Positions 1 to 64,000 of a stretch of 64,000 nucleotides of DNA are shown here, one piece after another. The translations under genes were made by a program, and so were the position numbers. The stretch spans positions 4,588,001 to 4,652,000 of the forward strand of contig FNSS01000001.1 in assembly GCA_900104855.1 (NCBI GenBank). Reading direction: 5' to 3'. Each line of letters opens with the position of its first letter. Position 1 is the first letter of the stretch. The notes below the pieces were generated by a model. It saw only the letters and a list, made by a program, of their open reading frames with translations, made no database searches and was not told the DNA's origin. Source of the DNA: Rhizobiales bacterium GAS188. GTDB taxonomy: Bacteria; Pseudomonadota; Alphaproteobacteria; Rhizobiales; Beijerinckiaceae.

Positions 1-161
1 GCGTGGGCAGCATGTGGGGTCATCAGGGGCTGTTCGAGGCCCTCGGCGGCCCGGAAATGCCGGTGCAGACGCAGCGGCACGCGCCGGTGCAGGTGATCGA
101 CGGCAACTACGAGAAGATGACCGGCGTCTGCCCCTGGTGGGACGCCATGCGCCGGAACTGA
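1..161 (+). CDS. C-terminal end of an unidentified protein (cut by window start)
   Basis: An open frame runs in from the left edge (codons in phase with position 3) and stops with TGA at 159-161. The visible tail of about 52 residues contains MWGHQGLFEALGG and ends CPWWDAMRRN. It is rich in Trp and Met and has no membrane segment. The tail reads like a real, folded protein end, but I do not recognise the family. The next gene is on the opposite strand and convergent. Confidence 0.5.
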   Translation, partial: VGSMWGHQGLFEALGGPEMPVQTQRHAPVQVIDGNYEKMTGVCPWWDAMRRN

Positions 162-270
162 CCAGTCACGACTCCGGGCCGTTCGGTGGCGGCGAAGCTC
201 GAGCGGAAACTGGAAGCATAGACGCTCTCGATTGTAGCGGTGCGGTTCACCTGTCCGGCAAGCCGAAGCG

Positions 271-999
271 TCAACCTGACGCGCGCAAGGTGGTCACCGC
301 GATGCAGGCATTGTTGAAGGGCACGAGCATGACCTGGGCCCCGTTTGGCAGGTCGATCACGCTCAGATCGCCCAGGGTGCGGCTTCGGCCATTCTGCTTG
401 GCGAGCTCTGCCCCAAGGGCCTCGCAACTGCTGGCCGTGGGGGTGACCCTGACCAGGCCTCCCTCGCATTTCTGCCCGACCGGAGCGGCGAAGATCACGC
501 CAGCGGCGCGCTGGGCCGCATGTTCTCCGCTGCCGCTGAGCGCGACGAGGGATTCAACGGCATGCGTATTGCCGGCATTCGCCGCCCACTGTGTCTGGGC
601 CGTGTAGGACGAATCGACCACCACCCCCCTGCCAAGGACACTGAAGACGTTCGCGCAGGTCGCGATCTTCCCTTGCCGGGCATGCTCGTCGAAAACTGTC
701 TGCGGTGCTGCCGGCGAGCCTGCGCCAGCGACCGGAGCCGCCGCGCCGGATGCTGGCGCGCCGAATGTTGGCGCGCTAGTGCCCGCTCCCTGATCAGGCA
801 TTGGCCTTTGCTGCTGAGGATGCGGCTTCGCTGGCTTCGCCGGCTTCGCGGCGACGGCAGGCTTTCTGGCGGGCGCGGGCGACTGAGAGGCGGGCAGGGG
901 AGCCGGCGCGTCCTGGGCATAGCTCACCGCGCCGAGAAGGGTCGATATCAGAATCGGTCCGGCCGCAAGCAGCAGCGAAACCGCTTGGTTCAGTCGCAT
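271..999 (-). CDS. Secreted proline/alanine-rich hypothetical protein
   Basis: The 242-residue product starts MRLNQAVSLLLAAGP, a typical signal peptide ending near SYAQD. A low-complexity Pro/Ala/Lys linker follows (about residues 27-100), then a compact C-terminal region with four cysteines. The frame is open up to 1113, directly after the preceding gene's stop, but ATG 999 is preceded by a purine-rich GAGGAAGAGG site and begins the signal peptide, so it is preferred. It lies downstream of the IalB-like and autotransporter genes on the same strand and may be the third gene of one surface-protein operon. Its function is unknown. Confidence 0.65.
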   Translation of the reverse strand: MRLNQAVSLLLAAGPILISTLLGAVSYAQDAPAPLPASQSPAPARKPAVAAKPAKPAKPHPQQQRPMPDQGAGTSAPTFGAPASGAAAPVAGAGSPAAPQTVFDEHARQGKIATCANVFSVLGRGVVVDSSYTAQTQWAANAGNTHAVESLVALSGSGEHAAQRAAGVIFAAPVGQKCEGGLVRVTPTASSCEALGAELAKQNGRSRTLGDLSVIDLPNGAQVMLVPFNNACIAVTTLRASG

Positions 1000-1113
1000 C
1001 GGCAATCCGTCCTCTTCCTCGCCCGCAAGTTCCTCACTCGCAAGCACCGCCTCGCCGCGAGACGATCTGCGGTCGGGCTCTCGCAAGCCGATCCGCGGTC
1101 TCTCGCCTCGCAT

Positions 1114-1692
1114 CTATTTCAATCCGGATAGCGCCGCGAACAATCCATCGAGGGGAGCCTGAAAGGAAACCGGCCCGGCCTGGGCAAGCCGATAAGAGAC
1201 CGCGCAAGGCGTGCCGGCCCTGATATGCCTCCTCAGCATGTCCCCGATGGCGATCGTGGCGAAGCAGGAATTCGCGTCGCATCTGTCGGTCCGGGCGATG
1301 ATCCGGTCCGGCTTCTCTCCCATGGCGAGCTCGATCTGCGCTCCCTGGCCGGCGGCCGCCGGGATTCTCATCATCATCAGCGGCTTGCCGTCCGCGGTCG
1401 CGATCAGCGACCAGTTGAAGACGGCAGCCCCTTGCTGGTCGATGACCGACTGGGTGATGTTGCACACGCGGCGCTTCGATTTGAGGCTCTCGTCGCAAAT
1501 CAGAATCCAGTTCTTGAAGGGCTGGATGACGCGTCGGAACTCGCCGAGCGTCTCGCCCTCCGGGATGGCGACATCGGAAGGTTTCACCGCGTAGACGTCG
1601 GGCGCGCTTTGCTCGGCCGCCTTGGCGGTTCCCGATATCAGGATCAGGCACGCGAGGCAGCCGAGGGAACGCGCGACGAGCCTCGACGTCAA
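1114..1692 (-). CDS. Invasion-associated locus B (IalB) family protein
   Basis: The product is about 192 residues. It has a signal peptide (LVARSLGCLACLILISG...AKA) and then the IalB-like domain, with the family hallmark FKNWILICDE and a set of cysteines. IalB proteins are periplasmic or outer-membrane proteins named from Bartonella; most homologues in other Alphaproteobacteria have no proven role in invasion. A TTG start at 1692 overlaps the TGA stop of the autotransporter (TTGA), which implies translational coupling and gives a clean signal peptide. An alternative ATG at 1728 would add 12 charged residues. Confidence 0.8.
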   Translation of the reverse strand: MTSRLVARSLGCLACLILISGTAKAAEQSAPDVYAVKPSDVAIPEGETLGEFRRVIQPFKNWILICDESLKSKRRVCNITQSVIDQQGAAVFNWSLIATADGKPLMMMRIPAAAGQGAQIELAMGEKPDRIIARTDRCDANSCFATIAIGDMLRRHIRAGTPCAVSYRLAQAGPVSFQAPLDGLFAALSGLK

Positions 1693-4600
1693 TTGAGGGT
1701 CATGCTCACCCCCGCGCCCATGCCCCAATGCCGCCCGCTCGTGGTGGCCGAGGCGTTGACGCGGAAGCGGCCATCGTCGCTGGTGAATCCGACGCCCATT
1801 GAGAGCGCGCCTTCGCTGTGCCAGACGCCGCCGCCGATCGCCGTGCTGATCTTGCCGGGGCGGTCGTCGTAGCGCAGCGAGGCGGCCGCAATACCGATGG
1901 CAGCGCCCCTGAAGGCGTCCCGCCGCGCCCGCGCGACCTCTCCATTGAGCGCGCCGAAGGCGCTGTTCAGCTGATTTACGTTCACCGCATCGGTGCCGTT
2001 GACGCCGGGCGCGACGTTGCTGATCGTCACCGGCGCATTCGGGTTGCCGCCGCTCAGCGTGATGCGGTTCGTCACATTGCCCTGGCTGTCGGTGTCGTAT
2101 TTCAAGGAGAGGCTCGCGAGCCCCCGGAGCTGGCTCACATTCACCGCATCGGTCGGGGCGGAGCCCGCTGCCACATTGGTGACGCGCCGTTCCGAACCCG
2201 CCGAGCCGACGGACACTTCCCCAGTCGCTGCGCCCGCGGGCGTCGCGCCGACAACCGGCGTATAGGCCGCGTCGCTCAGATTGGCGCTCGTCGTCGAATT
2301 GGCGCCGAGCGCCAGCGAGTTCGCTTGCGTCGCCTTCGCGCCGGCGCCGATCGCGATCGAGCCGCTTGCCGACGCCGCCGCGCCATTGCCCATCGAGACC
2401 GCATTCGTGGCGCTTGCGGTCGCCTGAGGCCCGACCGCGACGCTCTCCGCGCCGGTTGCCGAGGAATCCGCCGCGCTCGAAGAGGCATGGAAATATTTGA
2501 TGCCGCCGCCGCCATTGATGCTGTTGACGGCGCCCGCGAGCGATCCGACCGCCTGGTTCGTGGCGAAGAGCTCCGAGCCGTTGACCGCGTCGGTCGACGT
2601 GGCGCTGATGCGCCCTGCCGCCACATTGGTGATGGTGCGCTCGTTGCCGACGCTGCCGACGCTCACGGTCGAGCCCGGGGTCGTGCCGGCGAAACTATAG
2701 CTCGTGCCGGCGATGGTGGTGCCCGTCGTCGCCACCGCGGCCTGCGTGGTCGAGCCTGCGCCGAGCGCCACGCTGCCGGCGAAATTGGCCGAGGCGCCGG
2801 GGCCGAGCGCCAGCGCCTGGACGCCGCTCGCCGTCGCGTTCGTGCCGAGCGCGACGCCGTCCGCGAAGTTCACGGCGGCTTTCTGGCCGAGCGCGATGCC
2901 GCCTGGCGCCGTCTGCTGCACGATCGCGCCAAGGCCGATGCCGATGCCGTTATCGCCGTTGACGACCGTCGTCGGCCCGACCGCGACCGAATTATTGCCG
3001 ACCGCCAGCGAATCCAGGAGGGTGGAATTGGCGTGGAAATATTTGGTCGTGGTCGTCGCGAAGGCGGTCAGGGCGCCCGCCAGTTGCCGCACCGTGACCG
3101 CGTCGCTCGATTGGGTGCCGTCGGCGACATTGATGATCTGGCGATAGGAGGTCGCATTGCCCACAGAGACTGCGCCCAGCAAGCTGAGATCGGTGGTGTT
3201 GTAAGGGATGACACCGGTGCCCGAGATGATGGAGCCGGAGGCTGGCGCGACGGCGCGGTTCGACACCGAGCCCGAGCCCAGCGCCACGGCGTTGAGAACG
3301 GTCGATTGCGCATTCTGGCCGAGCGCCAGGGTGCCGTCGAGCTGCGCCTGGGCGTTGAGCCCGGCGGCGAGGCTGCCGATGCCGGCCGAGACGGCGGTGG
3401 GGCCGATCGCCACCGAATTGAGGCCCGTGGCGCTGGAATCGGCCAAGGCCGAGTTGGCGTGGAAATATTTGATGCCGCCGCCATTGGTGATGTTGTTCAC
3501 GGTCGTGCCGATATTGCCCACCGCCGTGTTGGTGGCGAAGAGCTCCGAGCCGTTGACCGCATCCGTCGAGGTGGCGCTGATCCGCCCTGCCGCCACATTG
3601 GTGATGGTGCGCTCGGCGCCGGGCGCGCCGACGCTGACCGTCGAGGTCGGATTGGTGCCTGCGAAGGTGTAAATGGTGCCGACGATGGTCGTGCTGGTGG
3701 TCGCGACCACTGTCGAGGTGGTCGATCCGGAGCCAAGGGCCACGTCACCCGCCTGCGCCGCCGCCGAGGCGCCGGTGCCGAGGGCGATGGCGTTGGCGAC
3801 CGAGGCCGTCGCACCATTGCCGCCCGCGTAGCTGCTGATGCCGCTGGCGACGCTCTGCGGACCGATGGCAACGGAATTCGCACCCGATGCGGTCGAGTCG
3901 GCCAAGGTCGAATTGGCGTGGAAATATTTGATGCCGCCGCCATTGTTGATGTTGTTGACGGTGGTGCCGAGGCTGTTGACCGCCGTGTTGGTGGCAAAGA
4001 GCTGGGAACCGTTGATCGCGTCCGTCGAGGTGGCGCTGATCCGTCCTGCCGCCACATTGGTGATCTGGCGCTCGCTGCCCGGGGCGCCGACGCTGACCAC
4101 GCTCGTGGGCGAGGCCCCGGCGAAGCTGTAGGTGGTGCCGCTGATGGCGATGCCGGAGGTTGGGTTGGCCGCCGCCGTCACGCTGCCGGCGCCCAGCGCC
4201 ACGTCACCGGCATTGGCCGCCGTCGCGCCATTGCCGATCGACACCGAGCTGGTGCCCGCCGCCGTCGATACCGGACCGACGGCAACGGAATTCGTACCCG
4301 TGGCGCTGGAGTCGACCAAGGTCGAGTTGGCGTGGAAATACTTGATGCCCCCGCCGTTGTTGATGTTGTTGACCGTGGTGGTGACGGCGTTGACCGCCTG
4401 GTTGGTGGCGAAGAGCTCCGAGCCGTTGATCGCGTCCGTGGAGGTGGCGTTGATCCGTCCTGCCGCCACATTGGTGATCTGGCGCTCGCTGCCTGGGGCG
4501 CCGACGCTCACCACGCTCGTGGGCGAGGTCCCGGCGAAGCTGTAGGTGGTGGTGCTGATGGTGACGCCGGAGGTCGGGTTGGCCGCCGCCGTTGCGCTGC

Positions 4601-6752
4601 CGGCACCCAGCGCCACGTCGCCGGCATTGGCCGCCGTCGCGCCATTGCCGATCGACACCGAACTGGTGCCCGTCGCCGTCGATACCGGACCGATGGCAAC
4701 GGAATTCGTGCCCGTGGCCGTCGAATCGGTCAGTGTCGAATTGGTGTGAAAATATTTGATGCCGCCGCCATTGGTGATGTTGTTGACGGTGGTGCCGAGG
4801 CTGTTGACCGCCGTATTGGTGGCGAAGAGCTGCGAGCCGTTGATCGCGTCCGTCGAGGTCGCGCTGATCCGTCCTGCCGCCACATTGGTGATGGTGCGCT
4901 CGGCGCCGGGCGCGCCGACGCTTACGGTCGAGGCCGGCGCCGTGCCGGCGAAGCTGTAGCCGATGCCGTTGATGGGGATGCCGCCCGTGGCGACCGCGGC
5001 CGCCGTCACGCTGCCGGCGCCGAGTGCCACCGCACCCGCATTGCCGGCGGTCGCGCCCGCGCCGAGAGCGATGGCGTTCACCTGGCTCGCCAGCGCCGTG
5101 TCGCCGAAAGCGATGGCGCTGGCGCCGGTCGCGTTCGAGGCATTGCCCAGCGCCACGGCGCCCTGGCCAGCGGCGACATTGGCGTTGCCCAGCGCCACGG
5201 CGCCTTGGCCGGTGGCGGTATTATTGGCGCCCACCGCCACCGCGCCCGTGCCGTTCGCCGTATTGGGATCGCCGATCGCCACCGCGCCATTGCCGGTGGC
5301 GGTCTGGCCTTCGCCCAGCGCCACCGCGCCGGTGCCGCCAAGCACCTGCGAGTTGTGACCACCGGCGAAGGAGCCGGTGCCGGCCGCGGCTGCGACGGTG
5401 TTGGTGTCGCCGAGCGCCATGGTCGAAGCGGCGAGCGCCTTCGAGCCAGTGCCGATCGCGGTGGCGTTCTGGCCGCTTGCCGTCGTGCCGAGACCTAGCG
5501 CGGTTGCGCGCGCAGCGGTCGCAGCGGCGTTGTTGCCGACCGCCACGGCGGAGACGTCCGTGGCTTGGGCTCCGGACCCCGCCGCGACCGAGCCGGTCCC
5601 ACTCGACACGGCCGAATTGCCCAGGGCCAGCGCGAAGCCGCCCGAAGCCTTGGCGACGTTGCCGAGCGCCGCTGAGTCTACCCCCGTCGCATTGGCCTGG
5701 GAGCCAAGGGCGGCAGCGTTTTGCCCTGACGTGTTGGCGAGGTAGCCCATGGCTATGGTGCCCGCGCCGGAAGCGGTTGCTCCGTTTCCGATGGCCGTGG
5801 CCTGGTTTGCGGACGCATTGGCGGATGTACCGAAGGCGCTGGCTCCGGTCCCGGTCGCAGAAGCGGTGCCACCAATGCTGGTCGACCACGCCCCGGTGGC
5901 GGTCGCGGCATTGCCGATCGCAACGGCCTCGAAACTGAAGCCGGCGGGGGCGGCTCCGCTCGCATTGGCAGCCGCGCCAATGGCGATCGGGGAACCGGCG
6001 CCGGCCGTCACATTCGCATGGGCCGCAGCTCCCATGGCGATGCTCGAGCCGCCGCCACCATTGGAGACGGTGCTGGAACCTATCGCGACTGCGTTGACGC
6101 TCGCGGCGTTGGCCGCGTTGCCGAGGGCGATGGCAGAGTCGGCGTTTGCAACGGAGTTGACGCCGAAGGCTGTTGCTGCCTGCCCGTTGGCGTGGGCTGC
6201 TTGGCCCAGGGCGAGGGCGTTGATGCCGGTCGCGTTCGCGAAGACCCCGATACCTATCGCATTAAGACCATTGGCAGAATTACTATAACCAATGACGATC
6301 GAACCATCGCCGGTTGTGGTATTACTGTCGCCCACCGCCAGGGCGTTCAGGCCATTCGCATGGGTGTTAAGGCCCAAGGCGGTTGAGCCGCTGCCAGTGG
6401 CGCTGCTGCCACAACCGATAGCAGTGCTAGCCGGCACTGCAGTGGGATTGGTGCCGCAATCAGCGGCGTTGGTAGCAGTCCCATTACCAATGGCAAGCTG
6501 CGCGAACGCCGCCTGCGGGGTCATGATCCCCAGCACGGCAAGCAGCGCGCCGACCGCCCCGCCGATGCCGAGCGTGCCGATGTCGAGCCGGTCCCGCTTT
6601 AGGCCGAGCGTCCGGTGCGCCAGGCGCAGCGCCGCCATCAGCCGGCGCCGCAGCGAGCGGCTCACCTCATCGGCGCCTGTGAACCAGTCTCCCGCGAAGC
6701 GGCCGGCGTGACGATGATCGACCCCCACGGTCAAAGTCCGAGTGCCCCTCAC
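1689..6752 (-). CDS. Trimeric autotransporter adhesin (YadA/Hia-like)
   Basis: This 1687-residue surface adhesin starts at a GTG with GGAG seven bases upstream. Residues 1-57 form an extended basic N-region and 58-84 a hydrophobic signal core ending AAFA. Residues about 85-560 are head repeats of the (x)AIGxxAxAxG type, which fold as a left-handed beta roll in YadA. About five or six neck/stalk modules follow, each with ATSTDAxNGSxLFATN, a GGGIKYFH motif and VSVGAPGxER. The last 75 residues or so (RDAFRGAAIGIAAASLRYDD to SMTLN) are the YadA anchor that forms the trimeric outer-membrane barrel. Proteins of this type mediate attachment and autoaggregation. It is followed by the IalB-like gene with overlapping stop and start. 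Confidence 0.93.
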   Translation of the reverse strand: MRGTRTLTVGVDHRHAGRFAGDWFTGADEVSRSLRRRLMAALRLAHRTLGLKRDRLDIGTLGIGGAVGALLAVLGIMTPQAAFAQLAIGNGTATNAADCGTNPTAVPASTAIGCGSSATGSGSTALGLNTHANGLNALAVGDSNTTTGDGSIVIGYSNSANGLNAIGIGVFANATGINALALGQAAHANGQAATAFGVNSVANADSAIALGNAANAASVNAVAIGSSTVSNGGGGSSIAMGAAAHANVTAGAGSPIAIGAAANASGAAPAGFSFEAVAIGNAATATGAWSTSIGGTASATGTGASAFGTSANASANQATAIGNGATASGAGTIAMGYLANTSGQNAAALGSQANATGVDSAALGNVAKASGGFALALGNSAVSSGTGSVAAGSGAQATDVSAVAVGNNAAATAARATALGLGTTASGQNATAIGTGSKALAASTMALGDTNTVAAAAGTGSFAGGHNSQVLGGTGAVALGEGQTATGNGAVAIGDPNTANGTGAVAVGANNTATGQGAVALGNANVAAGQGAVALGNASNATGASAIAFGDTALASQVNAIALGAGATAGNAGAVALGAGSVTAAAVATGGIPINGIGYSFAGTAPASTVSVGAPGAERTITNVAAGRISATSTDAINGSQLFATNTAVNSLGTTVNNITNGGGIKYFHTNSTLTDSTATGTNSVAIGPVSTATGTSSVSIGNGATAANAGDVALGAGSATAAANPTSGVTISTTTYSFAGTSPTSVVSVGAPGSERQITNVAAGRINATSTDAINGSELFATNQAVNAVTTTVNNINNGGGIKYFHANSTLVDSSATGTNSVAVGPVSTAAGTSSVSIGNGATAANAGDVALGAGSVTAAANPTSGIAISGTTYSFAGASPTSVVSVGAPGSERQITNVAAGRISATSTDAINGSQLFATNTAVNSLGTTVNNINNGGGIKYFHANSTLADSTASGANSVAIGPQSVASGISSYAGGNGATASVANAIALGTGASAAAQAGDVALGSGSTTSTVVATTSTTIVGTIYTFAGTNPTSTVSVGAPGAERTITNVAAGRISATSTDAVNGSELFATNTAVGNIGTTVNNITNGGGIKYFHANSALADSSATGLNSVAIGPTAVSAGIGSLAAGLNAQAQLDGTLALGQNAQSTVLNAVALGSGSVSNRAVAPASGSIISGTGVIPYNTTDLSLLGAVSVGNATSYRQIINVADGTQSSDAVTVRQLAGALTAFATTTTKYFHANSTLLDSLAVGNNSVAVGPTTVVNGDNGIGIGLGAIVQQTAPGGIALGQKAAVNFADGVALGTNATASGVQALALGPGASANFAGSVALGAGSTTQAAVATTGTTIAGTSYSFAGTTPGSTVSVGSVGNERTITNVAAGRISATSTDAVNGSELFATNQAVGSLAGAVNSINGGGGIKYFHASSSAADSSATGAESVAVGPQATASATNAVSMGNGAAASASGSIAIGAGAKATQANSLALGANSTTSANLSDAAYTPVVGATPAGAATGEVSVGSAGSERRVTNVAAGSAPTDAVNVSQLRGLASLSLKYDTDSQGNVTNRITLSGGNPNAPVTISNVAPGVNGTDAVNVNQLNSAFGALNGEVARARRDAFRGAAIGIAAASLRYDDRPGKISTAIGGGVWHSEGALSMGVGFTSDDGRFRVNASATTSGRHWGMGAGVSMTLN
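3921..4748 (-). repeat. 414-bp tandem repeats inside the adhesin gene
   Basis: The codons for the KYFH motif recur at 3921, 4335 and 4749, exactly 414 bases (138 codons) apart, and the DNA between them is nearly identical. Each unit encodes one stalk/neck module plus a short head segment. Related but more diverged modules flank the array, with KYFH at 3462, 3033 and 2489. Such in-frame arrays can expand or contract by recombination and change adhesin length. Confidence 0.85.
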
Positions 6753-7133
6753 AGTACGTCTCCGTATGGTCTGGCTGACGGAAAATTTGGCTGGCGCCGC
6801 GCTGCGGCCAGCGGCCGTGTCGCGTGATGCGCGTCCGGATTTGGGATTGAGCGGAAACGGCGGTCTCCGCGTGGCTCTGCCGTTCCATCGGCTTCGATCG
6901 AAGAGGGCTTGAAGGCAATCAGCCGCATCGGGTGATCAGCAATCTCTTCAGCAATTTCTTGGTGGCCGCGTCATTGCGACCTGGCTCCGAACCAGTCAGC
7001 TCCTGATGATAGCCACGGATTGTCCGCGTGACTCGGACGTCGATCGACCGTGGGTCCCAAAGAATGTGCCGACCGTCCCGTTCGCCGGTAATCAGCCGGC
7101 GGATCAGTGTTTTTGGCAGTAATTTCTTCTTAA
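6753..7133. promoter_or_regulatory. Upstream region of the adhesin gene (no gene seen)
   Basis: This 381-base gap lies between the adhesin start and the end of the AraC gene, both on the minus strand. It should hold the adhesin promoter, but no confident -35/-10 pair was found. An inverted repeat CGCCGG-N7-CCGGCG lies at 7083-7101, and an AT-rich block at about 7110-7140. The AraC protein encoded next door is a natural candidate regulator. Confidence 0.4.
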
Positions 7134-8189
7134 CTATACCGAATCGTTTCCCGGTTCATCACGCGGTGATTCGCGCGCCTCGCCCGGGCTGTAGCCGAAC
7201 TCGCGGCGAAACGCCTTGGCGAAACCGGATGCCGTCCTGAAGCCGTGGCGATAGGCGATGTCCTTGATTTGCCGACGGTCGCCGGCGCTCAACGCGGCGC
7301 GCGCGGCCGCGAGCCGGCAATGCTGAATATAGCGAAAGATGCCCCCCACCCGTTCGAAGGCCCTGTAGAGATTCGAGCGCGAAACGCCAAGCACTTGTGC
7401 CAATTGATCCGGCGTCAGGTCATGATTACTCAAATTCAACTGAATATAGGATTGTGCGCGCTCGAACAGCAGAGCTTCGATCGCGGCATTCGCCTCATGC
7501 GATTGGTCGCCGGAAGGCCGGACGCAGGCCGCGATCACGCCGGCGGTCGCGCGCCCTGCCTCCACGAGCTCCTCGGGGCTCATGCCGACCAGTCTGGTTT
7601 CCAGGCTGTCCAGATGATCCGCGAGCAGCCCTGCGAGATTGCCGGAAAGGATCGTGTTGCAGGCGCTGTCCAGGCTCGCGGCGACCGGTCTGAAGTCGTC
7701 TCGCGGGAGGATGAGGGTCAAGGCGTCGTAATCCGTGGTACAGCCCCGGAAGTCCTGGTCGAGAGAAATCAGGAATATGTCTCCGGGACGCGCATGCAGC
7801 CTGCGCTCTCCGGTTTCGAACCAGGCCTCCCCGGATCTGGCACGGACGAGCCACCAGTGGTCGACGAGCGATCGGTGCGCATGGCCCGACGACCGGGCGA
7901 GCCTATGGGCCGCGAAGCGCCCCGAGCTGATGACGATCCCTCCGAGGTTGCAGGTCATATATTCGGCATGGAAGCCGGCCGTGACGCTTGCCCCGGCCGC
8001 AAGCCTCGCATCCCATAAGGAGCTCACCCGCGACCGCCAGACATCGAACTGCTCCCTAGGATCATACGCGGCCGTCGAAAAGACGCGCGCGGCAGCCGGG
8101 TTCCTGTCCTCGAGGTTCCTTGGCGTCCGCGGCAGCGGATCCCGGCTCAGGATCTGCTGATGTTGCGGCGAGAGGCTAGGCGGGTTCAT
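7134..8189 (-). CDS. AraC family transcriptional regulator
   Basis: The product has 351 residues. The N-terminal half resembles the AraC_binding_2 type sensor domain (HHWWLVRARSGEAWFETG-like cupin strand around residue 115). The C-terminal 100 residues carry the double helix-turn-helix: DLTPDQLAQVLGVSRSNLYRAF is the first helix pair, and IKDIAYRHGFRTASGFAKAFRREFGYSPGEAR is the classic AraC signature. It lies directly upstream of the trimeric adhesin gene on the same strand, so control of that gene is plausible but inferred. ATG 8189 has no obvious SD site, so a later start is possible. Confidence 0.88.
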   Translation of the reverse strand: MNPPSLSPQHQQILSRDPLPRTPRNLEDRNPAAARVFSTAAYDPREQFDVWRSRVSSLWDARLAAGASVTAGFHAEYMTCNLGGIVISSGRFAAHRLARSSGHAHRSLVDHWWLVRARSGEAWFETGERRLHARPGDIFLISLDQDFRGCTTDYDALTLILPRDDFRPVAASLDSACNTILSGNLAGLLADHLDSLETRLVGMSPEELVEAGRATAGVIAACVRPSGDQSHEANAAIEALLFERAQSYIQLNLSNHDLTPDQLAQVLGVSRSNLYRAFERVGGIFRYIQHCRLAAARAALSAGDRRQIKDIAYRHGFRTASGFAKAFRREFGYSPGEARESPRDEPGNDSV

Positions 8190-8885
8190 TCGATCAGGCC
8201 AGACTGTCGCGATCTATTCGCGGATACCATCTTTACGCGCAGCACGGCCTCGCGGCCGCATGCGCTAATGGAATGGCAAATATGATCCAGGCGGTTGTGG
8301 GCACATTCGCCCGAGCGCCGGCCGTGCCGGTGCCGGCTGGAGAAATCTCAAATCGGGAAAAAGGTCGGCTCTCGATGCTGAGGGCTCGTTCATCCGCGCC
8401 CCTGGCCAAGCGCTCTTTTTGGGCGTGCGGTCCGTTGCTGAGCGGCGGCCGAAATGGTCAAGTCCGATTGCAGTCATAACACATCATCGCCCTGTTCGAC
8501 TTTGATGGAATTCACTCGTCGGCTGATCTCCTCACGAGAACATCCGCTCGCAAGAGAGAACACATGTCCCGCCATGTTGCAACGGTGACCGGTTGCCGCT
8601 TCCCTGTCGGGCGCGTCGGTAAGATGTTGACGGCGCGCACCTGACTGATCGGCAAAGGGCGTCTTGATGGACGACAACCGAACGCGACCGCGCGCGCGTG
8701 AAGCGCGCCTTCGCCGCTGCGCACTCCGCGCGGCCGAGCGACGCAACGTTCGAACTCTTGCCCGGCCTGAGCCTGATCCGCCATAGCGCTGTCCATGTGG
8801 CGGGGCCGTCTCGCACCGAGGCGATCGCCGCGGCCGAATCGCTGTCGCAAACCATAGTCGCCGCTTTCGACGGCGAAGGCCCCGG
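8190..8885. other. No supported gene
   Basis: About 700 bases between the AraC gene and the GST remnant. Several frames are open on both strands, as expected at this GC content, but none has a recognisable motif or a convincing start site. It borders a clearly decayed region and may itself be relic sequence. Confidence 0.5.
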
Positions 8886-9126
8886 TCAACTCGATGTCAG
8901 CGTTCGCCGCCGCGCCGAGCCGTCTTGGGCAATTGAACCGACGGCGGCGTGGATTGCGGAGCAATGGCGGATGAGATTGGCATGCGACACGACGAACTGC
9001 TTCAGCGGTGTTTCGATCGGATAGAAGTAAATATTGGCGACAAAGCCGTAGATGCCGGCGTCGAAGCTGGTCGGATTCGGCCCATACAAGTAGTCGTTCG
9101 CTGGGATAAGGTTCGCCAGTGAGCGA
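8886..9126 (-). pseudogene. C-terminal remnant of a glutathione S-transferase family gene
   Basis: Read on the minus strand from about 9126, the frame gives RSLANLIPANDYLYGPNPTS and then FDAGIYGFVANIYFYPIETP. This matches the C-terminal helical domain of GST-like (metaxin/Fax-type) proteins, which carry a GxxPTSxDAxxYGFLAN pattern. The N-terminal thioredoxin-fold half is absent: the recognisable sequence begins exactly where a DUF1254 remnant begins on the other strand. The frame stays open to 8886 but loses family resemblance after about 8955. Confidence 0.65.
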
Positions 9127-9129
9127 AAG

Positions 9130-9681
9130 ATCGACGAGGGGGTCGCCAGCGCCGGCAAGGCGATCAACGGCTGGCGAGTCAGCGGGCTGCCAGGCGATAG
9201 CGCCCACTACAATGGTGACTGGTTGAGGCGCGCCGTCGCCGCGAAGGCGGGCATATACGGCAACAGTCCGGAGGAGGCGACGTACCCGCTCACGCGCAAC
9301 GACGACGATGGTCAGCCGCTCGACGGCAGCCAACATGATTACACGCTGACATTCCCGCCCGACCAGCTGCCGCCGGTCAATGCCTTCTGGTCGCTGACCA
9401 TGTATGACGGGAAGACGCAGTTGCTGATCGAAAACCCGATCAACCGCTATCTGATCAATTCGCCGATGCTCCCCGGCATGAAGACGAACCCGGACGGGTC
9501 GCTGACGCTTTACATTCAGAACAAATCACCAGGTGCCGATAAGGAAGCCAACTGGCTGCCGGCTCCAAGCGGCCAGATCTATCTGGTGATGCGGCTCTAC
9601 TGGCCGAAGACGACGCCACCCTCGATCCTGCCGGCGGGCGAGGGAACATGGCAGCCGCCGGGCATTAAGCGAGCGTCGTGA
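9130..9681 (+). pseudogene. C-terminal remnant of a DUF1254/DUF1214 protein
   Basis: The translated sequence (LRRAVAAKAGIYGNSPEEATYP, then FWSLTMYDGKTQLLIENPINRY, then SPGADKEANWLPAP and MRLYWPK) is a good match to the DUF1214 end of DUF1254 family proteins, normally 350-480 residues. Only about 183 residues remain. Upstream, the frame meets a TAG at 9091-9093 and the resemblance ends near 9130. There is no proper start or SD site. This is a truncated gene, although a shortened product from an internal TTG cannot be excluded. Confidence 0.75.
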
Positions 9682-9772
9682 CGAGCAAGCACGGCCGCTG
9701 ATGTCGACCGACTGGTGAAGGCCGAGCGGTTGCAATGGGTCGTCGCACGCCGCGCAGCGTCCTTTCCCACCG

Positions 9773-10948
9773 CTACCGCTCGAGGTAGGCAGCGGTCGCC
9801 ATGCCGCCGGCGGTACACACGCCGATGATCGCTCGGCTGGCGCCGCGGCGGCCGAGCTCCATGAGCGTCTGGCCGAGATAGCGGATGCCCGACATCCCGT
9901 AAGGGTGCCCGAGCGCAACGGCGCCGCCATTGACGTTGGTGATGTCCCACGGCGTCTCGAGCTGCGCCTGGTTGTAGAGCGTCGTGACCGCGTAGGCCTC
10001 GTGCAGCTCCCACAGATCGAGGTCGCTCATGGCGAGCTGGTGCTGCTTCATGAGCTTGCGGATCGCCGGAGCGATCGCGATGCTCATCTCCTCGGGCGCG
10101 ACAGCGGCGAGTTGCATGCCGCGGAACCGGCCGAGGATGGGAAGGCCGCGTCGCGCCGCGAGGTCGGCGTCCATCATGACCACCGCCGCCGCGCCATCCG
10201 ATAGCTGCGACGCGTTGCCGGCCGTTACCGTGCCGCCCGGAGAGACGGGCTTGAGCGCGGCCAGCGCCTCGAGCGTCGTACCGGGGCGCGGGCCCTCGTC
10301 ATGATCGAGCGTGACCTCTTGCGTGTGGCTTTCCTTGGTCGCCTTGTCCGTCACCTTCATCGTGGTCGTGAAGGGCACGATCTCGGCGGCGAATTTTCCC
10401 GCCGAGATCGCTGCCGCGACGCGCTTCTGGCTCTCCACCACATAGGTGTCCTGCGCCTCGCGGCTGATGCCGTATTTCTCGGCGACGAAGTCGGCCGTCT
10501 GGTTCATCGTCCACCACACATCCGGCATGCGCTGCTGCAGCGGCTCGTAGACGAAGCCATTCATGTTCAAGTTGAACTGAACGAGGCTGATGCTTTCGAC
10601 GCCGCCGGCGATGGCGACACTGGCCTCGCCCGTGGCGATGCGATTGGCGACGATGGAGGCCGCGGTGAGGCCCGAGCCGCAGTAACGATTGATGGTCGCG
10701 CCCGGAACCGCGACGCCGAAGCCGGCCTCGAGCGCCGCGTTGCGCGCGATGTTGTGGCCGGTCGCACCTTCGGGCAAGCCACAACCGAGCACGACGTCTT
10801 CCACTTCGGCGGGGTCGATGCGGGCGCGCTCGACCACCTGGCGCAAGACATGCGCGGCGAGCGGAATGCCATGAGTCTGGTTGAGCGCTCCTCGGATTGC
10901 CTTGGCGATCCCGGTGCGGCAATAGCCGACGACAGCGACGTCTTTCAT
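9773..10948 (-). CDS. Acetyl-CoA acyltransferase (thiolase)
   Basis: This 391-residue thiolase probably acts in beta-oxidation or acetoacetyl-CoA metabolism. It carries the nucleophile Cys90 in NRYCGSG, the HEAYA motif (FadI-like HEAFA variant of NEAFA), the GHPYGMSG histidine motif and the C-terminal catalytic cysteine in CTAGGMA. The start is ATG 10948, preceded by GAGGTG at good spacing; the frame is open further upstream without a better site. It is divergent from the DUF899 gene across about 210 bases. The substrate chain length cannot be read from the sequence. Confidence 0.9.
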   Translation of the reverse strand: MKDVAVVGYCRTGIAKAIRGALNQTHGIPLAAHVLRQVVERARIDPAEVEDVVLGCGLPEGATGHNIARNAALEAGFGVAVPGATINRYCGSGLTAASIVANRIATGEASVAIAGGVESISLVQFNLNMNGFVYEPLQQRMPDVWWTMNQTADFVAEKYGISREAQDTYVVESQKRVAAAISAGKFAAEIVPFTTTMKVTDKATKESHTQEVTLDHDEGPRPGTTLEALAALKPVSPGGTVTAGNASQLSDGAAAVVMMDADLAARRGLPILGRFRGMQLAAVAPEEMSIAIAPAIRKLMKQHQLAMSDLDLWELHEAYAVTTLYNQAQLETPWDITNVNGGAVALGHPYGMSGIRYLGQTLMELGRRGASRAIIGVCTAGGMATAAYLER

Positions 10949-11160
10949 GTGATCACCTCGATCTCGACGTGAGCGATGGTTATATCGACTTGGCACAGCG
11001 CTGTCGCAGGCAAGTGCGAAGTTGCCCAATCCTCAATCGCCTCGTCATGCCGCAACCAACTCGACTTGGTGCCGCAGAATCCATAGGCAATCTTGCCAAG
11101 CCCCGTTGGAACCCGTCACCCTTCTCACGGGTTACTTTCCCCAAAGCGGAGGACCGACCG

Positions 11161-11874
11161 ATGGACGCCAAGACCGAAACCCTGACCCCGGCCGCCGAAC
11201 TCGCGCGCGACAATCCCGTCCGGATTCCCAACGAAAGCACCGAGTATCGCGCCGCCCGCACAGCCCTCCTGGCCGAGGAGATCGAGCTGCGGCGCCACAT
11301 CGAGCGCGTCGCCATCCAGCGCCGTGCCCTGCCGCCAGGTGGCGAGGTGACCGGCGACTACCGTTTCCAGGGCGAGGACGGCCCCATCGATTTCGCCGGG
11401 CTGTTCGGCGACCAGCAGACGCTCGCCGTCTACAGCTACATGTTCGGGCCGCAGCGCGAGCGCCCGTGCCCCATGTGCACCAACCTGCTGGGCGCCTGGG
11501 AGGGCAACGCCGCCGATATCGGCCAGCGCATCTCGCTCGTCGTGGTCGCACGCTCCCCAATCGAGCGCTTGATCGCATGGAAGCGCGAACGCGGCTGGAA
11601 GAACCTTCGCCTCTATAGCGACCTCAACGGCGCCTATTCCCGTGACTATTTCGGCGTCCTGCCCGACGGCTCGGAGATCCCGTCCTTCAACGTGTTCACT
11701 CGCCGCGACGGGACCGTCCGCCATTTCTGGTCCGGGGAGATGACCGGCTCTACTGCCGACCCTGGCCAGGACCCCCGAGGCGCGCCCGACCCAGCCCCGC
11801 TATGGATGGTGCTGGACTCCACACCGGAAGGGCGAGGTGGGGACTGGTATCCGAAGCTGGACTACGGCGCTTGA
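11161..11874 (+). CDS. DUF899 family thioredoxin-like protein
   Basis: The product has 237 residues. It contains the DUF899 hallmarks: an N-terminal EYRAARTALLAEEIELRRHI helix, FGPQRERPCPMCTNLLGAWE with a CPMC pair in a thioredoxin-like position, and a C-terminal tail ending in a WYPKLDY motif. Members are soluble thioredoxin-fold proteins of unknown biochemical role. The start at 11161 follows GGAGG by eight bases. It lies alone, divergent from the thiolase gene. Confidence 0.85.
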   Translation: MDAKTETLTPAAELARDNPVRIPNESTEYRAARTALLAEEIELRRHIERVAIQRRALPPGGEVTGDYRFQGEDGPIDFAGLFGDQQTLAVYSYMFGPQRERPCPMCTNLLGAWEGNAADIGQRISLVVVARSPIERLIAWKRERGWKNLRLYSDLNGAYSRDYFGVLPDGSEIPSFNVFTRRDGTVRHFWSGEMTGSTADPGQDPRGAPDPAPLWMVLDSTPEGRGGDWYPKLDYGA

Positions 11875-12090
11875 CGGCCGCTCCAACACTGTCATCTGGA
11901 CGGCCTGCTGGGCGGATTCGGCCGTCTTCACCGGGTCGTCAGCGCCCCGCAGTTGCAACCGGCATATGAGCGGTGGCACGATGCATGCCATTGTGAAGCG
12001 ATGTCGCTTCGTGCCTGCGCGCCGGGCGTGTTTGGCCTTGAGTTGCAAGGTCCCGCCGAGCGTCCCGAACCTAGGTAGAAGGAGCACCCG

Positions 12091-12861
12091 ATGTCTGCGG
12101 CGTTCGAAAAGATCACCGGCACTCGCAGCGACGCCGTCCGCAAAGCTCGCGTGGATCTCGCGGCGGCGCTGCGGCTCGCGGTCGTCAATGGCTTCCACGA
12201 GGGAATCGACAACCATTTCACCTTGGCGACGCCGGGCAGCTCCGGGAGCTTTTTGCTGAATCCCTACGGCCTGCATTGGTCGGAGGTCCGCGCCAGCGAT
12301 CTGCTGGAGGTCGATTTCGACGGCAACCTGGTCGGCGGTGCAGGGATCCCCGACCGAACGGCGGTCTGCATTCACGGGCCGATCCACAAGCGCGGCTTCG
12401 CCTGCGTGCTGCACACCCATATGCCCTTCGCCACGGCCCTGACCCAGCTGGAAGATATGACGGTGGAGATGATCGGCCAGACCGCCTTGGGGTTTCATGG
12501 CGATATTGCTTACGACTATGCCTATGACGGCTTGGCGCTCGACATGGATGAAGGTGAGCGGATGGCCGAGATCATGGGTAAGAAGCCCGTGCTCATGCTG
12601 GCGAATCATGGCGTGATCGTCTGTGGCAAATCGGTCGCCGACGCTTTCCACAGCCTCTATTTCCTGGAGCGTGCCTGCCAGACACAAATTCTGGCGATGT
12701 CCACCGGCAAGCCGATGCGTCGCCTATCGCCGGAGGTCGTGGAGAAGACTCGCCGTCAATTCGGAAACGTGACGCTGCCGGAAGGCCAGAACGCCCATGA
12801 CTATCATTTCGCGGCATTGAAGCGGCTGCTCGACCGGCGCGAGCCGGATTATGCGGATTGA
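12091..12861 (+). CDS. Class II aldolase/adducin family protein
   Basis: This 256-residue cytosolic enzyme belongs to the fuculose-phosphate aldolase/adducin-head fold. The zinc-binding histidines appear in VLHTHMPFATAL (His-x-His) and LMLANHGVIVCG. The N-terminal segment has the family glycine/Asn region (FHEGIDNHFTLATPG). These enzymes cleave or epimerise small hydroxy-aldehyde phosphates or act as dehydratases; the substrate cannot be predicted. The start follows AAGGAG by seven bases. Its neighbours give no pathway clue. Confidence 0.85.
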   Translation: MSAAFEKITGTRSDAVRKARVDLAAALRLAVVNGFHEGIDNHFTLATPGSSGSFLLNPYGLHWSEVRASDLLEVDFDGNLVGGAGIPDRTAVCIHGPIHKRGFACVLHTHMPFATALTQLEDMTVEMIGQTALGFHGDIAYDYAYDGLALDMDEGERMAEIMGKKPVLMLANHGVIVCGKSVADAFHSLYFLERACQTQILAMSTGKPMRRLSPEVVEKTRRQFGNVTLPEGQNAHDYHFAALKRLLDRREPDYAD

Positions 12862-12948
12862 AGGCTGGCGGGCAGGCCGATGGCGGTCGGGTGACAGGCA
12901 TGCGAAATACAAGATATTCGCAACGGGCCTCTGACCTTGGCGACTAGA

Positions 12949-14013
12949 TTAGACCGCGAGCGCCGGCGCCTGAAGGGCGACATGTTTGAGGCTCCAGGCC
13001 GTCTCCTGCCCGGCGAGGAAAGGCCGCAACCCATCCGGTCCGCCGATCTCGCTGGCGACGCGGCTCGGCCTGCGCCGCAAGGTCACGGTCCCCTCATTCA
13101 GGGGGAGGCCATAGAAGCGCGGGCCGTTGATCGAGGCGAAGTCTTCGAGCTGGTCGAGCGCGCCCTCTTCGGCGAAGACCTGCGCGTAGCATTCGAGAGC
13201 GACGGGCGCGTTGAAGATGCCGGCGCATCCGCACTCCGCTTCCTTGGCGCTGATCCGGTGGGGGGCCGTGTCGGTGCCGAGGAAGAAGCAGGGCGCACCT
13301 GAGGTCGCGGCCCGGCGCAGCGCCAGGCGGTGATGCTCGCGCTTGGCGACCGGCAGGCAATAGGCATGCGGGCGCAGGCCGCCGGCGAACATGGCATTGC
13401 GGTTGATCATGAGATGATGCGGCGTGATCGTCGCACCGACCCGGCCGCCCTGGGCCGGCACGAAGGCCGCGGCTTCGGCGGTGGTGATGTGCTCCATCAC
13501 GACCTTTAGCCCTTGATGGCGTCGCAGCAGAGGCTCGAGCTGCTTCTCCATGAAGACGCGCTCGCGGTCGAAGATATCGACGCCGGGATCGGTCGCTTCG
13601 CCATGCACCAGGAGCGGCATGCCGATCCGCTCCATGCGTGCCAGCACCTTGTCGATGCGGGCGAGATCCGTGACCCCATGATGGGCATTGGTGGTCGCGC
13701 CGGCCGGATAGAGCTTGGCTGCGACGAACAGGCCCTCTTCATGGCCGCGCGCCAGCTCGTCGGGATCGGTCGCGTCGGTGAGATAGCAGGTCATCAGCGG
13801 CTCGAAATCCGAGCCTTTTGGAAGGGCCGTCAGGATGCGTCCGCGATAGGCGCGCGCCGCCTCGGGCGTCGTCACCGGCGGCACGAGATTCGGCATGATG
13901 ATGGCCCGACGGAACTGCGCCGCCGTGAAGGGCAGGACCGTCGCCAGCATATCGCCGTCGCGCAAATGCACATGCCAGTCGTCCGGCCTGCGGATCGTGA
14001 TCGTGGTGAGCAT
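12949..14013 (-). CDS. pyrC: Dihydroorotase (class II), pyrimidine biosynthesis
   Basis: The 354-residue enzyme catalyses the reversible cyclisation of carbamoyl-aspartate to dihydroorotate in de novo pyrimidine synthesis. The metal site is visible: DDWHVHLRDG (His14, His16), AAKLYPAG with Lys100 as the carbamylated bridging lysine, LLVHGE, VMEHITT and LGTDTAPH with the catalytic Asp. The length fits the E. coli PyrC type. The ATG lies only six bases after the antitoxin stop on the same strand, with no strong SD of its own, so co-transcription and translational coupling with the toxin-antitoxin pair is likely. Confidence 0.95.
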   Translation of the reverse strand: MLTTITIRRPDDWHVHLRDGDMLATVLPFTAAQFRRAIIMPNLVPPVTTPEAARAYRGRILTALPKGSDFEPLMTCYLTDATDPDELARGHEEGLFVAAKLYPAGATTNAHHGVTDLARIDKVLARMERIGMPLLVHGEATDPGVDIFDRERVFMEKQLEPLLRRHQGLKVVMEHITTAEAAAFVPAQGGRVGATITPHHLMINRNAMFAGGLRPHAYCLPVAKREHHRLALRRAATSGAPCFFLGTDTAPHRISAKEAECGCAGIFNAPVALECYAQVFAEEGALDQLEDFASINGPRFYGLPLNEGTVTLRRRPSRVASEIGGPDGLRPFLAGQETAWSLKHVALQAPALAV

Positions 14014-14019
14014 CGGGCG

Positions 14020-14325
14020 TCACGCGGCTTCGGGAATCGGCTCGACCTTGAGGCGGACACCGAGCGCGCCCATGACCTTCAGAATCGTCGCAAACTCGGG
14101 ATTGCTCTCTGAGCGCAGCGATTTGTAGAGGCTGGCACGCGTCAGGCGTGCGTCCTTCGCCACTTGCGACATGCCACGGGATCGGGCGATGTCCCCAAGC
14201 GCCGCGACAATAAGGGCCGGGTCCCCTTCCTCGAGGGCGGCTTCAAGGTAGCCAGCAATGGCCTTCTTGGTGGTGAGCCGAGCGGCCGGGTCCCAACGCG
14301 TCGTCTTGATCGTTGTCTTTGCCAT
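14020..14325 (-). CDS. HigA-type addiction-module antitoxin
   Basis: The 101-residue protein matches the HI1420-type putative addiction module antidote family: an N-terminal segment (RWDPAARLTTKKAIAGYLEA) and a helix-turn-helix in the C-terminal half (SQVAKDARLTRASLYKSL). It should bind the toxin and repress its own promoter. The start follows GGAG by eight bases and lies five bases after the toxin stop. The toxin-first order is usual for HigBA. The stop is six bases ahead of pyrC. Confidence 0.88.
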   Translation of the reverse strand: MAKTTIKTTRWDPAARLTTKKAIAGYLEAALEEGDPALIVAALGDIARSRGMSQVAKDARLTRASLYKSLRSESNPEFATILKVMGALGVRLKVEPIPEAA

Positions 14326-14330
14326 CGTCT

Positions 14331-14624
14331 CTACTCCAAAGAGGACGCTAAGCCCTTTGCGGCCTTGATGTCGCGGCGCTGGCTACCCTTGTCACCACCG
14401 CACAACAAGATGATCAGCGCCTTTGCGCGCCTGATAAAATAGACCCGATATCCCGGGCCGTAGTCGATCCGCAGCTCGCTCACCCCTTCGCCGACCGGCC
14501 TTACGTCGCCCGGGTTGCCAAGGGACAGGCGGCGGATACGGATATCGATGCGATCCTTCGCCTTGTCGTCTCTGAGGGATGCGAACCATTCCGCAAAAAC
14601 CTCTGTCTGGCGAACTTCGATCAC
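14331..14624 (-). CDS. HigB/RelE-type toxin (HI1419 family)
   Basis: This 97-residue protein has the RelE-superfamily pattern: EWFASLRDDKAKDRI, then VSELRIDYGPGYRVYF, then ALIILLCGGDKGSQRRDI. Members are ribosome-associated mRNA interferases. The start is GTG 14624, just after a GAGG. The essential basic and Tyr/Arg residues of the family appear present, so the toxin looks intact. The partner antitoxin follows after five bases. Confidence 0.88.
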   Translation of the reverse strand: MIEVRQTEVFAEWFASLRDDKAKDRIDIRIRRLSLGNPGDVRPVGEGVSELRIDYGPGYRVYFIRRAKALIILLCGGDKGSQRRDIKAAKGLASSLE

Positions 14625-14774
14625 GCCTCACTATGTATCCATGTGGAGACAGGCAGTCAACCGCCGCGAGATGACTTCCGATGCCTGTGCTCTCGCCTCT
14701 ACTCGGCGCGATGGCGCGCATCCTGCAAGCAGGCTATCTCGACTGAGACAAGCGGCAAGCAGCAGGACCGATTC

Positions 14775-15182
14775 ATGACCTCGACCACCAAGCACCCGAC
14801 CGGGATTCCGGCCTTGCGCACCATTGCGATGCCGCGCGACGCCAATGCCAATGGCGATATCTTCGGCGGCTGGCTGCTGGCGCAGATGGATCTCGCCGGC
14901 GCCGTCATCGCCCATGAGCGGGCCTATGGCCGGACCGCGACGGTCGCCATCGAGGCTTTGTCCTTCCTGGCGCCGGTGCGGATCGGCGACACGGTGAGCT
15001 GCTATGCCGAATTGGTGCGGACCGGCCGCTCATCGATGCGGGTCAAGATCGAGACCTTCGTGCGCCGCCACGGCGATCTGAGCGTCGTGAAGGTCACCGA
15101 GGGTCTCTTCACCTATGTGGCGATCGACACCGAAGGGCGTCCGCGCCCACTCGCCGCGCCCGAGCCGCACTCGGCGGAATAA
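14775..15182 (+). CDS. Acyl-CoA thioesterase (YciA-like hotdog fold)
   Basis: The 135-residue cytosolic protein has the YciA/BFIT-like hotdog motif: MPRDANANGDIFGGWLLAQMD, with the catalytic Asp in NGDIFGGW. RxGDxVSCYAE-type strands and VTEGLFTYVAID follow. It hydrolyses acyl-CoAs of varied chain length. ATG 14775 follows AGGA by eight bases; the frame is open upstream but loses family resemblance. Confidence 0.88.
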   Translation: MTSTTKHPTGIPALRTIAMPRDANANGDIFGGWLLAQMDLAGAVIAHERAYGRTATVAIEALSFLAPVRIGDTVSCYAELVRTGRSSMRVKIETFVRRHGDLSVVKVTEGLFTYVAIDTEGRPRPLAAPEPHSAE

Positions 15183-15597
15183 GACCGGGACCGAAAGGGG
15201 GCTGTCGGGGCTCGCGGGTTGTCAATAAATCGTTCGATTTAAAGAACGACGGAGATGGGAAACAACATGCTCCTGTGGGTGTGCTGTGTAGAAGATTATG
15301 TTCGGAGCCCTGAGAACGGGCCAGTTCGTTGGCGAATTGACCGCGTCTACCCATGGCGTTTGCGAGTCAGCTTGAAGTCCATGTGCTCATGACTGGCGAA
15401 GCCGGACACCTTCAGGATCATGGTCGAAATTCGGCAGAAGATATCGGATTCTTCTTCTTGGGTAATCCATAAAGGGCATTTCTGCTCCGAAATGGCGTTC
15501 GATAAAAAGAACATTCTGCTTGACCTCGGCCCTCTCGGCATGGATGCTTGCGACGGGTTCCATTGCCACTTTCCGCTACCTCGCCGAGGAGGCTCAG
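15183..15597. other. 415-base gap with one inverted repeat
   Basis: No convincing gene was seen. An inverted repeat TCGTTC-N8-GAACGA lies at 15230-15249, in an AT-rich patch about 50 bases past the thioesterase stop. It could be a weak hairpin or an operator. A 39-codon frame from about 15270 has only a marginal ribosome site and was not accepted. Confidence 0.4.
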
Positions 15598-15888
15598 ATG
15601 TCGATCGTTCTGAAGGTCAATTATCGGCTGGCCAGCGATGTGGAGGCGCAGCTTCGCGGGGACGCGACGCAGGCCGGGCTCGATTGGGAGATCCCGATCG
15701 GGGGCGGCAGGCGCGGCGGCGTCTACTTCTTCGACGACAAGCTGAGCGCGGGCGCCTGGCAGGAAGGATTTTCGCGTCGCATCGCCGAGGCCGGCGGCTC
15801 GCAGATCACGATCCGCAGCTTCGAGGTGAACGAAACCTCGAGCGCTGCCGCGGGTAGGCGGCCCGTCAAGCTGCGCCGCGTCGCCTGA
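15598..15888 (+). CDS. Small hypothetical protein, 96 residues
   Basis: It starts MSIVLKVNYRLASDV after GAGGAGG, a very good ribosome site. The middle has a Gly/Arg stretch (PIGGGRRGGVYFFDDKL), and the C-terminal end is basic (RRPVKLRRVA). No signal peptide or membrane segment is present. I do not recognise the family. It stands alone, convergent with the enoyl-CoA hydratase gene. Confidence 0.6.
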   Translation: MSIVLKVNYRLASDVEAQLRGDATQAGLDWEIPIGGGRRGGVYFFDDKLSAGAWQEGFSRRIAEAGGSQITIRSFEVNETSSAAAGRRPVKLRRVA

Positions 15889-15923
15889 GCGAGGCAAGCG
15901 CCTGGGTTCTGCTCCAATCTTCG

Positions 15924-16733
15924 TCACACCGGGCTGTCGGGGGTGAAATTCGGCCGCCGGCGCTCGCGCAGCGAAGCGATGCCTTCGCGCACATCCGGCC
16001 CCTTGAAGCCGAGAAATTCGAGGGCGAGAGAAGCATCGAATGTCGGCCCCGCGAGACGCAACCAATTGTGCAAAGCATATTTGGTCCAGCGGATCGCGGT
16101 CGGGGATCCTGCCGCCAGGCGTCTGGCGATCTCGAGCGACTTTTCGTGCAGCTCGCTGTCCTCGACGCAAAGCGAGACGAGGCCGATGCGCTCGGCCTCC
16201 TCTCCGTTCAGGGGCTCGCACAGCAGCAGGTGGTATTTGGCCTTGGCGAGGCCGCATAGCAGCGGCCAGACGATCGCCGCGTGGTCGCCGGCGGCGACGC
16301 CGAGGCGCGTATGGCCGTCGATGATGCGGGTCGATTTCGCCGCGATGGACACATCGGCCAAGAGACCGCAGACGAGGCCTGCTCCGACCGCCGGTCCCTG
16401 CATGGCCGAGACGATCGGCTTGCCGCAATTGATGAGGTTGTAGACGAGGTCGCGCGCCTCCTTCCAGACGCGGGTGAGGACGGTGAAGTCCTCGGTCATC
16501 TCCTGCACGAGATCGAGATCGCCGCCTGCCGAGAAGGCCTCTCCGGCGCCGCGGATGATGACTGCCGAGACTGTGGGGTCGGCGTCCACGTCGCGCCAGA
16601 TATGCGTCAATTCCTCATGCATGGCGGCGTCGGCGGCGTTCAGCCGCTTGGGGCTGTCCATCATGACGCGCAGGATGCGCTCCTCCGGACGGTCGATCTT
16701 CAAGCGCCGATAGGCCGCGTAGCGATCGCTCAT
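15924..16733 (-). CDS. Enoyl-CoA hydratase/isomerase family protein
   Basis: The 269-residue crotonase-fold protein has the oxyanion-hole motifs [14 protein letters not shown] and [22 protein letters not shown]. The hydration glutamates of classic hydratases are not in the usual context ([16 protein letters not shown]), so it may be a different crotonase activity. The start is ATG 16733, preceded by GGGAGA; the frame is open about 77 codons further without family sequence. It is divergent from ilvD. Confidence 0.88.
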
Positions 16734-16973
16734 TGGGTTTTCTCCCGGTGTTTCCACAAAGCCTGATGCAAAATCGGTCTTGCCCATCTTGCCGATGGCG
16801 GCATGGCGATGGCAATCCGCAATGGCGGCTGACCGATCGCTGCGCGCGGACAGGGGAGGCGATATCGGCCCCCTTCGCGGCAAACATGGCTGCCAACCGT
16901 TGAACGCGGCTTCTCCTCCGGTGTAGAGCATAGCCCCGATTGGCTTCGAAGCAGGACATCCCAAGGACCTCCT

Positions 16974-18830
16974 ATGCCGCGATATCGTTCACGCACCACC
17001 ACACATGGCCGCAACATGGCGGGTGCGCGGGGTCTTTGGCGCGCCACCGGCATGAAGGATGAGGATTTCGGCAAGCCGATCATCGCGGTGGTGAACTCCT
17101 TCACCCAATTCGTTCCGGGCCATGTGCACCTCAAGGATCTCGGCCAGCTCGTGGCGCGCGAGATCGAGAAGGCCGGCGGTGTCGCCAAGGAGTTCAACAC
17201 CATCGCGGTCGATGACGGCATCGCAATGGGCCATGACGGCATGCTCTACAGCCTGCCGTCGCGCGAGATCATCGCCGACAGCGTCGAGTATATGGCGAAC
17301 GCCCATTGCGTCGACGGGCTGGTCTGCATCTCGAACTGCGACAAGATCACGCCCGGCATGCTGATGGCGACGCTGCGCCTCAACCTGCCGACCGTGTTCG
17401 TCTCGGGCGGCCCCATGGAGGCCGGCAAGGTCAAGCTGCGCGGCAAGACGAAGGCGCTCGATCTCGTCGATGCCATGGTGGCGGCCGCCGATACGAGCAT
17501 TGCCGACGAGGAGGTGGAGGTCATCGAGCGCTCGGCCTGCCCGACCTGCGGCTCCTGCTCCGGCATGTTCACGGCGAATTCCATGAACTGCCTCACCGAG
17601 GCGCTCGGCCTCGCCCTGCCGGGCAACGGCACCGTGCTTGCGACCCATGCGGACCGCAAGCGGCTATTCGTCGAGGCGGGCCATCTGATCGTCGACCTGA
17701 CGCGGCGCTACTATGAAGAGGACGATGAGAGCGTGCTGCCGCGCCAGATCGCGGGCTTCGAAGCCTTCGAGAACGCCATGACGCTCGATATCGCCATGGG
17801 CGGATCGACGAACACCGTGCTGCATCTGCTGGCGGCCGCGCATGAGGGGCAAGTGGATTTCACCATGCGCGACATCGACCGCTTGTCGCGTCGCGTGCCT
17901 GTGCTGTGCAAGGTCGCCCCCTCGGTGGCCGATGTGCATATGGAGGATGTGCACCGGGCCGGCGGCGTGATGGCGATATTGGGCGAGCTCGATCGGGCGG
18001 GGCTTCTGCACCGCGAGGTCGGCACGGTGCATGAGAAGAGCCTCGCCGAGGCGCTCGAGCGCTGGGATGTCCGTCGCAGCTCGAGCGACAGCGTGCGCAC
18101 CTTCTATCGCGCCGCTCCGGGCGGCATTCCGACCACCATCGCCTTCAGCCAGGAGCGTCGCTATGACGAGGTCGATACCGACCGCGTGAAGGGCGCGCTG
18201 CGTGACGCCGAACATGCCTTCTCGCGCGATGGCGGCCTCGCGGTTCTCTACGGCAACCTCGCGACCGAGGGGTGCATCGTCAAGACGGCCGGCGTCGATG
18301 CCTCGATCCTGACCTTCTCAGGCCCGGCGCGCATCTTCGAGAGCCAGGATGCGGCGGTCGCCGGCATCCTCGGCGGCAAGATCGTGCCAGGCGATATCGT
18401 GCTCATCCGCTATGAGGGGCCGCGCGGCGGTCCCGGCATGCAGGAGATGCTCTACCCGACGAGCTATCTGAAATCGAAGGGGCTCGGCAAAGCCTGTGCG
18501 CTCGTCACCGACGGCCGGTTCTCGGGCGGTTCGTCTGGCCTGTCGATCGGCCATGTGTCGCCCGAGGCCGCGGCCGGCGGCACCATTGCGCTGGTCGAAG
18601 ACGGGGACGTCATCGAGATCGACATTCCGGCCCGCCGCATCCATCTCGCCGTGCCGGAAGATGAGCTCGAGCGCCGCCGCGCCGCCATGCAGGCGCTGGG
18701 CGACAAGGCCTTCAAGCCAGGCGGACGCGAACGAAAAGTCTCGTCGGCGCTGCAGGCCTATGCGGCCCTCACCACCAGCGCCTCGCGCGGAGCCGTCCGC
18801 GATGTCGGGCAGCTGACGCGCAAGGGCTGA
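16974..18830 (+). CDS. ilvD: Dihydroxy-acid dehydratase (branched-chain amino-acid synthesis)
   Basis: The 618-residue enzyme converts dihydroxy-isovalerate and dihydroxy-methylvalerate to the 2-keto acids in valine, isoleucine and leucine synthesis. Visible hallmarks are [13 protein letters not shown] and [19 protein letters not shown], which carry the iron-sulfur cysteines. The conserved [11 protein letters not shown]-like region and the C-terminal [21 protein letters not shown] are also present. The length matches full-size IlvD. AAGGA precedes the ATG by eight bases. Confidence 0.96.
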
Positions 18831-18884
18831 GACGAGATCACGGTCTGCGACGAGATCATGGTCTGCGACGAGATCACGGTCTGC
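18831..18884. repeat. Three 18-bp tandem repeats
   Basis: The unit GACGAGATCACGGTCTGC occurs three times in a row (18831, 18849, 18867); the middle copy has one change. The array begins right at the ilvD stop and fills most of the gap to the convergent nucleoside hydrolase gene. It may be a slippage product. No palindrome or terminator is visible in it. Confidence 0.85.
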
Positions 18885-18897
18885 GACGCTTGCGCCT

Positions 18898-19839
18898 TCA
18901 GGGCAGGCGTCGCAGCCGGCCATGCAGCAGCTCGAAGAAGCCTTCCGCATCGGGATCCTTCAGGAAGGTCACGTTGCGGGGCAGCTCGGTGATCTGCCAC
19001 CAATCGGCGACCGTCATGCCGCGCGTGAGCGGGCTCATCGTCTCGACCGAGACATTGATCAGGCGTCCCTGAAAGAGCTCCGGACGCAACAGATAGGCGA
19101 TGACGGAAGGGTCGTGCAGCGGGGCTCCCTCCCAGCCATATTTCCTCAAGTCGAATTGCTGCGAGAAGGAGAGCATGTCGGCGACCGCGACGCCGACCTT
19201 GTTGCCGAAGGTCCGGAAGCGTTCGAGCCTCGCCTTTGTCACCAGCAGTTGATGGGTGAGATCGAGCGGCGCCATGACGATCGGGATGCCGCTGCGCAGC
19301 ACCACGTCGGCGGCCTCCGGGTCGACATAGATATTGAACTCGGCGGCCGGCGTGATGTTGCCGACCTGGAAATAGGCGCCGCCCATCGCCACGATACGCT
19401 TGACCCTCTTGGCGATCTCCGGCGCCTTCGCCAGGGCCATGCCCATATTGGTCATGGGCCCGAGCATGCACAGCGTGACCGTCTGCGGGTCCAAATTCAT
19501 GAAGGTGTCGATGAGATAATCAACGCCATGCTGCGCCTGCAGGGCCGCGATGGGCTCCGGGAAGGACGGACCGTCGAGCCCGGTCGGCCCATGCACATGC
19601 TCGGCGGTGACGAGGTCGCGGCACATGGGGCGGGCGCAGCCGGCATAGACCGGCACGTCGCCTCGGCCTGCGAGCTCGAGCACCTTGCGCGCATTCAGGG
19701 AGGTGCGGCTCAGAGGCACGTTGCCGGCCACGGCGACGACGCCCAGAAGCTCGAGCTCGTCGGGTGACGCCAGAGCCAGCAGGATGGCAACGCCGTCATC
19801 TTGTCCGGGATCGGTGTCGATGATGATCTTCTGTCGCAA
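18898..19839 (-). CDS. Inosine/uridine-preferring nucleoside hydrolase
   Basis: The 313-residue enzyme cleaves ribonucleosides to base and ribose. The calcium-binding signature IIIDTDPGQDDGVAILLAL is at the N-terminus; GPMTNMGMAL, GGAYFQVGN, the AEFNIYVDPEAA block and the active-site His (LHDP) follow. The start is TTG 19839 with GGAG six bases upstream. It is divergent from the pseudouridine kinase/glycosidase operon, which fits a shared role in nucleoside salvage or breakdown. Confidence 0.92.
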   Translation of the reverse strand: MRQKIIIDTDPGQDDGVAILLALASPDELELLGVVAVAGNVPLSRTSLNARKVLELAGRGDVPVYAGCARPMCRDLVTAEHVHGPTGLDGPSFPEPIAALQAQHGVDYLIDTFMNLDPQTVTLCMLGPMTNMGMALAKAPEIAKRVKRIVAMGGAYFQVGNITPAAEFNIYVDPEAADVVLRSGIPIVMAPLDLTHQLLVTKARLERFRTFGNKVGVAVADMLSFSQQFDLRKYGWEGAPLHDPSVIAYLLRPELFQGRLINVSVETMSPLTRGMTVADWWQITELPRNVTFLKDPDAEGFFELLHGRLRRLP

Positions 19840-20013
19840 GGTATGCTCCGCGGGTCGAGGCGCTTGTCGCCGGACGGCAAATCCGGATCCGTCCCGAAAT
19901 ACTTAGCGTGACTCGACGGAAGCGTCATGAGGGCGTGGCGGGGGATCCGCGCCTCTATTGACCAACTGTTGTTGGCATGAAAAACACTTGTTTGGCGCAA
20001 AAGGAGCGATCAA
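19840..20013. promoter_or_regulatory. Divergent promoter region, nucleoside genes
   Basis: This 174-base region lies between the nucleoside hydrolase and psuK-like starts. TTGACC at 19959-19964 could be a -35 for the plus strand, though no good -10 follows at 17 bases. It overlaps the palindrome CCAAC-TGTT-GTTGG (19962-19975), a plausible operator. The kinase carries its own HTH domain and could be the regulator. Confidence 0.35.
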
Positions 20014-21138
20014 GTGTCTGCCGAGGATCTGGGGCAGCAGGAACAGGCCGTGCTGGAGGCTATCACGGCGAACCCCTTCGCCGGCCAGCAGGAGATCGCG
20101 GCCACTCTCGGATTGGCGCGCTCCACCGTGGCGGCGCATATCGTGCAACTGACGCAGAAGGGATATGTGCTCGGCCGCGGTTATGTGCTGCCCAAAGGAA
20201 AGCGCATCGTCTGCCTCGGAGGCGCGACCGTCGACCGCAAATATCGCGCGCCGGATCTGCTGATTGCCGGGACCTCCAACCCGGTCGCGGGTCATCGCGC
20301 CTTCGGCGGCGTTGCGCGCAATGTCGCGGAGAACCTCGCCCGTCTGGAGGTGGATGTGAGCCTCATCTCCATTCTTGGCGACGACGAGGCGGGCCATGCA
20401 GTGCTGCGCCATCTGCACGATCTCGGCGTCGATGCATCGCGCGTGGTGACGACGCGCGAGAAGCCGACCGCCGAATATGTGGCGGTGCTCGGCCCGGGTA
20501 ATGGGCTCGTTTTCGGGCTCGCCGATATGGACATATTCGGGCTCGTCACGACGGCGCATCTCGAGCGCGCCTGGCCGCATCTCGCTTCGGCGTCCTGGGT
20601 CTTGGCCGATTGCAACATGCCGAGCGAGGTGCTGGCCCATCTCGTCGCCCGCAGGCAGGGCGCCCGTTTCAAGTTGGCCTTTGACGCCGTCTCGACCCCC
20701 AAGGTCCGTCGCTTGCCGCATGACCTTGCCGGCATCGACCTCCTCTTCCTGAACAAGGACGAGGCCGATGCCTATCTGGAGGACGACGTGCTGACACCTG
20801 CCGAGGCCGCGCAGGCGCTTCGCGCCCGGGGCGCGCGCGAAGTGGTGGTGACGCTCGGCTCCGGCGGCGCGCTCGTTGCCGGCGATGTCGGGGTCGAGCT
20901 GGTGGCTGCGGTCCCGGCGCAGCCGCTCGACGTCACGGGTGCGGGCGATGCGATGATCGCCGCTACCCTCTGCCGCCTGCTGGCCGGGGAGAAGCTCGCG
21001 AGCGCCGTCCGGGTCGGTGGGCTTCTCGCCGCCCTCACCATCGAAAGCGATGCCAGCGTCCACCCCGAATTGTCGCCGCGCTTCCTGGCGACCTCAATGG
21101 CGCGCCTTACTGAACTCGCCGGAGCCACAGCCTCATGA
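20014..21138 (+). CDS. psuK: HTH-fused PfkB-family kinase, probable pseudouridine kinase
   Basis: The 374-residue protein has two parts. Residues about 5-55 form a winged-helix HTH (QQEIAATLGLARSTVAAHIVQLTQKGYVLGRGYVL). From about 62 onward it is a ribokinase-like (PfkB) domain with GGATVDRKYRA, the GGVARNVAENLARL motif and the C-terminal signature DVTGAGDAMIAATL. This is the E. coli YeiI-type layout. The next gene overlaps by four bases and encodes the pseudouridine-5'-phosphate glycosidase, so the kinase most likely makes that substrate. GTG start with AAGGAG eight bases upstream. Confidence 0.88.
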   Translation: MSAEDLGQQEQAVLEAITANPFAGQQEIAATLGLARSTVAAHIVQLTQKGYVLGRGYVLPKGKRIVCLGGATVDRKYRAPDLLIAGTSNPVAGHRAFGGVARNVAENLARLEVDVSLISILGDDEAGHAVLRHLHDLGVDASRVVTTREKPTAEYVAVLGPGNGLVFGLADMDIFGLVTTAHLERAWPHLASASWVLADCNMPSEVLAHLVARRQGARFKLAFDAVSTPKVRRLPHDLAGIDLLFLNKDEADAYLEDDVLTPAEAAQALRARGAREVVVTLGSGGALVAGDVGVELVAAVPAQPLDVTGAGDAMIAATLCRLLAGEKLASAVRVGGLLAALTIESDASVHPELSPRFLATSMARLTELAGATAS

Positions 21139-22061
21139 ACACCGATATCGGCCGTCCGCATCTCGCCGAGGAGGTTGCCGAGGCGCTGTCCAGAGGGCGC
21201 GCGGTGGTGGCGCTCGAATCGACGATCATCTCCCATGGCATGCCCTATCCCGACAATCTCACGACGGCGCGCCGCGTCGAAGAAGATGTGCGCGCCCACG
21301 GCGCTATACCGGCAACGATCGCGGTGATCGATGGCGTCCTGCGGGTCGGGCTCGACGAGGCGATGCTGGAGCGGCTCGGCAATGACGCCGAGGTCGTCAA
21401 GGCCTCGGGGCGCGATCTCGCGATCACGATGCTGCGCAAGCTCTCGGCGGGCACCACCGTCTCGGCGACCATGCGGATCGCCGAGCTCGCCGGCATCGCG
21501 GTCTTCGCGACCGGCGGCGTCGGCGGCGTGCATCGCGGCGCCGAGGCGAGCTTCGATGTCTCGGCTGACCTGACCGAGCTCGGCCACACCGGCACCGCGG
21601 TCGTCTGCGCCGGCGTCAAGTCGATCCTCGATATCGCCAAGACGCTCGAATATCTCGAGACCCAGCGTGTGCCGGTGATTGCCTATGGCACGCAGGATTT
21701 CCCGGCCTTCTATTCGCGTGCGAGCGGCGAGCGCATCGACCAACGCCTCGACACGCCGGTCGAGATCGCCGAGGCGATAATGCTGCATCGGCGGCTCGGC
21801 TCCGGCACCGGTCTCTTGATCGCCAACCCGATCCCGGAGGAGCATGCCCTGCCCGCGGAAAAGATCGACCGTGCGATCGCGGACGCCGTCTCCGAGGCGC
21901 AGGCGAGCGGCATCGGCGGCAAGGTGCTGACACCCTTCCTCTTGTCGCGCATCAACGAGCTGACGGCGGGCGAAAGCCTGAAATCCAATATCGCGCTGGT
22001 GCGCAACAATGCGGCGCTCGCGGCGCAGATCGCAGTCGCCCATGCGGCGCTCATCGCCTGA
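21135..22061 (+). CDS. psuG: Pseudouridine-5'-phosphate glycosidase
   Basis: The 308-residue enzyme splits the C-C glycosidic bond of pseudouridine 5'-phosphate to uracil and ribose 5-phosphate. Family motifs are VVALESTIISHGMPYP with the catalytic Glu, ATIAVIDG, TTVSATM, FATGGVGGVHRG, the lysine in CAGVKSILD and GTQDFPAFYSR. It starts within the kinase stop (ATGA overlap), so the two are translationally coupled. The length is typical. Confidence 0.95.
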   Translation: MNTDIGRPHLAEEVAEALSRGRAVVALESTIISHGMPYPDNLTTARRVEEDVRAHGAIPATIAVIDGVLRVGLDEAMLERLGNDAEVVKASGRDLAITMLRKLSAGTTVSATMRIAELAGIAVFATGGVGGVHRGAEASFDVSADLTELGHTGTAVVCAGVKSILDIAKTLEYLETQRVPVIAYGTQDFPAFYSRASGERIDQRLDTPVEIAEAIMLHRRLGSGTGLLIANPIPEEHALPAEKIDRAIADAVSEAQASGIGGKVLTPFLLSRINELTAGESLKSNIALVRNNAALAAQIAVAHAALIA

Positions 22062-22110
22062 TCGACGTCTGCTTCGGCCAAGCCGTGATCGAGATGTCGG
22101 TGAGCGCGAC

Positions 22111-22353
22111 TCATGAGCCGCCGAGCTTGAGCTCCGTCAAAGCCGCCTGCACGGCGTTCGAGCTTCGTGCCTGCGCGCTGCTCGGCTTGCCGCCGCCATG
22201 GGCGGATTTGCCGCTCGCACGGCCTGCGCCTTTCCTCTTGCCGTCGCTATTGACGCCGGCGATGTAGACGTCGTCGGCGCCGGGTTGACGAGAGACGGCC
22301 TGAACCTTGCGGATCGCGGGTGTGTTGATGATGGATGTGATCGGCGGAATCAT
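22111..22353 (-). CDS. Small paralogous protein A ending LKLGGS
   Basis: The 80-residue protein starts MIPPITSIINTPAIRKVQAV after a good GAGAGG site. The middle is rich in Gly, Lys and Ser, and the end is SSNAVQAALTELKLGGS. It is clearly related to the product of the gene 62 bases upstream: both share KxQAVS near residue 17, KGxGR in the middle and VQAALTxLKLGG at the end. There is no cleavable signal, membrane segment or cysteine. The family is not recognised. Confidence 0.65.
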   Translation of the reverse strand: MIPPITSIINTPAIRKVQAVSRQPGADDVYIAGVNSDGKRKGAGRASGKSAHGGGKPSSAQARSSNAVQAALTELKLGGS

Positions 22354-22415
22354 CTTCGCCTCTCGGAGTTTCGCGGCCGGAAGGGTGGCGACGCCGCCAC
22401 CCCGCCAGGACGATG

Positions 22416-22634
22416 TCAGCCGCCGAGCTTGAGGAGCGTCAAGGCGGCCTGCACGGGGGACGAGCTGGTCGCCTGGGTGCTGGTCGGCTTGTAGTCGCCA
22501 TCGGCGTCCTTGACGGCGGAACGACCGACGCCTTTCGTCTTGTAGTCGCCGTCGGCGGCACGTGCATTGGTCGAGACGGCCTGAGCCTTCTGGACCGCAG
22601 GCGCGCTGCTCGCGGAATTGACCGCTGAAACCAT
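22416..22634 (-). CDS. Small paralogous protein B ending LKLGG
   Basis: The 72-residue protein starts MVSAVNSASSAPAVQKAQAV after a very strong AGGAGGGG ribosome site. It contains two DGDYK repeats (about residues 28 and 45) around KGVGRSAVKDA, and ends SSSPVQAALTLLKLGG. It is a paralogue of the next gene downstream. The strong SD and the conserved ends show that both are real genes. It is likely cytosolic or exported without a classical signal; the function is unknown. Confidence 0.68.
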   Translation of the reverse strand: MVSAVNSASSAPAVQKAQAVSTNARAADGDYKTKGVGRSAVKDADGDYKPTSTQATSSSPVQAALTLLKLGG

Positions 22635-22804
22635 TATCGCCCCTCCTGGGTAAGGGAGCAGGCTTGCCCCCGGATGGAGCATGGATCACAAAGATTACCG
22701 CCACGTTAGGAGATCGGGGCGAAGTGGCGCTTGGTGAACGGCGGATCGACAACCGGGATGCAAATCGGTTTTTGGCGGGACGGGCCAAACGGGTGTCGGC
22801 GCTG

Positions 22805-24295
22805 CTAGCTGACGGCTGAGAGCGGCATCGCGACCTCCTCGAGCGGCCTTCGCTCGGCGCGCACCGCGAACAGGGCGGCGACGATGGCGGCACCGAGCAT
22901 CAGGGCGGCGCCGAAGGCGTAGCCGACGAAGACACTCTGACGCGAGCCGCTCTCGATCAGGATGCCGAAGATCACAGGGGCCGCCACTCCGCCGAGGCCG
23001 GTCCCGATTGCGTAGAAGACGGCGATCGCCAGGGCGCGGATCTCGAGAGGGAAGGTCTCGCTGACCGTCAGATAGGCGGCGCTCGCGGCCGGAGACGCGA
23101 AGAAGAAGATCACCATCCAGGCGAGGGTCTGGCCCATCGCGGACAGGTATCCCGCTGCGAACAGGGCCCCGCAGATCACCAGCAGCAACCCCGACAGCGC
23201 ATAAGTGGCCGAGATCATGATGCGGCGGCCAACCGTGTCGAAGAGACGCCCGAGCAGGAGCGGGCCGAGGAAATTGCCGAGCGCGAAGGGCAGGATATAC
23301 CAGCCCACCTTGTCTGAGCTCACCGCATAGAACTTGGTCAGCACCAGCGCATAGGTGAAGAAGATGGCGTTGTAGAAGAAGGCTTGCGCCGCCATCAGCG
23401 CGAGGCCGACGAGCGTACGTTGCCGATATGTCCTGAAGAGGGTGGTGAAGACCTCGGCGATCGGCGTGTGCCGGCGCCCGCGCACCCGGATCACCCGGCT
23501 TGGATCGATCGCGGCGAGATCGTGCGAGGCGGCGCGGAAACGGCCCTCGATGCCGGCAATGACGGTTTCCGCCTCGATCTCCCGCCCATGCAGCACGAGC
23601 CAGCGTGGGCTCTCGGGAATCCAGATCCGCATGAGGAAGATGACGAGCCCGAGCGCGGCGCCGATGATGAAGCAGACACGCCATCCCGTCTCGGGATCGA
23701 GCAGGCGCGGATCGAGGAAGAGGATCGCGCCTCCCGCTCCCAACGCCGCGCCGATCCAGAAGCTGCCATTGATCACGAGATCCGTGAAGCCGCGATAGCG
23801 GGCCGGCACGAATTCCTGGATCGTCGAATTGATCGCCGTATATTCACCACCGATTCCCGCCCCGGTGAGGAAACGGAAGAGCCAGAAGCTCCAGCCGTTC
23901 CAGGACAAGCCGGTGAGCCCCGTTGCGACCACATAGACCGCGACGGTGATGAAAAACAGCCTCTTGCGGCCGAGCCGATCCGTCAGCCAGCCGAAGAATA
24001 AGGCGCCCGCAACCGCCCCGAGAAGATAGGCGCTCCCGGCGAAGCCGACATCGCGGTCGTTGAAGCCGAGCACCGGGCTCTCCTTCAGAGCCCCGGCGAC
24101 AGAGCCTGCGAGCGTCACCTCGAGGCCGTCGAGGATCCAGGTGATGCCGAGCGCCACGACGACGAGCGTGTGGAAGCGTCCCCAAGGCAGCCGCTCCAGC
24201 CGCGCCGGAATGTCCGTCGAGAACACGCGGGGCCGCTCGGCTTCCACCGTGGATACAAAGGCCGGTTCTGGTTGCCGTGCCCGGTTCTCTGACAT
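22805..24295 (-). CDS. MFS transporter, sugar-porter type
   Basis: The roughly 496-residue inner-membrane protein has 12 predicted helices. The family motifs are FFGWLTDRLGRKRLFF (loop 2-3), a second GRRIM copy after helix 8, IPESPRWLVLHGR after helix 6 and FLTGAGIGGEYTAINSTIQEF near helix 4-5. It resembles the metabolite:H+ symporter and sugar-porter groups; the substrate is unknown. The start is uncertain: ATG 24295 is used, while a GTG at 24322 also fits; neither has a well-spaced SD. Confidence 0.88.
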   Translation of the reverse strand: MSENRARQPEPAFVSTVEAERPRVFSTDIPARLERLPWGRFHTLVVVALGITWILDGLEVTLAGSVAGALKESPVLGFNDRDVGFAGSAYLLGAVAGALFFGWLTDRLGRKRLFFITVAVYVVATGLTGLSWNGWSFWLFRFLTGAGIGGEYTAINSTIQEFVPARYRGFTDLVINGSFWIGAALGAGGAILFLDPRLLDPETGWRVCFIIGAALGLVIFLMRIWIPESPRWLVLHGREIEAETVIAGIEGRFRAASHDLAAIDPSRVIRVRGRRHTPIAEVFTTLFRTYRQRTLVGLALMAAQAFFYNAIFFTYALVLTKFYAVSSDKVGWYILPFALGNFLGPLLLGRLFDTVGRRIMISATYALSGLLLVICGALFAAGYLSAMGQTLAWMVIFFFASPAASAAYLTVSETFPLEIRALAIAVFYAIGTGLGGVAAPVIFGILIESGSRQSVFVGYAFGAALMLGAAIVAALFAVRAERRPLEEVAMPLSAVS

Positions 24296-24514
24296 CCTGC
24301 CCAAGCTCGAAAGAGCCAGCACATGGCGCTGGCTCGCGGCGCAGCATTTCCACCCTGCGAAGCTGCATTTGCACTTCGTCGATGATGAACGCGCCGGCGC
24401 ACCAATGGGTTCCAGCCAGTCGTCGCGCGAAATCGAGCCCGGAGCCTGCGCCGCCTAAGCCTCAGATTTCCCGGCCGGCCATCGCCGATGAGCCCTTGGC
24501 GATGCGCGTCATCT

Positions 24515-25567
24515 TCAGGCCGGGGCCGCCATCGTCTCCTGGGACCGATGTGGTGCCGCGTTTGGCCGGTCATGCGCAACGGCGATATTGTCGAAGAACT
24601 GGCGCGCGCTTTCCCGCCAGGTGAAAGTCAAGGCATGGGCGCGGCATTTCTCGCCGGGGATATCCAACGCCTCGAGAGCGGCGCGACGCAGATCCGTGTC
24701 GAGGAGGCCGCATCCCGATCCGCCGATCACGTCGAGCGGCCCCATGACCGGGAAGGCCGCGACCGGCAGGCCGCACGCCAAAGCTTCCAGCAGGACGATC
24801 CCGAAGCTGTCGGTTAGGCTCGGAAAGACGAAGACGTCCGCCGAGGCATAGGCTTCGGCGAGCGCCTCGCCTGTCCGCGTGCCGAGAAAATGCGCGCCGG
24901 GGAATTCGGCTTTCAGGCTGGCGCGTAACGGCCCGTCGCCGACCACCACTTTCGAGCCGGGCAGGTCCAATCCCAGGAATGCCGCAAGATTCTTTTCGAC
25001 GGCGAGCCGGCCGACATAGAGAAAGACCGGTTTCTGGAAGGCGATAGGTCGCTGAGAGCGGGGACGGAAAACATCGGCGTCGACGCCGCGCGACCAGGGC
25101 ATGAGATTGCGAAATCCTCGGAGCCGCAGATCGTTCTCGAGTGTCGGCGAGCCGACCATGATACCCGCGCCGCTATTGTGAAAACGGCGCAGCGCCGCAT
25201 AGCTCCAATCGAGCGGCACCGGCAGCCGAGCCGCCAGATATTCGGGAAAGCGGGTGTGGTAGCTCGTCGTGAAGGGATACCCCTCCCTCCGGCACACATG
25301 CCGCGTGATCAAGCCGATTGGGCCTTCGGTCGCGATGTGCACGCAATCAGGTCGCGCGGCGCGGATAGCCCGTTTGACGGCGCGGGGCGACGCCAAAGCC
25401 AACCGTATTTCGCGATAGAAGGGCAGCGGCACGGTGCGGAAGGCCTCCGGGGTCAGGAAGGTGATGTGAGCGCCGAGTGAGGGTGCCTCGGTTGCGAGAT
25501 TCTCCAGCGAACGAACCACGCCGTTGACCTGCGGGTGCCAGGCATCGGTCGCGACCAGCACGCGCAT
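24515..25567 (-). CDS. GT4 glycosyltransferase, probable glycolipid synthase
   Basis: The 350-residue GT-B fold enzyme starts MRVLVATDAWHPQVNGVVRS, typical of GT4 enzymes acting on lipids (SqdX/MgdA/Agt-like). The donor-site motif is SLTDSFGIVLLEALACGLPVAAFPVMGP (E-x7-E type), and the acceptor region has TSYHTRFPEYLAARLP. The ATG overlaps the stop of the upstream phosphatase gene by one base. In Rhizobiales a PlcP phospholipase C is often next to Agt, which glycosylates the diacylglycerol that PlcP releases. By that precedent this is a candidate diacylglycerol glycosyltransferase (inference). Confidence 0.85.
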   Translation of the reverse strand: MRVLVATDAWHPQVNGVVRSLENLATEAPSLGAHITFLTPEAFRTVPLPFYREIRLALASPRAVKRAIRAARPDCVHIATEGPIGLITRHVCRREGYPFTTSYHTRFPEYLAARLPVPLDWSYAALRRFHNSGAGIMVGSPTLENDLRLRGFRNLMPWSRGVDADVFRPRSQRPIAFQKPVFLYVGRLAVEKNLAAFLGLDLPGSKVVVGDGPLRASLKAEFPGAHFLGTRTGEALAEAYASADVFVFPSLTDSFGIVLLEALACGLPVAAFPVMGPLDVIGGSGCGLLDTDLRRAALEALDIPGEKCRAHALTFTWRESARQFFDNIAVAHDRPNAAPHRSQETMAAPA

Positions 25568-26727
25568 CAGGCAGCAGCCTTGGTGAGCGGCGCCGAAACC
25601 GTCTCGATCGCCGATGGCCATGACTTCGGCTCGAGCCAGTGGATGATCTCGAAATGGCCGTCATGGTGCTCGGCGACGGCCGAGCAGGACTCGACCCAAT
25701 CTCCAGTGTTGATATAGCGCACGCCGAAATCGTCATGCATGATCGCGTGATGGATATGGCCGCAAATCACGCCTTGGACATTGCGATGCCGGGCCTCGGC
25801 CGACAGCAGCTCCTCGAAACGGCCGATATAGTTGACGGCGTTCTTGACGTTCAATTTCGCCCAGGCCGACAATGACCAATAGGTGAGGCCGAGCCGCCGG
25901 CGGACGCCATTGAGATAGGCATTGCAGTTCAGCGCGAAGCGATAGGCCCAATCGCCCAGAAGGGCGAGCCAGCGTGCGTGGCGCACGACAAGATCGAACT
26001 GATCGCCATGGATGACGAGATAGTCGCGGCCGTCGGCGCCGTGGTGAATCGCATGCTCGACGATGTCGATGCCGCCGAAGGTCGAGCCGACATAATCGCG
26101 CAGGAATTCGTCATGATTGCCGGCCACGCAGACGAGGCGTGTTCCTTCGCGCGCCATATGCAACAGCTTCTGCACGACGTCATTGTGCATCTGCGGCCAA
26201 TACCAGCTGGATTTGAGGCGCCAGCCATCGACGATGTCGCCCACGAGAAACAGCGTGTCGACATCGCATCTGTCAAGAAAATCGATCAGAAGATCGGCCC
26301 GGCATCTTTTGGTTCCAAGATGCACGTCGGAAATGAAAAGGGTGCGGATCTTGACGGTGTCGTTGCGCTGGGAGCGGGGCACGACCGAATGGCGGTGGCT
26401 GATGGCACCTGGAGCCGAACCCCTCGCCGAACAGCATTCGCCGGAAATGTCGTGAGAGGCTGCCATGTCGCGGGAGACTGCCATCGCCGTCAATTCCACG
26501 AAGCCGGCGAGCGCCTTCGTCGCGTGCCGGCCCACCTGCCGCCTGAGAGCTGTGCGCTGCCAGCAGAGGCTCGCCATGAAAATCAGGAAGACCGTCACGG
26601 CGTTGCGAGGTTGGTGGCCAGCGACCATGAGGCCGAACAGGTAGCCGGACAGAACAATCATGCCGGTGGCTGCGCAGCGTTCGAGGATCGCGGCGTCAAG
26701 CTTCAGGCGGGAAAATAGGGCTCGCAT
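25567..26727 (-). CDS. PlcP/LpxH-like metallophosphatase with N-terminal membrane extension
   Basis: The product has 386 residues. Residues about 20-65 hold two hydrophobic segments (TGMIVLSGYLFGLMVAG and AVTVFLIFMASLCW). From about 125 there is a calcineurin-like phosphatase with FISDVHLGT, LVGDIVDGW, CVAGNHDEF, VIHGDQFD and CGHIHHA. The domain is annotated as UDP-2,3-diacylglucosamine diphosphatase-like, but Rhizobiales usually use LpxI, and similar proteins (PlcP) are phospholipases C used in phosphate-starvation lipid remodelling. The neighbours support PlcP. ATG 26727 has GAGGAGA upstream. The extension is unusual; an internal start is possible. Confidence 0.82.
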   Translation of the reverse strand: MRALFSRLKLDAAILERCAATGMIVLSGYLFGLMVAGHQPRNAVTVFLIFMASLCWQRTALRRQVGRHATKALAGFVELTAMAVSRDMAASHDISGECCSARGSAPGAISHRHSVVPRSQRNDTVKIRTLFISDVHLGTKRCRADLLIDFLDRCDVDTLFLVGDIVDGWRLKSSWYWPQMHNDVVQKLLHMAREGTRLVCVAGNHDEFLRDYVGSTFGGIDIVEHAIHHGADGRDYLVIHGDQFDLVVRHARWLALLGDWAYRFALNCNAYLNGVRRRLGLTYWSLSAWAKLNVKNAVNYIGRFEELLSAEARHRNVQGVICGHIHHAIMHDDFGVRYINTGDWVESCSAVAEHHDGHFEIIHWLEPKSWPSAIETVSAPLTKAAA

Positions 26728-26759
26728 AGGGTCTCCTCGGCAGGGTTGAGGGGGGCCGG

Positions 26760-27401
26760 TCACGAACCTGCATGGCGGTCAGGCAAGGCAACGGCAGGAG
26801 CGCCGACCATCCGCCTCTGGACGAAACGCGCGCCTAGGAGGATCGCGAGCTCGGTTGCGACGAGGATCACGGCCACCGACGCGCCGAAGCTGACGGGGTC
26901 GCGCCCGCTGTCGCGCAGCACATAGCCGAGGCTCAGGAAAGGTATGTTCCAGATCAGCGTGCCAACCGACGTCGCTACCAGAAAGGCGCGCGGCTCGAGC
27001 CCGAGCACGCCCGCCGGCAGGGCGAGATAGACGCGCGCGGTCGGCATGATCTGGCCGATCAGCGTCACCCAGAAATGGTTGCGGCGATAGGCATTCGTCA
27101 GTTTTCCGTAGAGCGATGGTCCGAGGAGCACATATTTCCCGAAGCGGGCGACCACCGCCTCGACGCGCCGCGAGCCGAGAGCTCGACCAAGCCCGTACCA
27201 TCCGACAGCACCGACGACGGATCCGATGCTGGTCGCCATGATCATCATGGCGAGGCTCGCGCCATCGGGAACGGTCATCCCGAGCAACATCAAGAGGACG
27301 TAGGAGGGGAAGAGCGGAATGAACTTCTCGACGACGGAGAGGCATAAGATCCCCGCGAGGCCGAAGCTCATCAGCGTCGTGACGATGCCGGACGTGTCCA
27401 T
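26760..27401 (-). CDS. DedA family membrane protein
   Basis: The 213-residue inner-membrane protein has the DedA/VTT pattern: an N-terminal helix, EKFIPLFPSYVLLMLLG, GSVVGAVGWYGLGRALG, then the signature FGKYVLLGPSLYGK and FWVTLIGQIMPTARVYLALPAGVLG with the conserved acidic and arginine residues. DedA proteins act in membrane lipid distribution and envelope stress. The start at 27401 has GAGG five bases upstream. It sits between the methyltransferase and PlcP-like genes in a four-gene operon. Confidence 0.9.
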   Translation of the reverse strand: MDTSGIVTTLMSFGLAGILCLSVVEKFIPLFPSYVLLMLLGMTVPDGASLAMMIMATSIGSVVGAVGWYGLGRALGSRRVEAVVARFGKYVLLGPSLYGKLTNAYRRNHFWVTLIGQIMPTARVYLALPAGVLGLEPRAFLVATSVGTLIWNIPFLSLGYVLRDSGRDPVSFGASVAVILVATELAILLGARFVQRRMVGAPAVALPDRHAGS

Positions 27402-27408
27402 GGCGACC

Positions 27409-28002
27409 TCAGGCGAGCCGGATCGGCTCGGACCGGGTGATCCGGTAGACGGAGGCGGGGGGCACGTTGCGGAATGTCTGGCCGATGCGCGTCGCCTTGA
27501 GGCCGAGGCGATCGAGAATCGTCTTCGCCACGGGGCAGCGCGGGCCGTAGGTGATCTGATAGAAAGCACCGCCCGCGCGCAGATAGCCGAACGCCCCGCT
27601 GAGGATGGCGATCACTTTCTGCGGCGGCATGGTGAGGATCCCCAATCCGCTGATGACGGCGCCGAGCGGTGCATTCTCGAACAGCTTGTGGTCAGCGAGT
27701 TGTGCCGCATCCATCCAGAGCACGCGTGCTTGCGGAAAACGCTGCTGCAGCAGGCGTGCGAAATCCGAACCGTATTCGACGAGCGTAAGATCGTGTTCCC
27801 GCACGCCGCGATCCAACAGCGCATAGGTGAAGGGGCCGGTGCCCGGCCCGAGCTCCATGACGGGTCCGGTCTCGGCCGTGATCTCCTTCGTCATCAGGGC
27901 CGCGACGGTGGCGCCGGACGGCGCCACTGCGGCTACTCGCAGCGGATCGCGGACCCAGGCGCGGAAGAAGGGCAGGATGTCGGAAGCCGGCATATCAGCC
28001 AC
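27409..28002 (-). CDS. SAM methyltransferase, phospholipid N-methyltransferase-like
   Basis: The 197-residue class I methyltransferase has the SAM-binding loop VMELGPGTGPFTYALLDRG, then LTLVEYGSDFARLLQQRFP, and a GGAFYQITYGPRCPV end. The start (FFRAWVRDPLRVAAVAPSG) is typical of PmtA-type phosphatidylethanolamine N-methyltransferases of Rhizobium and Rhodobacter. Its place at the head of a DedA/PlcP/GT4 operon also suggests membrane-lipid modification. The exact lipid acceptor is inferred. Confidence 0.8.
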   Translation of the reverse strand: MADMPASDILPFFRAWVRDPLRVAAVAPSGATVAALMTKEITAETGPVMELGPGTGPFTYALLDRGVREHDLTLVEYGSDFARLLQQRFPQARVLWMDAAQLADHKLFENAPLGAVISGLGILTMPPQKVIAILSGAFGYLRAGGAFYQITYGPRCPVAKTILDRLGLKATRIGQTFRNVPPASVYRITRSEPIRLA

Positions 28003-28353
28003 CCGAAATCATGATGGCTGCGGGCATGAGGTGGGTGGTCAATCTCGGGAGCATTGCGTTCCATCCGTTGTGTGCGTCCGTTCCGCGGCCGGAGGAACCG
28101 GCATGCCACCGTGTGGGGAGGCGATGTGATGCGGTGAAGCGGCGCAATCACCGGACCCGGCCGAAGGGCGTGCGGTGTCTCACGCGGACATTGCGGGATC
28201 CTGTCATCCGAACAATTTGCGGAAATAAATTTGCGGCGCGGCGTCTGCGCGGCTCGCGCGCAAGGCTGCTGCAATGAAAAAGGCACAATGGGTGTGTCTG
28301 AGACCCAGAGCCGGGCTCGCCGGTGTTCTTGCCGGTGCCGAGGAGATTGTTCG
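28003..28353. promoter_or_regulatory. Divergent promoter region of lipid operon and two-component system
   Basis: This 351-base region separates the methyltransferase from the response regulator. AATTTGCGG is repeated in direct orientation at 28214-28222 and 28228-28236, a possible response-regulator site. CTGTCAT at 28201-28207 equals one half of a Pho box, but the second half is poor, so phosphate control is only a suggestion. Confidence 0.35.
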
Positions 28354-29028
28354 ATGCGTGTCCTGTTGGTGGAAGACCAGCTCGAGATGGTTTCTGCGCT
28401 GCGTGCCGCCCTGACGCGCCACGACATGGTGGTCGATCACGCGCCGAACCTGTTCGAGGCGGAAGCGATCGCGGCGGAGGGCACCCATGACGCGGTGCTG
28501 CTCGACCGTCAGTTGCCGGATGGTGATGGCCTCTCCCTGATTCCCAAATTGCGCGCCCGCGGCAATGTCGTGCCGGTGCTGGTGCTCACCGCCCGCGGCG
28601 AGCTCGTCGACCGGGTCGCCGGCCTCGACGGTGGCGCCGACGATTATCTCGCGAAGCCCTTTGCCTTGGAGGAGCTGCTGGCACGGTTGCGAGCCCTGTT
28701 GCGCCGGCCCGCGCATGTGCAATCCGACATCGTGCGGATCGGCCGCGTCGCGTTCGACTTCACGCATCGCGAGGCGAGTGTTGCCGGAAGGCCCTTGGAG
28801 ATACCGCGACGCGAGCTTCTCGTGCTGGAGGCCTTGGCGCGGCGGATGGGGCGCATGGTGCAGCGCTCCTCCCTCATGGAGGCGGTCTTCGGCCTCGATG
28901 ACGAGATTCAGTCCAATGCGCTCGACACGCATGTCTCGCGCCTGCGCCGCAAGCTCGCGGATGCCGATGCCGGCGTGACCATCAACGGGGTTCGCGGCGT
29001 CGGATATCTCTTGCGAGAGACGCCGTGA
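28354..29028 (+). CDS. OmpR-family response regulator (QseB/PmrA-like)
   Basis: The 224-residue protein has a receiver domain (MRVLLVEDQ, phospho-acceptor Asp51 in VLLDRQLPDGDG, Thr80 and Lys102 in LAKPF). A C-terminal winged helix follows, ending LDTHVSRLRRKL...VRGVGYLL. The start at 28354 has GAGGAG nine bases upstream. The sensor kinase overlaps its stop by four bases. It is divergent from the lipid operon, which it may control. Confidence 0.92.
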   Translation: MRVLLVEDQLEMVSALRAALTRHDMVVDHAPNLFEAEAIAAEGTHDAVLLDRQLPDGDGLSLIPKLRARGNVVPVLVLTARGELVDRVAGLDGGADDYLAKPFALEELLARLRALLRRPAHVQSDIVRIGRVAFDFTHREASVAGRPLEIPRRELLVLEALARRMGRMVQRSSLMEAVFGLDDEIQSNALDTHVSRLRRKLADADAGVTINGVRGVGYLLRETP

Positions 29029-30425
29029 GGGCGCCGCGCCCGCGCTCCCTCAAATGGCGCCTCGTCCGGCGCCTTGTGGTGCTGCAGGCCGGCATGCTGA
29101 CCTTGCTCATCCTCATTCTGATCGGGGTGGGGGCGGCGCTGTGGCGTAGCGGCGTCATCGCCAATGATTATGAAGGCAGCACTCTCGACGTCCTCCGAGA
29201 TGCGATCGAACGCGACGCCGGGGGCGGGCTGGCTCTACGCCCGACACCGGAGCTCGCGCATCTGCGCACGGAAGTCGCCGATCTCTGGTTCGTCATCCGC
29301 GACGAGGAGGGGCGGCACGTGTCGGAGGGGGCCGTGCCGTCGGAATTCGCGGGTATCGCCAGCTCGCTCGACCATATCAGCGATGCCCGGCTCGGCTGGA
29401 AGATCGGCGAAGCTTCACCTCCCGCCGGGCTCGTCAAATGGGTCGATACCGCCGCCGGAAAGGTCCAGGTCCTGACTGGGACGGGCGGCAAGATGTCGTT
29501 GCGCAAGGTCATCACGGCGGCGCCGCTTGTGTTCTTGAACATCATTCTGCCCATCGTGGTTCTGATGGCGCTCGCAACTCTCGTCGCGACGCCCTTCGTG
29601 GTCCGCCGCGCCATGGCGGGGTTGGGCCAAGCCGCGGCGCAGGCCGAAGGGATCGATATCGACCGGCGCGGCGTGCAATTATCGGTGGACGAAGTGCCGA
29701 TCGAGATCATTCCCCTGGTCAAGGCGGTCAATGACGCGCTCGGCCGCCTCGACAAGGGCTATGAACGTCACAGGCGTTTCCTAGCGGACGCAGCCCATGA
29801 GCTTCGCACCCCGATCGCGATCCTGAATACAAGGCTTTCCTCGCTGCCGGCAGGGCCGGACAAGACGCGCCTGCTCGAGGACGCGACCCGCCTCTCCGTG
29901 CTGACCGGGCAGCTTCTCGATCTGCAACGTCTCGATCAGCAATCCGGTCAACTCTGTCCGGTCGATCTCGTCGCCATCGCCAGGCGTGTCGTTCTCGACC
30001 TCGCGCCGCTCGCCTTCGCCGCAGGTTACGAGATGTCCTTCGAACCGCAGGACAAAGAGATCGTGGTCAAGGGAGACCAGACCTCTCTCGAGCGGGCATT
30101 GACCAATCTCGTGCAGAACGCCATCGATCATGGCGGCCGGCGCGGCACGATCCTGGTGCGCGTGGCGCGCGCGGGCTGCGTCGAGGTCTGCGACGAGGGA
30201 AGCGGCATCCCGGTCGAAGAGCGCGAACAGGTCTTCGAGCCCTTCTACCGGCTGCGTCAGGACGGACGAGGCGCGGGCTTGGGTCTCAATCTCGTGCAGA
30301 AGATCATGCACCTGCACGGGGGCCGCGTCGAAGCGGTCGACGGCCCATCCGCGGGGGCCTGCCTGAGAATGATATTCCCGAAGGTCGAACGCACCGTCGA
30401 GGAGACGCGAGCACACGCCACTTAG
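29025..30425 (+). CDS. Sensor histidine kinase (QseC/PmrB-like)
   Basis: The 466-residue inner-membrane kinase has transmembrane helices at about 18-40 and 163-190, enclosing a periplasmic sensor of about 120 residues. A HAMP-like linker follows, then the H-box LADAAHELRTPIA with His258. The ATPase motifs are LVQNAIDHG (N), VCDEGSGIPVEERE (G1), FEPFYRL (F) and GAGLGLNLVQ (G2). The GTG start overlaps the regulator stop (GTGA). The periplasmic ligand is unknown. Confidence 0.92.
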   Translation: MRAPRPRSLKWRLVRRLVVLQAGMLTLLILILIGVGAALWRSGVIANDYEGSTLDVLRDAIERDAGGGLALRPTPELAHLRTEVADLWFVIRDEEGRHVSEGAVPSEFAGIASSLDHISDARLGWKIGEASPPAGLVKWVDTAAGKVQVLTGTGGKMSLRKVITAAPLVFLNIILPIVVLMALATLVATPFVVRRAMAGLGQAAAQAEGIDIDRRGVQLSVDEVPIEIIPLVKAVNDALGRLDKGYERHRRFLADAAHELRTPIAILNTRLSSLPAGPDKTRLLEDATRLSVLTGQLLDLQRLDQQSGQLCPVDLVAIARRVVLDLAPLAFAAGYEMSFEPQDKEIVVKGDQTSLERALTNLVQNAIDHGGRRGTILVRVARAGCVEVCDEGSGIPVEEREQVFEPFYRLRQDGRGAGLGLNLVQKIMHLHGGRVEAVDGPSAGACLRMIFPKVERTVEETRAHAT

Positions 30426-30662
30426 AGGCTTGAAGCTCGCAATCTTGACCATCGGGTCACACCCAGACGATCGCCGCCCCTCTTTTTCGCAGACAGGGTG
30501 CGCCTAATTATCTGCAACCCCACAGCCGATAGTGAGGTCGAGGCAATTGAACCCGAATCCTTGATATAAATCCGATTTTCTCTTGTTGCGGTATGAGGCG
30601 AGGTCTAGCTTCGACCCGTCAGAACCGCGCGCAAAGCGTGGCGATATCGGGAGGATTCGACC

Positions 30663-32570
30663 ATGAAGCATCTTCATGCGTTGTTGTGTGCCGCCGTCCT
30701 CGCGGCATCAGCTCTCCTGGGGACGAATGGCCCGGTCGCGGCTCAGGGCATTCCGAGCAACATCCCGCGCAACGAGACGCTGATCCTCGAAAATCCGGAA
30801 GGCACGATCAAGAATGCCGGCTGGTTCAACATCTGGGCCATCAATGCCGGCGGCCAGTCGACTGGTTTGCAGCAACTTGCTCTGGATACGCTGTGGTACA
30901 TCGACCCGGAGCATGGCGTCGACGGTGTCTGGATGAATTCTCTCGCTTCCGACAAGCCCGCCTACAACGCCGATTTCACGCAGATGATGGTCAAGCTACG
31001 CCACGGCATGTATTGGAGCGACGGCGTCGAGTTCACGGCAGCCGACGTCGTCTACACGGTTGCGACGCAGATCAAATTTCCCGCCATGCGCTGGGGGGCA
31101 GTGTTCGCGCTCAATGTCGACAAGGTCGAGGCGCCCGATCCCTATACAGTCGTCTTTAGCCTCAAGAAGCCGAATTCACGTTTCCATGCCCAATTCACGG
31201 TCCGCTGGAACGCGGCCTGGATCATGCCGAAGCATGTTTTCGAGAAGGTCGACGATCCGCTGAAATTCGATTTCAACAAGCCGGTGTCGCTCAGCGCCTA
31301 TGTGCTGCACAGCTATGACCCGGACGGCAAATGGTTCATTTGGCAGTTGCGCGATGACTGGCAGCGCACTCCGCTTGGCATGCTGGGGAAGCCAGGTCCG
31401 AAATATGTCGCCTATGTCGATCCGGGCCCACCCGACAAGCGCGTCATCGCGCAACTCAACCATGAGCTCGACGTGATCCATGACACGGCACCGGAAGGCA
31501 TGTTCGCCCTCGCCAAGCAATCGAAGACGTCAAAATCCTGGTTCAAGGGTTTTCCGTTTGCCCATCCCGACCCGACATTGCCGGCGGTGATCTTCAACGA
31601 CCAGAACGAGCTGTTCAAGAACCGCGACGTGCGCTGGGCGCTTGCCCTCCTCATCGACATCAAGGCGGTGTCGATGGCCTCCTATCGCGGCGCGGCGACG
31701 ATCTCGGCGATCGGGCTGCCGCCGACCGGCACCTATCCTGAGAACTTTCACATCCCGCTACAGGAATGGCTGAAATCCTTCGAGATCGACACCGGTAAGC
31801 GCAAGATCAAGCCTTATGACCCGAGCGTCGGCCAACAGATCGCCGACATGCTGCGCCCATCGATGGGCGACCAGATCTCCAAGGATCCGGCGGAGATCGC
31901 CAAGGCCTTCGGTCTCGGCTGGTGGAAACCCGATCCGCAGGCGGCGCAGGAGCTCCTGGAGAAGGCCGGCTTCAAGAAGCAGGGCGGTTCCTGGATGACG
32001 CCTGACGGCAGACCCTTCACGGTGCGCGTGATGGTCGAGGGCGAGACGCGTCCGGTGATGACGCGGGCTGGCTCGATGATCGTGCAGCAATGGCGCCAGG
32101 CCGGCATCGATGCCAAGATCGACGTCGCGCAAGGCACTTTGGTGACGCGCCGCGCCGCCGGCGATTACGACAGCTTCATCGGCTGGAGCGTCGAGACCTG
32201 GGGCGGCGACCCCGACCTCTCCTACTTCCTCGACAGCTGGCACTCTCAATTCGTCGCGGCGCCGGGCCAGCCGCAGCCGCCACGCAATTGGCAGCGCTGG
32301 TCCAATCCCGAGCTCGACAAGATCATCGAGAAGATCCGCACGATCGCCTTCGAGGACCCGCAAGGCATCGAGCTCGGCCGTGATTATGTGAAGCTCGTGG
32401 CGCGCGAGATGCCGACCATTCCGCTGATGGCCTATAATGTCTTCACCGTCATGGACGAGACCTATTGGACCGGCTACCCGACCTCCGATGATCCCTATAC
32501 GGATCCGGTGCCGAACTGGGGCAATTCCCGGCTGATGATGGTGAGGCTGAAGCCGCGCGCCACGCAATGA
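30663..32570 (+). CDS. ABC transporter substrate-binding protein, SBP_bac_5 type
   Basis: The 635-residue periplasmic protein has a signal peptide (residues 1-27, ending AAQG) and the family-5 pattern with LRHGMYWSDGVEFTAADVVYT. It is longer than the usual 500-550 residues. It heads an operon with two permeases, two ATPases, a GH51 arabinofuranosidase and a regulator, so the ligand is more likely an arabinose-containing oligosaccharide or glycoside than a peptide. GGAGGA precedes the ATG by seven bases. Confidence 0.9.
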   Translation: MKHLHALLCAAVLAASALLGTNGPVAAQGIPSNIPRNETLILENPEGTIKNAGWFNIWAINAGGQSTGLQQLALDTLWYIDPEHGVDGVWMNSLASDKPAYNADFTQMMVKLRHGMYWSDGVEFTAADVVYTVATQIKFPAMRWGAVFALNVDKVEAPDPYTVVFSLKKPNSRFHAQFTVRWNAAWIMPKHVFEKVDDPLKFDFNKPVSLSAYVLHSYDPDGKWFIWQLRDDWQRTPLGMLGKPGPKYVAYVDPGPPDKRVIAQLNHELDVIHDTAPEGMFALAKQSKTSKSWFKGFPFAHPDPTLPAVIFNDQNELFKNRDVRWALALLIDIKAVSMASYRGAATISAIGLPPTGTYPENFHIPLQEWLKSFEIDTGKRKIKPYDPSVGQQIADMLRPSMGDQISKDPAEIAKAFGLGWWKPDPQAAQELLEKAGFKKQGGSWMTPDGRPFTVRVMVEGETRPVMTRAGSMIVQQWRQAGIDAKIDVAQGTLVTRRAAGDYDSFIGWSVETWGGDPDLSYFLDSWHSQFVAAPGQPQPPRNWQRWSNPELDKIIEKIRTIAFEDPQGIELGRDYVKLVAREMPTIPLMAYNVFTVMDETYWTGYPTSDDPYTDPVPNWGNSRLMMVRLKPRATQ

Positions 32571-32659
32571 CGATGCGGCTGCCGAGGGAAGGGAACGAGG
32601 CACATGCCTCGTCCTCTTCTCCGCAGGCGCCAAGCTGATCGCAGGTCCATCGACAGCCC

Positions 32660-33664
32660 ATGCGTGCCTTTTTCACCTACTTCGCCAAGCGCCTCGGCCA
32701 ATTCTTTCTGGTCGTCCTGATCGGCATCAATCTCGCTTATGCGATCACGCATGCGACGCCGATCGATCCGGTCGAGCAATCGGTCGCGGCCGTCACCTCC
32801 TACGGCAACGCGGCGCCCGAAGCGATCAACCAGATGCGCCAGTCGTTGCGCGAGCTCTACGGCCTCCAGGGCTCGCCCTGGCAGCAATATGCGACATTCT
32901 GGCGTCGTATCCTGAGTGCGGATTTCGGGCCTTCGCTCTCCGCCTTCCCGACGCCGGTCTCGACATTGATCGCGCGGGCGCTGCCCTGGACACTCGGCCT
33001 GCTCGTGACGTCGACGCTCATCGCTTGGACGCTCGGCAATTATCTCGGTGGCCTCGCTGGCTATTATCGCGAGAGCCGTATCCTCAAGGCCCTGGGCATC
33101 GTCGCCATGACGCTGCACCCGGTGCCCTACTACATCGTGGCGCTGATCCTGCTCATCGTCTTCGGATATGTTTGGCCGGTCCTGCCGATCGCAGGAGGGT
33201 CGACGATGAACATGGAGCGCGGCTTCAACGCATCCTACATTTTCAGCGTCGCCGCGCATTCGGTGCTGCCCGTTGCATCGCTGGTGCTGGTCGGCATCGG
33301 CAGCTGGTTCCTCGGCATGCGCTCGCTCGCCTCCAACATCGTCACCGAGGACTATGTCGCCTACGCGGAGCTCGCGGCCGTCGATCGCTCACGCATCCTC
33401 AGATCCTATGTGATGCGCAACGCGTTCGTGCCGCAATTCACGGGCCTCGCAATGTCGCTCGGCGGCATTTTCAACGGCGCGGTCATTACCGAGAAAGTCT
33501 TCGGATATCCCGGCATCGGCACGCTCCTGATCGACGCGGTCTATGCCGGCGACTACAGCCTGGTGCTCGGCGTGACCACGATCTCGATTGTCGCGGTCTC
33601 GGTCGGCGTGCTGATCATCGATCTCCTTTATCCGCTCCTCGATCCCCGGATGGAGGTCGGCTGA
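32660..33664 (+). CDS. ABC transporter permease, DppB/OppB type
   Basis: The 334-residue inner-membrane protein has six predicted helices. It has the N-terminal FFTYFAKRLGQFFLVVLIGINLAY helix and the permease loop EDYVAYAELAAVDRSRILRSYVMRNAFVPQFTG, with the EAA-type glycine region after it. The next permease starts in its stop codon (one-base overlap). Confidence 0.9.
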   Translation: MRAFFTYFAKRLGQFFLVVLIGINLAYAITHATPIDPVEQSVAAVTSYGNAAPEAINQMRQSLRELYGLQGSPWQQYATFWRRILSADFGPSLSAFPTPVSTLIARALPWTLGLLVTSTLIAWTLGNYLGGLAGYYRESRILKALGIVAMTLHPVPYYIVALILLIVFGYVWPVLPIAGGSTMNMERGFNASYIFSVAAHSVLPVASLVLVGIGSWFLGMRSLASNIVTEDYVAYAELAAVDRSRILRSYVMRNAFVPQFTGLAMSLGGIFNGAVITEKVFGYPGIGTLLIDAVYAGDYSLVLGVTTISIVAVSVGVLIIDLLYPLLDPRMEVG

Positions 33665-34530
33665 TGCTCGTCGTGCTGCGCGATCTTCTACGTCACAACC
33701 TCGAGTTCCGTATCGGGCTGTTCTTGGTCGGTATCGTGCTGGGGCTGGCGCTGGTGTCTTTCGCCTCGCCCTATCCCGAGCTCGACGTCTACGTGGTGCC
33801 GCCCGATGTGCCACCCTCCTGGGCCTTTTGGTTCGGGACCACCTCGCGCGGCCAGGACGTGTTCTGGCAGGTGTGTGTCGCAATCCGCAACACGCTCGCA
33901 TTCGGCCTCACCGTCGCGCTCCTCAGCCGGGTCATCTCGCTCGCGATCGGCCTCCTCGCCGGCTACAAGGGCGGCTTCATCGATCGTGCACTGATGTCGA
34001 TCAACGATACCTTCATCGTCATCCCGCTCTTTCCGATCCTGGTGCTGTTCTACTTCGTGCTGCGCGACAGCATGTCGTGGTTTCGGCTCGCCCTGATCAT
34101 GTCGCTGCTCGGCTGGTCTTATGACGCCCGTCTCATCCGCTCGGTCGCGATGAGCCTCAAGACGCGCGAATTCACGTTGACGAGCGTCTTCTCCGGCATG
34201 ACGACGCGCGAGATACTGATGCGCGAGCATCTGCCCTTCGTGCTGCCGATCGTGTTCTCAACCACGCTCAACAACATGAACTGGTCGATCGGCCTCGAAG
34301 TGACGCTCTCCGTGCTCGGCTTCACCGATATCAACACGCCGACCATCGGCGGCATGATCTATTGGGCGAACCAGCATACCGCGATGGTTGCCGGGGTCTG
34401 GTGGTGGATCGCCTTCCCGGTGGCGGTCGTGGTGATGGCCTTCATCGGGCTCTTCCTGCTGTCTGTCTCGATGAACGAGTTCATTGACCCGCGCAGCCGG
34501 CTCGCCCGCATGGGAAAGGCGATCGCATGA
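33664..34530 (+). CDS. ABC transporter permease, DppC/OppC type
   Basis: The 288-residue inner-membrane protein has the DppC features: FGTTSRGQDVFWQVCVAIRNTLAFG after the first helix, and the cytoplasmic loop REFTLTSVFSGMTTREILMREHLPFVLP. A long plus-strand frame covers this gene from 33025, but the family sequence starts at MLVVLRDLLRHN. Its stop overlaps the ATPase start by four bases. Confidence 0.9.
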   Translation: MLVVLRDLLRHNLEFRIGLFLVGIVLGLALVSFASPYPELDVYVVPPDVPPSWAFWFGTTSRGQDVFWQVCVAIRNTLAFGLTVALLSRVISLAIGLLAGYKGGFIDRALMSINDTFIVIPLFPILVLFYFVLRDSMSWFRLALIMSLLGWSYDARLIRSVAMSLKTREFTLTSVFSGMTTREILMREHLPFVLPIVFSTTLNNMNWSIGLEVTLSVLGFTDINTPTIGGMIYWANQHTAMVAGVWWWIAFPVAVVVMAFIGLFLLSVSMNEFIDPRSRLARMGKAIA

Positions 34531-35579
34531 CGGCCATGGCGATGGGACCACGTGATGATGAGCTGACGGGTGGAGCGACACCCGTGCCTCACGCGCTCTC
34601 GGTCGAGCATCTCAAGGCCTATTATCGCACCAGCCATTTCGGCGTGAGCCGCGACGTGCGGGCCGTCGACGATGTCAGCTTCGCCGTCGGCGCGGGCGAG
34701 ATCTACGGGCTCGCCGGCGAATCGAGCTCGGGCAAGACGACGCTGATCAAGAGCATCGCCGGCGTCGTCCGCCCACCGCTCCAGATCATCGGCGGCACGA
34801 TCCGCTTCGGCTTCATGCCGGCCTTTGGTGGGCTGCATCTCGCGCCGGCATCCGAGATCCAGCGCATCCGCTGGCGGCATCTGTCCTACATCATGCAGGG
34901 CTCGATGAGCGTGCTCAATCCGTTGCGGCGGATCAAGGAGACCTTCAGCGATTTCGCCTTCGGCCATATGGGCCTCGGGCGCCATGCCTTCACGGCGGCG
35001 GTCGAGGCGCATCTCGGGCGCGTTTCCCTCGAGCCGTCCATCCTCTCCGCCTATCCGCACGAGCTCTCCGGCGGCATGCGTCAGCGCGTGACGATCGCGC
35101 TCGCGACCATCTGTCGGCCGGAGTTCATCATCGCCGACGAGCCGACCACGGCGTTGGACGTGATCGTGCAGAAGGAGGTGCTCGACATGCTGCGTGCCGT
35201 CCAGCGCGAGATCGGCTCGTCGCTGCTGTTCGTCACGCACGACATGGGCGTACACGCCCATCTCACCGATCGCCTCGGCATCATGTATGCGGGCCGCCTG
35301 GTGGAGGAAGGTCAGACGCGCGACATCTTCCTGCGGCCGCGCCACCCCTATACGCGCCATCTCGTCGCAAGCCTGCCGAGAATTGGCGACGATGCCGAGC
35401 GACAAGGGCTGGAAGGCAACCCGCCCAACCTTGCCGAGCCGCCGAGCGGATGCCGCTTTCATCCACGCTGCCCGCTGGCGATGGATGTCTGTCGCAAGGA
35501 GGTGCCACCCATGGCGGCAGATGCAAAAGGCAACCGTGTCGCCTGCTTCGCGGTCGATGCAGCGGGAGCCGGGCCGTGA
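34527..35579 (+). CDS. ABC transporter ATPase, DppD/OppD type
   Basis: The 350-residue cytoplasmic ATPase has Walker A GESSSGKTT (Ser replaces the usual Gly before SGK), the signature LSGGMRQRV, Walker B EFIIADEPTTALD and switch His in VTHDMG. The oligopeptide-type C-terminal region (RHPYTRHLVASLP, then GCRFHPRCPLAMDVC) is present; in relatives these cysteines bind an iron-sulfur cluster. Overlaps both neighbours. Confidence 0.92.
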   Translation: MTAMAMGPRDDELTGGATPVPHALSVEHLKAYYRTSHFGVSRDVRAVDDVSFAVGAGEIYGLAGESSSGKTTLIKSIAGVVRPPLQIIGGTIRFGFMPAFGGLHLAPASEIQRIRWRHLSYIMQGSMSVLNPLRRIKETFSDFAFGHMGLGRHAFTAAVEAHLGRVSLEPSILSAYPHELSGGMRQRVTIALATICRPEFIIADEPTTALDVIVQKEVLDMLRAVQREIGSSLLFVTHDMGVHAHLTDRLGIMYAGRLVEEGQTRDIFLRPRHPYTRHLVASLPRIGDDAERQGLEGNPPNLAEPPSGCRFHPRCPLAMDVCRKEVPPMAADAKGNRVACFAVDAAGAGP

Positions 35580-36421
35580 GCACGGCCCTCCTCGAACTTG
35601 CGAATGTCTCGAAGACCTATCGGCGCGGCGGGCTATTCTCCGTGCGGCGCTTCCGCGCGGTCGAGGATGTCAGCTTCCGCATCGAGGCCGAGCGCGCCTC
35701 GATCTTCGCGATCATCGGTGAATCGGGCTCAGGCAAGACGACCATCGCCCGCATGATTTTGAACATCACCCAGCCGACGAGCGGCTCCGTGAGGTTCCGC
35801 CGTCGCGATCTCGCGACGATCCGCGGGAGCGGCCAGCGGCTCGACTTCATGCGCGAGGTCCAGCCGATCTTCCAGAATCCTTTCGAGGCCTTCAACCCGT
35901 TGAAGCGGCTCGACCATTACCTCTTCTCGACGACGCGCCGGCTCGCGGCCGTCGCCGACCGACCCAGCATCGAGAAGCGCGCCGACGAGGCGTTGCGTTC
36001 GGTCGGCTTGTCGCTCGCCGAGGTGAGAGGGCGCTTCCCGCACGAGCTCTCGGGCGGCCAGTTGCAGCGGGCCGCGATCGCTCGCGCCTTGCTGTCGAAG
36101 CCGTCGCTGATCGTCGCGGACGAGCCGGTCTCAATGGTCGACGCGTCGCTGCGCATGTCGATCGTCAAGGTCTTCAAGCAGCTGCGCGATGATCTCGGCA
36201 TCTCGATCATCTACATCACGCACGACCTGGCGACCGCCTACTCCATCAGCGACCAGCTCATCGTCATGCAGCGCGGCAGGATCGTCGAAAGCGGCGAAGC
36301 ACGCGCCGTGCTCGCCAACCCGCAACACCCCTATTCGCAGAAGCTCAAGGCCGCGGTTCTGATGCCGCTTACGGCCGACGATGACATGTCCCGTTCCCGA
36401 ACCAATCCGGAGCCAGCCTGA
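35576..36421 (+). CDS. ABC transporter ATPase, DppF/OppF type
   Basis: The 281-residue ATPase has Walker A GESGSGKTT, the signature LSGGQLQRAAIA, Walker B LIVADEPVSMVD and VTHDL-like ITHDLATAYSI. The GTG start overlaps the preceding stop (GTGA). The C-terminal tail is short and lacks the cysteine region of its partner. Its stop overlaps the arabinofuranosidase start by one base, so all six genes are tightly coupled. Confidence 0.9.
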   Translation: MSTALLELANVSKTYRRGGLFSVRRFRAVEDVSFRIEAERASIFAIIGESGSGKTTIARMILNITQPTSGSVRFRRRDLATIRGSGQRLDFMREVQPIFQNPFEAFNPLKRLDHYLFSTTRRLAAVADRPSIEKRADEALRSVGLSLAEVRGRFPHELSGGQLQRAAIARALLSKPSLIVADEPVSMVDASLRMSIVKVFKQLRDDLGISIIYITHDLATAYSISDQLIVMQRGRIVESGEARAVLANPQHPYSQKLKAAVLMPLTADDDMSRSRTNPEPA

Positions 36422-37968
36422 TGAGGAAAGCCAAAGTCCTGCTCGATCGCAACTTCGCGATCGGGCACACCGATCCACGCTTGTTCGGCGCCTTCGTCGA
36501 GCATCTCGGGCGTTGCGTCTATGGCGGCATCTACGAGCCCGGTCATCCGACGGCCGATCGCAACGGCTTTCGTCGCGATGTGCTCGATCTCGTGAAGGAG
36601 CTCGGTCCCACCATCATGCGCTACCCCGGCGGCAATTTCGTCTCGGGCTATAATTGGGAGGACGGTGTCGGCCCTGTGAAGGACAGGCCGAGGCGGCTCG
36701 ATTATGCCTGGTTCTCGACGGAACCGAACAGCTTCGGCACCAACGAGTTCATCGACTGGTGCCGGGCCGCCAAGGTCGAGCCCATGCTCGCCGTCAATCT
36801 CGGGACACGAGGCCCGCAGGATGCTGGTTATTTCGTCGAATATTGCAACCATCCTGGCGGTACGGCGCTGTCCGATCTGCGCCGCAAGCATGGTTGGGAG
36901 AAGCCGCACGGCGTGAAATTCTGGTGCCTCGGCAACGAGATGGATGGGCCTTGGCAGACCGGCGCGAAGACCGCCGAGGAATATGGCCGTATTGCCGTCG
37001 AGGCCGCGAAAGTGATGCGCTGGGCCGACAAGTCGATCGAGCTCGCGGCCTGCGGCTCCTCCGGCCGCACCATGCCGAGCTTCGGTTTCTGGGAGGATAC
37101 GGTGCTGCAGCACTCATTCGACGAGGTCGAATGGATCTCGCTCCACACCTATCTCAACAACTGGAAGGACGATCCACCGTCCTTCCTGGCGAGCCCTGAC
37201 CTCATGGACGCCTTCATCGAAGAGGTGGTGGCGATCGCCGACGCCGTCGCGGCCAAGCGCCGGTCCTCGAAGCGCATCATGCTGAGCTTCGACGAATGGA
37301 ATGTCTGGTATCGCACCCGACGCCCGCGCGAGAACCGCATCAAGCCCGGCTGGCCCGTCGCGCCGCCGATCCTCGAGGAGATCTACAACACGGAGGACGC
37401 TCTCGCCTTCGGAGGCGCCTGCATCTCGCTCCTCAACCACGCCGACCGGGTGCGATGCGGCTGCCTCGCGCAGCTCGTGAACGTGATCGCTCCGATCATG
37501 ACCGAGACGGGCGGCCCTGCCTGGCGCCAGACCATCTTCTATCCGTTCGCCCAGATGAGCCGCTATGGGCGCGGCGACGTGCTTCGAACCAAGATCGACT
37601 GCGAGACCTATTCCACGGCGATCTATGATCCGCGCGGAACGGTGGAGCAGTTCTATCCTGTCGCGGCGGCGCCCTATCTCAAGCTCGCGGCAGTGGCGAA
37701 TGACAACGGCGGCCTGTCGCTTTTCGCGCTCAACCGCGATCTCGAAGGAGAACTGGACGTCACGGTCGATGCGCGCGGCTTCGGCAAGCTCGCTCTGGGC
37801 GAGGCGCAAGTGCTCCATGACAGCGACTTGAAGGCCGTCAACACCAAGGACAAGCCCGAGCGGGTGAGGCCAGCGAAGCTGCGCCGCCTCAAGATCGATG
37901 GCGGGCTGGTGAGGATGAAGCTGCCACCTGCCTCATGGAGCGTCGTCGATTTGGTCGCCGCGACTTGA
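36421..37968 (+). CDS. Alpha-L-arabinofuranosidase, GH51
   Basis: The 515-residue enzyme removes terminal arabinofuranose from arabinans, arabinoxylan fragments or plant glycosides. The TIM-barrel catalytic residues are visible: Glu173 in CLGNEMDGPW (acid/base) and Glu292 in SFDEWNVWY (nucleophile). MRYPGGNFVSGYNWEDG and the C-terminal beta-sandwich complete the family. There is no signal peptide, so it acts in the cytoplasm on imported substrates. It overlaps the upstream ATPase stop by one base. Confidence 0.94.
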   Translation: MRKAKVLLDRNFAIGHTDPRLFGAFVEHLGRCVYGGIYEPGHPTADRNGFRRDVLDLVKELGPTIMRYPGGNFVSGYNWEDGVGPVKDRPRRLDYAWFSTEPNSFGTNEFIDWCRAAKVEPMLAVNLGTRGPQDAGYFVEYCNHPGGTALSDLRRKHGWEKPHGVKFWCLGNEMDGPWQTGAKTAEEYGRIAVEAAKVMRWADKSIELAACGSSGRTMPSFGFWEDTVLQHSFDEVEWISLHTYLNNWKDDPPSFLASPDLMDAFIEEVVAIADAVAAKRRSSKRIMLSFDEWNVWYRTRRPRENRIKPGWPVAPPILEEIYNTEDALAFGGACISLLNHADRVRCGCLAQLVNVIAPIMTETGGPAWRQTIFYPFAQMSRYGRGDVLRTKIDCETYSTAIYDPRGTVEQFYPVAAAPYLKLAAVANDNGGLSLFALNRDLEGELDVTVDARGFGKLALGEAQVLHDSDLKAVNTKDKPERVRPAKLRRLKIDGGLVRMKLPPASWSVVDLVAAT

Positions 37969-37980
37969 GGCAAATGTAAA

Positions 37981-38949
37981 ATGGGGCTGCGCGAGCACAT
38001 GAACCTCCCGGTCAAACCCGAACGCAGCTTCCTGCACATCAACCCCGAGCGGGATTTCGGCGTCATCAGGGGGCTGGCATCGCCGGTGCGTATCCGTATC
38101 CTCAAGGCGCTGAGGCGTCTCGGGCCCATGAACATCAATCAGATCGCGGACGCACTGAAGCTGCCGCAATCGACCATCGCCACCAACATCCAGGTGCTGG
38201 AAGAGGCGGACCTGATTCTCACCCAGATCGGCAAGGCGACCAAAGGGCAGCAGAAGATCTGCTCGGCCCGCTTCGACGAAATCGTGGTCCGTCTCGACGG
38301 CGAGCCGCCCAAGCGCAAGGACAATATCATCGAGGTCGAGATGCCGCTCGGCCTCTACACCAGCTACAATGTCAGCGTTCCCTGCGGCATGTGCTCGAGG
38401 CAGGCCATCATCGGCTTTCTCGACGTGCCGGATCTGTTCCTCGATCCGGGCCGGGTGAAGGCAGCGCTCCTCTGGTTTGGGCGCGGCTATGTCGAATACA
38501 AGTTCCCCAACAACGCCAAGGCGCTGAAGGCTGAGATCGAGGCCATTGAGATCATCATGGAGCTATCCTCGGAGGTGCCCGGCACCAATGCGGACTGGCC
38601 CTCCGACATCAGCCTCTGGGTGAACGACCTCAAGGTCGGCACCTGGACGTCGCCGGGAGATTTCGGCGACCGGCGTGGCACCTACACGCCACGCTGGTGG
38701 AAGCTCGAAGGCTCCCAATATGGCGAGTTGACGCGCTGGCGGATTTCGGAAAAAGGCACCTTCCTCGGCGGTCGCAAGCTCTCGGATATCACGCTCGCGG
38801 ACCTGAAAACCGCCGATCATCACTCCATCCGTTTGCGGATCGGCATCGACGAGAACGCCTCACATCCCGGAGGCGTGAACATCTTCGGCAAGGGTTTCGG
38901 CAACCACGATCACGACATCCTGATGCGATTGCATCTGAAGCCTCGATAG
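37981..38949 (+). CDS. ArsR-type HTH transcriptional regulator with C-terminal sensor domain
   Basis: The product has 322 residues. Residues about 25-90 form a winged helix (LASPVRIRILKALRRLGPMNINQIADALKLPQSTIATNIQVLEEADL). The remaining 220 residues contain cysteines in VPCGMCSRQAIIG and a WPSDISLWVNDLKVGTWTSPGDFGDRRG segment that looks like a sugar-binding beta domain. It follows the arabinofuranosidase by 12 bases and probably controls this operon. Confidence 0.8.
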   Translation: MGLREHMNLPVKPERSFLHINPERDFGVIRGLASPVRIRILKALRRLGPMNINQIADALKLPQSTIATNIQVLEEADLILTQIGKATKGQQKICSARFDEIVVRLDGEPPKRKDNIIEVEMPLGLYTSYNVSVPCGMCSRQAIIGFLDVPDLFLDPGRVKAALLWFGRGYVEYKFPNNAKALKAEIEAIEIIMELSSEVPGTNADWPSDISLWVNDLKVGTWTSPGDFGDRRGTYTPRWWKLEGSQYGELTRWRISEKGTFLGGRKLSDITLADLKTADHHSIRLRIGIDENASHPGGVNIFGKGFGNHDHDILMRLHLKPR

Positions 38950-38963
38950 CGCTGCCGCCGCGG

Positions 38964-39887
38964 TTACAGCGGAGTTGCCGCGGCCTGGGCCATCTTCTCG
39001 CGCAGCCAGACAGCTCCGAAATCGGCGCTGGAGCGCTCGTGCCAGATCATGCGGTAGTCGAAGCTCTTGATCTGGAGCGGAGGCCGGAAAGTGATGAGGT
39101 TGTTCGCGTCCGACAGCTGCCGCATTGCCCGCCCTGGCAAAGTGAGAATGGCATCGGTCGACGCCGTCATCAGGGCGGCCGTTGCGAAATAGGGCAACTG
39201 CGCCGCGATCTTTCGACGCCGGCCGATTTGAACGAGCGCCTCATCGACGACGCCGGTTCGATCGCCGAAAACGCTGACGAGAATATGCGAATAGGCGAGA
39301 TAGGCATCCAGCCGCATCTCCCCGTCACGCAAATGCGCTGCTGCCGGGTGGCCACGCCTGATCGCGCTCGCATAATCGTCCGTGAACAGGTGGCAACTAT
39401 GGAGGTTCGATGGCGCGGTGCCGCTGCTGAACAATACCAGTTCCAGCTCCCCCGTCGCGAGGCAGCGGAATGCCTCGCGAGAGAATGCGGATATCTCGAT
39501 TGCCGATCTGGGCGCTTCGGTCGCGACCAACCTGAGCAGATTCGGCAGAAGGGCCAGTGCGCCATAGTCCGTAGTGGCAATTCGAAAAACTCGCTCGGTC
39601 GTCACCGGCGAAAACCGCGGCGCTTCGAGAAACTCCTCCAGCCCATTCAGAACGCCGATGAGCGGGTTGGACAGCACAAGGGCGCGTTCGGTCGGCAACA
39701 TTGAGCCGGCGCCCTTCACCAAGAGCTTGTCGTCGAACAAAAGCCGTAGCCGCGCCAGGGCGCGGCTCACTGCCGGTTGACTCATATTGAGGCGCTGCGC
39801 CGTTGCCACGGTGCTGCGGGTCTCCAGCAAATTGTGGAGCACCAGGAGAAGGTTCAGATCGACATGGCGTAAATCCGTACGACGCAT
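38964..39887 (-). CDS. LysR family transcriptional regulator
   Basis: The 307-residue regulator has a NodD-like N-terminal HTH (LNLLLVLHNLLETRSTVATAQRLNMSQPAVSRALARLR), followed by the periplasmic-binding-like effector domain. Effector and target genes are not obvious: a truncated permease gene starts about 100 bases away on the other strand. A LysR-type dyad lies just upstream of the start. Confidence 0.92.
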   Translation of the reverse strand: MRRTDLRHVDLNLLLVLHNLLETRSTVATAQRLNMSQPAVSRALARLRLLFDDKLLVKGAGSMLPTERALVLSNPLIGVLNGLEEFLEAPRFSPVTTERVFRIATTDYGALALLPNLLRLVATEAPRSAIEISAFSREAFRCLATGELELVLFSSGTAPSNLHSCHLFTDDYASAIRRGHPAAAHLRDGEMRLDAYLAYSHILVSVFGDRTGVVDEALVQIGRRRKIAAQLPYFATAALMTASTDAILTLPGRAMRQLSDANNLITFRPPLQIKSFDYRMIWHERSSADFGAVWLREKMAQAAATPL

Positions 39888-39891
39888 AACC

Positions 39892-39912
39892 CTAATTCGC
39901 TAAATTCATTAG
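39892..39912. promoter_or_regulatory. LysR-type T-N11-A dyad
   Basis: CTAAT and ATTAG are separated by exactly 11 bases, matching the LysR-box pattern. It lies five bases upstream of the lysR start codon, so binding would block the gene's own expression and could act on the divergent side. Confidence 0.55.
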
Positions 39913-39995
39913 ACGCATGATACTGCGAGGATCACCTTGCGTCCATGTCGTCAACATGGCCGCGCCAACGAGATGAAAGCGTCCGTTCGTCCACG

Positions 39996-40316
39996 TGGAG
40001 CGCTCCGAGCCGGCTGCTCGCAGCGGCGACGCTCGGCGCCGGCAGGCCGCGCACGATCCTGCGCGTAAACCTCCCTTTGATGAGGAACGGGTTGATCGCG
40101 GCGTTGATCTTCGGCTTCCTTCTGTCATTCGAAGAGTTGACCGTGGCGATGTTCGTCGGCGGCGGGCTCAAGACCACACTGCCTAAGCAGATGTGGGACA
40201 ATATCCTGCTCCAGCTGGACCCGACACTTGCGGCAGCGTCCGTCGCGATACTCGTGATCGTCGCCGCACTCTTCCTGCTGGCTGAATATCTGCGATCCGG
40301 AGAGGCTCGGCCATGA
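39996..40316 (+). pseudogene. 3' remnant of a polyamine-type ABC permease gene
   Basis: The frame encodes AAATLGAGRPRTILRVNLPL, then MRNGLIAALIFGFLLSFEEL and a TVAMFVGGGLKTTLPKQMWD segment, the last third of a PotC/PotI-type permease (EAA loop plus two helices). The first two thirds are missing: upstream lies only the LysR promoter. There is no proper start, and no ATPase gene follows. A fragment left by deletion. Confidence 0.75.
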
Positions 40317-40401
40317 CCGTCCAATACGAGGCCGCGTCGGAACTTGTTGTGACCCGCTTTCGCGGTTGGGATATGGCGATTTTCTCTACCCTCAACAACA
40401 A

Positions 40402-41118
40402 ATGGAGACGAATGTGAGGTCAATGCAAACCCATAACGGAGTGTCTTCGATTGAGGTAGCTCCTGCCACAAGCGAGCGCGGCTTCAATCCGGGCGCCACC
40501 CAGGAATTCTTCGACCGTCAGGAGATCATGGAGCTTGTAAGGCTCGAGAGGTTCTGGCGAGACCAGTGCAAATGGGATAGGCTCGCCGCCGCCTATACAG
40601 AGGATTCCGAGGTCTGCACAACTTGGTTCCGCGGAACGGGCGCCGAGTTCGCGGCTGCGTCTCGCGAAATGTACCAGGTTCGCGGCGCTCGCGGAAAACA
40701 CATGATCTGGCCGGCGTCGGTTCGGATCAACGGCGATCGTGCGATCTGCGAGAGTCCCGGAACGATCTATTCACGCAGCATATTCAATGGAGTCGAAGTC
40801 GACCTCATGAACTACGCCCGCTTTCATTCGCTTGTCGTTCGGACGAATGCCGGCTGGCGGTTGAAAACCTTCACGGGTATCTACCAAAAAGACACGATGA
40901 CCCCTGTGAACTCGACTGAAAGCCTGCCGGTCGATTGGGATGAGCTCAAGACTTTCAGGACATCGTATCGCTTCCTGTCGTACTCGCTCATGCAGCGCGG
41001 ATATGTCGTCCCGCAAGATCTTCCGGGCGATGATCGCCCCGATATCGTCAATGCCCATTGTGCGAAGGCGGATCGCTGGCTCGAAACCGGAGAGGCACCA
41101 TTCCCGCAGCGCTCATGA
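40402..41118 (+). CDS. NTF2-like (SnoaL_4 type) protein
   Basis: The product has about 238 residues. The core is the SnoaL-like cone fold: FFDRQEIMELVRLERFWRDQCKWDRLAAAYTEDSEVCTTWFRGTGAEF. YSRSIFNGVEVDLMNYARFHSLV and RLKTFTGIYQKDTM follow. Such proteins include small subunits of ring hydroxylases, polyketide cyclases and dehydratases. ATG 40402 has no SD; GTG 40414 (GGAG six bases upstream) or ATG 40423 may be the true start. Confidence 0.75.
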   Translation: METNVRSMQTHNGVSSIEVAPATSERGFNPGATQEFFDRQEIMELVRLERFWRDQCKWDRLAAAYTEDSEVCTTWFRGTGAEFAAASREMYQVRGARGKHMIWPASVRINGDRAICESPGTIYSRSIFNGVEVDLMNYARFHSLVVRTNAGWRLKTFTGIYQKDTMTPVNSTESLPVDWDELKTFRTSYRFLSYSLMQRGYVVPQDLPGDDRPDIVNAHCAKADRWLETGEAPFPQRS

Positions 41119-41549
41119 TCCAAATGGGCGTCCTCCCATGATTTGTCGATCGGTCAGCGCTTGAGCATAGCGGGGCTTTGAACTCGTCGTGCCGGTGGAG
41201 GTCGCTGCGTCTGATCGACGTGAAGTCTCGGTAACAACAACCAAGATGGAGCGCGCAAGCTCGGGCGTGGCCCATTCCAAATGGAACGTGGAGCCTTCGT
41301 CAGGTCGCCGGGAATGGCGTCCCCTGTCGGGCGATAGGCTGTGCCGCGCCTCGAGCGCTCCGTTCCCTGTTCATCGGAATAATCGATCATCGTCTACGGA
41401 AAAGGATGCTTGCTCGGGACGCTCTTCTCGACAACATCAAGCAGCGTTCGTTCTGAAGGCGCCAAGCGATAGGAAGGCAAGCTCCATTGGTTGACGGCAC
41501 AGGGTGGCACCGGAGGTCGAACACATGCGCTCACACACGGAAAGTACCA
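41119..41549. other. 431-base gap, no gene seen
   Basis: Located between the NTF2-like and flavin reductase genes. Frames are open on both strands but none carries a motif or a good start. It is long for an intergenic region within a same-strand cluster and probably holds the flavin reductase promoter. Confidence 0.45.
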
Positions 41550-42065
41550 ATGCATGCTCATGTCGATCCAGTCCGATTCCGCGAAGCCATGCGGCTGACG
41601 GCATCGGGCGTCACGGTTGTGACGAGCGACGGACCGTCCGGACCCGCCGGTCTCACGGCTTCGACGTTCCAATCCCTCTCAATGGATCTGCCGTCGGTCA
41701 TGGTTTGCATCCATGTCGAAAGCCGAAATCTCTCTGCGATACTGAAGAATCGAGTGTTCGTCGCCAATGTTCTCGCAGTCGATCAGGAGAAGATAGCGAG
41801 TAGATTCGCCCAGTCCCTACAAGGACGTCCAGACGATCGCTTTGCGCATGAGCAATGGCGAGCTATCGTAACCGGCGCGCCAGCTCTCTACGGAGCGCTT
41901 TGCAATTTCGATTGCACCGTCACGAACGTCTTCACCCATGCATCGCACAAGATCGTCGTCGGTGAAGTGCTGGCTGTCGAAGTCAGCGACGCAGAGCCGT
42001 TGATCTATTCCAACCGGGCTTATCGGGCGTTGAAGGCCGCCATCGATCAGCCGCATTCCGCATGA
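41550..42065 (+). CDS. Flavin reductase-like protein
   Basis: The 171-residue protein has the FMN-binding split-barrel pattern: FREAMRLTASGVTVVTSDG, GLTASTFQSLSMDLPSVMVC, then FVANVLAVDQEKIASRFA and HKIVVGEVLAV. Members are NAD(P)H:flavin oxidoreductases supplying reduced FMN/FAD to two-component monooxygenases. No monooxygenase is encoded beside it in this window. GGAAAG precedes ATG 41550. Confidence 0.88.
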   Translation: MHAHVDPVRFREAMRLTASGVTVVTSDGPSGPAGLTASTFQSLSMDLPSVMVCIHVESRNLSAILKNRVFVANVLAVDQEKIASRFAQSLQGRPDDRFAHEQWRAIVTGAPALYGALCNFDCTVTNVFTHASHKIVVGEVLAVEVSDAEPLIYSNRAYRALKAAIDQPHSA

Positions 42066-42188
42066 CCCACCCGCTCCAAGGCCGGACCGCTCATGTGGAT
42101 GCGGAATTGATCGAGGTGACGGTGCGGCTGCGCGGCTGAACGCGAGTCCGAACGGGGTTCGGGCCATTCGCAATCAATCGGCGGCGAT

Positions 42189-43208
42189 CTAGCTGCCGTT
42201 GCGCGAGCGAAGCTCGGGAATGAACATCTCCGACCAGCTTGCCGGCCTGACCTTGATGCTGCCCGCGAGGTTCATGAAGTCCGCGAATTCCATGACCTTG
42301 TTCGGCGTCGCGGAGAATTGCGTGTCCGGATCCTCGAGCATCTTCAAAACCTCCTCTTGCGTCACCTTCACCTTCGAGCTGCGCACGAAAATCTCGGCTG
42401 CCTGCTTCTTGTCCCTGGCGATGAAGGCGCAGGCCTCGTCGAGGGCGGCGAGGAAGGCGCTTGCGGTCTTGGGGTTGGCGTCGACGAATCTCTTCGGCGC
42501 GTAGACGACGTCGAGCGTGATGTTGCCGATGGCGTCGACCGAATTGGCGACGCGATGGATCTTAGGATTGGCGAGCTCGAGATAGGAGAAGGGCGGCGAG
42601 GTGAAATGCGCCGTCACCTCGGTTCCGCCCGACATCAGGGTTGCCAGTGCGTCCGGGTGCGGCAGGCTTACGGTGAGCGTGTCGAGCTTGGCGAAGTTCT
42701 CGCGGCCGAATTGCTTGGCGACCATCATCTGCAGCACCACGGCCGACAGCGAGGTCTTGATGCCGGGGAGCGCGATCTTGTCCTTCGGCGTGAAATCGGC
42801 GAGCGACTTCACATTCGGATTGTTGGAATTCAGGTAGAGCGAGGTCGCGCTCAAGCCGCTGATGCCGATGACCTCTACGCTCGGAATGCCCTTTGCCTTC
42901 GCCCAGAGTGTCACGAAGCCGGGCGCACCGGTTCCGGCGAAATCGAGCGTGCCCGCCATCATGGCGTCGTTGATGACGTTGCCGCCATCGAACAGAAACC
43001 ATTTCGTCTTGACGTCGCCCAGCCCCTGCCTGGCGGCCTCCTTCTCGAAGAGCTTTTGATCCTCCATCACGATCAGCGGCAGATAGAGGATGCCGTAGCC
43101 CTTCGAGATGCGCACCTCCTGCGTTTCGGCCAGGCTCTGCGAGGTGCCCGCCGCCAAGATCGCCGCCGCCACGGCGAGTGCGGCAATTCCCGCCTGAAAG
43201 GGTTTCAT
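42189..43208 (-). CDS. NitT/TauT-type ABC substrate-binding protein (orphan)
   Basis: The 339-residue periplasmic protein has a signal peptide (ending SQSLAE) and the NMT1/SsuA-like fold, with NVINDAMMAGTLDFAGTGAPGF and ALDEACAFIARDKKQAAEIF. Binding proteins of this type carry sulfonates, nitrate, thiamine precursors or aromatic acids. No permease or ATPase gene is adjacent, so it must work with components encoded elsewhere or is a remnant of a larger operon. GAGGAGGAG precedes the ATG. Confidence 0.88.
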   Translation of the reverse strand: MKPFQAGIAALAVAAAILAAGTSQSLAETQEVRISKGYGILYLPLIVMEDQKLFEKEAARQGLGDVKTKWFLFDGGNVINDAMMAGTLDFAGTGAPGFVTLWAKAKGIPSVEVIGISGLSATSLYLNSNNPNVKSLADFTPKDKIALPGIKTSLSAVVLQMMVAKQFGRENFAKLDTLTVSLPHPDALATLMSGGTEVTAHFTSPPFSYLELANPKIHRVANSVDAIGNITLDVVYAPKRFVDANPKTASAFLAALDEACAFIARDKKQAAEIFVRSSKVKVTQEEVLKMLEDPDTQFSATPNKVMEFADFMNLAGSIKVRPASWSEMFIPELRSRNGS

Positions 43209-43378
43209 ATGCTCCTCCTCGCCCGCCTTCGACCCGATGATAACGAAGAACACGATTCCGACGAAGAGGCCAAGGATGAATGCTGGGGTCAGCCGACACG
43301 TCCGGGCGACGTGGCTCGGGATCGGTTGATGCGCAGGCGATGCTGCATTGCGATGCGCTGTTAATACAGGGAGATTTA

Positions 43379-43414
43379 CAGCAAAGACGACTTTCTCGAG
43401 GGTCGTCTTTGCTG
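43379..43414. terminator. 13-bp perfect inverted repeat between SBP and GST genes
   Basis: CAGCAAAGACGAC (43379-43391) pairs with GTCGTCTTTGCTG (43402-43414) across a 10-base loop. It lies 115 bases past the GST stop, on the transcript reading leftward, and could end that transcript, but no U-run follows on either strand. It overlaps a second palindrome GCTGCA-T-TGCAGC (43411-43423). An operator or a mobile-element footprint is also possible. The rest of this 320-base gap holds no gene. Confidence 0.5.
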
Positions 43415-43528
43415 CATTGCAGCATTGTTGCGGAGGGCCGCCGAAAGCGTATATCGGGGCCCGATCCGCAACACAATACTTTGCCGGCTATAATAACTTC
43501 ACAGGGTCGACAAAGCGATGACCAATCA

Positions 43529-44170
43529 TCAGGGAAGCTCGTTCGATGAATGAGGATCGATCGCGTAGTCATAGCGCTCGGCCAGGAAGCCATCCTGCGA
43601 GCGAATGCGCCCCACCCAGGCGCGGAAATGCGGATAGGCGTCGGCCGAAACCCGGGCATCCTCGGCGAGATGCGCATAGGCGAAGATCGAGATGTCGGCG
43701 ATCGTGTAGTCGTCGCCCGCGATGAAGGCGCGGCCGGCGAGCTCGCGGTCGAGGATGCGCAGCGCCTTTTCCGAGGCGCTCACCCGCGACGCCACCATCG
43801 CCGGCGGTCGTGCAGGGAGCTTGCCGGTCAGCGTCCAGTGGCGAAGGCTGCCGATGCTGCTCTGGACATAATCGGCCTCGAAGGACAGCCATTGCAGCAC
43901 CTTGGCGGCCGCGAAGGGCTCCGCCGGGCAATAGCGGCTTCCCTGTGAGAGATACCAGAGGATGGCGTTCGATTCGGACAGCACGCGCCCGTCCTCGAGC
44001 CGGATCGCCGGCACGGCGCCGGTCGGGTTGACGCCGAGATATTCGGGATCCTGGCCGCGGCCTTCGAAGATGCTGACGATCTCGACGCGGTAAGGCCTTT
44101 GGAGGTGGTGCAATAATTGGCGCACCTTCCAGGCATTTTGCGAGGGCAGATAATCGTAGAGGGTGATCAT
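43529..44170 (-). CDS. Glutathione S-transferase family protein
   Basis: The 213-residue cytosolic protein starts MITLYDYLPSQNAWKVRQLL, the thioredoxin-fold half, with the cis-Pro and ES pair in GAVPAIRLEDGRVLSESNAIL. The C-terminal helical domain has FIAGDDYTIADISIFAYAH. This resembles the YfcG/nu-class group. It is divergent from the TcuA-like gene across 230 bases. The substrate is unknown. Confidence 0.9.
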   Translation of the reverse strand: MITLYDYLPSQNAWKVRQLLHHLQRPYRVEIVSIFEGRGQDPEYLGVNPTGAVPAIRLEDGRVLSESNAILWYLSQGSRYCPAEPFAAAKVLQWLSFEADYVQSSIGSLRHWTLTGKLPARPPAMVASRVSASEKALRILDRELAGRAFIAGDDYTIADISIFAYAHLAEDARVSADAYPHFRAWVGRIRSQDGFLAERYDYAIDPHSSNELP

Positions 44171-44400
44171 GATGGTCTCAGCCGTTGGGTCATGGACGAG
44201 GCCGAGCCTGCGCGAACGGCGGCCGCTTTCGCACCCCGCTTCTTGCGGCGACATTCAAGCTGCAGATACGGGATCGCCGGCACCGCGAATTGACCGAATC
44301 GTGATGCAGGCGGCGCATTTGTCCTTGGTGTGCAATTGCATACGATGGCGCATGGCGACAGAATGCCTGGCGGAAAGCAGCGTCCCGGAGAGGCTTCTGA

Positions 44401-45918
44401 ATGGAATCGGAATTTGACGTGATCGTCGTCGGGGCCGGCAATGCGGCGTTCTGCGCGGCGCTGGCGGCGCGTGAATCAGGCGCCCGGGTGCTGGTGCTCG
44501 AGAGCGCCTCGGAGGCGGAGCGGGGAGGCAATACGCGCTTCACGGCTGGAGCGATGCGTGTCGTCTATCGCGGCGTCGACGACCTCGTGCTTCTGATGCC
44601 CGACCTCACCACTGGCGAGAAGGCCGATACCGACTTCGGGACCTATCCGGCAACGCAGTTCTTCGACGACATGGCGCGCGTCACCCAGTACCGCGCCGAT
44701 CCGGAACTGGTGGAGGTGCTGGTCGGGCAAAGCTTCGAGACCCTGTTGTGGATGCGCCGCAAGGGAGTGCGGTTCGCGCCGATGTACAGGCGCCAGGCCT
44801 TCAAGGTCGATGGGCGGTTCAAGTTCTGGGGCGGGCTGACCGTCGAGGTATCGGGCGGCGGGCCAGGCCTGGTCGAGGCGCTGTTCGGCGCCGCAAGCAG
44901 GAACGGCATCGAGATCGTCTATCAGTGTCGCGCCCGCGAGCTCATCGTGGAGGATGGCAGGGTCCAAGGCGTCGTGGCCGTTCGCCAAGGCCGAAGAGTG
45001 GTCTACAAGGCTCCGGCGGTCGTGCTTGCGGCGGGAGGCTTCGAGGCCAATCCGGAATGGCGCACGCGCTATCTCGGCCCCGGCTGGGACCTTGCGAAGG
45101 TGCGCGGCACGCGTTTCAACCAGGGCGACGGCATCAAGATGGCGCTCGAGGCCGGCGCCCTCTCCACCGGCAATTGGTCGGGCTGCCATGCGGTCGGCTG
45201 GGAGCGCAACGCGCCAGAATTCGGTGATCTCGCGGTCGGCGATAATTTCCAGAAGCACAGCTACCCGTTCGGCATCATGATCAATGCGCGCGGTGAGCGC
45301 TTCGTCGATGAAGGCGCGGATTTCCGCAATTACACCTATGCCAAATATGGCCGCGTGATCCTGGAGCAGCCGGGCCAGTTCGCCTGGCAGATCTTCGACA
45401 GCAAGGTGACGCATCTGCTGCGCGATGAATATCGCATCAAGCAGGTCACCAAGGTGGTTGCCGCCACGATCGAAGAGCTTGCGATGAAGCTCGACGATGT
45501 GGACGCGGCGCGCGCGCTGCAGGAAATCGCCGCCTACAATGCCGCCGTCCAGACAGCGGTGCCGTTCAATCCGACGGTCAAGGACGGCCGCGGCACCAAG
45601 GGCCTGCGCGTCAATAAGAGCAATTGGGCGAACAGGATCGATGAGGGCCCGTTCGAGGCTTATGCGGTCACCTGCGGCATCACCTTCACCTTCGGGGGCT
45701 TGAAGATCGACCCTGAGGCGCATGTGCTCGATGTCGGCCTCAGGCCAATTCCGGGGCTCTATGCGGCCGGCGAGATGGTCGGCGGGATTTTCTATTTCAA
45801 CTACCCGGGTGGCACCGGCCTGACCAATGGCGCCGTGTTCGGACGCATCGCCGGAACTCATGCGGCTCAGGATGCGCTCGGTCATCACTCGGCGCAGTCG
45901 CTGCGCGAAAGCGTGTGA
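44401..45918 (+). CDS. TcuA-like FAD-dependent tricarballylate dehydrogenase family protein
   Basis: The 505-residue flavoprotein of the fumarate reductase/succinate dehydrogenase family has an FAD-binding start VIVVGAGNAAFCAALAARESG, AERGGNTRFTAGAMR, VVLAAGGFEANPEWR and a C-terminal YAAGEMVGGIFYFNYPGGTGL. It is a good match to TcuA, which oxidises tricarballylate to cis-aconitate. The partner TcuB and transporter TcuC are not nearby, so the substrate may differ. GGAGAGG precedes the ATG. Separated from the downstream ABC operon by two repeat copies. Confidence 0.87.
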   Translation: MESEFDVIVVGAGNAAFCAALAARESGARVLVLESASEAERGGNTRFTAGAMRVVYRGVDDLVLLMPDLTTGEKADTDFGTYPATQFFDDMARVTQYRADPELVEVLVGQSFETLLWMRRKGVRFAPMYRRQAFKVDGRFKFWGGLTVEVSGGGPGLVEALFGAASRNGIEIVYQCRARELIVEDGRVQGVVAVRQGRRVVYKAPAVVLAAGGFEANPEWRTRYLGPGWDLAKVRGTRFNQGDGIKMALEAGALSTGNWSGCHAVGWERNAPEFGDLAVGDNFQKHSYPFGIMINARGERFVDEGADFRNYTYAKYGRVILEQPGQFAWQIFDSKVTHLLRDEYRIKQVTKVVAATIEELAMKLDDVDAARALQEIAAYNAAVQTAVPFNPTVKDGRGTKGLRVNKSNWANRIDEGPFEAYAVTCGITFTFGGLKIDPEAHVLDVGLRPIPGLYAAGEMVGGIFYFNYPGGTGLTNGAVFGRIAGTHAAQDALGHHSAQSLRESV

Positions 45919-45931
45919 GGTTGGATTCTGT

Positions 45932-46016
45932 TGGGACCGCGGGCGTCCCGCCCGCCCTTGCGAACGGCGAGGCCTCCACGCCGGGAGGAAGGGCGACCGA
46001 GACGGTCGCGGTCCCA
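45932..46016. repeat. Palindromic intergenic repeat, copy 1 (85 bp)
   Basis: The element begins TGGGACCGC and ends GCGGTCCCA (terminal inverted repeats). Inside are two hairpins: GCGGGC-GTCC-CGCCCGC near the left end and GCGACC-GAGAC-GGTCGC near the right end. It lies 13 bases after the tcuA-like stop. Confidence 0.85.
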
Positions 46017-46032
46017 ATGATGCCGGACCACC

Positions 46033-46117
46033 TGGGACCGCGGGCGTCCCGCCCGCCCTTGCGAACGGCGAGGCCTCCACGCCGGGAAGAAGGGCGACCG
46101 AGACGGTCGCGATCCCA
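46033..46117. repeat. Palindromic intergenic repeat, copy 2 (85 bp)
   Basis: Same length and orientation as copy 1, with only a few base changes (for example GATCCCA at the right end). The two copies are separated by 16 bases. The remaining 213 bases up to the next gene hold no gene and probably the ABC operon promoter. Confidence 0.85.
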
Positions 46118-46330
46118 GGGCGCGATCAAGTTTCCGTGAGGCGACGGCATCGAGCCGCCGATGTGAGCAGCCGCGGGCGCGCAAAGCTCAAACAAACACA
46201 GGGAAGACCCGCTTGTTTCGTACCTCGAACGCAACGAGAGGGGCCACGACCGTCTCCTCGACAAACGATCCCTCACTCGTCACATTCCGCGGCAAGATCA
46301 TGTTCATTGGTCGGGTAAAGGGAGGAGAAT

Positions 46331-47494
46331 ATGGCTAGCGAGCACAGGAAGCTTGATCGCCGTCATCTCTTGAAAGGCGCTGCCTTGAGCTTCGGGGCAT
46401 TCTCATTTCGCCCTCGAACAGCTTACGCCGCCGGACAGACGGTGACGCTCGCCGATATCGGCGTCGGCGACCCCAATGGCGACTGGTCGGGCTATGCGGG
46501 CGCGACCGGCAACAAGGTCAATGTCGTCTCGATCGGCAACGGGCCATCCGCCGTCCTGAACCAATTGATCGCCGGCGGCGGGCGCCAATCCTATGACATC
46601 ATCAATATCGTCGGCGGCATGCAGAAGCCGCTCGTCGAGAACAAGCTCATCTTGCCGATCGATGTGAACCGGCTGAAGAACTGGCAGAACAACGAATATC
46701 TTTCGACCTATTTCAAGCCCGGGTCGAAGGGCTTCGACTTCATCGGATATGACGGCAAGATCTATGGAGTACCAACGGTCCTCCAAGGAGATGCGTTCGC
46801 CTATCTCCCGGAGAAGACGGGCGAGCTCAACTCCTATGCGGCGCTCTTCGATCCGAAATTCCGCGGCTATGTCGCGGTCGAAGACAATTATACGACGATC
46901 GGTCAGAAGGCCGCCCTCTACCTGAAATCGGCGGGCCTCGCCGATATCAAGGACCCGGCCGATATGAGCAAGGACGAGATCAAGAAGGTCGTCGACTTCC
47001 TCATCCAGAAGAAGAAGGAAGGGCAGTTCCGCGTCGTCTGGTCGAGCTTCGAGCAGGCAGTGAATCTGCTGGTCAACAAAGAAGTCTACGTGATGGATTG
47101 TTGGGAGCCGATGGTGTTTGCCGCCAAGGCCAAGGGCGTCAACGCCGTCTACGCGGCGCCGAAGGAAGGCTACCTGCTCTGGGCCATGGCTGCCTATATC
47201 GTCGCCGGCGATCGCAGCCCTGAGAAGATGGAGGCGTCCTACCAGCTTCTCGACTATATGCTGAGCCCGGAATACGGCGCCATGATCACCAATCTGCGCG
47301 GCTATATGACCAATCCCGCAGCTCCCGACTTTGCGTCGAAGTCGACGAAGTTCGACGCCGCCACCGCCAAGAAGATTGCCGCCATCGATGCCGGCGTGAA
47401 AGTAAAATTCCAGGCCGGTGGCTCGTGGCAGACGAGATGGCCGACCAATATCACGAGCTATGAGGAGGAGTGGCAACGCTTCAAGGCCGCGTGA
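46331..47494 (+). CDS. Polyamine-type ABC substrate-binding protein (PotD-like, Tat signal)
   Basis: The 387-residue periplasmic protein has a twin-arginine type leader (DRRHLLKGAALSFGAFSF, cleaved near AYAA) and then a SBP_bac_8/PotD-like domain. It leads the order SBP, permease, permease, pcp, ATPase. The ligand class (polyamine, opine, modified amino acid) cannot be set from sequence. GGGAGGAG precedes the ATG. Confidence 0.88.
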   Translation: MASEHRKLDRRHLLKGAALSFGAFSFRPRTAYAAGQTVTLADIGVGDPNGDWSGYAGATGNKVNVVSIGNGPSAVLNQLIAGGGRQSYDIINIVGGMQKPLVENKLILPIDVNRLKNWQNNEYLSTYFKPGSKGFDFIGYDGKIYGVPTVLQGDAFAYLPEKTGELNSYAALFDPKFRGYVAVEDNYTTIGQKAALYLKSAGLADIKDPADMSKDEIKKVVDFLIQKKKEGQFRVVWSSFEQAVNLLVNKEVYVMDCWEPMVFAAKAKGVNAVYAAPKEGYLLWAMAAYIVAGDRSPEKMEASYQLLDYMLSPEYGAMITNLRGYMTNPAAPDFASKSTKFDAATAKKIAAIDAGVKVKFQAGGSWQTRWPTNITSYEEEWQRFKAA

Positions 47495-47510
47495 ACATAG
47501 AGCACGGAGC

Positions 47511-48386
47511 ATGAGCTTTGCCTTGCGGCGCCGCGATCTCGGCATCGCGGCGCTTCTCGGAGCGCCGGTGCTTTTATGCGCTCTCGCCATCCTCGTCCCG
47601 CTCGTCCTGACGCTGATCGTCAGCTTCTGGGAACGCCAGATGATCGGCATGAAGCCGGGCTTCAGCCTTGGCGCTTATGCGCTGTTCTTCGAAGGCGTGC
47701 GCTTTTCCGTCCTGAAGCGAAGTTTCTTCGTGGCGACGAGCTCGACAGTGTTGATGTTGGCGATCGCCTATGTCGCCGCCTACATCGTCACCTTCAGGCT
47801 GACGCCGAGATGGGCGCGCATCTTCCTGTTTCTTCTCTCCGTCCCATTTCTCGTCAACTATGTCATCCGGACATTTTCCTTCGCCTATCTCCTGGGTCGC
47901 AGCGGCCCGATCAATCGCTTGCTGCAATGGCTGGACCTGACGAGCGAACCTCTGGATTGGCTCTTGTTCGGCGATTTTTCCGTGTATCTCGGATTGGTCG
48001 CCGCCTATATGCCGTTCATGGTCTACCCGATCTGGCTGTCGCTCGCCGCAATCGACAAGCGGCTGATCGAGGCAAGCTGGACTCTGGGCGAGCCGCCATC
48101 GCGCACCTTCCTGCGCGTGGTGTTGCCGCTCTCGCTCCCCGGCGTCTTCGCCGCGGCCATATTCGGCTTCGTCGGTGCGTTCGGCGAGGTCGCCGTCTCG
48201 CAGATCCTCGGCGGGGTGGGCTATCAGCTCATGGGCAACGCGATCACCAGCGCCCTCGATGTCCTGAACTATCCGATGGCCGCCGCCATGTCGACGGTGG
48301 TGGTCGGCTGCATGCTGCTCCTGCTGCTGATCTGGCTGAGATTCTTCGATCTGCGGCTCTTCCTCGGCAAGATGCTGGGACGATGA
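47511..48386 (+). CDS. ABC transporter permease, PotB type
   Basis: The 291-residue inner-membrane protein has six helices and the cytoplasmic EAA loop IEASWTLGEPPSRTFLRVVLPLSLPGVFA. The start MSFALRRRDLG has GGAG very close upstream; the frame is open earlier but without family sequence. Its stop overlaps the next start by four bases. Confidence 0.9.
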   Translation: MSFALRRRDLGIAALLGAPVLLCALAILVPLVLTLIVSFWERQMIGMKPGFSLGAYALFFEGVRFSVLKRSFFVATSSTVLMLAIAYVAAYIVTFRLTPRWARIFLFLLSVPFLVNYVIRTFSFAYLLGRSGPINRLLQWLDLTSEPLDWLLFGDFSVYLGLVAAYMPFMVYPIWLSLAAIDKRLIEASWTLGEPPSRTFLRVVLPLSLPGVFAAAIFGFVGAFGEVAVSQILGGVGYQLMGNAITSALDVLNYPMAAAMSTVVVGCMLLLLLIWLRFFDLRLFLGKMLGR

Positions 48387-49159
48387 TCATGCGGCCTTCC
48401 GGTCGTCGCATTCTCGTCTGGCTCGCCCTTGCGGGCGTGCTCGTCTTTCTCTACGCGCCCCTTCTGCCGCCGCTCCTCCTGGCGATCGAGGATCCGGTCA
48501 CCGGACAGGCGACGCTGCAGAATTTCACGTCCATCCACTCCGATCCGACCCTCATGGGAGCGGTCTCGAATTCGGTCATCATCGCAGCGATGGTCGGTGT
48601 CGCTGCTCCCCTGCTCGGTCTCGCCGCAGCGCAGGCCGTGCGCAGCTTCGGGACGCCCCGCCTCATCGTCACGGTGATCTTGCTGCCGCTTTTCATTCCA
48701 GGCGTCAGCATGGGCGTCTCGACCAGCCTCTTCTTCAATCTGATGGGGATCGATCCGTCTCTCATGACCATGGCCGCCGTCCAGACGCTCTGGGCGCTCC
48801 CCTTCGCCTTTCTGATCATCATGACGGTGATGTCGGGGTTCGATATGCTGTATCTCGAGGCGGCCTATACCTGCGGCGCCAACCGCGCCCAGGCATTCCT
48901 CGAGGTCGAGCTGCCGCAGATTGCTCCGGGCATCAGCGGCGCCGTCACCTTCTCGATCATCCTGTCCTTCAACGAAACGATCCGGACCGCCGTGGTGCAA
49001 GGCGGCAACAACACGATCCAGACCTTCATCTGGTCGCGCTATCAGCAGGTCGGCCTCACCCCCAATATGTATGCGCTGATGAGCATCATCATCGCCGTCA
49101 CGCTGCTGCTGATCCTGGTGCTCGCGGCGCTCGGGCGCAGGCGGCCATCCCCGATCTGA
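48383..49159 (+). CDS. ABC transporter permease, PotC type
   Basis: The 258-residue inner-membrane protein has the loop YLEAAYTCGANRAQAFLEVELPQIAPGISGA and helices typical of PotC/PotI. A longer plus-strand frame from 47576 is only overlap with the preceding gene. Coupled to the PotB-type gene by ATGA. Confidence 0.9.
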   Translation: MIMRPSGRRILVWLALAGVLVFLYAPLLPPLLLAIEDPVTGQATLQNFTSIHSDPTLMGAVSNSVIIAAMVGVAAPLLGLAAAQAVRSFGTPRLIVTVILLPLFIPGVSMGVSTSLFFNLMGIDPSLMTMAAVQTLWALPFAFLIIMTVMSGFDMLYLEAAYTCGANRAQAFLEVELPQIAPGISGAVTFSIILSFNETIRTAVVQGGNNTIQTFIWSRYQQVGLTPNMYALMSIIIAVTLLLILVLAALGRRRPSPI

Positions 49160-49227
49160 CCGCTCGCCGGCAACACGCCTCGCTGCACGCAAGACTCGAT
49201 GGAAAGAAGCCTCGCTGGAAGCAAGAT

Positions 49228-49887
49228 ATGCCCGAAATTCTGCTCACCGGATTTGAGGCCTATGGAGGGAGAAAGCTCAACCCTTCGGCCGAACTCACAA
49301 ACGCCCTCGATGGGTCGAAGATCGGCGGCTCTGCGGTGCGCGGCCTGCTGCTGCCCGTGTCCTTCGCCGCGGCGAAAGCTCCGCTCGAGGACGCTATCGC
49401 GGAATTTCGCCCAAGCCTCGTCGTCTCGACCGGGCTGTGGCCCGGCGAACCGGTGATCCGTCTGGAGAGAGTGGCGGTCAATCGCGCGAGCTTCGAGATC
49501 CCCGACAATGACGGGCAGCGTCTCCGCGACGAGGAAGTGGAAAAAGGCGGGCCGCTCGCTCGCGCCGCGACCCTCCCGGTGGGTGAGATCATTGCGGCGC
49601 TGCGCCAGAGGGGCATTCCCGCAAGGGCCTCGGACACGGCCGGCACTTATTTGTGCAACACCACCCTCTATCGCGGCCTTGCTGCCTGCGAGCAACTGGG
49701 CTCGGGGGCGCGCTGCGGCTTCGTGCATTTGCCTTATCTGCCCCGGCAGGTCGCTTGGCTTCTCGACGATCTGAGCGATGAGGGGCGGCTCGAGCTGCAT
49801 CAGCGCGCCGATCTCGCCTCGATGGGCTTCGAGACGATGCTCGAGGCGCTGCGCACCATCATCGCCGTCTCGCTCGCTCAGAGCTGA
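49228..49887 (+). CDS. pcp: Pyroglutamyl-peptidase I (cysteine peptidase C15)
   Basis: The 219-residue cytosolic peptidase removes N-terminal pyroglutamate. The catalytic triad is visible: Glu80 in IRLERVAVN, Cys143 in GTYLCNTTLYRG and His167 in CGFVHLPYLP. ILLTGFEAYGG at the start is the family signature. It lies between the permease and ATPase genes of an ABC importer, so the imported compound may be a pyroglutamyl peptide or a pyroglutamyl-blocked amine. Confidence 0.92.
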   Translation: MPEILLTGFEAYGGRKLNPSAELTNALDGSKIGGSAVRGLLLPVSFAAAKAPLEDAIAEFRPSLVVSTGLWPGEPVIRLERVAVNRASFEIPDNDGQRLRDEEVEKGGPLARAATLPVGEIIAALRQRGIPARASDTAGTYLCNTTLYRGLAACEQLGSGARCGFVHLPYLPRQVAWLLDDLSDEGRLELHQRADLASMGFETMLEALRTIIAVSLAQS

Positions 49888-49896
49888 CACTCTTTC

Positions 49897-50970
49897 ATGC
49901 CCGCGTCTTGCCTCCTCCATGTCAACGCCCTCGATAAGAGATTTGGCGAACGGGTCACCGCTTCAGGCGTCGATCTCGAAATCGGAAATGGCGAGTTCTT
50001 CACGATGCTGGGGCCGAGCGGCTCCGGCAAGTCGACGATCCTGCGCATGATCGCGGGTCTGGAACAGCCGGATGGCGGCCGCATATTCCTGGACGGCAAG
50101 GATGTGACGGAGCTGCCGCCCTGGCGGCGCGAGCTCGGAATGGTGTTCCAGCAATATGCGAATTTCCCCCATATGAGCGTCGCCCAGAATGTCGGCTACG
50201 GGCTGCGGCGCAAGGCTCTCGGGGGGCAAGCGACACGTGGCCGGATCGCCGAATTGCTGCAGCTCGTCGGTCTTTCGGGATTCGAGGACAGATCCGTCAC
50301 CAGGCTCTCGGGCGGCGAGCAGCAGCGCGTTGCCATTGCCCGGGCGCTCGCGCCTCGTCCGCGCCTCCTGCTTCTCGACGAACCGCTCTCGGCGCTCGAC
50401 GAGAAGATCAGGCGCGGCATGCAGGCGCAATTGAAGGACATCCAAAGGGCGACCGGAACCACCTTTGTCTATGTGACCCATGATCAGGAAGAAGCCCTGA
50501 CGATGAGCGACAGGGTGGCGGTGCTCAATTTCGGCCATCTCGTTCAGGTCGACGCGCCGCAGACGATCTTCCGTCGCCCGAAGACGAAATTCGTGGCGGA
50601 CTTCTTTCGCGGCAGCAATCTCGTCGAGGGCCGGCTCGTCGGCCGAGACGGGCAGCAATTCTTCGAATGCGCCGCCTTCAGCGTAGCGCTGCCGCATTCC
50701 TTCCGGCTTCCGGCCGACCCGCCTTGCGTGGCGATCCGGGGCGAGGACATGAAGATCGCCGACCGCGCCGCTCCGGGCGACGTGACCTTTGCGGCCGTCC
50801 TGGAGCGGATCGTCTATCGCGGCGTCTATACCGATTATGATCTGCGCCTCGCTGACGGCCAGGCGGTCACGGCCTGCACGACCTCAGTCCTCGACATCCC
50901 GGTCGGGCAGAGCCTCCACATAGCCGTGAGACCTGAAGCCATCGTGCCGCTCCATGCCGAGCCCGCCTGA
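49897..50970 (+). CDS. ABC transporter ATPase, PotA type
   Basis: The 357-residue ATPase has Walker [10 protein letters not shown] (residues 39-47), Q-loop [12 protein letters not shown], signature [15 protein letters not shown], Walker [13 protein letters not shown], switch His in VTHDQEEA, and the TOBE regulatory domain at the C-terminus (about 250-357). It completes the importer after the pcp gene. The ATG at 49897 has no clear SD. Confidence 0.93.
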
Positions 50971-51446
50971 AACCTGCTTGCGCCTCTTCCCTCTCGGCGC
51001 TCTTCGCGCGGGTGAGGGTGGTCGGATAAACATATCTCATCCGTCCATGCAGTTATTGTGAAATTATTCTAAGGACGACAAGCAAAGTCCGCGGCGATCG
51101 CCGTCTCTAAACTGCCGCCGGTGATGTTGAAGGACGAAATCGCGCCTGGCGAGGCTGACCCATGTCATCGTTCCCCGCTTGCCGGATTATGTGACGCAGC
51201 GAGCATCATGTGGCGCAGCGAGCATCATGCGACGCAGCGACATGGATGCTACGCTAGGTTTGCGTTTCTAACCAACACACGCCATACTTGCGTGCGGGAT
51301 TAGAGTCCCCCAATACTCTGCGGAGGGGAATTGCTTGACAGCAGTTTTGTCAGCGCACGCAGACATTTGGACAAACGCAGAATTGGCCAAAGTTCGACAA
51401 GTCGAAGGGACTTGCAAGGCATTCCTTCCCTGGCAGGAGGACTATT
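50971..51446. promoter_or_regulatory. 476-base upstream region of the LodA-like gene
   Basis: No gene was seen. It holds a short tandem repeat (listed separately). Close to lodA lie TTGACA at 51335-51340 inside a TGACA/TGTCA dyad (51336-51352), TTGGCCAA at 51383-51390, and TTCGAC-AA-GTCGAA at 51393-51406. No good -10 follows TTGACA at 17 bases. The dyads are candidate operators for control of the oxidase operon. Confidence 0.45.
51191..51243. repeat. 19-bp tandem repeat, about 2.8 copies
   Basis: The unit GTGACGCAGCGAGCATCAT occurs at 51191 and (one change) 51210, with a partial third copy at 51229. It lies in the otherwise empty region upstream of the LodA-like gene. Confidence 0.8.
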
Positions 51447-53417
51447 GTGGCACAGACCTTTGTCATTGGACCGTCAATCGGCGTCGCGCGTCTGGGCAAC
51501 AGCCCGGGCCAGTTCTATGTCGAGCCGGAGACGATAGCTGGGTTGCCGCTGGAATGCGACACACAGGGCAACGTCTCCGACCCTGCCTCGCTCGTGCGGA
51601 AGTTCAAGGACGGTCAGGGCCGCGTGAGGCGTCAAGCGGCGCGGTTCCGCGTGTTCCGCCTCGATGGGGCAGGAGCTTCGCGGGAGGTGACGCTGAAGGA
51701 TCGGGACATCGCGCACATACGTTGGACGGTGCATCTCGCCAACAAGAAGGCCGCCTGGTACCAGTTCTCCGAACTCGAGGGCAATCTTCTCCATGGCCAG
51801 TCCAACAGCTATGAGGCCCGCAAGGTTGCCCGCCGGAACAAGGGCGTCACGGTCAAGAAGGAGCGTCAGCGCCTATTGATCGACCCGGGCCCACGAACGC
51901 TCGACGGCCCCGGTCTGGTGGCGCATTTCGACAGGGCGAGCGTCCCCGCCAACTACAAATTCGCCAGTTTTCCCGATGCCGTGACCTTGGGGGACCGGGT
52001 GACGACGCTGGGTGAGGCACGCACGGACAAGGTGGGACGTCTTCTCGTGCTCGGCGGACTCGGCCGGTCGGGCGGAAACAAGCCGATCGTGTCTTTCGCC
52101 GGCGCCGATACTTGGCACGATGACATCTCTGACGGCCCCGTGACTTGCAGCCTCTCGCTCAAATCCGGCGAGACGGTCACGCTCCGGGCGTGGTGTCTGG
52201 TCGGATCGCCGAAATTCGTGCCGGAAATCGCGAACGTCACGACGCTCGACGACACGATGTATGATGTCGCCGTTCGCCACCTCGGCCTGGCGCCGGACAT
52301 GTTCAGCAGGGGTCGTTACAACCGGAATTACATCGCCAATTTCGATCGCGACGTCAGGCCCATCCTGGAGCGACCCGCAGCGTATCGCTGGGTTGCGAAT
52401 ATTCCTTCGCTCAATTCGCTGTCTCCGCCGCCCTTCGCCCCTCGCGATGCCAGCGCGGCCGCCGCGCCGCTGCGGCAAGCCTATCTCGCCTTTTTCAGGG
52501 AACCCGGACCGGAGGGCGCCGTGGCGGCGAGCCATAACGCGCTGTTTTCGAAAGACGCGTTTCCGTTGATGCCGCTCAATTCCGGAAGCAACTCGGTCAG
52601 CGACATCGGTGTCGACAAATTCCTGACGCTGACCGAGACGCAATATTTTCTTCTCAGGCAATGGGCAGACGGCAAATTTACGACCGACCCGCCGCCCGAA
52701 CCTGCGGATCCCATCCGCCTCAGCCGCGCCAGCACCGGCAATTGCGTCGGGGCGCCGTTCTGCCCGGGGATCGAGGTGACATGGAGCGTGCGCAATCCGA
52801 ATATCTATGATGCCCCCTGGAGCATTCGGCACCGCGACGACGGCAACCTCTACGTCAAGGTCGGGCTGGACCCGTCACGGGACGAAACCGCCGACAAAGG
52901 CGGGTGCGAGCCGGGCGACCTCACCAAGCGCATGGCCATCCCCTGGCAGGCCGATTTTTTCGAATGCTCCGTGCAGACCATCAATTTCACGGATCCGGGA
53001 CGCAATACCAATGGCGACATTCCGCTGCCACCCACCTACTACGCCTATTGGTGGCCGCCCCAAAGCCCATGGCAGGTCATCAGCGGCGATATGACGGCGG
53101 CGGCCCAACATGCCTCCGGAAACCCGGCAGGGATCCAGGTGATGTACAGCCGCGGCGTCGACTCCTTCGAACACATGATCAAGCTCTGGTCGTATCTCGG
53201 CTTTGTTGCCAATCAGGCAACGGGGCCGCACCGAACTCTCTTCCCGTATTTCACCGAGCAGGAGCGCGCGCATGACAAGCTTCCGCAAACGCAACCCGGC
53301 GTCGGCGCGAATGCGCTGATCGCCGTCGCTGCCGAGGCGGCGGTAGCGCCCCCCGGCGAACGCATGGTCGCATTCGAAACCTCGCGGCAGCGCGGACGTG
53401 TACCAGGCGCACGTTGA
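51447..53417 (+). CDS. LodA-like quinoprotein amino-acid oxidase
   Basis: The 656-residue protein has the LodA/GoxA hallmarks: VIGPSIGVARLGNSP-FYVEPE at the N-terminus, NYxIANFDRDVRPIL-type central sequence, and the cofactor region PWQADFFECS with Asp503 and Cys507 at the spacing of LodA Asp512/Cys516. A YWWPPQSPW motif (Trp535/536) follows. LodA makes its cysteine tryptophylquinone (CTQ) from a Cys and a Trp of the chain and oxidises lysine, releasing H2O2, which kills competitors; GoxA oxidises glycine. The substrate here is unknown. The partner Trp cannot be fixed by eye (535, 536 or 581). GTG start with AGGAGG six bases upstream. No signal peptide, as in the family. Confidence 0.88.
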   Translation: MAQTFVIGPSIGVARLGNSPGQFYVEPETIAGLPLECDTQGNVSDPASLVRKFKDGQGRVRRQAARFRVFRLDGAGASREVTLKDRDIAHIRWTVHLANKKAAWYQFSELEGNLLHGQSNSYEARKVARRNKGVTVKKERQRLLIDPGPRTLDGPGLVAHFDRASVPANYKFASFPDAVTLGDRVTTLGEARTDKVGRLLVLGGLGRSGGNKPIVSFAGADTWHDDISDGPVTCSLSLKSGETVTLRAWCLVGSPKFVPEIANVTTLDDTMYDVAVRHLGLAPDMFSRGRYNRNYIANFDRDVRPILERPAAYRWVANIPSLNSLSPPPFAPRDASAAAAPLRQAYLAFFREPGPEGAVAASHNALFSKDAFPLMPLNSGSNSVSDIGVDKFLTLTETQYFLLRQWADGKFTTDPPPEPADPIRLSRASTGNCVGAPFCPGIEVTWSVRNPNIYDAPWSIRHRDDGNLYVKVGLDPSRDETADKGGCEPGDLTKRMAIPWQADFFECSVQTINFTDPGRNTNGDIPLPPTYYAYWWPPQSPWQVISGDMTAAAQHASGNPAGIQVMYSRGVDSFEHMIKLWSYLGFVANQATGPHRTLFPYFTEQERAHDKLPQTQPGVGANALIAVAAEAAVAPPGERMVAFETSRQRGRVPGAR

Positions 53418-54534
53418 CGTCGCGGTCATCGGCGGCGGTCCTGCCGGCACTGCGGCGGCGCTGGCGCTGCTGAGATATTCCCGGCACAGGGTTCTGCTGC
53501 TCGAGCGAACGTCTTACGAAGAGCGGCGTATCGGCGAGACGGTTTCGTCGGGCCTTCGCCCCCTCCTGTCTTATCTTGGGGTCGACGACCCGCTGCCCGG
53601 CAACCATCTCCGTTCTGCCGGCCGCATCGCCGCCTGGGGGCATTCGCAGCCCGCGATTCGGGAATCGCTTTTCGACGCATCCGGGCCCGGCTGGCACCTC
53701 GACCGGCGGCGCTTCGATGCGAGCCTTGCGGATGCGGTCGAGCGCCTGGGAGGGACTGTTCTGCGCGGCACGGCCGCAAGCTCCGCGGCGCGCGCCGGCA
53801 AAGCTTGGGAATTGACGATCAAGGGCCGGGCGACCGGCCGCATTTTGGCCGAACATCTCATCGTGGCATCGGGCGCAAGTTCAGCGTTCCAGACTGCTCT
53901 CGGATCGTCCCGCTTGGCTCATGATCGGCTGCTCGCGCTGGTGACTTTTGTCGAGGCGACCGCAGCGCCGACCCTGTTGATCGAGGCCGCGCCGGACGGC
54001 TGGTGGTACAGCGCTCCTTCTGCCGACGGAATTGTCGCGGCGTATATGACCGATGCCGATCTCATCTCGCCGAAGAGCCTGGGAGCTGCCGGTTTCGCCA
54101 GCCTGCTGGTGCAGGCGCCGCTCACGACAGCACGCCTTTCGGGATCGGGCCCGAGATCGCGCCCACGCGCCTTCTTGGCATTCTCGCAGGTCGCGAACCC
54201 ATGCTTGGGTGAAAACTGGGTGGGCGCGGGAGACGCCGTCGCGTCGTTCGATCCGCTGTCGTCACTCGGAATCGGACACGCCGTCGCGACCGGAATCCAG
54301 GCGGCACGCATCGTCGCCGAGCGCCTTGCGGGGCGTGGGGGCCTCGGCGCCACCTATTCGTCGGATGTGGCCTTGAACGTCAGAACCTATCAGGAGCAAC
54401 GCCGCTTTCTCTACGGTCTGGAACGACGCTGGTCAGATCGCGCCTTCTGGTCTCGGCGCCATAGGGAGCCAGCGCTTGCGCGGCCTCTCAGGGGATCGGC
54501 CCGTGACACGGCGCAATTCGTGCTGCCCGCTTAG
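53398..54534 (+). CDS. LodB-like FAD-dependent maturation enzyme
   Basis: The 378-residue flavoprotein of the tryptophan-halogenase/geranylgeranyl-reductase-like fold has VAVIGGGPAGTAAALALLR (FAD-binding), a GETVSSGLRPLL segment and GAGDAVASFDPLSSLGIGHAVATGI (second FAD motif). In Marinomonas, LodB is needed to form the CTQ cofactor in LodA, probably by hydroxylating the tryptophan. The GTG start lies 20 bases inside the lodA-like gene, so synthesis is coupled. Its stop overlaps the convergent TetR stop by four bases. Confidence 0.87.
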   Translation: MYQAHVDVAVIGGGPAGTAAALALLRYSRHRVLLLERTSYEERRIGETVSSGLRPLLSYLGVDDPLPGNHLRSAGRIAAWGHSQPAIRESLFDASGPGWHLDRRRFDASLADAVERLGGTVLRGTAASSAARAGKAWELTIKGRATGRILAEHLIVASGASSAFQTALGSSRLAHDRLLALVTFVEATAAPTLLIEAAPDGWWYSAPSADGIVAAYMTDADLISPKSLGAAGFASLLVQAPLTTARLSGSGPRSRPRAFLAFSQVANPCLGENWVGAGDAVASFDPLSSLGIGHAVATGIQAARIVAERLAGRGGLGATYSSDVALNVRTYQEQRRFLYGLERRWSDRAFWSRRHREPALARPLRGSARDTAQFVLPA

Positions 54535-55124
54535 GATAATGGCCTCAGCCCGAGCCGTCGTTTGAGAAGCTTTCGGGAATGGTCCAGGAGCGCGTCGGAT
54601 TTCTTGCGGTCGGCAATGCCGCGCGCCAGCGAGAGGGCGCCGACCATCTCGGCGAGCGCCGAGCTTGCCAAAGCCTTCGGCTCGGCTCGGCGAAGGCTCG
54701 CCAGACACGACGCAAATGCCGCGGTCAGCCGATTGACGCCGTGCTCGAAACTCGCCTGCGCCGGCGGTCCGAGCCGATGGACATCCGCCGAGATCGAGGG
54801 GAGGGGGCAGCCCTGCTCGGGCATATCCCGATGTCTCGGCGACAGGTAGAAGTCGACATAGTCCCGCAAGGCGATGGCCGGCTCCTTCTTGGCGGCCAGC
54901 TTCTCGAAAATTGCGACGGCCTCGTCGAACATCTGCGCCATGGCGGCGGCGACCAGATCCTCTTTCGAGGTGAAATGCGCGTAGAAGCCGCCATGGGTCA
55001 GGCCGGCCTTCGCCATGACCTCCTTCACGCCGATCTGCTGCGGCCCCTCCAGGCGGATCGCAATCGCGGCCTGCTCGAGGACCCGGGCTCGAGTCCGTTC
55101 CTTGTGCTCGGCGTCATAGCGCAT
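54531..55124 (-). CDS. TetR family transcriptional regulator
   Basis: The 197-residue repressor has the N-terminal HTH ARVLEQAAIAIRLEGPQQIGVKEVMAKAGLTHGGFYAHFTSKEDLV, typical of TetR, and a C-terminal ligand domain with SPRHRDMPEQGCPLPSI. ATG 55124 has GGGAG at good spacing. It lies downstream of the SDR gene on the same strand and may control it. Confidence 0.9.
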   Translation of the reverse strand: MRYDAEHKERTRARVLEQAAIAIRLEGPQQIGVKEVMAKAGLTHGGFYAHFTSKEDLVAAAMAQMFDEAVAIFEKLAAKKEPAIALRDYVDFYLSPRHRDMPEQGCPLPSISADVHRLGPPAQASFEHGVNRLTAAFASCLASLRRAEPKALASSALAEMVGALSLARGIADRKKSDALLDHSRKLLKRRLGLRPLS

Positions 55125-55215
55125 GCATGCTCCCTTAGCACGACGCATATAATCCTACGCGTGTTTATCCTGCAAGCTTGGCGGTTGCCGAAGGGCCAAG
55201 CCGGGATTCGTCGAG

Positions 55216-55974
55216 CTACTGGGCGGTGAGTCCGCCATCGATGTGCAAGGTTTGGCCGGTGACGAAGGATGCGGCGTCCGAGCAGAGCCACAGCACCGCC
55301 GCGGCCACTTCCTCGGGACGGCCCGTTCTCCCGATCGGATGCAGCGAACCGAATCGCGCCTCGGCATTGGCCTCTCCGCCCGACGGGCCTTGCACCATAG
55401 GCGTCTGGATGATGCCGGGCGCCACGACGTTGATGCGCACGCCGGCCTTGGCGACCTCGAGCGCCGCGTGGCGCGCCATGGATGCCACTGCGGCCTTGGT
55501 CGCACCATATGCCGAGAAGCCGGGAAACCCGACGGTGCCGAGGACCGAACCGGTGAAGACGATGGAGCCGGCACCCTGGGCGGTCATAATGTCGAGCTCC
55601 TGTTTCAGGCAGAGCCAGGCCCCTTTGAGATTGGTGGCGACGAGTTGGTCGAAATCCTGCTCGCTTGCGCTCGCGACAGGAGAGGGCCGCAAGATGCCGG
55701 CATTGTTGAAGGCGTAGTCGAGACGGCCGAATGTCCCCTTGATGCGTTCGAAGAGCCGGGCCACATCGTCGCTGAGCGAGACATCGGCAGGAACGAAGAG
55801 CGCCTTCTCGGCGCCGGCCTTCCGAATGGCGGTCGCGGCTGCCTGCCCCTCCGCCTCGCGGCGCCCGGTCACCACGACGGCGGCGTCTGCTTTCGCGAAG
55901 GCCAGTGCCGTCGCAAGCCCGATACCCGACGCGCCGCCGGTCACGAGCGCCACTTTCCCTGCCATCGACGTCAT
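55216..55974 (-). CDS. Short-chain dehydrogenase/reductase (SDR)
   Basis: The 252-residue classical SDR has the cofactor motif VTGGASGIGLATA, NNAG, catalytic Ser in FTGSVLG, YGATK (Tyr-x3-Lys) and the C-terminal GQTLHIDGG. The Arg-rich strand end (VVVTGRREAEG) suggests NADP. The substrate is unknown. AGGAG precedes the ATG by eight bases. A palindrome sits 33 bases upstream. Confidence 0.93.
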   Translation of the reverse strand: MTSMAGKVALVTGGASGIGLATALAFAKADAAVVVTGRREAEGQAAATAIRKAGAEKALFVPADVSLSDDVARLFERIKGTFGRLDYAFNNAGILRPSPVASASEQDFDQLVATNLKGAWLCLKQELDIMTAQGAGSIVFTGSVLGTVGFPGFSAYGATKAAVASMARHAALEVAKAGVRINVVAPGIIQTPMVQGPSGGEANAEARFGSLHPIGRTGRPEEVAAAVLWLCSDAASFVTGQTLHIDGGLTAQ

Positions 55975-56006
55975 CTCTGATCTCCTGTCGGCGTGATGTT
56001 CCGTTG

Positions 56007-56022
56007 TATGACCAGCGTCATA
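56007..56022. promoter_or_regulatory. Candidate TetR operator TATGACCAGCGTCATA
   Basis: The 16-base dyad TATGAC-CAGC-GTCATA lies 33 bases upstream of the SDR start. A half-site GTCATA recurs at 56044-56049. The neighbouring TetR gene makes it a plausible operator. Confidence 0.45.
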
Positions 56023-56111
56023 TCTTCGCCGTAGATGATGGCTGTCATATCATGAGTCAAGGGTAGGTCGAGACGATATGCGGGAGGAGGCCCGCAAGGT
56101 GCGAACACCCC

Positions 56112-56355
56112 TGGGACCGCGACCGTCTCGGTCGCCCTTCTTGCCAGCGGCACGCCAGCCTCGGCGTTAGACAAGAGCGGGCGAGGCGTCCCGCCCGCGA
56201 TCCCACGCCCGGTCGCCCTTCTTTCCCAGCGGCGCGCCAGCCTCAGCGTTTGACAAGAGCGGGCGAGACGCCCGCGGTCCCACCGCCGGTCGCCCTTCTT
56301 CCCAGGGGCGCGCCAGCCCCGGCGTTAGACAAAAGCGGGCGAGACACGCGGTCCC
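56112..56355. repeat. Three tandem units of the palindromic repeat family
   Basis: The units are 56112-56205 (94 bp, complete from TGGGACCGC to GATCCCA), 56206-56282 and 56283-56355 (both lacking the left 13-17 bases). Each has GGTCGCCCTTCTT, then GCGCGCCAGCC-like and AGCGGGCGAG-like blocks ending GGTCCC or GATCCCA. They are the reverse orientation of the copies at 45932 and 46033. The rest of the 581-base gap from 55975 to 56555 holds no gene. Confidence 0.8.
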
Positions 56356-56555
56356 TGCCGCTTTCGATGGCTCTCGAATTCATTTGGATCGACGCCTGCG
56401 CTCTGCAATTGGATATCAATCGCTCATTGAGTTCGAGGTAGAACTCAGGCAGGCTCAGAGCTCTAGCGTCGGAGACCATTTGCGGCGGCTTGCGGCGAAC
56501 GGGTTGCGGGCGCCAAATAGGATGCAGCAGATGCATCTATCAAAGGGAGGGACAC

Positions 56556-56945
56556 ATGGAAGCAGTCGCAAGGGCGCGAGATGTCGGAACCGAGTCGGAT
56601 CACGAGCTCCTGGAGCAACTCAATCGCGACTATATCCGCTCGGTGGAGACATCGGATGTGCGCAGATTTGACGAGATCCTGGCCGACGACTTCCTGTGCA
56701 GCAAGCCCGACGGCTCGCTGATCGACAGGAAGGAATTCCTTCGCCAGACGGCGCTGCCGTCGATGCTGTCGAATCTCGAGGCGCATGATGTGAAGATCCG
56801 CATCAGCGGCGACTTCGCCATCATCCATGCGCGGACCAGTTACCGGCTCGCCAGCGGGGCGGCGGGCTCCGGCAGGTATACGGATATCTGGGCGCGACGC
56901 GGCGGAAACTGGCTCGCCGTTGCGGCGCATGTCACGCGCTGCTGA
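56556..56945 (+). CDS. NTF2-like (DUF4440/SnoaL-like) protein
   Basis: The 129-residue protein has the cone-fold pattern LLEQLNRDYIRSVETSDVRRFDEILADDFLCSKPDGSLIDRKEFL, then AIIHARTSYRLASG and YTDIWARRGGNWLAVAAHVT. Small enzymes or ligand-binding proteins use this fold. GGGAGG precedes the ATG by six bases. It heads a plus-strand group with a LivK-type binding protein and acyl-CoA genes. Confidence 0.82.
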   Translation: MEAVARARDVGTESDHELLEQLNRDYIRSVETSDVRRFDEILADDFLCSKPDGSLIDRKEFLRQTALPSMLSNLEAHDVKIRISGDFAIIHARTSYRLASGAAGSGRYTDIWARRGGNWLAVAAHVTRC

Positions 56946-57032
56946 AAAGTTGCGACCGGATTTCTTGCAGGCGGGCCGCGAGAAGGCCGAGCGAAATCGG
57001 CTCATGTGCAGCAATAGGCAGGGGAGGAAAGC

Positions 57033-58238
57033 ATGGTGCTGAAAGCATTGGCGGCGGCGGCCTCTCTGCTGCTTGCGCCTTATACGTGTTTCGCACAGGG
57101 CGCCGACACCCCGATCAAGCTCGGATTGATCCTCGATATGTCGGGTCCCTATGCCGACGTCACCGGCGCCGGCAGCGCCATGGCGGCGAAGATGGCCGTC
57201 GAGGATTTCGGCGGCAAGGTCCTCGGCCGCCCGATCGAGATTCTCGTGGCCGACCATCAGAACAAGCCGGATCTCGCCGCGTCGATCGCGCGGGAATGGT
57301 TCGACAACCAGAAGCTCACGGCGCTCATGGATGTCGCGGCCTCGGCCACCGCCCTGGCGGCGCAGGACATCGCCAGGCAACACGACAAGGTCATCATGCT
57401 GAGCGGGCCTGGCACGACCCGGCTCACCAATGAGAGCTGCAACCCCCAAACGGTGCATTACGCCTACGACACCTATGCGCTCGGCAACGCCACCGGCCAG
57501 GCGATCACCAGGGCCGGCGGCAAGTCCTGGTTCTTCCTCACGGCCGACTACACCTTCGGCTCGGACCTCGAGCGCGACGCCTCGGATGCCGTGAAGGCTG
57601 GCGGCGGTACCGTGCTCGGCGATGTCCGCCATCCGCTCAATACGGCCGATTTCTCATCCTTCTTGCTGCAGGCACAGGCCTCGAAAGCGGAGATCGTCGG
57701 CTTGGCCAATGCCGGCAACGACACCGTGAACACGATCAAGCAGGCCACGGAATTCGGCCTCGCACAATCAGGCCAGAAGCTCGCGGCGCTGCTGATGTAC
57801 GACACCGACGTCCATGCCATCGGCCTCAAGCTCGCGCAGGGCATGCTGACGACGAGCGCCTTCTATTGGGACCGCACCGAGGCGACGCGCGCCTTCTCGC
57901 GGCGCTATTTCGAACGCGTGGGCAAGATGCCGAACATGTCGCAAGCCGGCGTCTATTCGGCGACCACGCATTATCTCAAGGCCGTCCAAGCCGTCGGCTC
58001 GCTCGATACGGCGCCGGTGATGAAGACGATGAAGGAGACGCCGATCAACGATTTCTACGCCGAGAACGGACGCATTCGCGAAGACGGCCGCATGGTCCAC
58101 GACATGTATCTGGTCGAGGTGAAGACCCCTGCGGAATCGAAATACGCCTGGGATTATTACAAGATCCTGGCGACGATCCCGGGCGACAAGGCTTTCCTGC
58201 CACTCGAGCAGTCCCGCTGCCCTCTGGTCAAGAAATAA
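57033..58238 (+). CDS. Branched-chain amino-acid type ABC substrate-binding protein (LivK-like)
   Basis: The 401-residue periplasmic protein has a signal peptide (ending CFAQG) and a Peripla_BP_6 domain: IKLGLILDMSGPYADVTG, AAKMAVEDFGGKVLGRPIEILVADHQNKPD and FFLTADYTFGSDLER. Proteins of this subgroup often bind aromatic or aliphatic acids. Permeases and ATPases are not in the window. GGGGAGG precedes the ATG. The acyl-CoA synthetase follows after 48 bases. Confidence 0.9.
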   Translation: MVLKALAAAASLLLAPYTCFAQGADTPIKLGLILDMSGPYADVTGAGSAMAAKMAVEDFGGKVLGRPIEILVADHQNKPDLAASIAREWFDNQKLTALMDVAASATALAAQDIARQHDKVIMLSGPGTTRLTNESCNPQTVHYAYDTYALGNATGQAITRAGGKSWFFLTADYTFGSDLERDASDAVKAGGGTVLGDVRHPLNTADFSSFLLQAQASKAEIVGLANAGNDTVNTIKQATEFGLAQSGQKLAALLMYDTDVHAIGLKLAQGMLTTSAFYWDRTEATRAFSRRYFERVGKMPNMSQAGVYSATTHYLKAVQAVGSLDTAPVMKTMKETPINDFYAENGRIREDGRMVHDMYLVEVKTPAESKYAWDYYKILATIPGDKAFLPLEQSRCPLVKK

Positions 58239-58286
58239 GCTAGGGCGAAAGCGCGGCGCTCGCCGCCGCGCATCGGAGAGCGACGA

Positions 58287-59840
58287 ATGCGGGCCGAAAC
58301 CCTTTCGAGCATTCTGGCGCGCAACGTCGCGCAGCGTCCGCGCGCCCCGGCGGCGACCGATGAAGGCGGCAGCCTCGACTGGCAGCAACTCGCGGCCCTC
58401 TCGGAAGGCTATGCGGCGCTGCTTTCGCGACAAGGCGTGCGCGCGAGCGACCGTGTGGCGCTATGGCTCCCGAATTGCGTTGATTATCTGGCCTTGATCT
58501 TCGCCTGCGCGCGGCTCGGGGCTCTGGCAGTGCATGTGAACACGCGATTCAGGACTGCGGAGGTCGGCTATCTGCTGCGTCGCTCGCGCGCCAGCGTCCT
58601 GGTCACGGCTTATGGCTTCGGGCCGGTCGATTTTCCAGCCCTCCTCGCCGAGATCGCCGCCGAGGATCGCAACGCCCTGCGCTGCGTCATCGCACGAAAG
58701 GCTGCGGCGCGTGAGGTCGCAGGCCTTCCGGTCGTCGCGCTCGAGCCCAGCGGCCGCATCGACGGCGTCGCCTCGCCGGAGGCGCCCTGCCTCACCTTCA
58801 CCACCAGCGGCACCACGAGCGGACCGAAGCTCGTGCTGCATTCCCAGCGTTCGATCGCGGGCCATGCATCGGACGTCGCGGCCGCCCTGGCGACCGGCAA
58901 GGCGGGATCGTGCCTTTTGTCGGCCGTGCCGCTCTGCGGCACATTCGGTCTCTCGCTCGCGATGGGATCGGCCGCGGGCGGCGCGCATATCGTGCTGATG
59001 GATCAGTTCGACGGCGCTGAGGCCGAGGCGCTGATCCGCCGGCACGCGGTCACCCATACGGGCGGCAGTGACGATATGCTCGGGCGGATCGCCAAGGCGG
59101 CGGCGGGCCGGCCCTTCGACACGCTCGTCTTCACGGGCTTTGCGAGCTTCACGCCAACAGCCGCAGCCGCTGTGGCCGCAGCCGAGGCGCTCGGCATGAA
59201 GCCGCGCGGCCTTTACGGTAGCTCAGAAGTCCAGGCGCTGTTCGCGATCGCGCCCGAAAGCCGGCGGACGATGGATGGCGGCGTCCCGGTTTCGCCGGCG
59301 GCGGAAATCTCGGTTCGCGATCCGGAAAGCGGCGACCCCGTCCCGGACGATCAGGACGGGGAATTGTGCCTGCGCGCCCCGTCATTCTTCTCCGGCTATC
59401 TCGACGACGCGGCAGCGACCGCGCGCGCCTTCACGGCTGACGGTTTCTTCAAGACCGGGGACCTCGCCCGTCATGTGCCTCCGGGTTTCGTCTTCAAGAG
59501 CCGGATCGGGGACAGCCTTCGTCTCGGCGGCTTCCTCGTGAACCCCGAGGAAATCGAAGGCTTCCTCCAGTCCCTGCCGGGTGTCGCCGAAGCGCAGGTC
59601 GTTGCGGCCGAAAACGGCCGCGATCGCGTGGCCTTCGCGTTTATTCGTGCGGCGCCGAATGCGAATCCGCAGGAGAGCGCTATCCTCGCTGCCTGCCGCA
59701 AATCGCTGGCGCGCTACAAGCAGCCCGCGCGCGTCGTCGCGCTCGATGCATTCCCCGTCACCGAAAGCCCGAACGGCGTGAAGATCCAGCGCGTGAAATT
59801 GCGCGAGATGGCCGACCTCATTCTGCGATCGGCGCGATGA
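58287..59840 (+). CDS. Acyl-CoA synthetase (AMP-binding family)
   Basis: The 517-residue enzyme activates a carboxylic acid to its CoA thioester with ATP. Core motifs are FTTSGTTSGPKLVLHS (P-loop), GLYGSSEVQAL (A5), FFKTGDLAR (A7), IGDSLRLGGFLVNPEEIE (A8, hinge) and NGVKIQ with the C-terminal catalytic Lys. The substrate is probably the compound bound by the upstream LivK-like protein. The stop overlaps the thiolase-like start by four bases. Confidence 0.92.
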   Translation: MRAETLSSILARNVAQRPRAPAATDEGGSLDWQQLAALSEGYAALLSRQGVRASDRVALWLPNCVDYLALIFACARLGALAVHVNTRFRTAEVGYLLRRSRASVLVTAYGFGPVDFPALLAEIAAEDRNALRCVIARKAAAREVAGLPVVALEPSGRIDGVASPEAPCLTFTTSGTTSGPKLVLHSQRSIAGHASDVAAALATGKAGSCLLSAVPLCGTFGLSLAMGSAAGGAHIVLMDQFDGAEAEALIRRHAVTHTGGSDDMLGRIAKAAAGRPFDTLVFTGFASFTPTAAAAVAAAEALGMKPRGLYGSSEVQALFAIAPESRRTMDGGVPVSPAAEISVRDPESGDPVPDDQDGELCLRAPSFFSGYLDDAAATARAFTADGFFKTGDLARHVPPGFVFKSRIGDSLRLGGFLVNPEEIEGFLQSLPGVAEAQVVAAENGRDRVAFAFIRAAPNANPQESAILAACRKSLARYKQPARVVALDAFPVTESPNGVKIQRVKLREMADLILRSAR

Positions 59841-61366
59841 GCTCGCCAACCCGTTCTCTGGAGCCGCGAGTGGCGGATCGCGCGCCTGTCATCGTCGGCG
59901 TGGGCGAGATCGTCGACAGGCCGCGAACCCTTTCGGCCGCCCTCGAGCCGGCGGCCCTGATCGCGGAGGCGTTGCGCCGCGCGGACGCCGATGGCGGCGG
60001 CGGCTGGCTGACGCAGCTTGCCGGTCTCGAGATCATCAATTCGGTCTCCTGGCCCTATGCCGACCTTCCGGGCCGCGTCGCCGATCTGATCGGGAAGCGC
60101 CCGCCTCGGCTGGTGCATGGGCCGGTCGGCGGCGAGACGCCGGTCCGCTGCCTGCATGAAGCCGCTTTGCGGATCCGGCGCGGCGAGAGCGAGGTCGAAG
60201 CCGTCGCCGGAGGCGAAGCCGAGCACAGCGTACAACAGGCCCGCAAGGCCGGCTTCGCCCTGCCCTGGACCGAGCCTGACCCGAGCTGGGTGAGCCCCCG
60301 CGTTCGAGATTATCTGCACAAGCTCGCCTTGCGGCACGGCCTGTCGCAGCCTGTCTTCGTCTATCCGCTTTACGAAGTCGCGACGCAGGCGGATTGGGGG
60401 CAGATTCCGGCGCAAGGCCAGGCAGCGTCCGCCGCCCTCTGGTCGAGATTTTCGCAAGTCGCCGCGGCAAATCCATACGCCTGGATCGACCGGCCCCGCG
60501 AGCCCGAGGAGATCGCGACGGTCGGCGGCGCCAACCGGCTGATCGCATGGCCGTATCCGAAGCTGATGGTGGCCAATCCCAACGTCAATCAGGGCGCAGC
60601 GATCCTGGTGACGAGCTTCGCCCGCGCCTGCGGGGCCGGCGTAGATCCCGCCCGGCTGACCTTCATCGGAGCCGGCGCCGGCGCCAACGAGCCGCGCGAC
60701 TGGGTCTCGCGTGACGGCTATTCGCGTTCGCATGCGCAGGACGCGGTGCTCAAAGCGACGCTCCGCCGCGCGCAATCGAGCGTGGACGATCTCGCCGCGA
60801 TCGAGCTCTATAGCTGCTTCCCTTGCGTGCCGAAGATGGCCGCCCGCACCTTGAAGCTCTCGCCCGAAGCGACGCCGACGGTCGCGGGCGGCCTCACCTT
60901 TTTCGGCGCGCCGCTCAACAATTATATGACGCATGCGGCGGCCGCCATGACGCGGCTGTTGCGCGCCACGCCAGGCCGTGCGGGTCTTCTCTACGGCCAG
61001 GGCGAATTCGTCACCAAGCATTACGCCCTCATGCTGGCGAGTCGCCCCATCGATATGCAGGAAAGCCTCGACCCCTCCGTGCAAGGCGAGGCGGATCGGC
61101 GCCGCGGCCCCATCCCCGTCATCGCGGAGACGGCGGATGGTGCAGCAGCGATCGAAACGCATACGGTCATGTTCGATCACGCCGGCGAACCGACGAAGGG
61201 CGTTGTCGTCTTGCGCCAGCCGGATGGAGCCCGAACCCTGGCGAGGGTGCCCGGCGACGACCACGCCAGCCTCGCGATCCTGATGGATGCGAACCGCTCC
61301 GCGGTCGGACGCGGGGGCATCTTGAGCCGGGCGGCGGATAGCCTGCTCGAATGGCGGGCGGCCTGA
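59837..61366 (+). CDS. SCP2-type acetyl-CoA acetyltransferase-like protein
   Basis: The 509-residue protein has the SCPx-like thiolase pattern: PVIVGVGEIVDRP, GGETPVRCLHEAALRIRRGESEVEAVAGGEAEHS, then IELYSCFPCVPKMA and GGLTFFGAPLNNYMTHAAAAM. The C-terminal 100 residues look like the OB-fold tail of this group. The usual nucleophile context (NRFCSSG) is absent, so it may be a retro-aldolase or non-classical thiolase. It is coupled to the acyl-CoA synthetase. Confidence 0.85.
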   Translation: MSSPTRSLEPRVADRAPVIVGVGEIVDRPRTLSAALEPAALIAEALRRADADGGGGWLTQLAGLEIINSVSWPYADLPGRVADLIGKRPPRLVHGPVGGETPVRCLHEAALRIRRGESEVEAVAGGEAEHSVQQARKAGFALPWTEPDPSWVSPRVRDYLHKLALRHGLSQPVFVYPLYEVATQADWGQIPAQGQAASAALWSRFSQVAAANPYAWIDRPREPEEIATVGGANRLIAWPYPKLMVANPNVNQGAAILVTSFARACGAGVDPARLTFIGAGAGANEPRDWVSRDGYSRSHAQDAVLKATLRRAQSSVDDLAAIELYSCFPCVPKMAARTLKLSPEATPTVAGGLTFFGAPLNNYMTHAAAAMTRLLRATPGRAGLLYGQGEFVTKHYALMLASRPIDMQESLDPSVQGEADRRRGPIPVIAETADGAAAIETHTVMFDHAGEPTKGVVVLRQPDGARTLARVPGDDHASLAILMDANRSAVGRGGILSRAADSLLEWRAA

Positions 61367-61372
61367 GCATCA

Positions 61373-61402
61373 TTCCGAAAAGTGATCTTCCGCTTTTCGG
61401 AA
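61373..61402. repeat. Rhizobiales-type palindrome, possible terminator
   Basis: TTCCGAAAAG and CTTTTCGGAA pair over a 10-base loop, seven bases past the thiolase-like stop. The flanks CATCAT and ATGATG extend the symmetry. CCGAAAAG palindromes of this kind are widely dispersed in Rhizobiales. No U-run follows, so termination is uncertain. The rest of the gap to 61600 is empty. Confidence 0.65.
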
Positions 61403-61600
61403 CAAAATGATGCGATATCAAGAACGAGTGGTTCAAGCCAAACGCTTGGTAGCCGCGGCGTGGGGCGGCTAAAGGAATTATAGGGACATGAATGGACTGC
61501 CACCGCAACGGCTGCTAGCGACGGGTAGTGGGCCAGTTTGAATAAGGCAGGGGGGTTTTGTTCCTAGCGCCGTGGCCCAGCTGACGCCATATTAGCAACC

Positions 61601-61795
61601 ATGGCGGAAGACCACCCTTTCACGGTCGCTGTCGAGCGAAATATCGATATCGTTGATCGTTTTCGCTGGAGCATTCACGAAAACGGTAAACTTCGCGAGC
61701 AGTCACCAATCTCTTATGCGACAAAGCGCGAAGCTCTGGCGGACGCTCAAAGGGCCTTGCAAAGGCTCGTCACACATTGGCAGATCGGCAAATGA
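61601..61795 (+). CDS. Small conserved-looking protein, 64 residues
   Basis: The frame encodes FTVAVERNIDIVDRFRWSIH, then ENGKLREQSPISYATKREAL and ADAQRALQRLVTHWQIGK. The pattern RWxIxENGKxRxxSxxSYATKREAxADA looks like a small soluble protein family common in Rhizobiales. There is no signal or membrane segment, and SD evidence is weak. The function is unknown. Confidence 0.65.
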   Translation: MAEDHPFTVAVERNIDIVDRFRWSIHENGKLREQSPISYATKREALADAQRALQRLVTHWQIGK

Positions 61796-61799
61796 GCAA

Positions 61800-61990
61800 A
61801 CTCGACCGCGAGGATTGCAGGTTCTAGCCCGGCCTCGGTGAGAATCCGGCTCGCATTCGGGGAGCTGCAATCCTGCGCCTTCCTCCTCGACGCGGGTGCG
61901 TTTCTCGATCAGCGTCACCGGAAATCCAGCCCGCGACAGGAACAACGCCGCGCCAAGGCCGCCTATCCCAGCGCTGACGACGGCGATCAA
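61800..61990 (-). pseudogene. Remnant of a FAD-dependent monooxygenase gene
   Basis: From TTG 61990 the frame gives LIAVVSAGIGGLGAALFLSR, then AGFPVTLIEKRTRVEEEGAG, the start of a UbiH/salicylate-hydroxylase-like flavoprotein. After GAGLQL the reading frame shifts: SPNASRILTEAGLEPAILA continues in another frame. Homology then ends; over 300 residues are missing. The first Gly of GxGxxG is Ser. The TTG overlaps the zf-CHCC stop. Confidence 0.75.
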
Positions 61991-62244
61991 GCCATGGCGT
62001 CCCCGGCGTCGGGCGTCCAGGCGCAGCCTGGAGGATCGCTGTCTTGCCCATGCAGGTCGGCGCGGTAGCGATAGAGCGTCGAGCAATAGGGGCAGACGAT
62101 CTCGTCATCGCCGCCCATGTCGAGGAAGACATGCGGATGATCTTGGGGCGGCCTGGCGCCGATGCACATCAACTTCTTGGCCGGTATGCCGATGGCGCGC
62201 ACGCCGGCGTCGTTGTGGAAATGGGGTATCGCATCATGGGCCAT
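61987..62244 (-). CDS. zf-CHCC zinc-finger domain protein
   Basis: The 85-residue protein has the zf-CHCC pattern: HFHNDAGVRAIGI, KKLMCIGARPPQDHPHVFLDMG, EIVCPYCSTLYRY and PPGC. The zinc ligands are one His and three Cys, as in mitochondrial NDUFS6. Bacterial members are small soluble proteins of uncertain role, often ahead of a flavin monooxygenase gene, as here. ATG 62244 has GGAG six bases upstream. Confidence 0.88.
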   Translation of the reverse strand: MAHDAIPHFHNDAGVRAIGIPAKKLMCIGARPPQDHPHVFLDMGGDDEIVCPYCSTLYRYRADLHGQDSDPPGCAWTPDAGDAMA

Positions 62245-62640
62245 AACGAGCTCCAATAGTGTCTCCGAGCGATCTAACTTCTCCGGCGCGGCCTGTGGCC
62301 AGGTTTGGTCATGTTCGACCATGATCCCACCTCGCGCCGGGGTGCTTTGCTCGGATAAGCGCGAGCCCCGAATACTTGAGCAAGAACCTACCTGTCGAAT
62401 TCCTGCGAGCTGCGCCAGTTTCCCGGGACAACGCCGTCCGGAGTACTCGATTCGAGTTGGCGGAAATGAGATGGCGGCGTGGATTGAACGTGTTGTAGAC
62501 GGCGGCGTGAGTGGACAGGAAACGTTGCGCGGACCGGGGGACCCGCATCCTGGTGCCTTGCGTTCTCGTCGTCGGATCGGCACGTGCGAGCTCTCCACCC
62601 GGCATTGTCACGCGAACGGGGAGGGCCGCGTGGCTATCGA
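62245..62640. other. 396-base gap, no gene seen
   Basis: Upstream of the zf-CHCC gene. One long minus-strand frame runs through it, but it lacks motifs and is likely chance. Probably holds the zf-CHCC promoter. Confidence 0.5.
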
Positions 62641-62856
62641 TCACCCCAGAGCGCCGCCGTTCTCAACGGCCTTCGCAAGCTCCGCGGCAAATTCAAATAG
62701 CCGCTTGCGAGCGTCCTCTGCCGCTTGGCTAGTTGGCCCGTTCACAGCTATGCGCACAGTACCGACAATAATGTGCTCACCTAGGATTTCGACAGAAACA
62801 TCAAAGCCGCCTTGCTGGGCCTTCTCGATTTTCGTCAAATTACAATGAACCGCCAT
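62641..62856 (-). CDS. Small hypothetical protein, 71 residues
   Basis: The product starts MAVHCNLTKIEKAQQGGFDV after a very good GGGAGGG site (five bases from ATG). IVGTVRIAVNGPTSQAAEDARKRLFEFAAELAKAVENGG follows, a beta strand and then an amphipathic helix. No signal or membrane segment is visible. The family is not recognised; it stands alone. Confidence 0.65.
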   Translation of the reverse strand: MAVHCNLTKIEKAQQGGFDVSVEILGEHIIVGTVRIAVNGPTSQAAEDARKRLFEFAAELAKAVENGGALG

Positions 62857-63272
62857 TGAATCCCTCCCACCCGGACTGAGGACCTCCCGCGGGGAATGCC
62901 TTCTTGCTCCAGGTCAGCGCTGGAACCTCAGTTTGATTCAGAGCGGGAATACGACATGGAAACCAAAGACACCGAAGAGGCTAAAACTGCTCGATCGGGT
63001 TGCCGTCGCCATCAGGGGGACCCGACGACTCATCGAGCGGCAAAGGGGCTGCCGCCGAAATCAGATCCAGAACCCGCGAAGACACGGGGAGCGCGGGCCG
63101 AGTCTCTCATTGATAGTCAATTTGAGATCCCTGATCAGCTCTGTCTCACCCCAAGATGCCCATCGCGATCAAAAAGCGAGGAATCTCACGCGCCAAGATG
63201 TCCCGCGACAGAGCCATTGTGAACCGGCTTCCCCCTACTCTTAGGCTCCTTTGAAAGACGCCGAAATAAAAC
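62857..63272. other. 416-base gap, no gene seen
   Basis: Plus-strand frames here (about 62896-63244) have the composition of non-coding sequence and no usable ribosome site. The left end should hold the promoter of the 71-residue gene. Confidence 0.5.
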
Positions 63273-63674
63273 TTATTCGACAGTGATCCGGCGCGGCTGG
63301 GCCTGCTCGGCTTTGGGCAGGGTCAGCGTCAATACGCCATCCGTCATCTCGGCCTTGATCTTTCCCTGGTCGACCCTGTTCGGCGCCAGGCTAAAGGTCC
63401 GGCGATAGTGCCCGATGTTGTACTCGGTGTAGACCGGCTGCAGCTTCTCGTACTTCGAGAAATCGATGCGACCTTCGACACTGAGCACGTCATTCTCGAC
63501 ATTGATGTCGAGCTTCGCCTTGTCGACTCCCGGCATTTCCATGACCACGGTCAGTCCCTGGTCTGTCTCATAGATGTCGGTCGTCGGCACAAAGGTTCGC
63601 GCCGGGATCGTCGACTCGTCTTTCCTCTGCAACTCGCGCTTCTCTTGCGCCTTCAGCTCTTGCTCTGTTGCCAT
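63273..63674 (-). CDS. Hsp20/alpha-crystallin small heat-shock protein
   Basis: The 133-residue chaperone has an N-terminal charged helix (MATEQELKAQEKRELQRKDE) and then the alpha-crystallin domain: PTTDIYETDQGLTVVMEMPGVDKAKLDI, YRRTFSLA and the C-terminal GVLTLTLPKAE. It holds unfolding proteins in a soluble state. GGAG lies nine bases ahead of ATG 63674. It follows a second hsp20 gene on the same strand after 46 bases. Confidence 0.93.
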   Translation of the reverse strand: MATEQELKAQEKRELQRKDESTIPARTFVPTTDIYETDQGLTVVMEMPGVDKAKLDINVENDVLSVEGRIDFSKYEKLQPVYTEYNIGHYRRTFSLAPNRVDQGKIKAEMTDGVLTLTLPKAEQAQPRRITVE

Positions 63675-63720
63675 GGCGGTAGCTCCGCACTTGAGTTCCA
63701 CGTGTCCGCGTTACGATGGA

Positions 63721-64000
63721 TCAGCTAATCTTGATCGCGCGCGGCTTGTCGCTCTCGGCTCTCGGAATGTAGAGGACCAGGATACCGTCACGGAGTTCGG
63801 CTTTGATTCCGTTCGGATCGATATGTACCGGCACTGTGATCGTTCGGTCGAAATTTCCCGCCACGCGCTCCCGCCGGTGAACGCTGACCTTGTCGCCATA
63901 GGCGACCGACTTCTTACCTGAGATCCTGATGGTGTTCTCCTTGGCCTGAAGTTCGAGATCACCCTTGCCTACGCCCGGCAATTCCACGATGGCGACAAAG
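63721..64000 (-). CDS. Hsp20/alpha-crystallin protein (5' end outside window)
   Basis: At least 93 residues are visible; the frame runs off the right edge (FVAIVELPGVGKGDLELQ at the edge). The alpha-crystallin domain continues with SGKKSVAYGDKV, FDRTITVPVHIDP and DGILVLYIPRAE. It is the upstream member of a tandem hsp20 pair, so both are probably induced together. Confidence 0.92.
   Translation of the reverse strand, partial: FVAIVELPGVGKGDLELQAKENTIRISGKKSVAYGDKVSVHRRERVAGNFDRTITVPVHIDPNGIKAELRDGILVLYIPRAESDKPRAIKIS

Follow-up and report, generated by a model that had tools for sequence, protein, structure and literature searches.

The L-lysine 6-oxidase LodA of Marinomonas mediterranea (EC 1.4.3.20; structures 3weu and 2ymw) with its partner LodB, together with the group IA kin AlpP and PfaP, are the closest described systems to the locus analyzed here. 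For the LodA family, the cysteine-tryptophylquinone (CTQ) cofactor and its chemistry are established. Mutational studies reportedly addressed residues Tyr211, Cys448, and Lys530 of LodA, as well as the Phe and His that correspond in GoxA.

A survey of the family splits LodA-like proteins into groups I to V; in its account, group IA holds LodA and AlpP, both reported as lysine epsilon-oxidases, and group II contains GoxA, with subgroups IIA/IIB being 13/15 alphaproteobacterial (PMC4417212). The same account, from 2014, places no Alphaproteobacteria in group IA and gives no reported oxidase substrate for groups IB-ID, III, and IV (PMC4417212). As far as the family literature that we drew on goes, including this survey, the characterized members are lysine and glycine oxidases, plus a protein from one Pseudoalteromonas flavipulchra strain reported to oxidize several amino acids (cited in PMC4417212). 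In passages of two further papers, lysine oxidase activity is reported for a protein of Rheinheimera aquatica that contains a peptide resembling LodA/AlpP (PMC4699246), and a Kordia bloom is described as containing an abundant putative LodA (PMC12172471).

The lodAB gene pair and its surroundings

The window, a 64,000-nucleotide stretch of the genome of Rhizobiales bacterium GAS188, carries lodA with lodB directly after it (Table 1). Both frames are intact. The GTG start codon of lodA lies 5 bases past an AGGAGGA ribosome-binding site, and the frame 5' of this codon contains no ATG, GTG, or TTG back to the preceding stop. GC3 is 0.77 in lodA and 0.74 in lodB, slightly below the values of ten neighbor genes (0.78 to 0.84). 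No leader peptide was seen by eye in window LodA, and a promoter scan found none; the 19-base repeats upstream of lodA are a possible regulator site. The 9.09-Mb genome has a single LodA_C match.

Table 1. Coordinates, within the window, of the lodAB pair, its key codons, and upstream features
Feature	Position	Strand	Description
ABC transporter cassette	46331..50970		With pyroglutamyl peptidase; upstream of lodA
Three direct 19-base repeats	51186..51242	+	End 204 bases upstream of lodA
lodA	51447..53417	+	Quinoprotein oxidase of the LodA lineage, 656 aa; Cys507 and Trp536 predicted to form CTQ; Asp503 conserved
TTC codon, Phe217	52095..52097	+	LodA Tyr211 position
TGC codon, Cys439	52761..52763	+	LodA Cys448, kept
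GAT codon, Asp503	52953..52955	+	LodA Asp512
TGC codon, Cys507	52965..52967	+	LodA Cys516, cofactor
ACC codon, Thr521	53007..53009	+	LodA Lys530 position
TGG codon, Trp536	53052..53054	+	LodA Trp581, cofactor quinone
lodB	53398..54534	+	378-aa FAD-dependent maturase; 20-base overlap with lodA

The sequence-only reading had proposed a LodAB-type oxidase with Asp503 and Cys507 and an overlapping FAD maturase, and both parts are borne out. Window LodA matches both LodA domains of Pfam above the curated cut-offs (LodA_N, E 4e-64; LodA_C, E 1e-49), its triad aligns, and the adjoining gene encodes a lodB-like flavoprotein with the FAD motif GGGPAG. The PDB matches are the LodA structures 3weu/2ymw (E about 1e-172) and nine glycine oxidase sequences (E 8e-23 to 4e-20); identity to LodA is 47.8% over 596 columns. 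Against NF038172, the NCBIfam equivalog for LodA ("lysine 6-oxidase"), the protein scores 829 bits, passing the cut-off of 600. The best family of window LodB is LodB itself (NF038171, 269 bits), yet this falls below the cut-off of 400, as do the scores for GoxB (206, cut-off 400) and QhpG (134, cut-off 240). The LodB cut-off is also missed by the LodBs of two relatives discussed below, L137 (266) and L016 (334).

In the proposed mechanism, LodB would help convert Trp536 and Cys507 of LodA into CTQ, and the substrate amine would form a Schiff base with the CTQ quinone. Aldehyde and ammonia would be released from the bound amine, and O2 would re-oxidize CTQ, giving H2O2. For LodA and GoxA, the first Trp hydroxylation is described as probably autocatalytic, and LodB/GoxB then act once the Trp has been monohydroxylated; participation of the conserved Asp is suggested there, although a GoxA Asp mutant still formed CTQ (passages in PMC7876137).

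The cassette upstream of lodA is ordered solute-binding protein, permease, permease, pyroglutamyl peptidase, ATPase. A neighboring solute-binding protein is 84% identical to one from Microvirga ossetica, and the five-gene unit is also present on an M. ossetica plasmid with no lodAB following. The plasmid DNA is 74 to 77% identical in pieces from window position 46426 to 50963, where similarity stops at the end of the ATPase gene. Because the plasmid copy lacks lodAB and DNA similarity ends at the ATPase, the cassette probably lies outside the lodAB unit. Of the three same-genus genomes, one has a similar ABC unit (L151), but its contig ends before any flanking genes are reached. The best family of the cassette ATPase is PotA (329 bits, below the cut-off of 482); a polyamine substrate deduced from this PotA-like transporter was considered and is weakened by the occurrence of the cassette without lodAB on the M. 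ossetica plasmid.

Downstream of lodB, a TetR regulator and an SDR are encoded on the opposite strand. When 15 window genes were tried against 11 loci, LodA and LodB were the only matches apart from exceptions in two loci: generic ABC-transporter matches in L149 and a weak CoA-ligase match in L150. Six neighboring proteins were scanned and included no tyrosinase or multicopper oxidase, and none of the neighbor genes points to a substrate. The functional unit is two genes, lodA and lodB.

Position beside the LodA core clade and scattered occurrence

Window LodA was placed in two LodA trees, a quick one of 93 rows (SH-aLRT) and a careful one of 38 rows (bootstrap/SH-aLRT), AlpP being in neither. 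In both, its sister is L137, a protein from the same class (support, 93 in the 93-row tree and 91/84 in the 38-row tree). These two and L016, from Sorangium cellulosum So ceGT47, flank a core clade of 44 rows in the larger tree (support, 99) and 25 rows in the smaller (100/100). The core contains LodA, P. flavipulchra L059, Rheinheimera, cyanobacteria, and Bacteroidota; window LodA is excluded from it and branches just outside. Two further proteins from the same class, L119 and L138, lie outside the set formed by the window protein, L137, L016, and the core, the whole group having support of 100/100. Because that set is weakly supported (86/80), the branching order at the base of the lineage is not settled. 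The LodB tree agrees with the LodA trees in placing the window protein, L016, and L137 outside a 27-row core (99); L119 and L138 fall elsewhere in it, so the LodA and LodB trees disagree for these two.

On these trees, window LodA is placed as a basal branch of the LodA lineage, beside a core that holds the proven lysine oxidase LodA. The core clade is our own delimitation and not a redrawing of the group IA outline of PMC4417212. The earlier reading suggested placing the protein in a LodA tree and argued for an unknown substrate from the alphaproteobacterial groups. Its assignment to a LodAB-type system stands; the argument from those groups is not supported as stated, since this copy is not in them, passes the LodA cut-off, and branches with the LodA lineage. 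The underlying generalization holds only in part: no substrate is reported for groups IB-ID, III, and IV in the survey's account, but subgroups IIA/IIB, largely alphaproteobacterial, are placed there with GoxA, a glycine oxidase, and a substrate lead thus exists for some alphaproteobacterial groups (PMC4417212).

Occurrence is scattered. NF038172 matched 1 of 60 relatives, namely, the window genome itself, and 12 of 398 genomes in the phylum, of which only the window genome was above the cut-off. At E 1e-30, and counting the window genome, LodA-like proteins were found in 11 of 298 genomes of the family (best other, 42% identity), 15 of 397 of the order (best other, L119), and 12 of 385 of the class (best others, L137 and L138), each count being a sample of a larger group. 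None of three same-genus draft genomes has a LodA-like protein. The nearest named relative among the best 80 of 133 loci is the Sorangium protein (55% identity); plasmid-borne LodA-like proteins reach at best 48.6% identity, and viral contigs gave no LodA-like match. This scatter suggests that lodAB was acquired horizontally. LodA-lineage proteins thus occur in Alphaproteobacteria (the window copy and three others), a class with no entry in group IA as the survey describes it (PMC4417212).

Catalytic frame, lineage-specific residues, and substrate

When the window protein was aligned with 100 relatives, all 101 LodA-like proteins had the Asp/Cys/Trp triad, which is therefore uninformative on substrate. 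Alignment to LodA matches Trp536 with Trp581, although every aligned relative passes this check; the cofactor Trp is present, so the loss that the sequence-only reading had named as telling against it did not occur. The signature PPTYYAYWW ends at the cofactor Trp, a feature shared with core members. Between the cofactor Cys and Trp lies a loop of 29 residues, versus 65 in LodA; 29 is common in the core.

Among 129 aligned proteins, 57 carry the signature [PA]PxYYxYWW (an earlier lineage set had 56). At position 211, 55 of these 57 have Tyr, and only the window protein and L137 have Phe; at position 530, the window protein is the sole one with Thr, the other 56 having Lys; at position 448, 55 have Cys, the window protein included, and two have Ser. 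Without the signature, L119 and L138 carry Phe at 211, Lys at 530, and Ser at 448. In the 56-protein set, Tyr211 and Lys530 are invariant across the other 55, and the window protein has Phe217 and Thr521. Their use as a lineage test was set here rather than taken from a published criterion, and literature text searches for the LodA active-site residues returned nothing on LodA.

Phe at the 211 position is shared with the three glycine oxidase chains whose PDB alignments were read (Phe316), as would be expected of a glycine oxidase of the GoxA type. We regard that identity as very improbable: the GoxA score (NF038173) is 216 bits against a cut-off of 750, the protein has Cys439 instead of the His found at this position in 34 of 46 non-lineage proteins, and it lies far from the annotated GoxA L100 in the tree. 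In the three glycine oxidase chains, the 448 position is His583 in two and Cys in 6vl7, which we take to be a mutant.

Of the 157 columns on which the other 55 proteins of the 56-protein set agree, window LodA departs from 13, the highest count in the set (L016 and L065 follow with 5 each, and the remainder with at most 3); five of these 13 columns fall within LodA positions 299 to 327. It keeps 37 of 53 core-specific positions, compared with 42 in L137, 39 in L016, 35 in L119, and 31 in L138, the last two retaining fewer than the window protein. None of the 55 family-wide positions, which at least 95% of the other 128 proteins share, is lost. As judged from these alignments, erosion has affected the lineage-specific layer and left the catalytic frame intact. 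Of thirteen positions examined, 211 and 530 among them, 11 do not vary among the other lineage members; window LodA differs at 2 of these 11, versus 13 of 157 overall, so no active-site enrichment among the changes is demonstrated. Some changes are expected regardless, because the branch is among the longer ones in the lineage. The AlphaFold model has a mean pLDDT of 64.9, with active-site segments below 50.

Such erosion could mark an acquired lodAB that is decaying or weakly active under relaxed selection, in keeping with the number of broken columns, with the long end branches (0.86 for LodA in the 38-row tree and 1.24 for LodB in its own tree), and with absence from the three same-genus genomes. 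The pair nonetheless has two uninterrupted frames, every family-wide position, a good ribosome-binding site, and GC3 near that of its neighbors, and at 0.93 the end branch of M. mediterranea LodA exceeds that of window LodA. We therefore consider decay improbable; an intact frame beneath an eroded lineage layer is more in line with altered or relaxed specificity than with a gene in decay.

We favor, with only modest confidence, the reading that lodA encodes a LodA-lineage CTQ amine oxidase and lodB its dedicated maturase, the substrate most probably being the epsilon-amine of L-lysine, with recognition possibly weaker or broader. L-Lysine is the default prediction because of the LodA equivalog score and the LodA-lineage placement; both the activity of window LodA and its use of lysine are predicted. 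The LodA model is itself weak proof of lysine use, since all four same-class proteins pass it (864 for L137, 682 for L119, and 665 for L138, in addition to the window protein), including two without the lineage signature. The position outside the core clade, the incomplete core-specific set, the broken invariant columns, and the sub-threshold LodB score all count against the favored reading. The doubt over lysine thus has a ground other than that of the earlier reading, namely, the core-specific losses and the replacement of Tyr211 by Phe and of Lys530 by Thr. By analogy with H2O2-producing LodA-type oxidases as presented in PMC4699246, an antibacterial or biofilm effector role for the H2O2 is plausible.

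The more serious competitor, which we hold to be possible but rather doubtful, is a CTQ oxidase of the LodA lineage whose substrate channel has been re-tuned, so that it acts not on free L-lysine but on a different primary amine (ornithine, a diamine, a lysine derivative, or lysine within a peptide). Phe217 and Thr521 speak for it, as does the retention of Lys530 in 56 of 57 lineage members and even in the outer kin L119 and L138; eroded core-specific positions alongside complete family-wide ones are what an enzyme that stays active but alters its specificity would be expected to show. In addition, some group I proteins may lack lysine activity: in cultures of four organisms from groups IB, IC, and ID, the survey authors detected no lysine oxidase activity, as they state in unpublished observations (PMC4417212). 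Only half of the signal is unique, however: Phe at 211 recurs in L137, L119, and L138 and, being shared by kin, is no private change of the window protein. The role of Lys530 in lysine binding is only putative, no neighbor gene indicates another substrate, and the nearby ABC cassette occurs without lodAB.

How LodA-family enzymes select their substrates is not settled, and window LodA, which keeps the family-wide positions and the lineage signature with Lys530 gone, offers a clean test of the lysine-reading residues. Should the substrate indeed have changed, which we think somewhat unlikely, this alphaproteobacterial side branch would be a natural variant separating the cofactor machinery from lysine recognition.

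Comparison with described and newly found relatives

The window pair resembles M. mediterranea LodA/LodB in its LodA domains, CTQ triad, Cys448, PPxYYxYWW motif, and directly downstream lodB; it differs in Phe for Tyr211, Thr for Lys530, its place outside the core clade, and a LodB below the family cut-off. The nearest LodA found is L137 (genome G1247; 56% identity), which shares Phe at 211 and an adjacent LodB but, unlike the window protein, retains Lys530 and more of the core-specific positions. L016 of S. cellulosum has a LodA 55% identical and the LodB closest to window LodB (44%); in contrast to the window protein, it retains both Tyr211 and Lys530 and has Ser at 448. GoxA glycine oxidases have the family, the CTQ triad, and Phe at the 211 position in common with window LodA, yet carry His at the 448 position and are distant in the tree, and window LodA falls below the GoxA cut-off. 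Group ID-like rhizobial operons combine a LodA-like protein and LodB, in the example L098 with a multicopper oxidase, a tyrosinase, and a small gene, and belong to a different clade; in the window, lodA and lodB leave no room for an intervening small gene. Together, these comparisons place window lodAB as a known type of system with one well-defined oddity, in residues that may bear on specificity.

Variant signatures and the reach of the LodA model

Two LodA-like proteins from the same class as the window genome, L119 and L138, carry APPTFSAVWW and PPPTFAAVWW, respectively, where the lineage has PPxYYxYWW, and both have Ser at position 448 (LodA numbering); the N terminus of L119, judged by eye, is a twin-arginine-like leader. 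Both proteins pass the cut-off of the NCBIfam LodA model despite the variant signature, and this model may therefore over-call lysine oxidases.

Coordinates of the features described
Feature	Location	Strand	Remark
LodA-like protein, same class as window genome	L119:1354-3558		
LodA-like protein, same class as window genome	L138:1372-3927		
LodA-like frame, Sorangium	L016:7290-10094		934 aa
Ferritin-like protein, LodA-like oxidase, LodB-like gene	L097:4617-9037		Azospirillum brasilense plasmid
Solute-binding protein, two permeases, pyroglutamyl peptidase, ATPase	window 46331-50970		gene cassette
Three direct repeats, 19 bases each	window 51186-51242	+	between ATPase gene and lodA

Sorangium and Azospirillum homologs

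In the Sorangium frame, ~237 residues precede the LodA part; they may be a true extension or just an artefact of mechanically taking the first start codon. On the Azospirillum plasmid, a ferritin-like protein gene is grouped with the LodA-like and LodB-like genes; cofactor Cys-to-Trp spacing in this oxidase is just 13 residues, and the LodB-like gene is annotated as tryptophan 7-halogenase.

Region upstream of lodA

The 476-base gap between the ATPase gene and lodA holds the three repeats, which end 204 bases upstream of lodA and might form a regulator-binding array. The ABC cassette possibly has a role in pyroglutamyl compound import. A same-genus genome encodes its counterpart with peptidase and ATPase inverted, and a Microvirga ossetica plasmid also carries a solute-binding protein/permease/permease/pyroglutamyl peptidase/ATPase cassette, adjoining repC.
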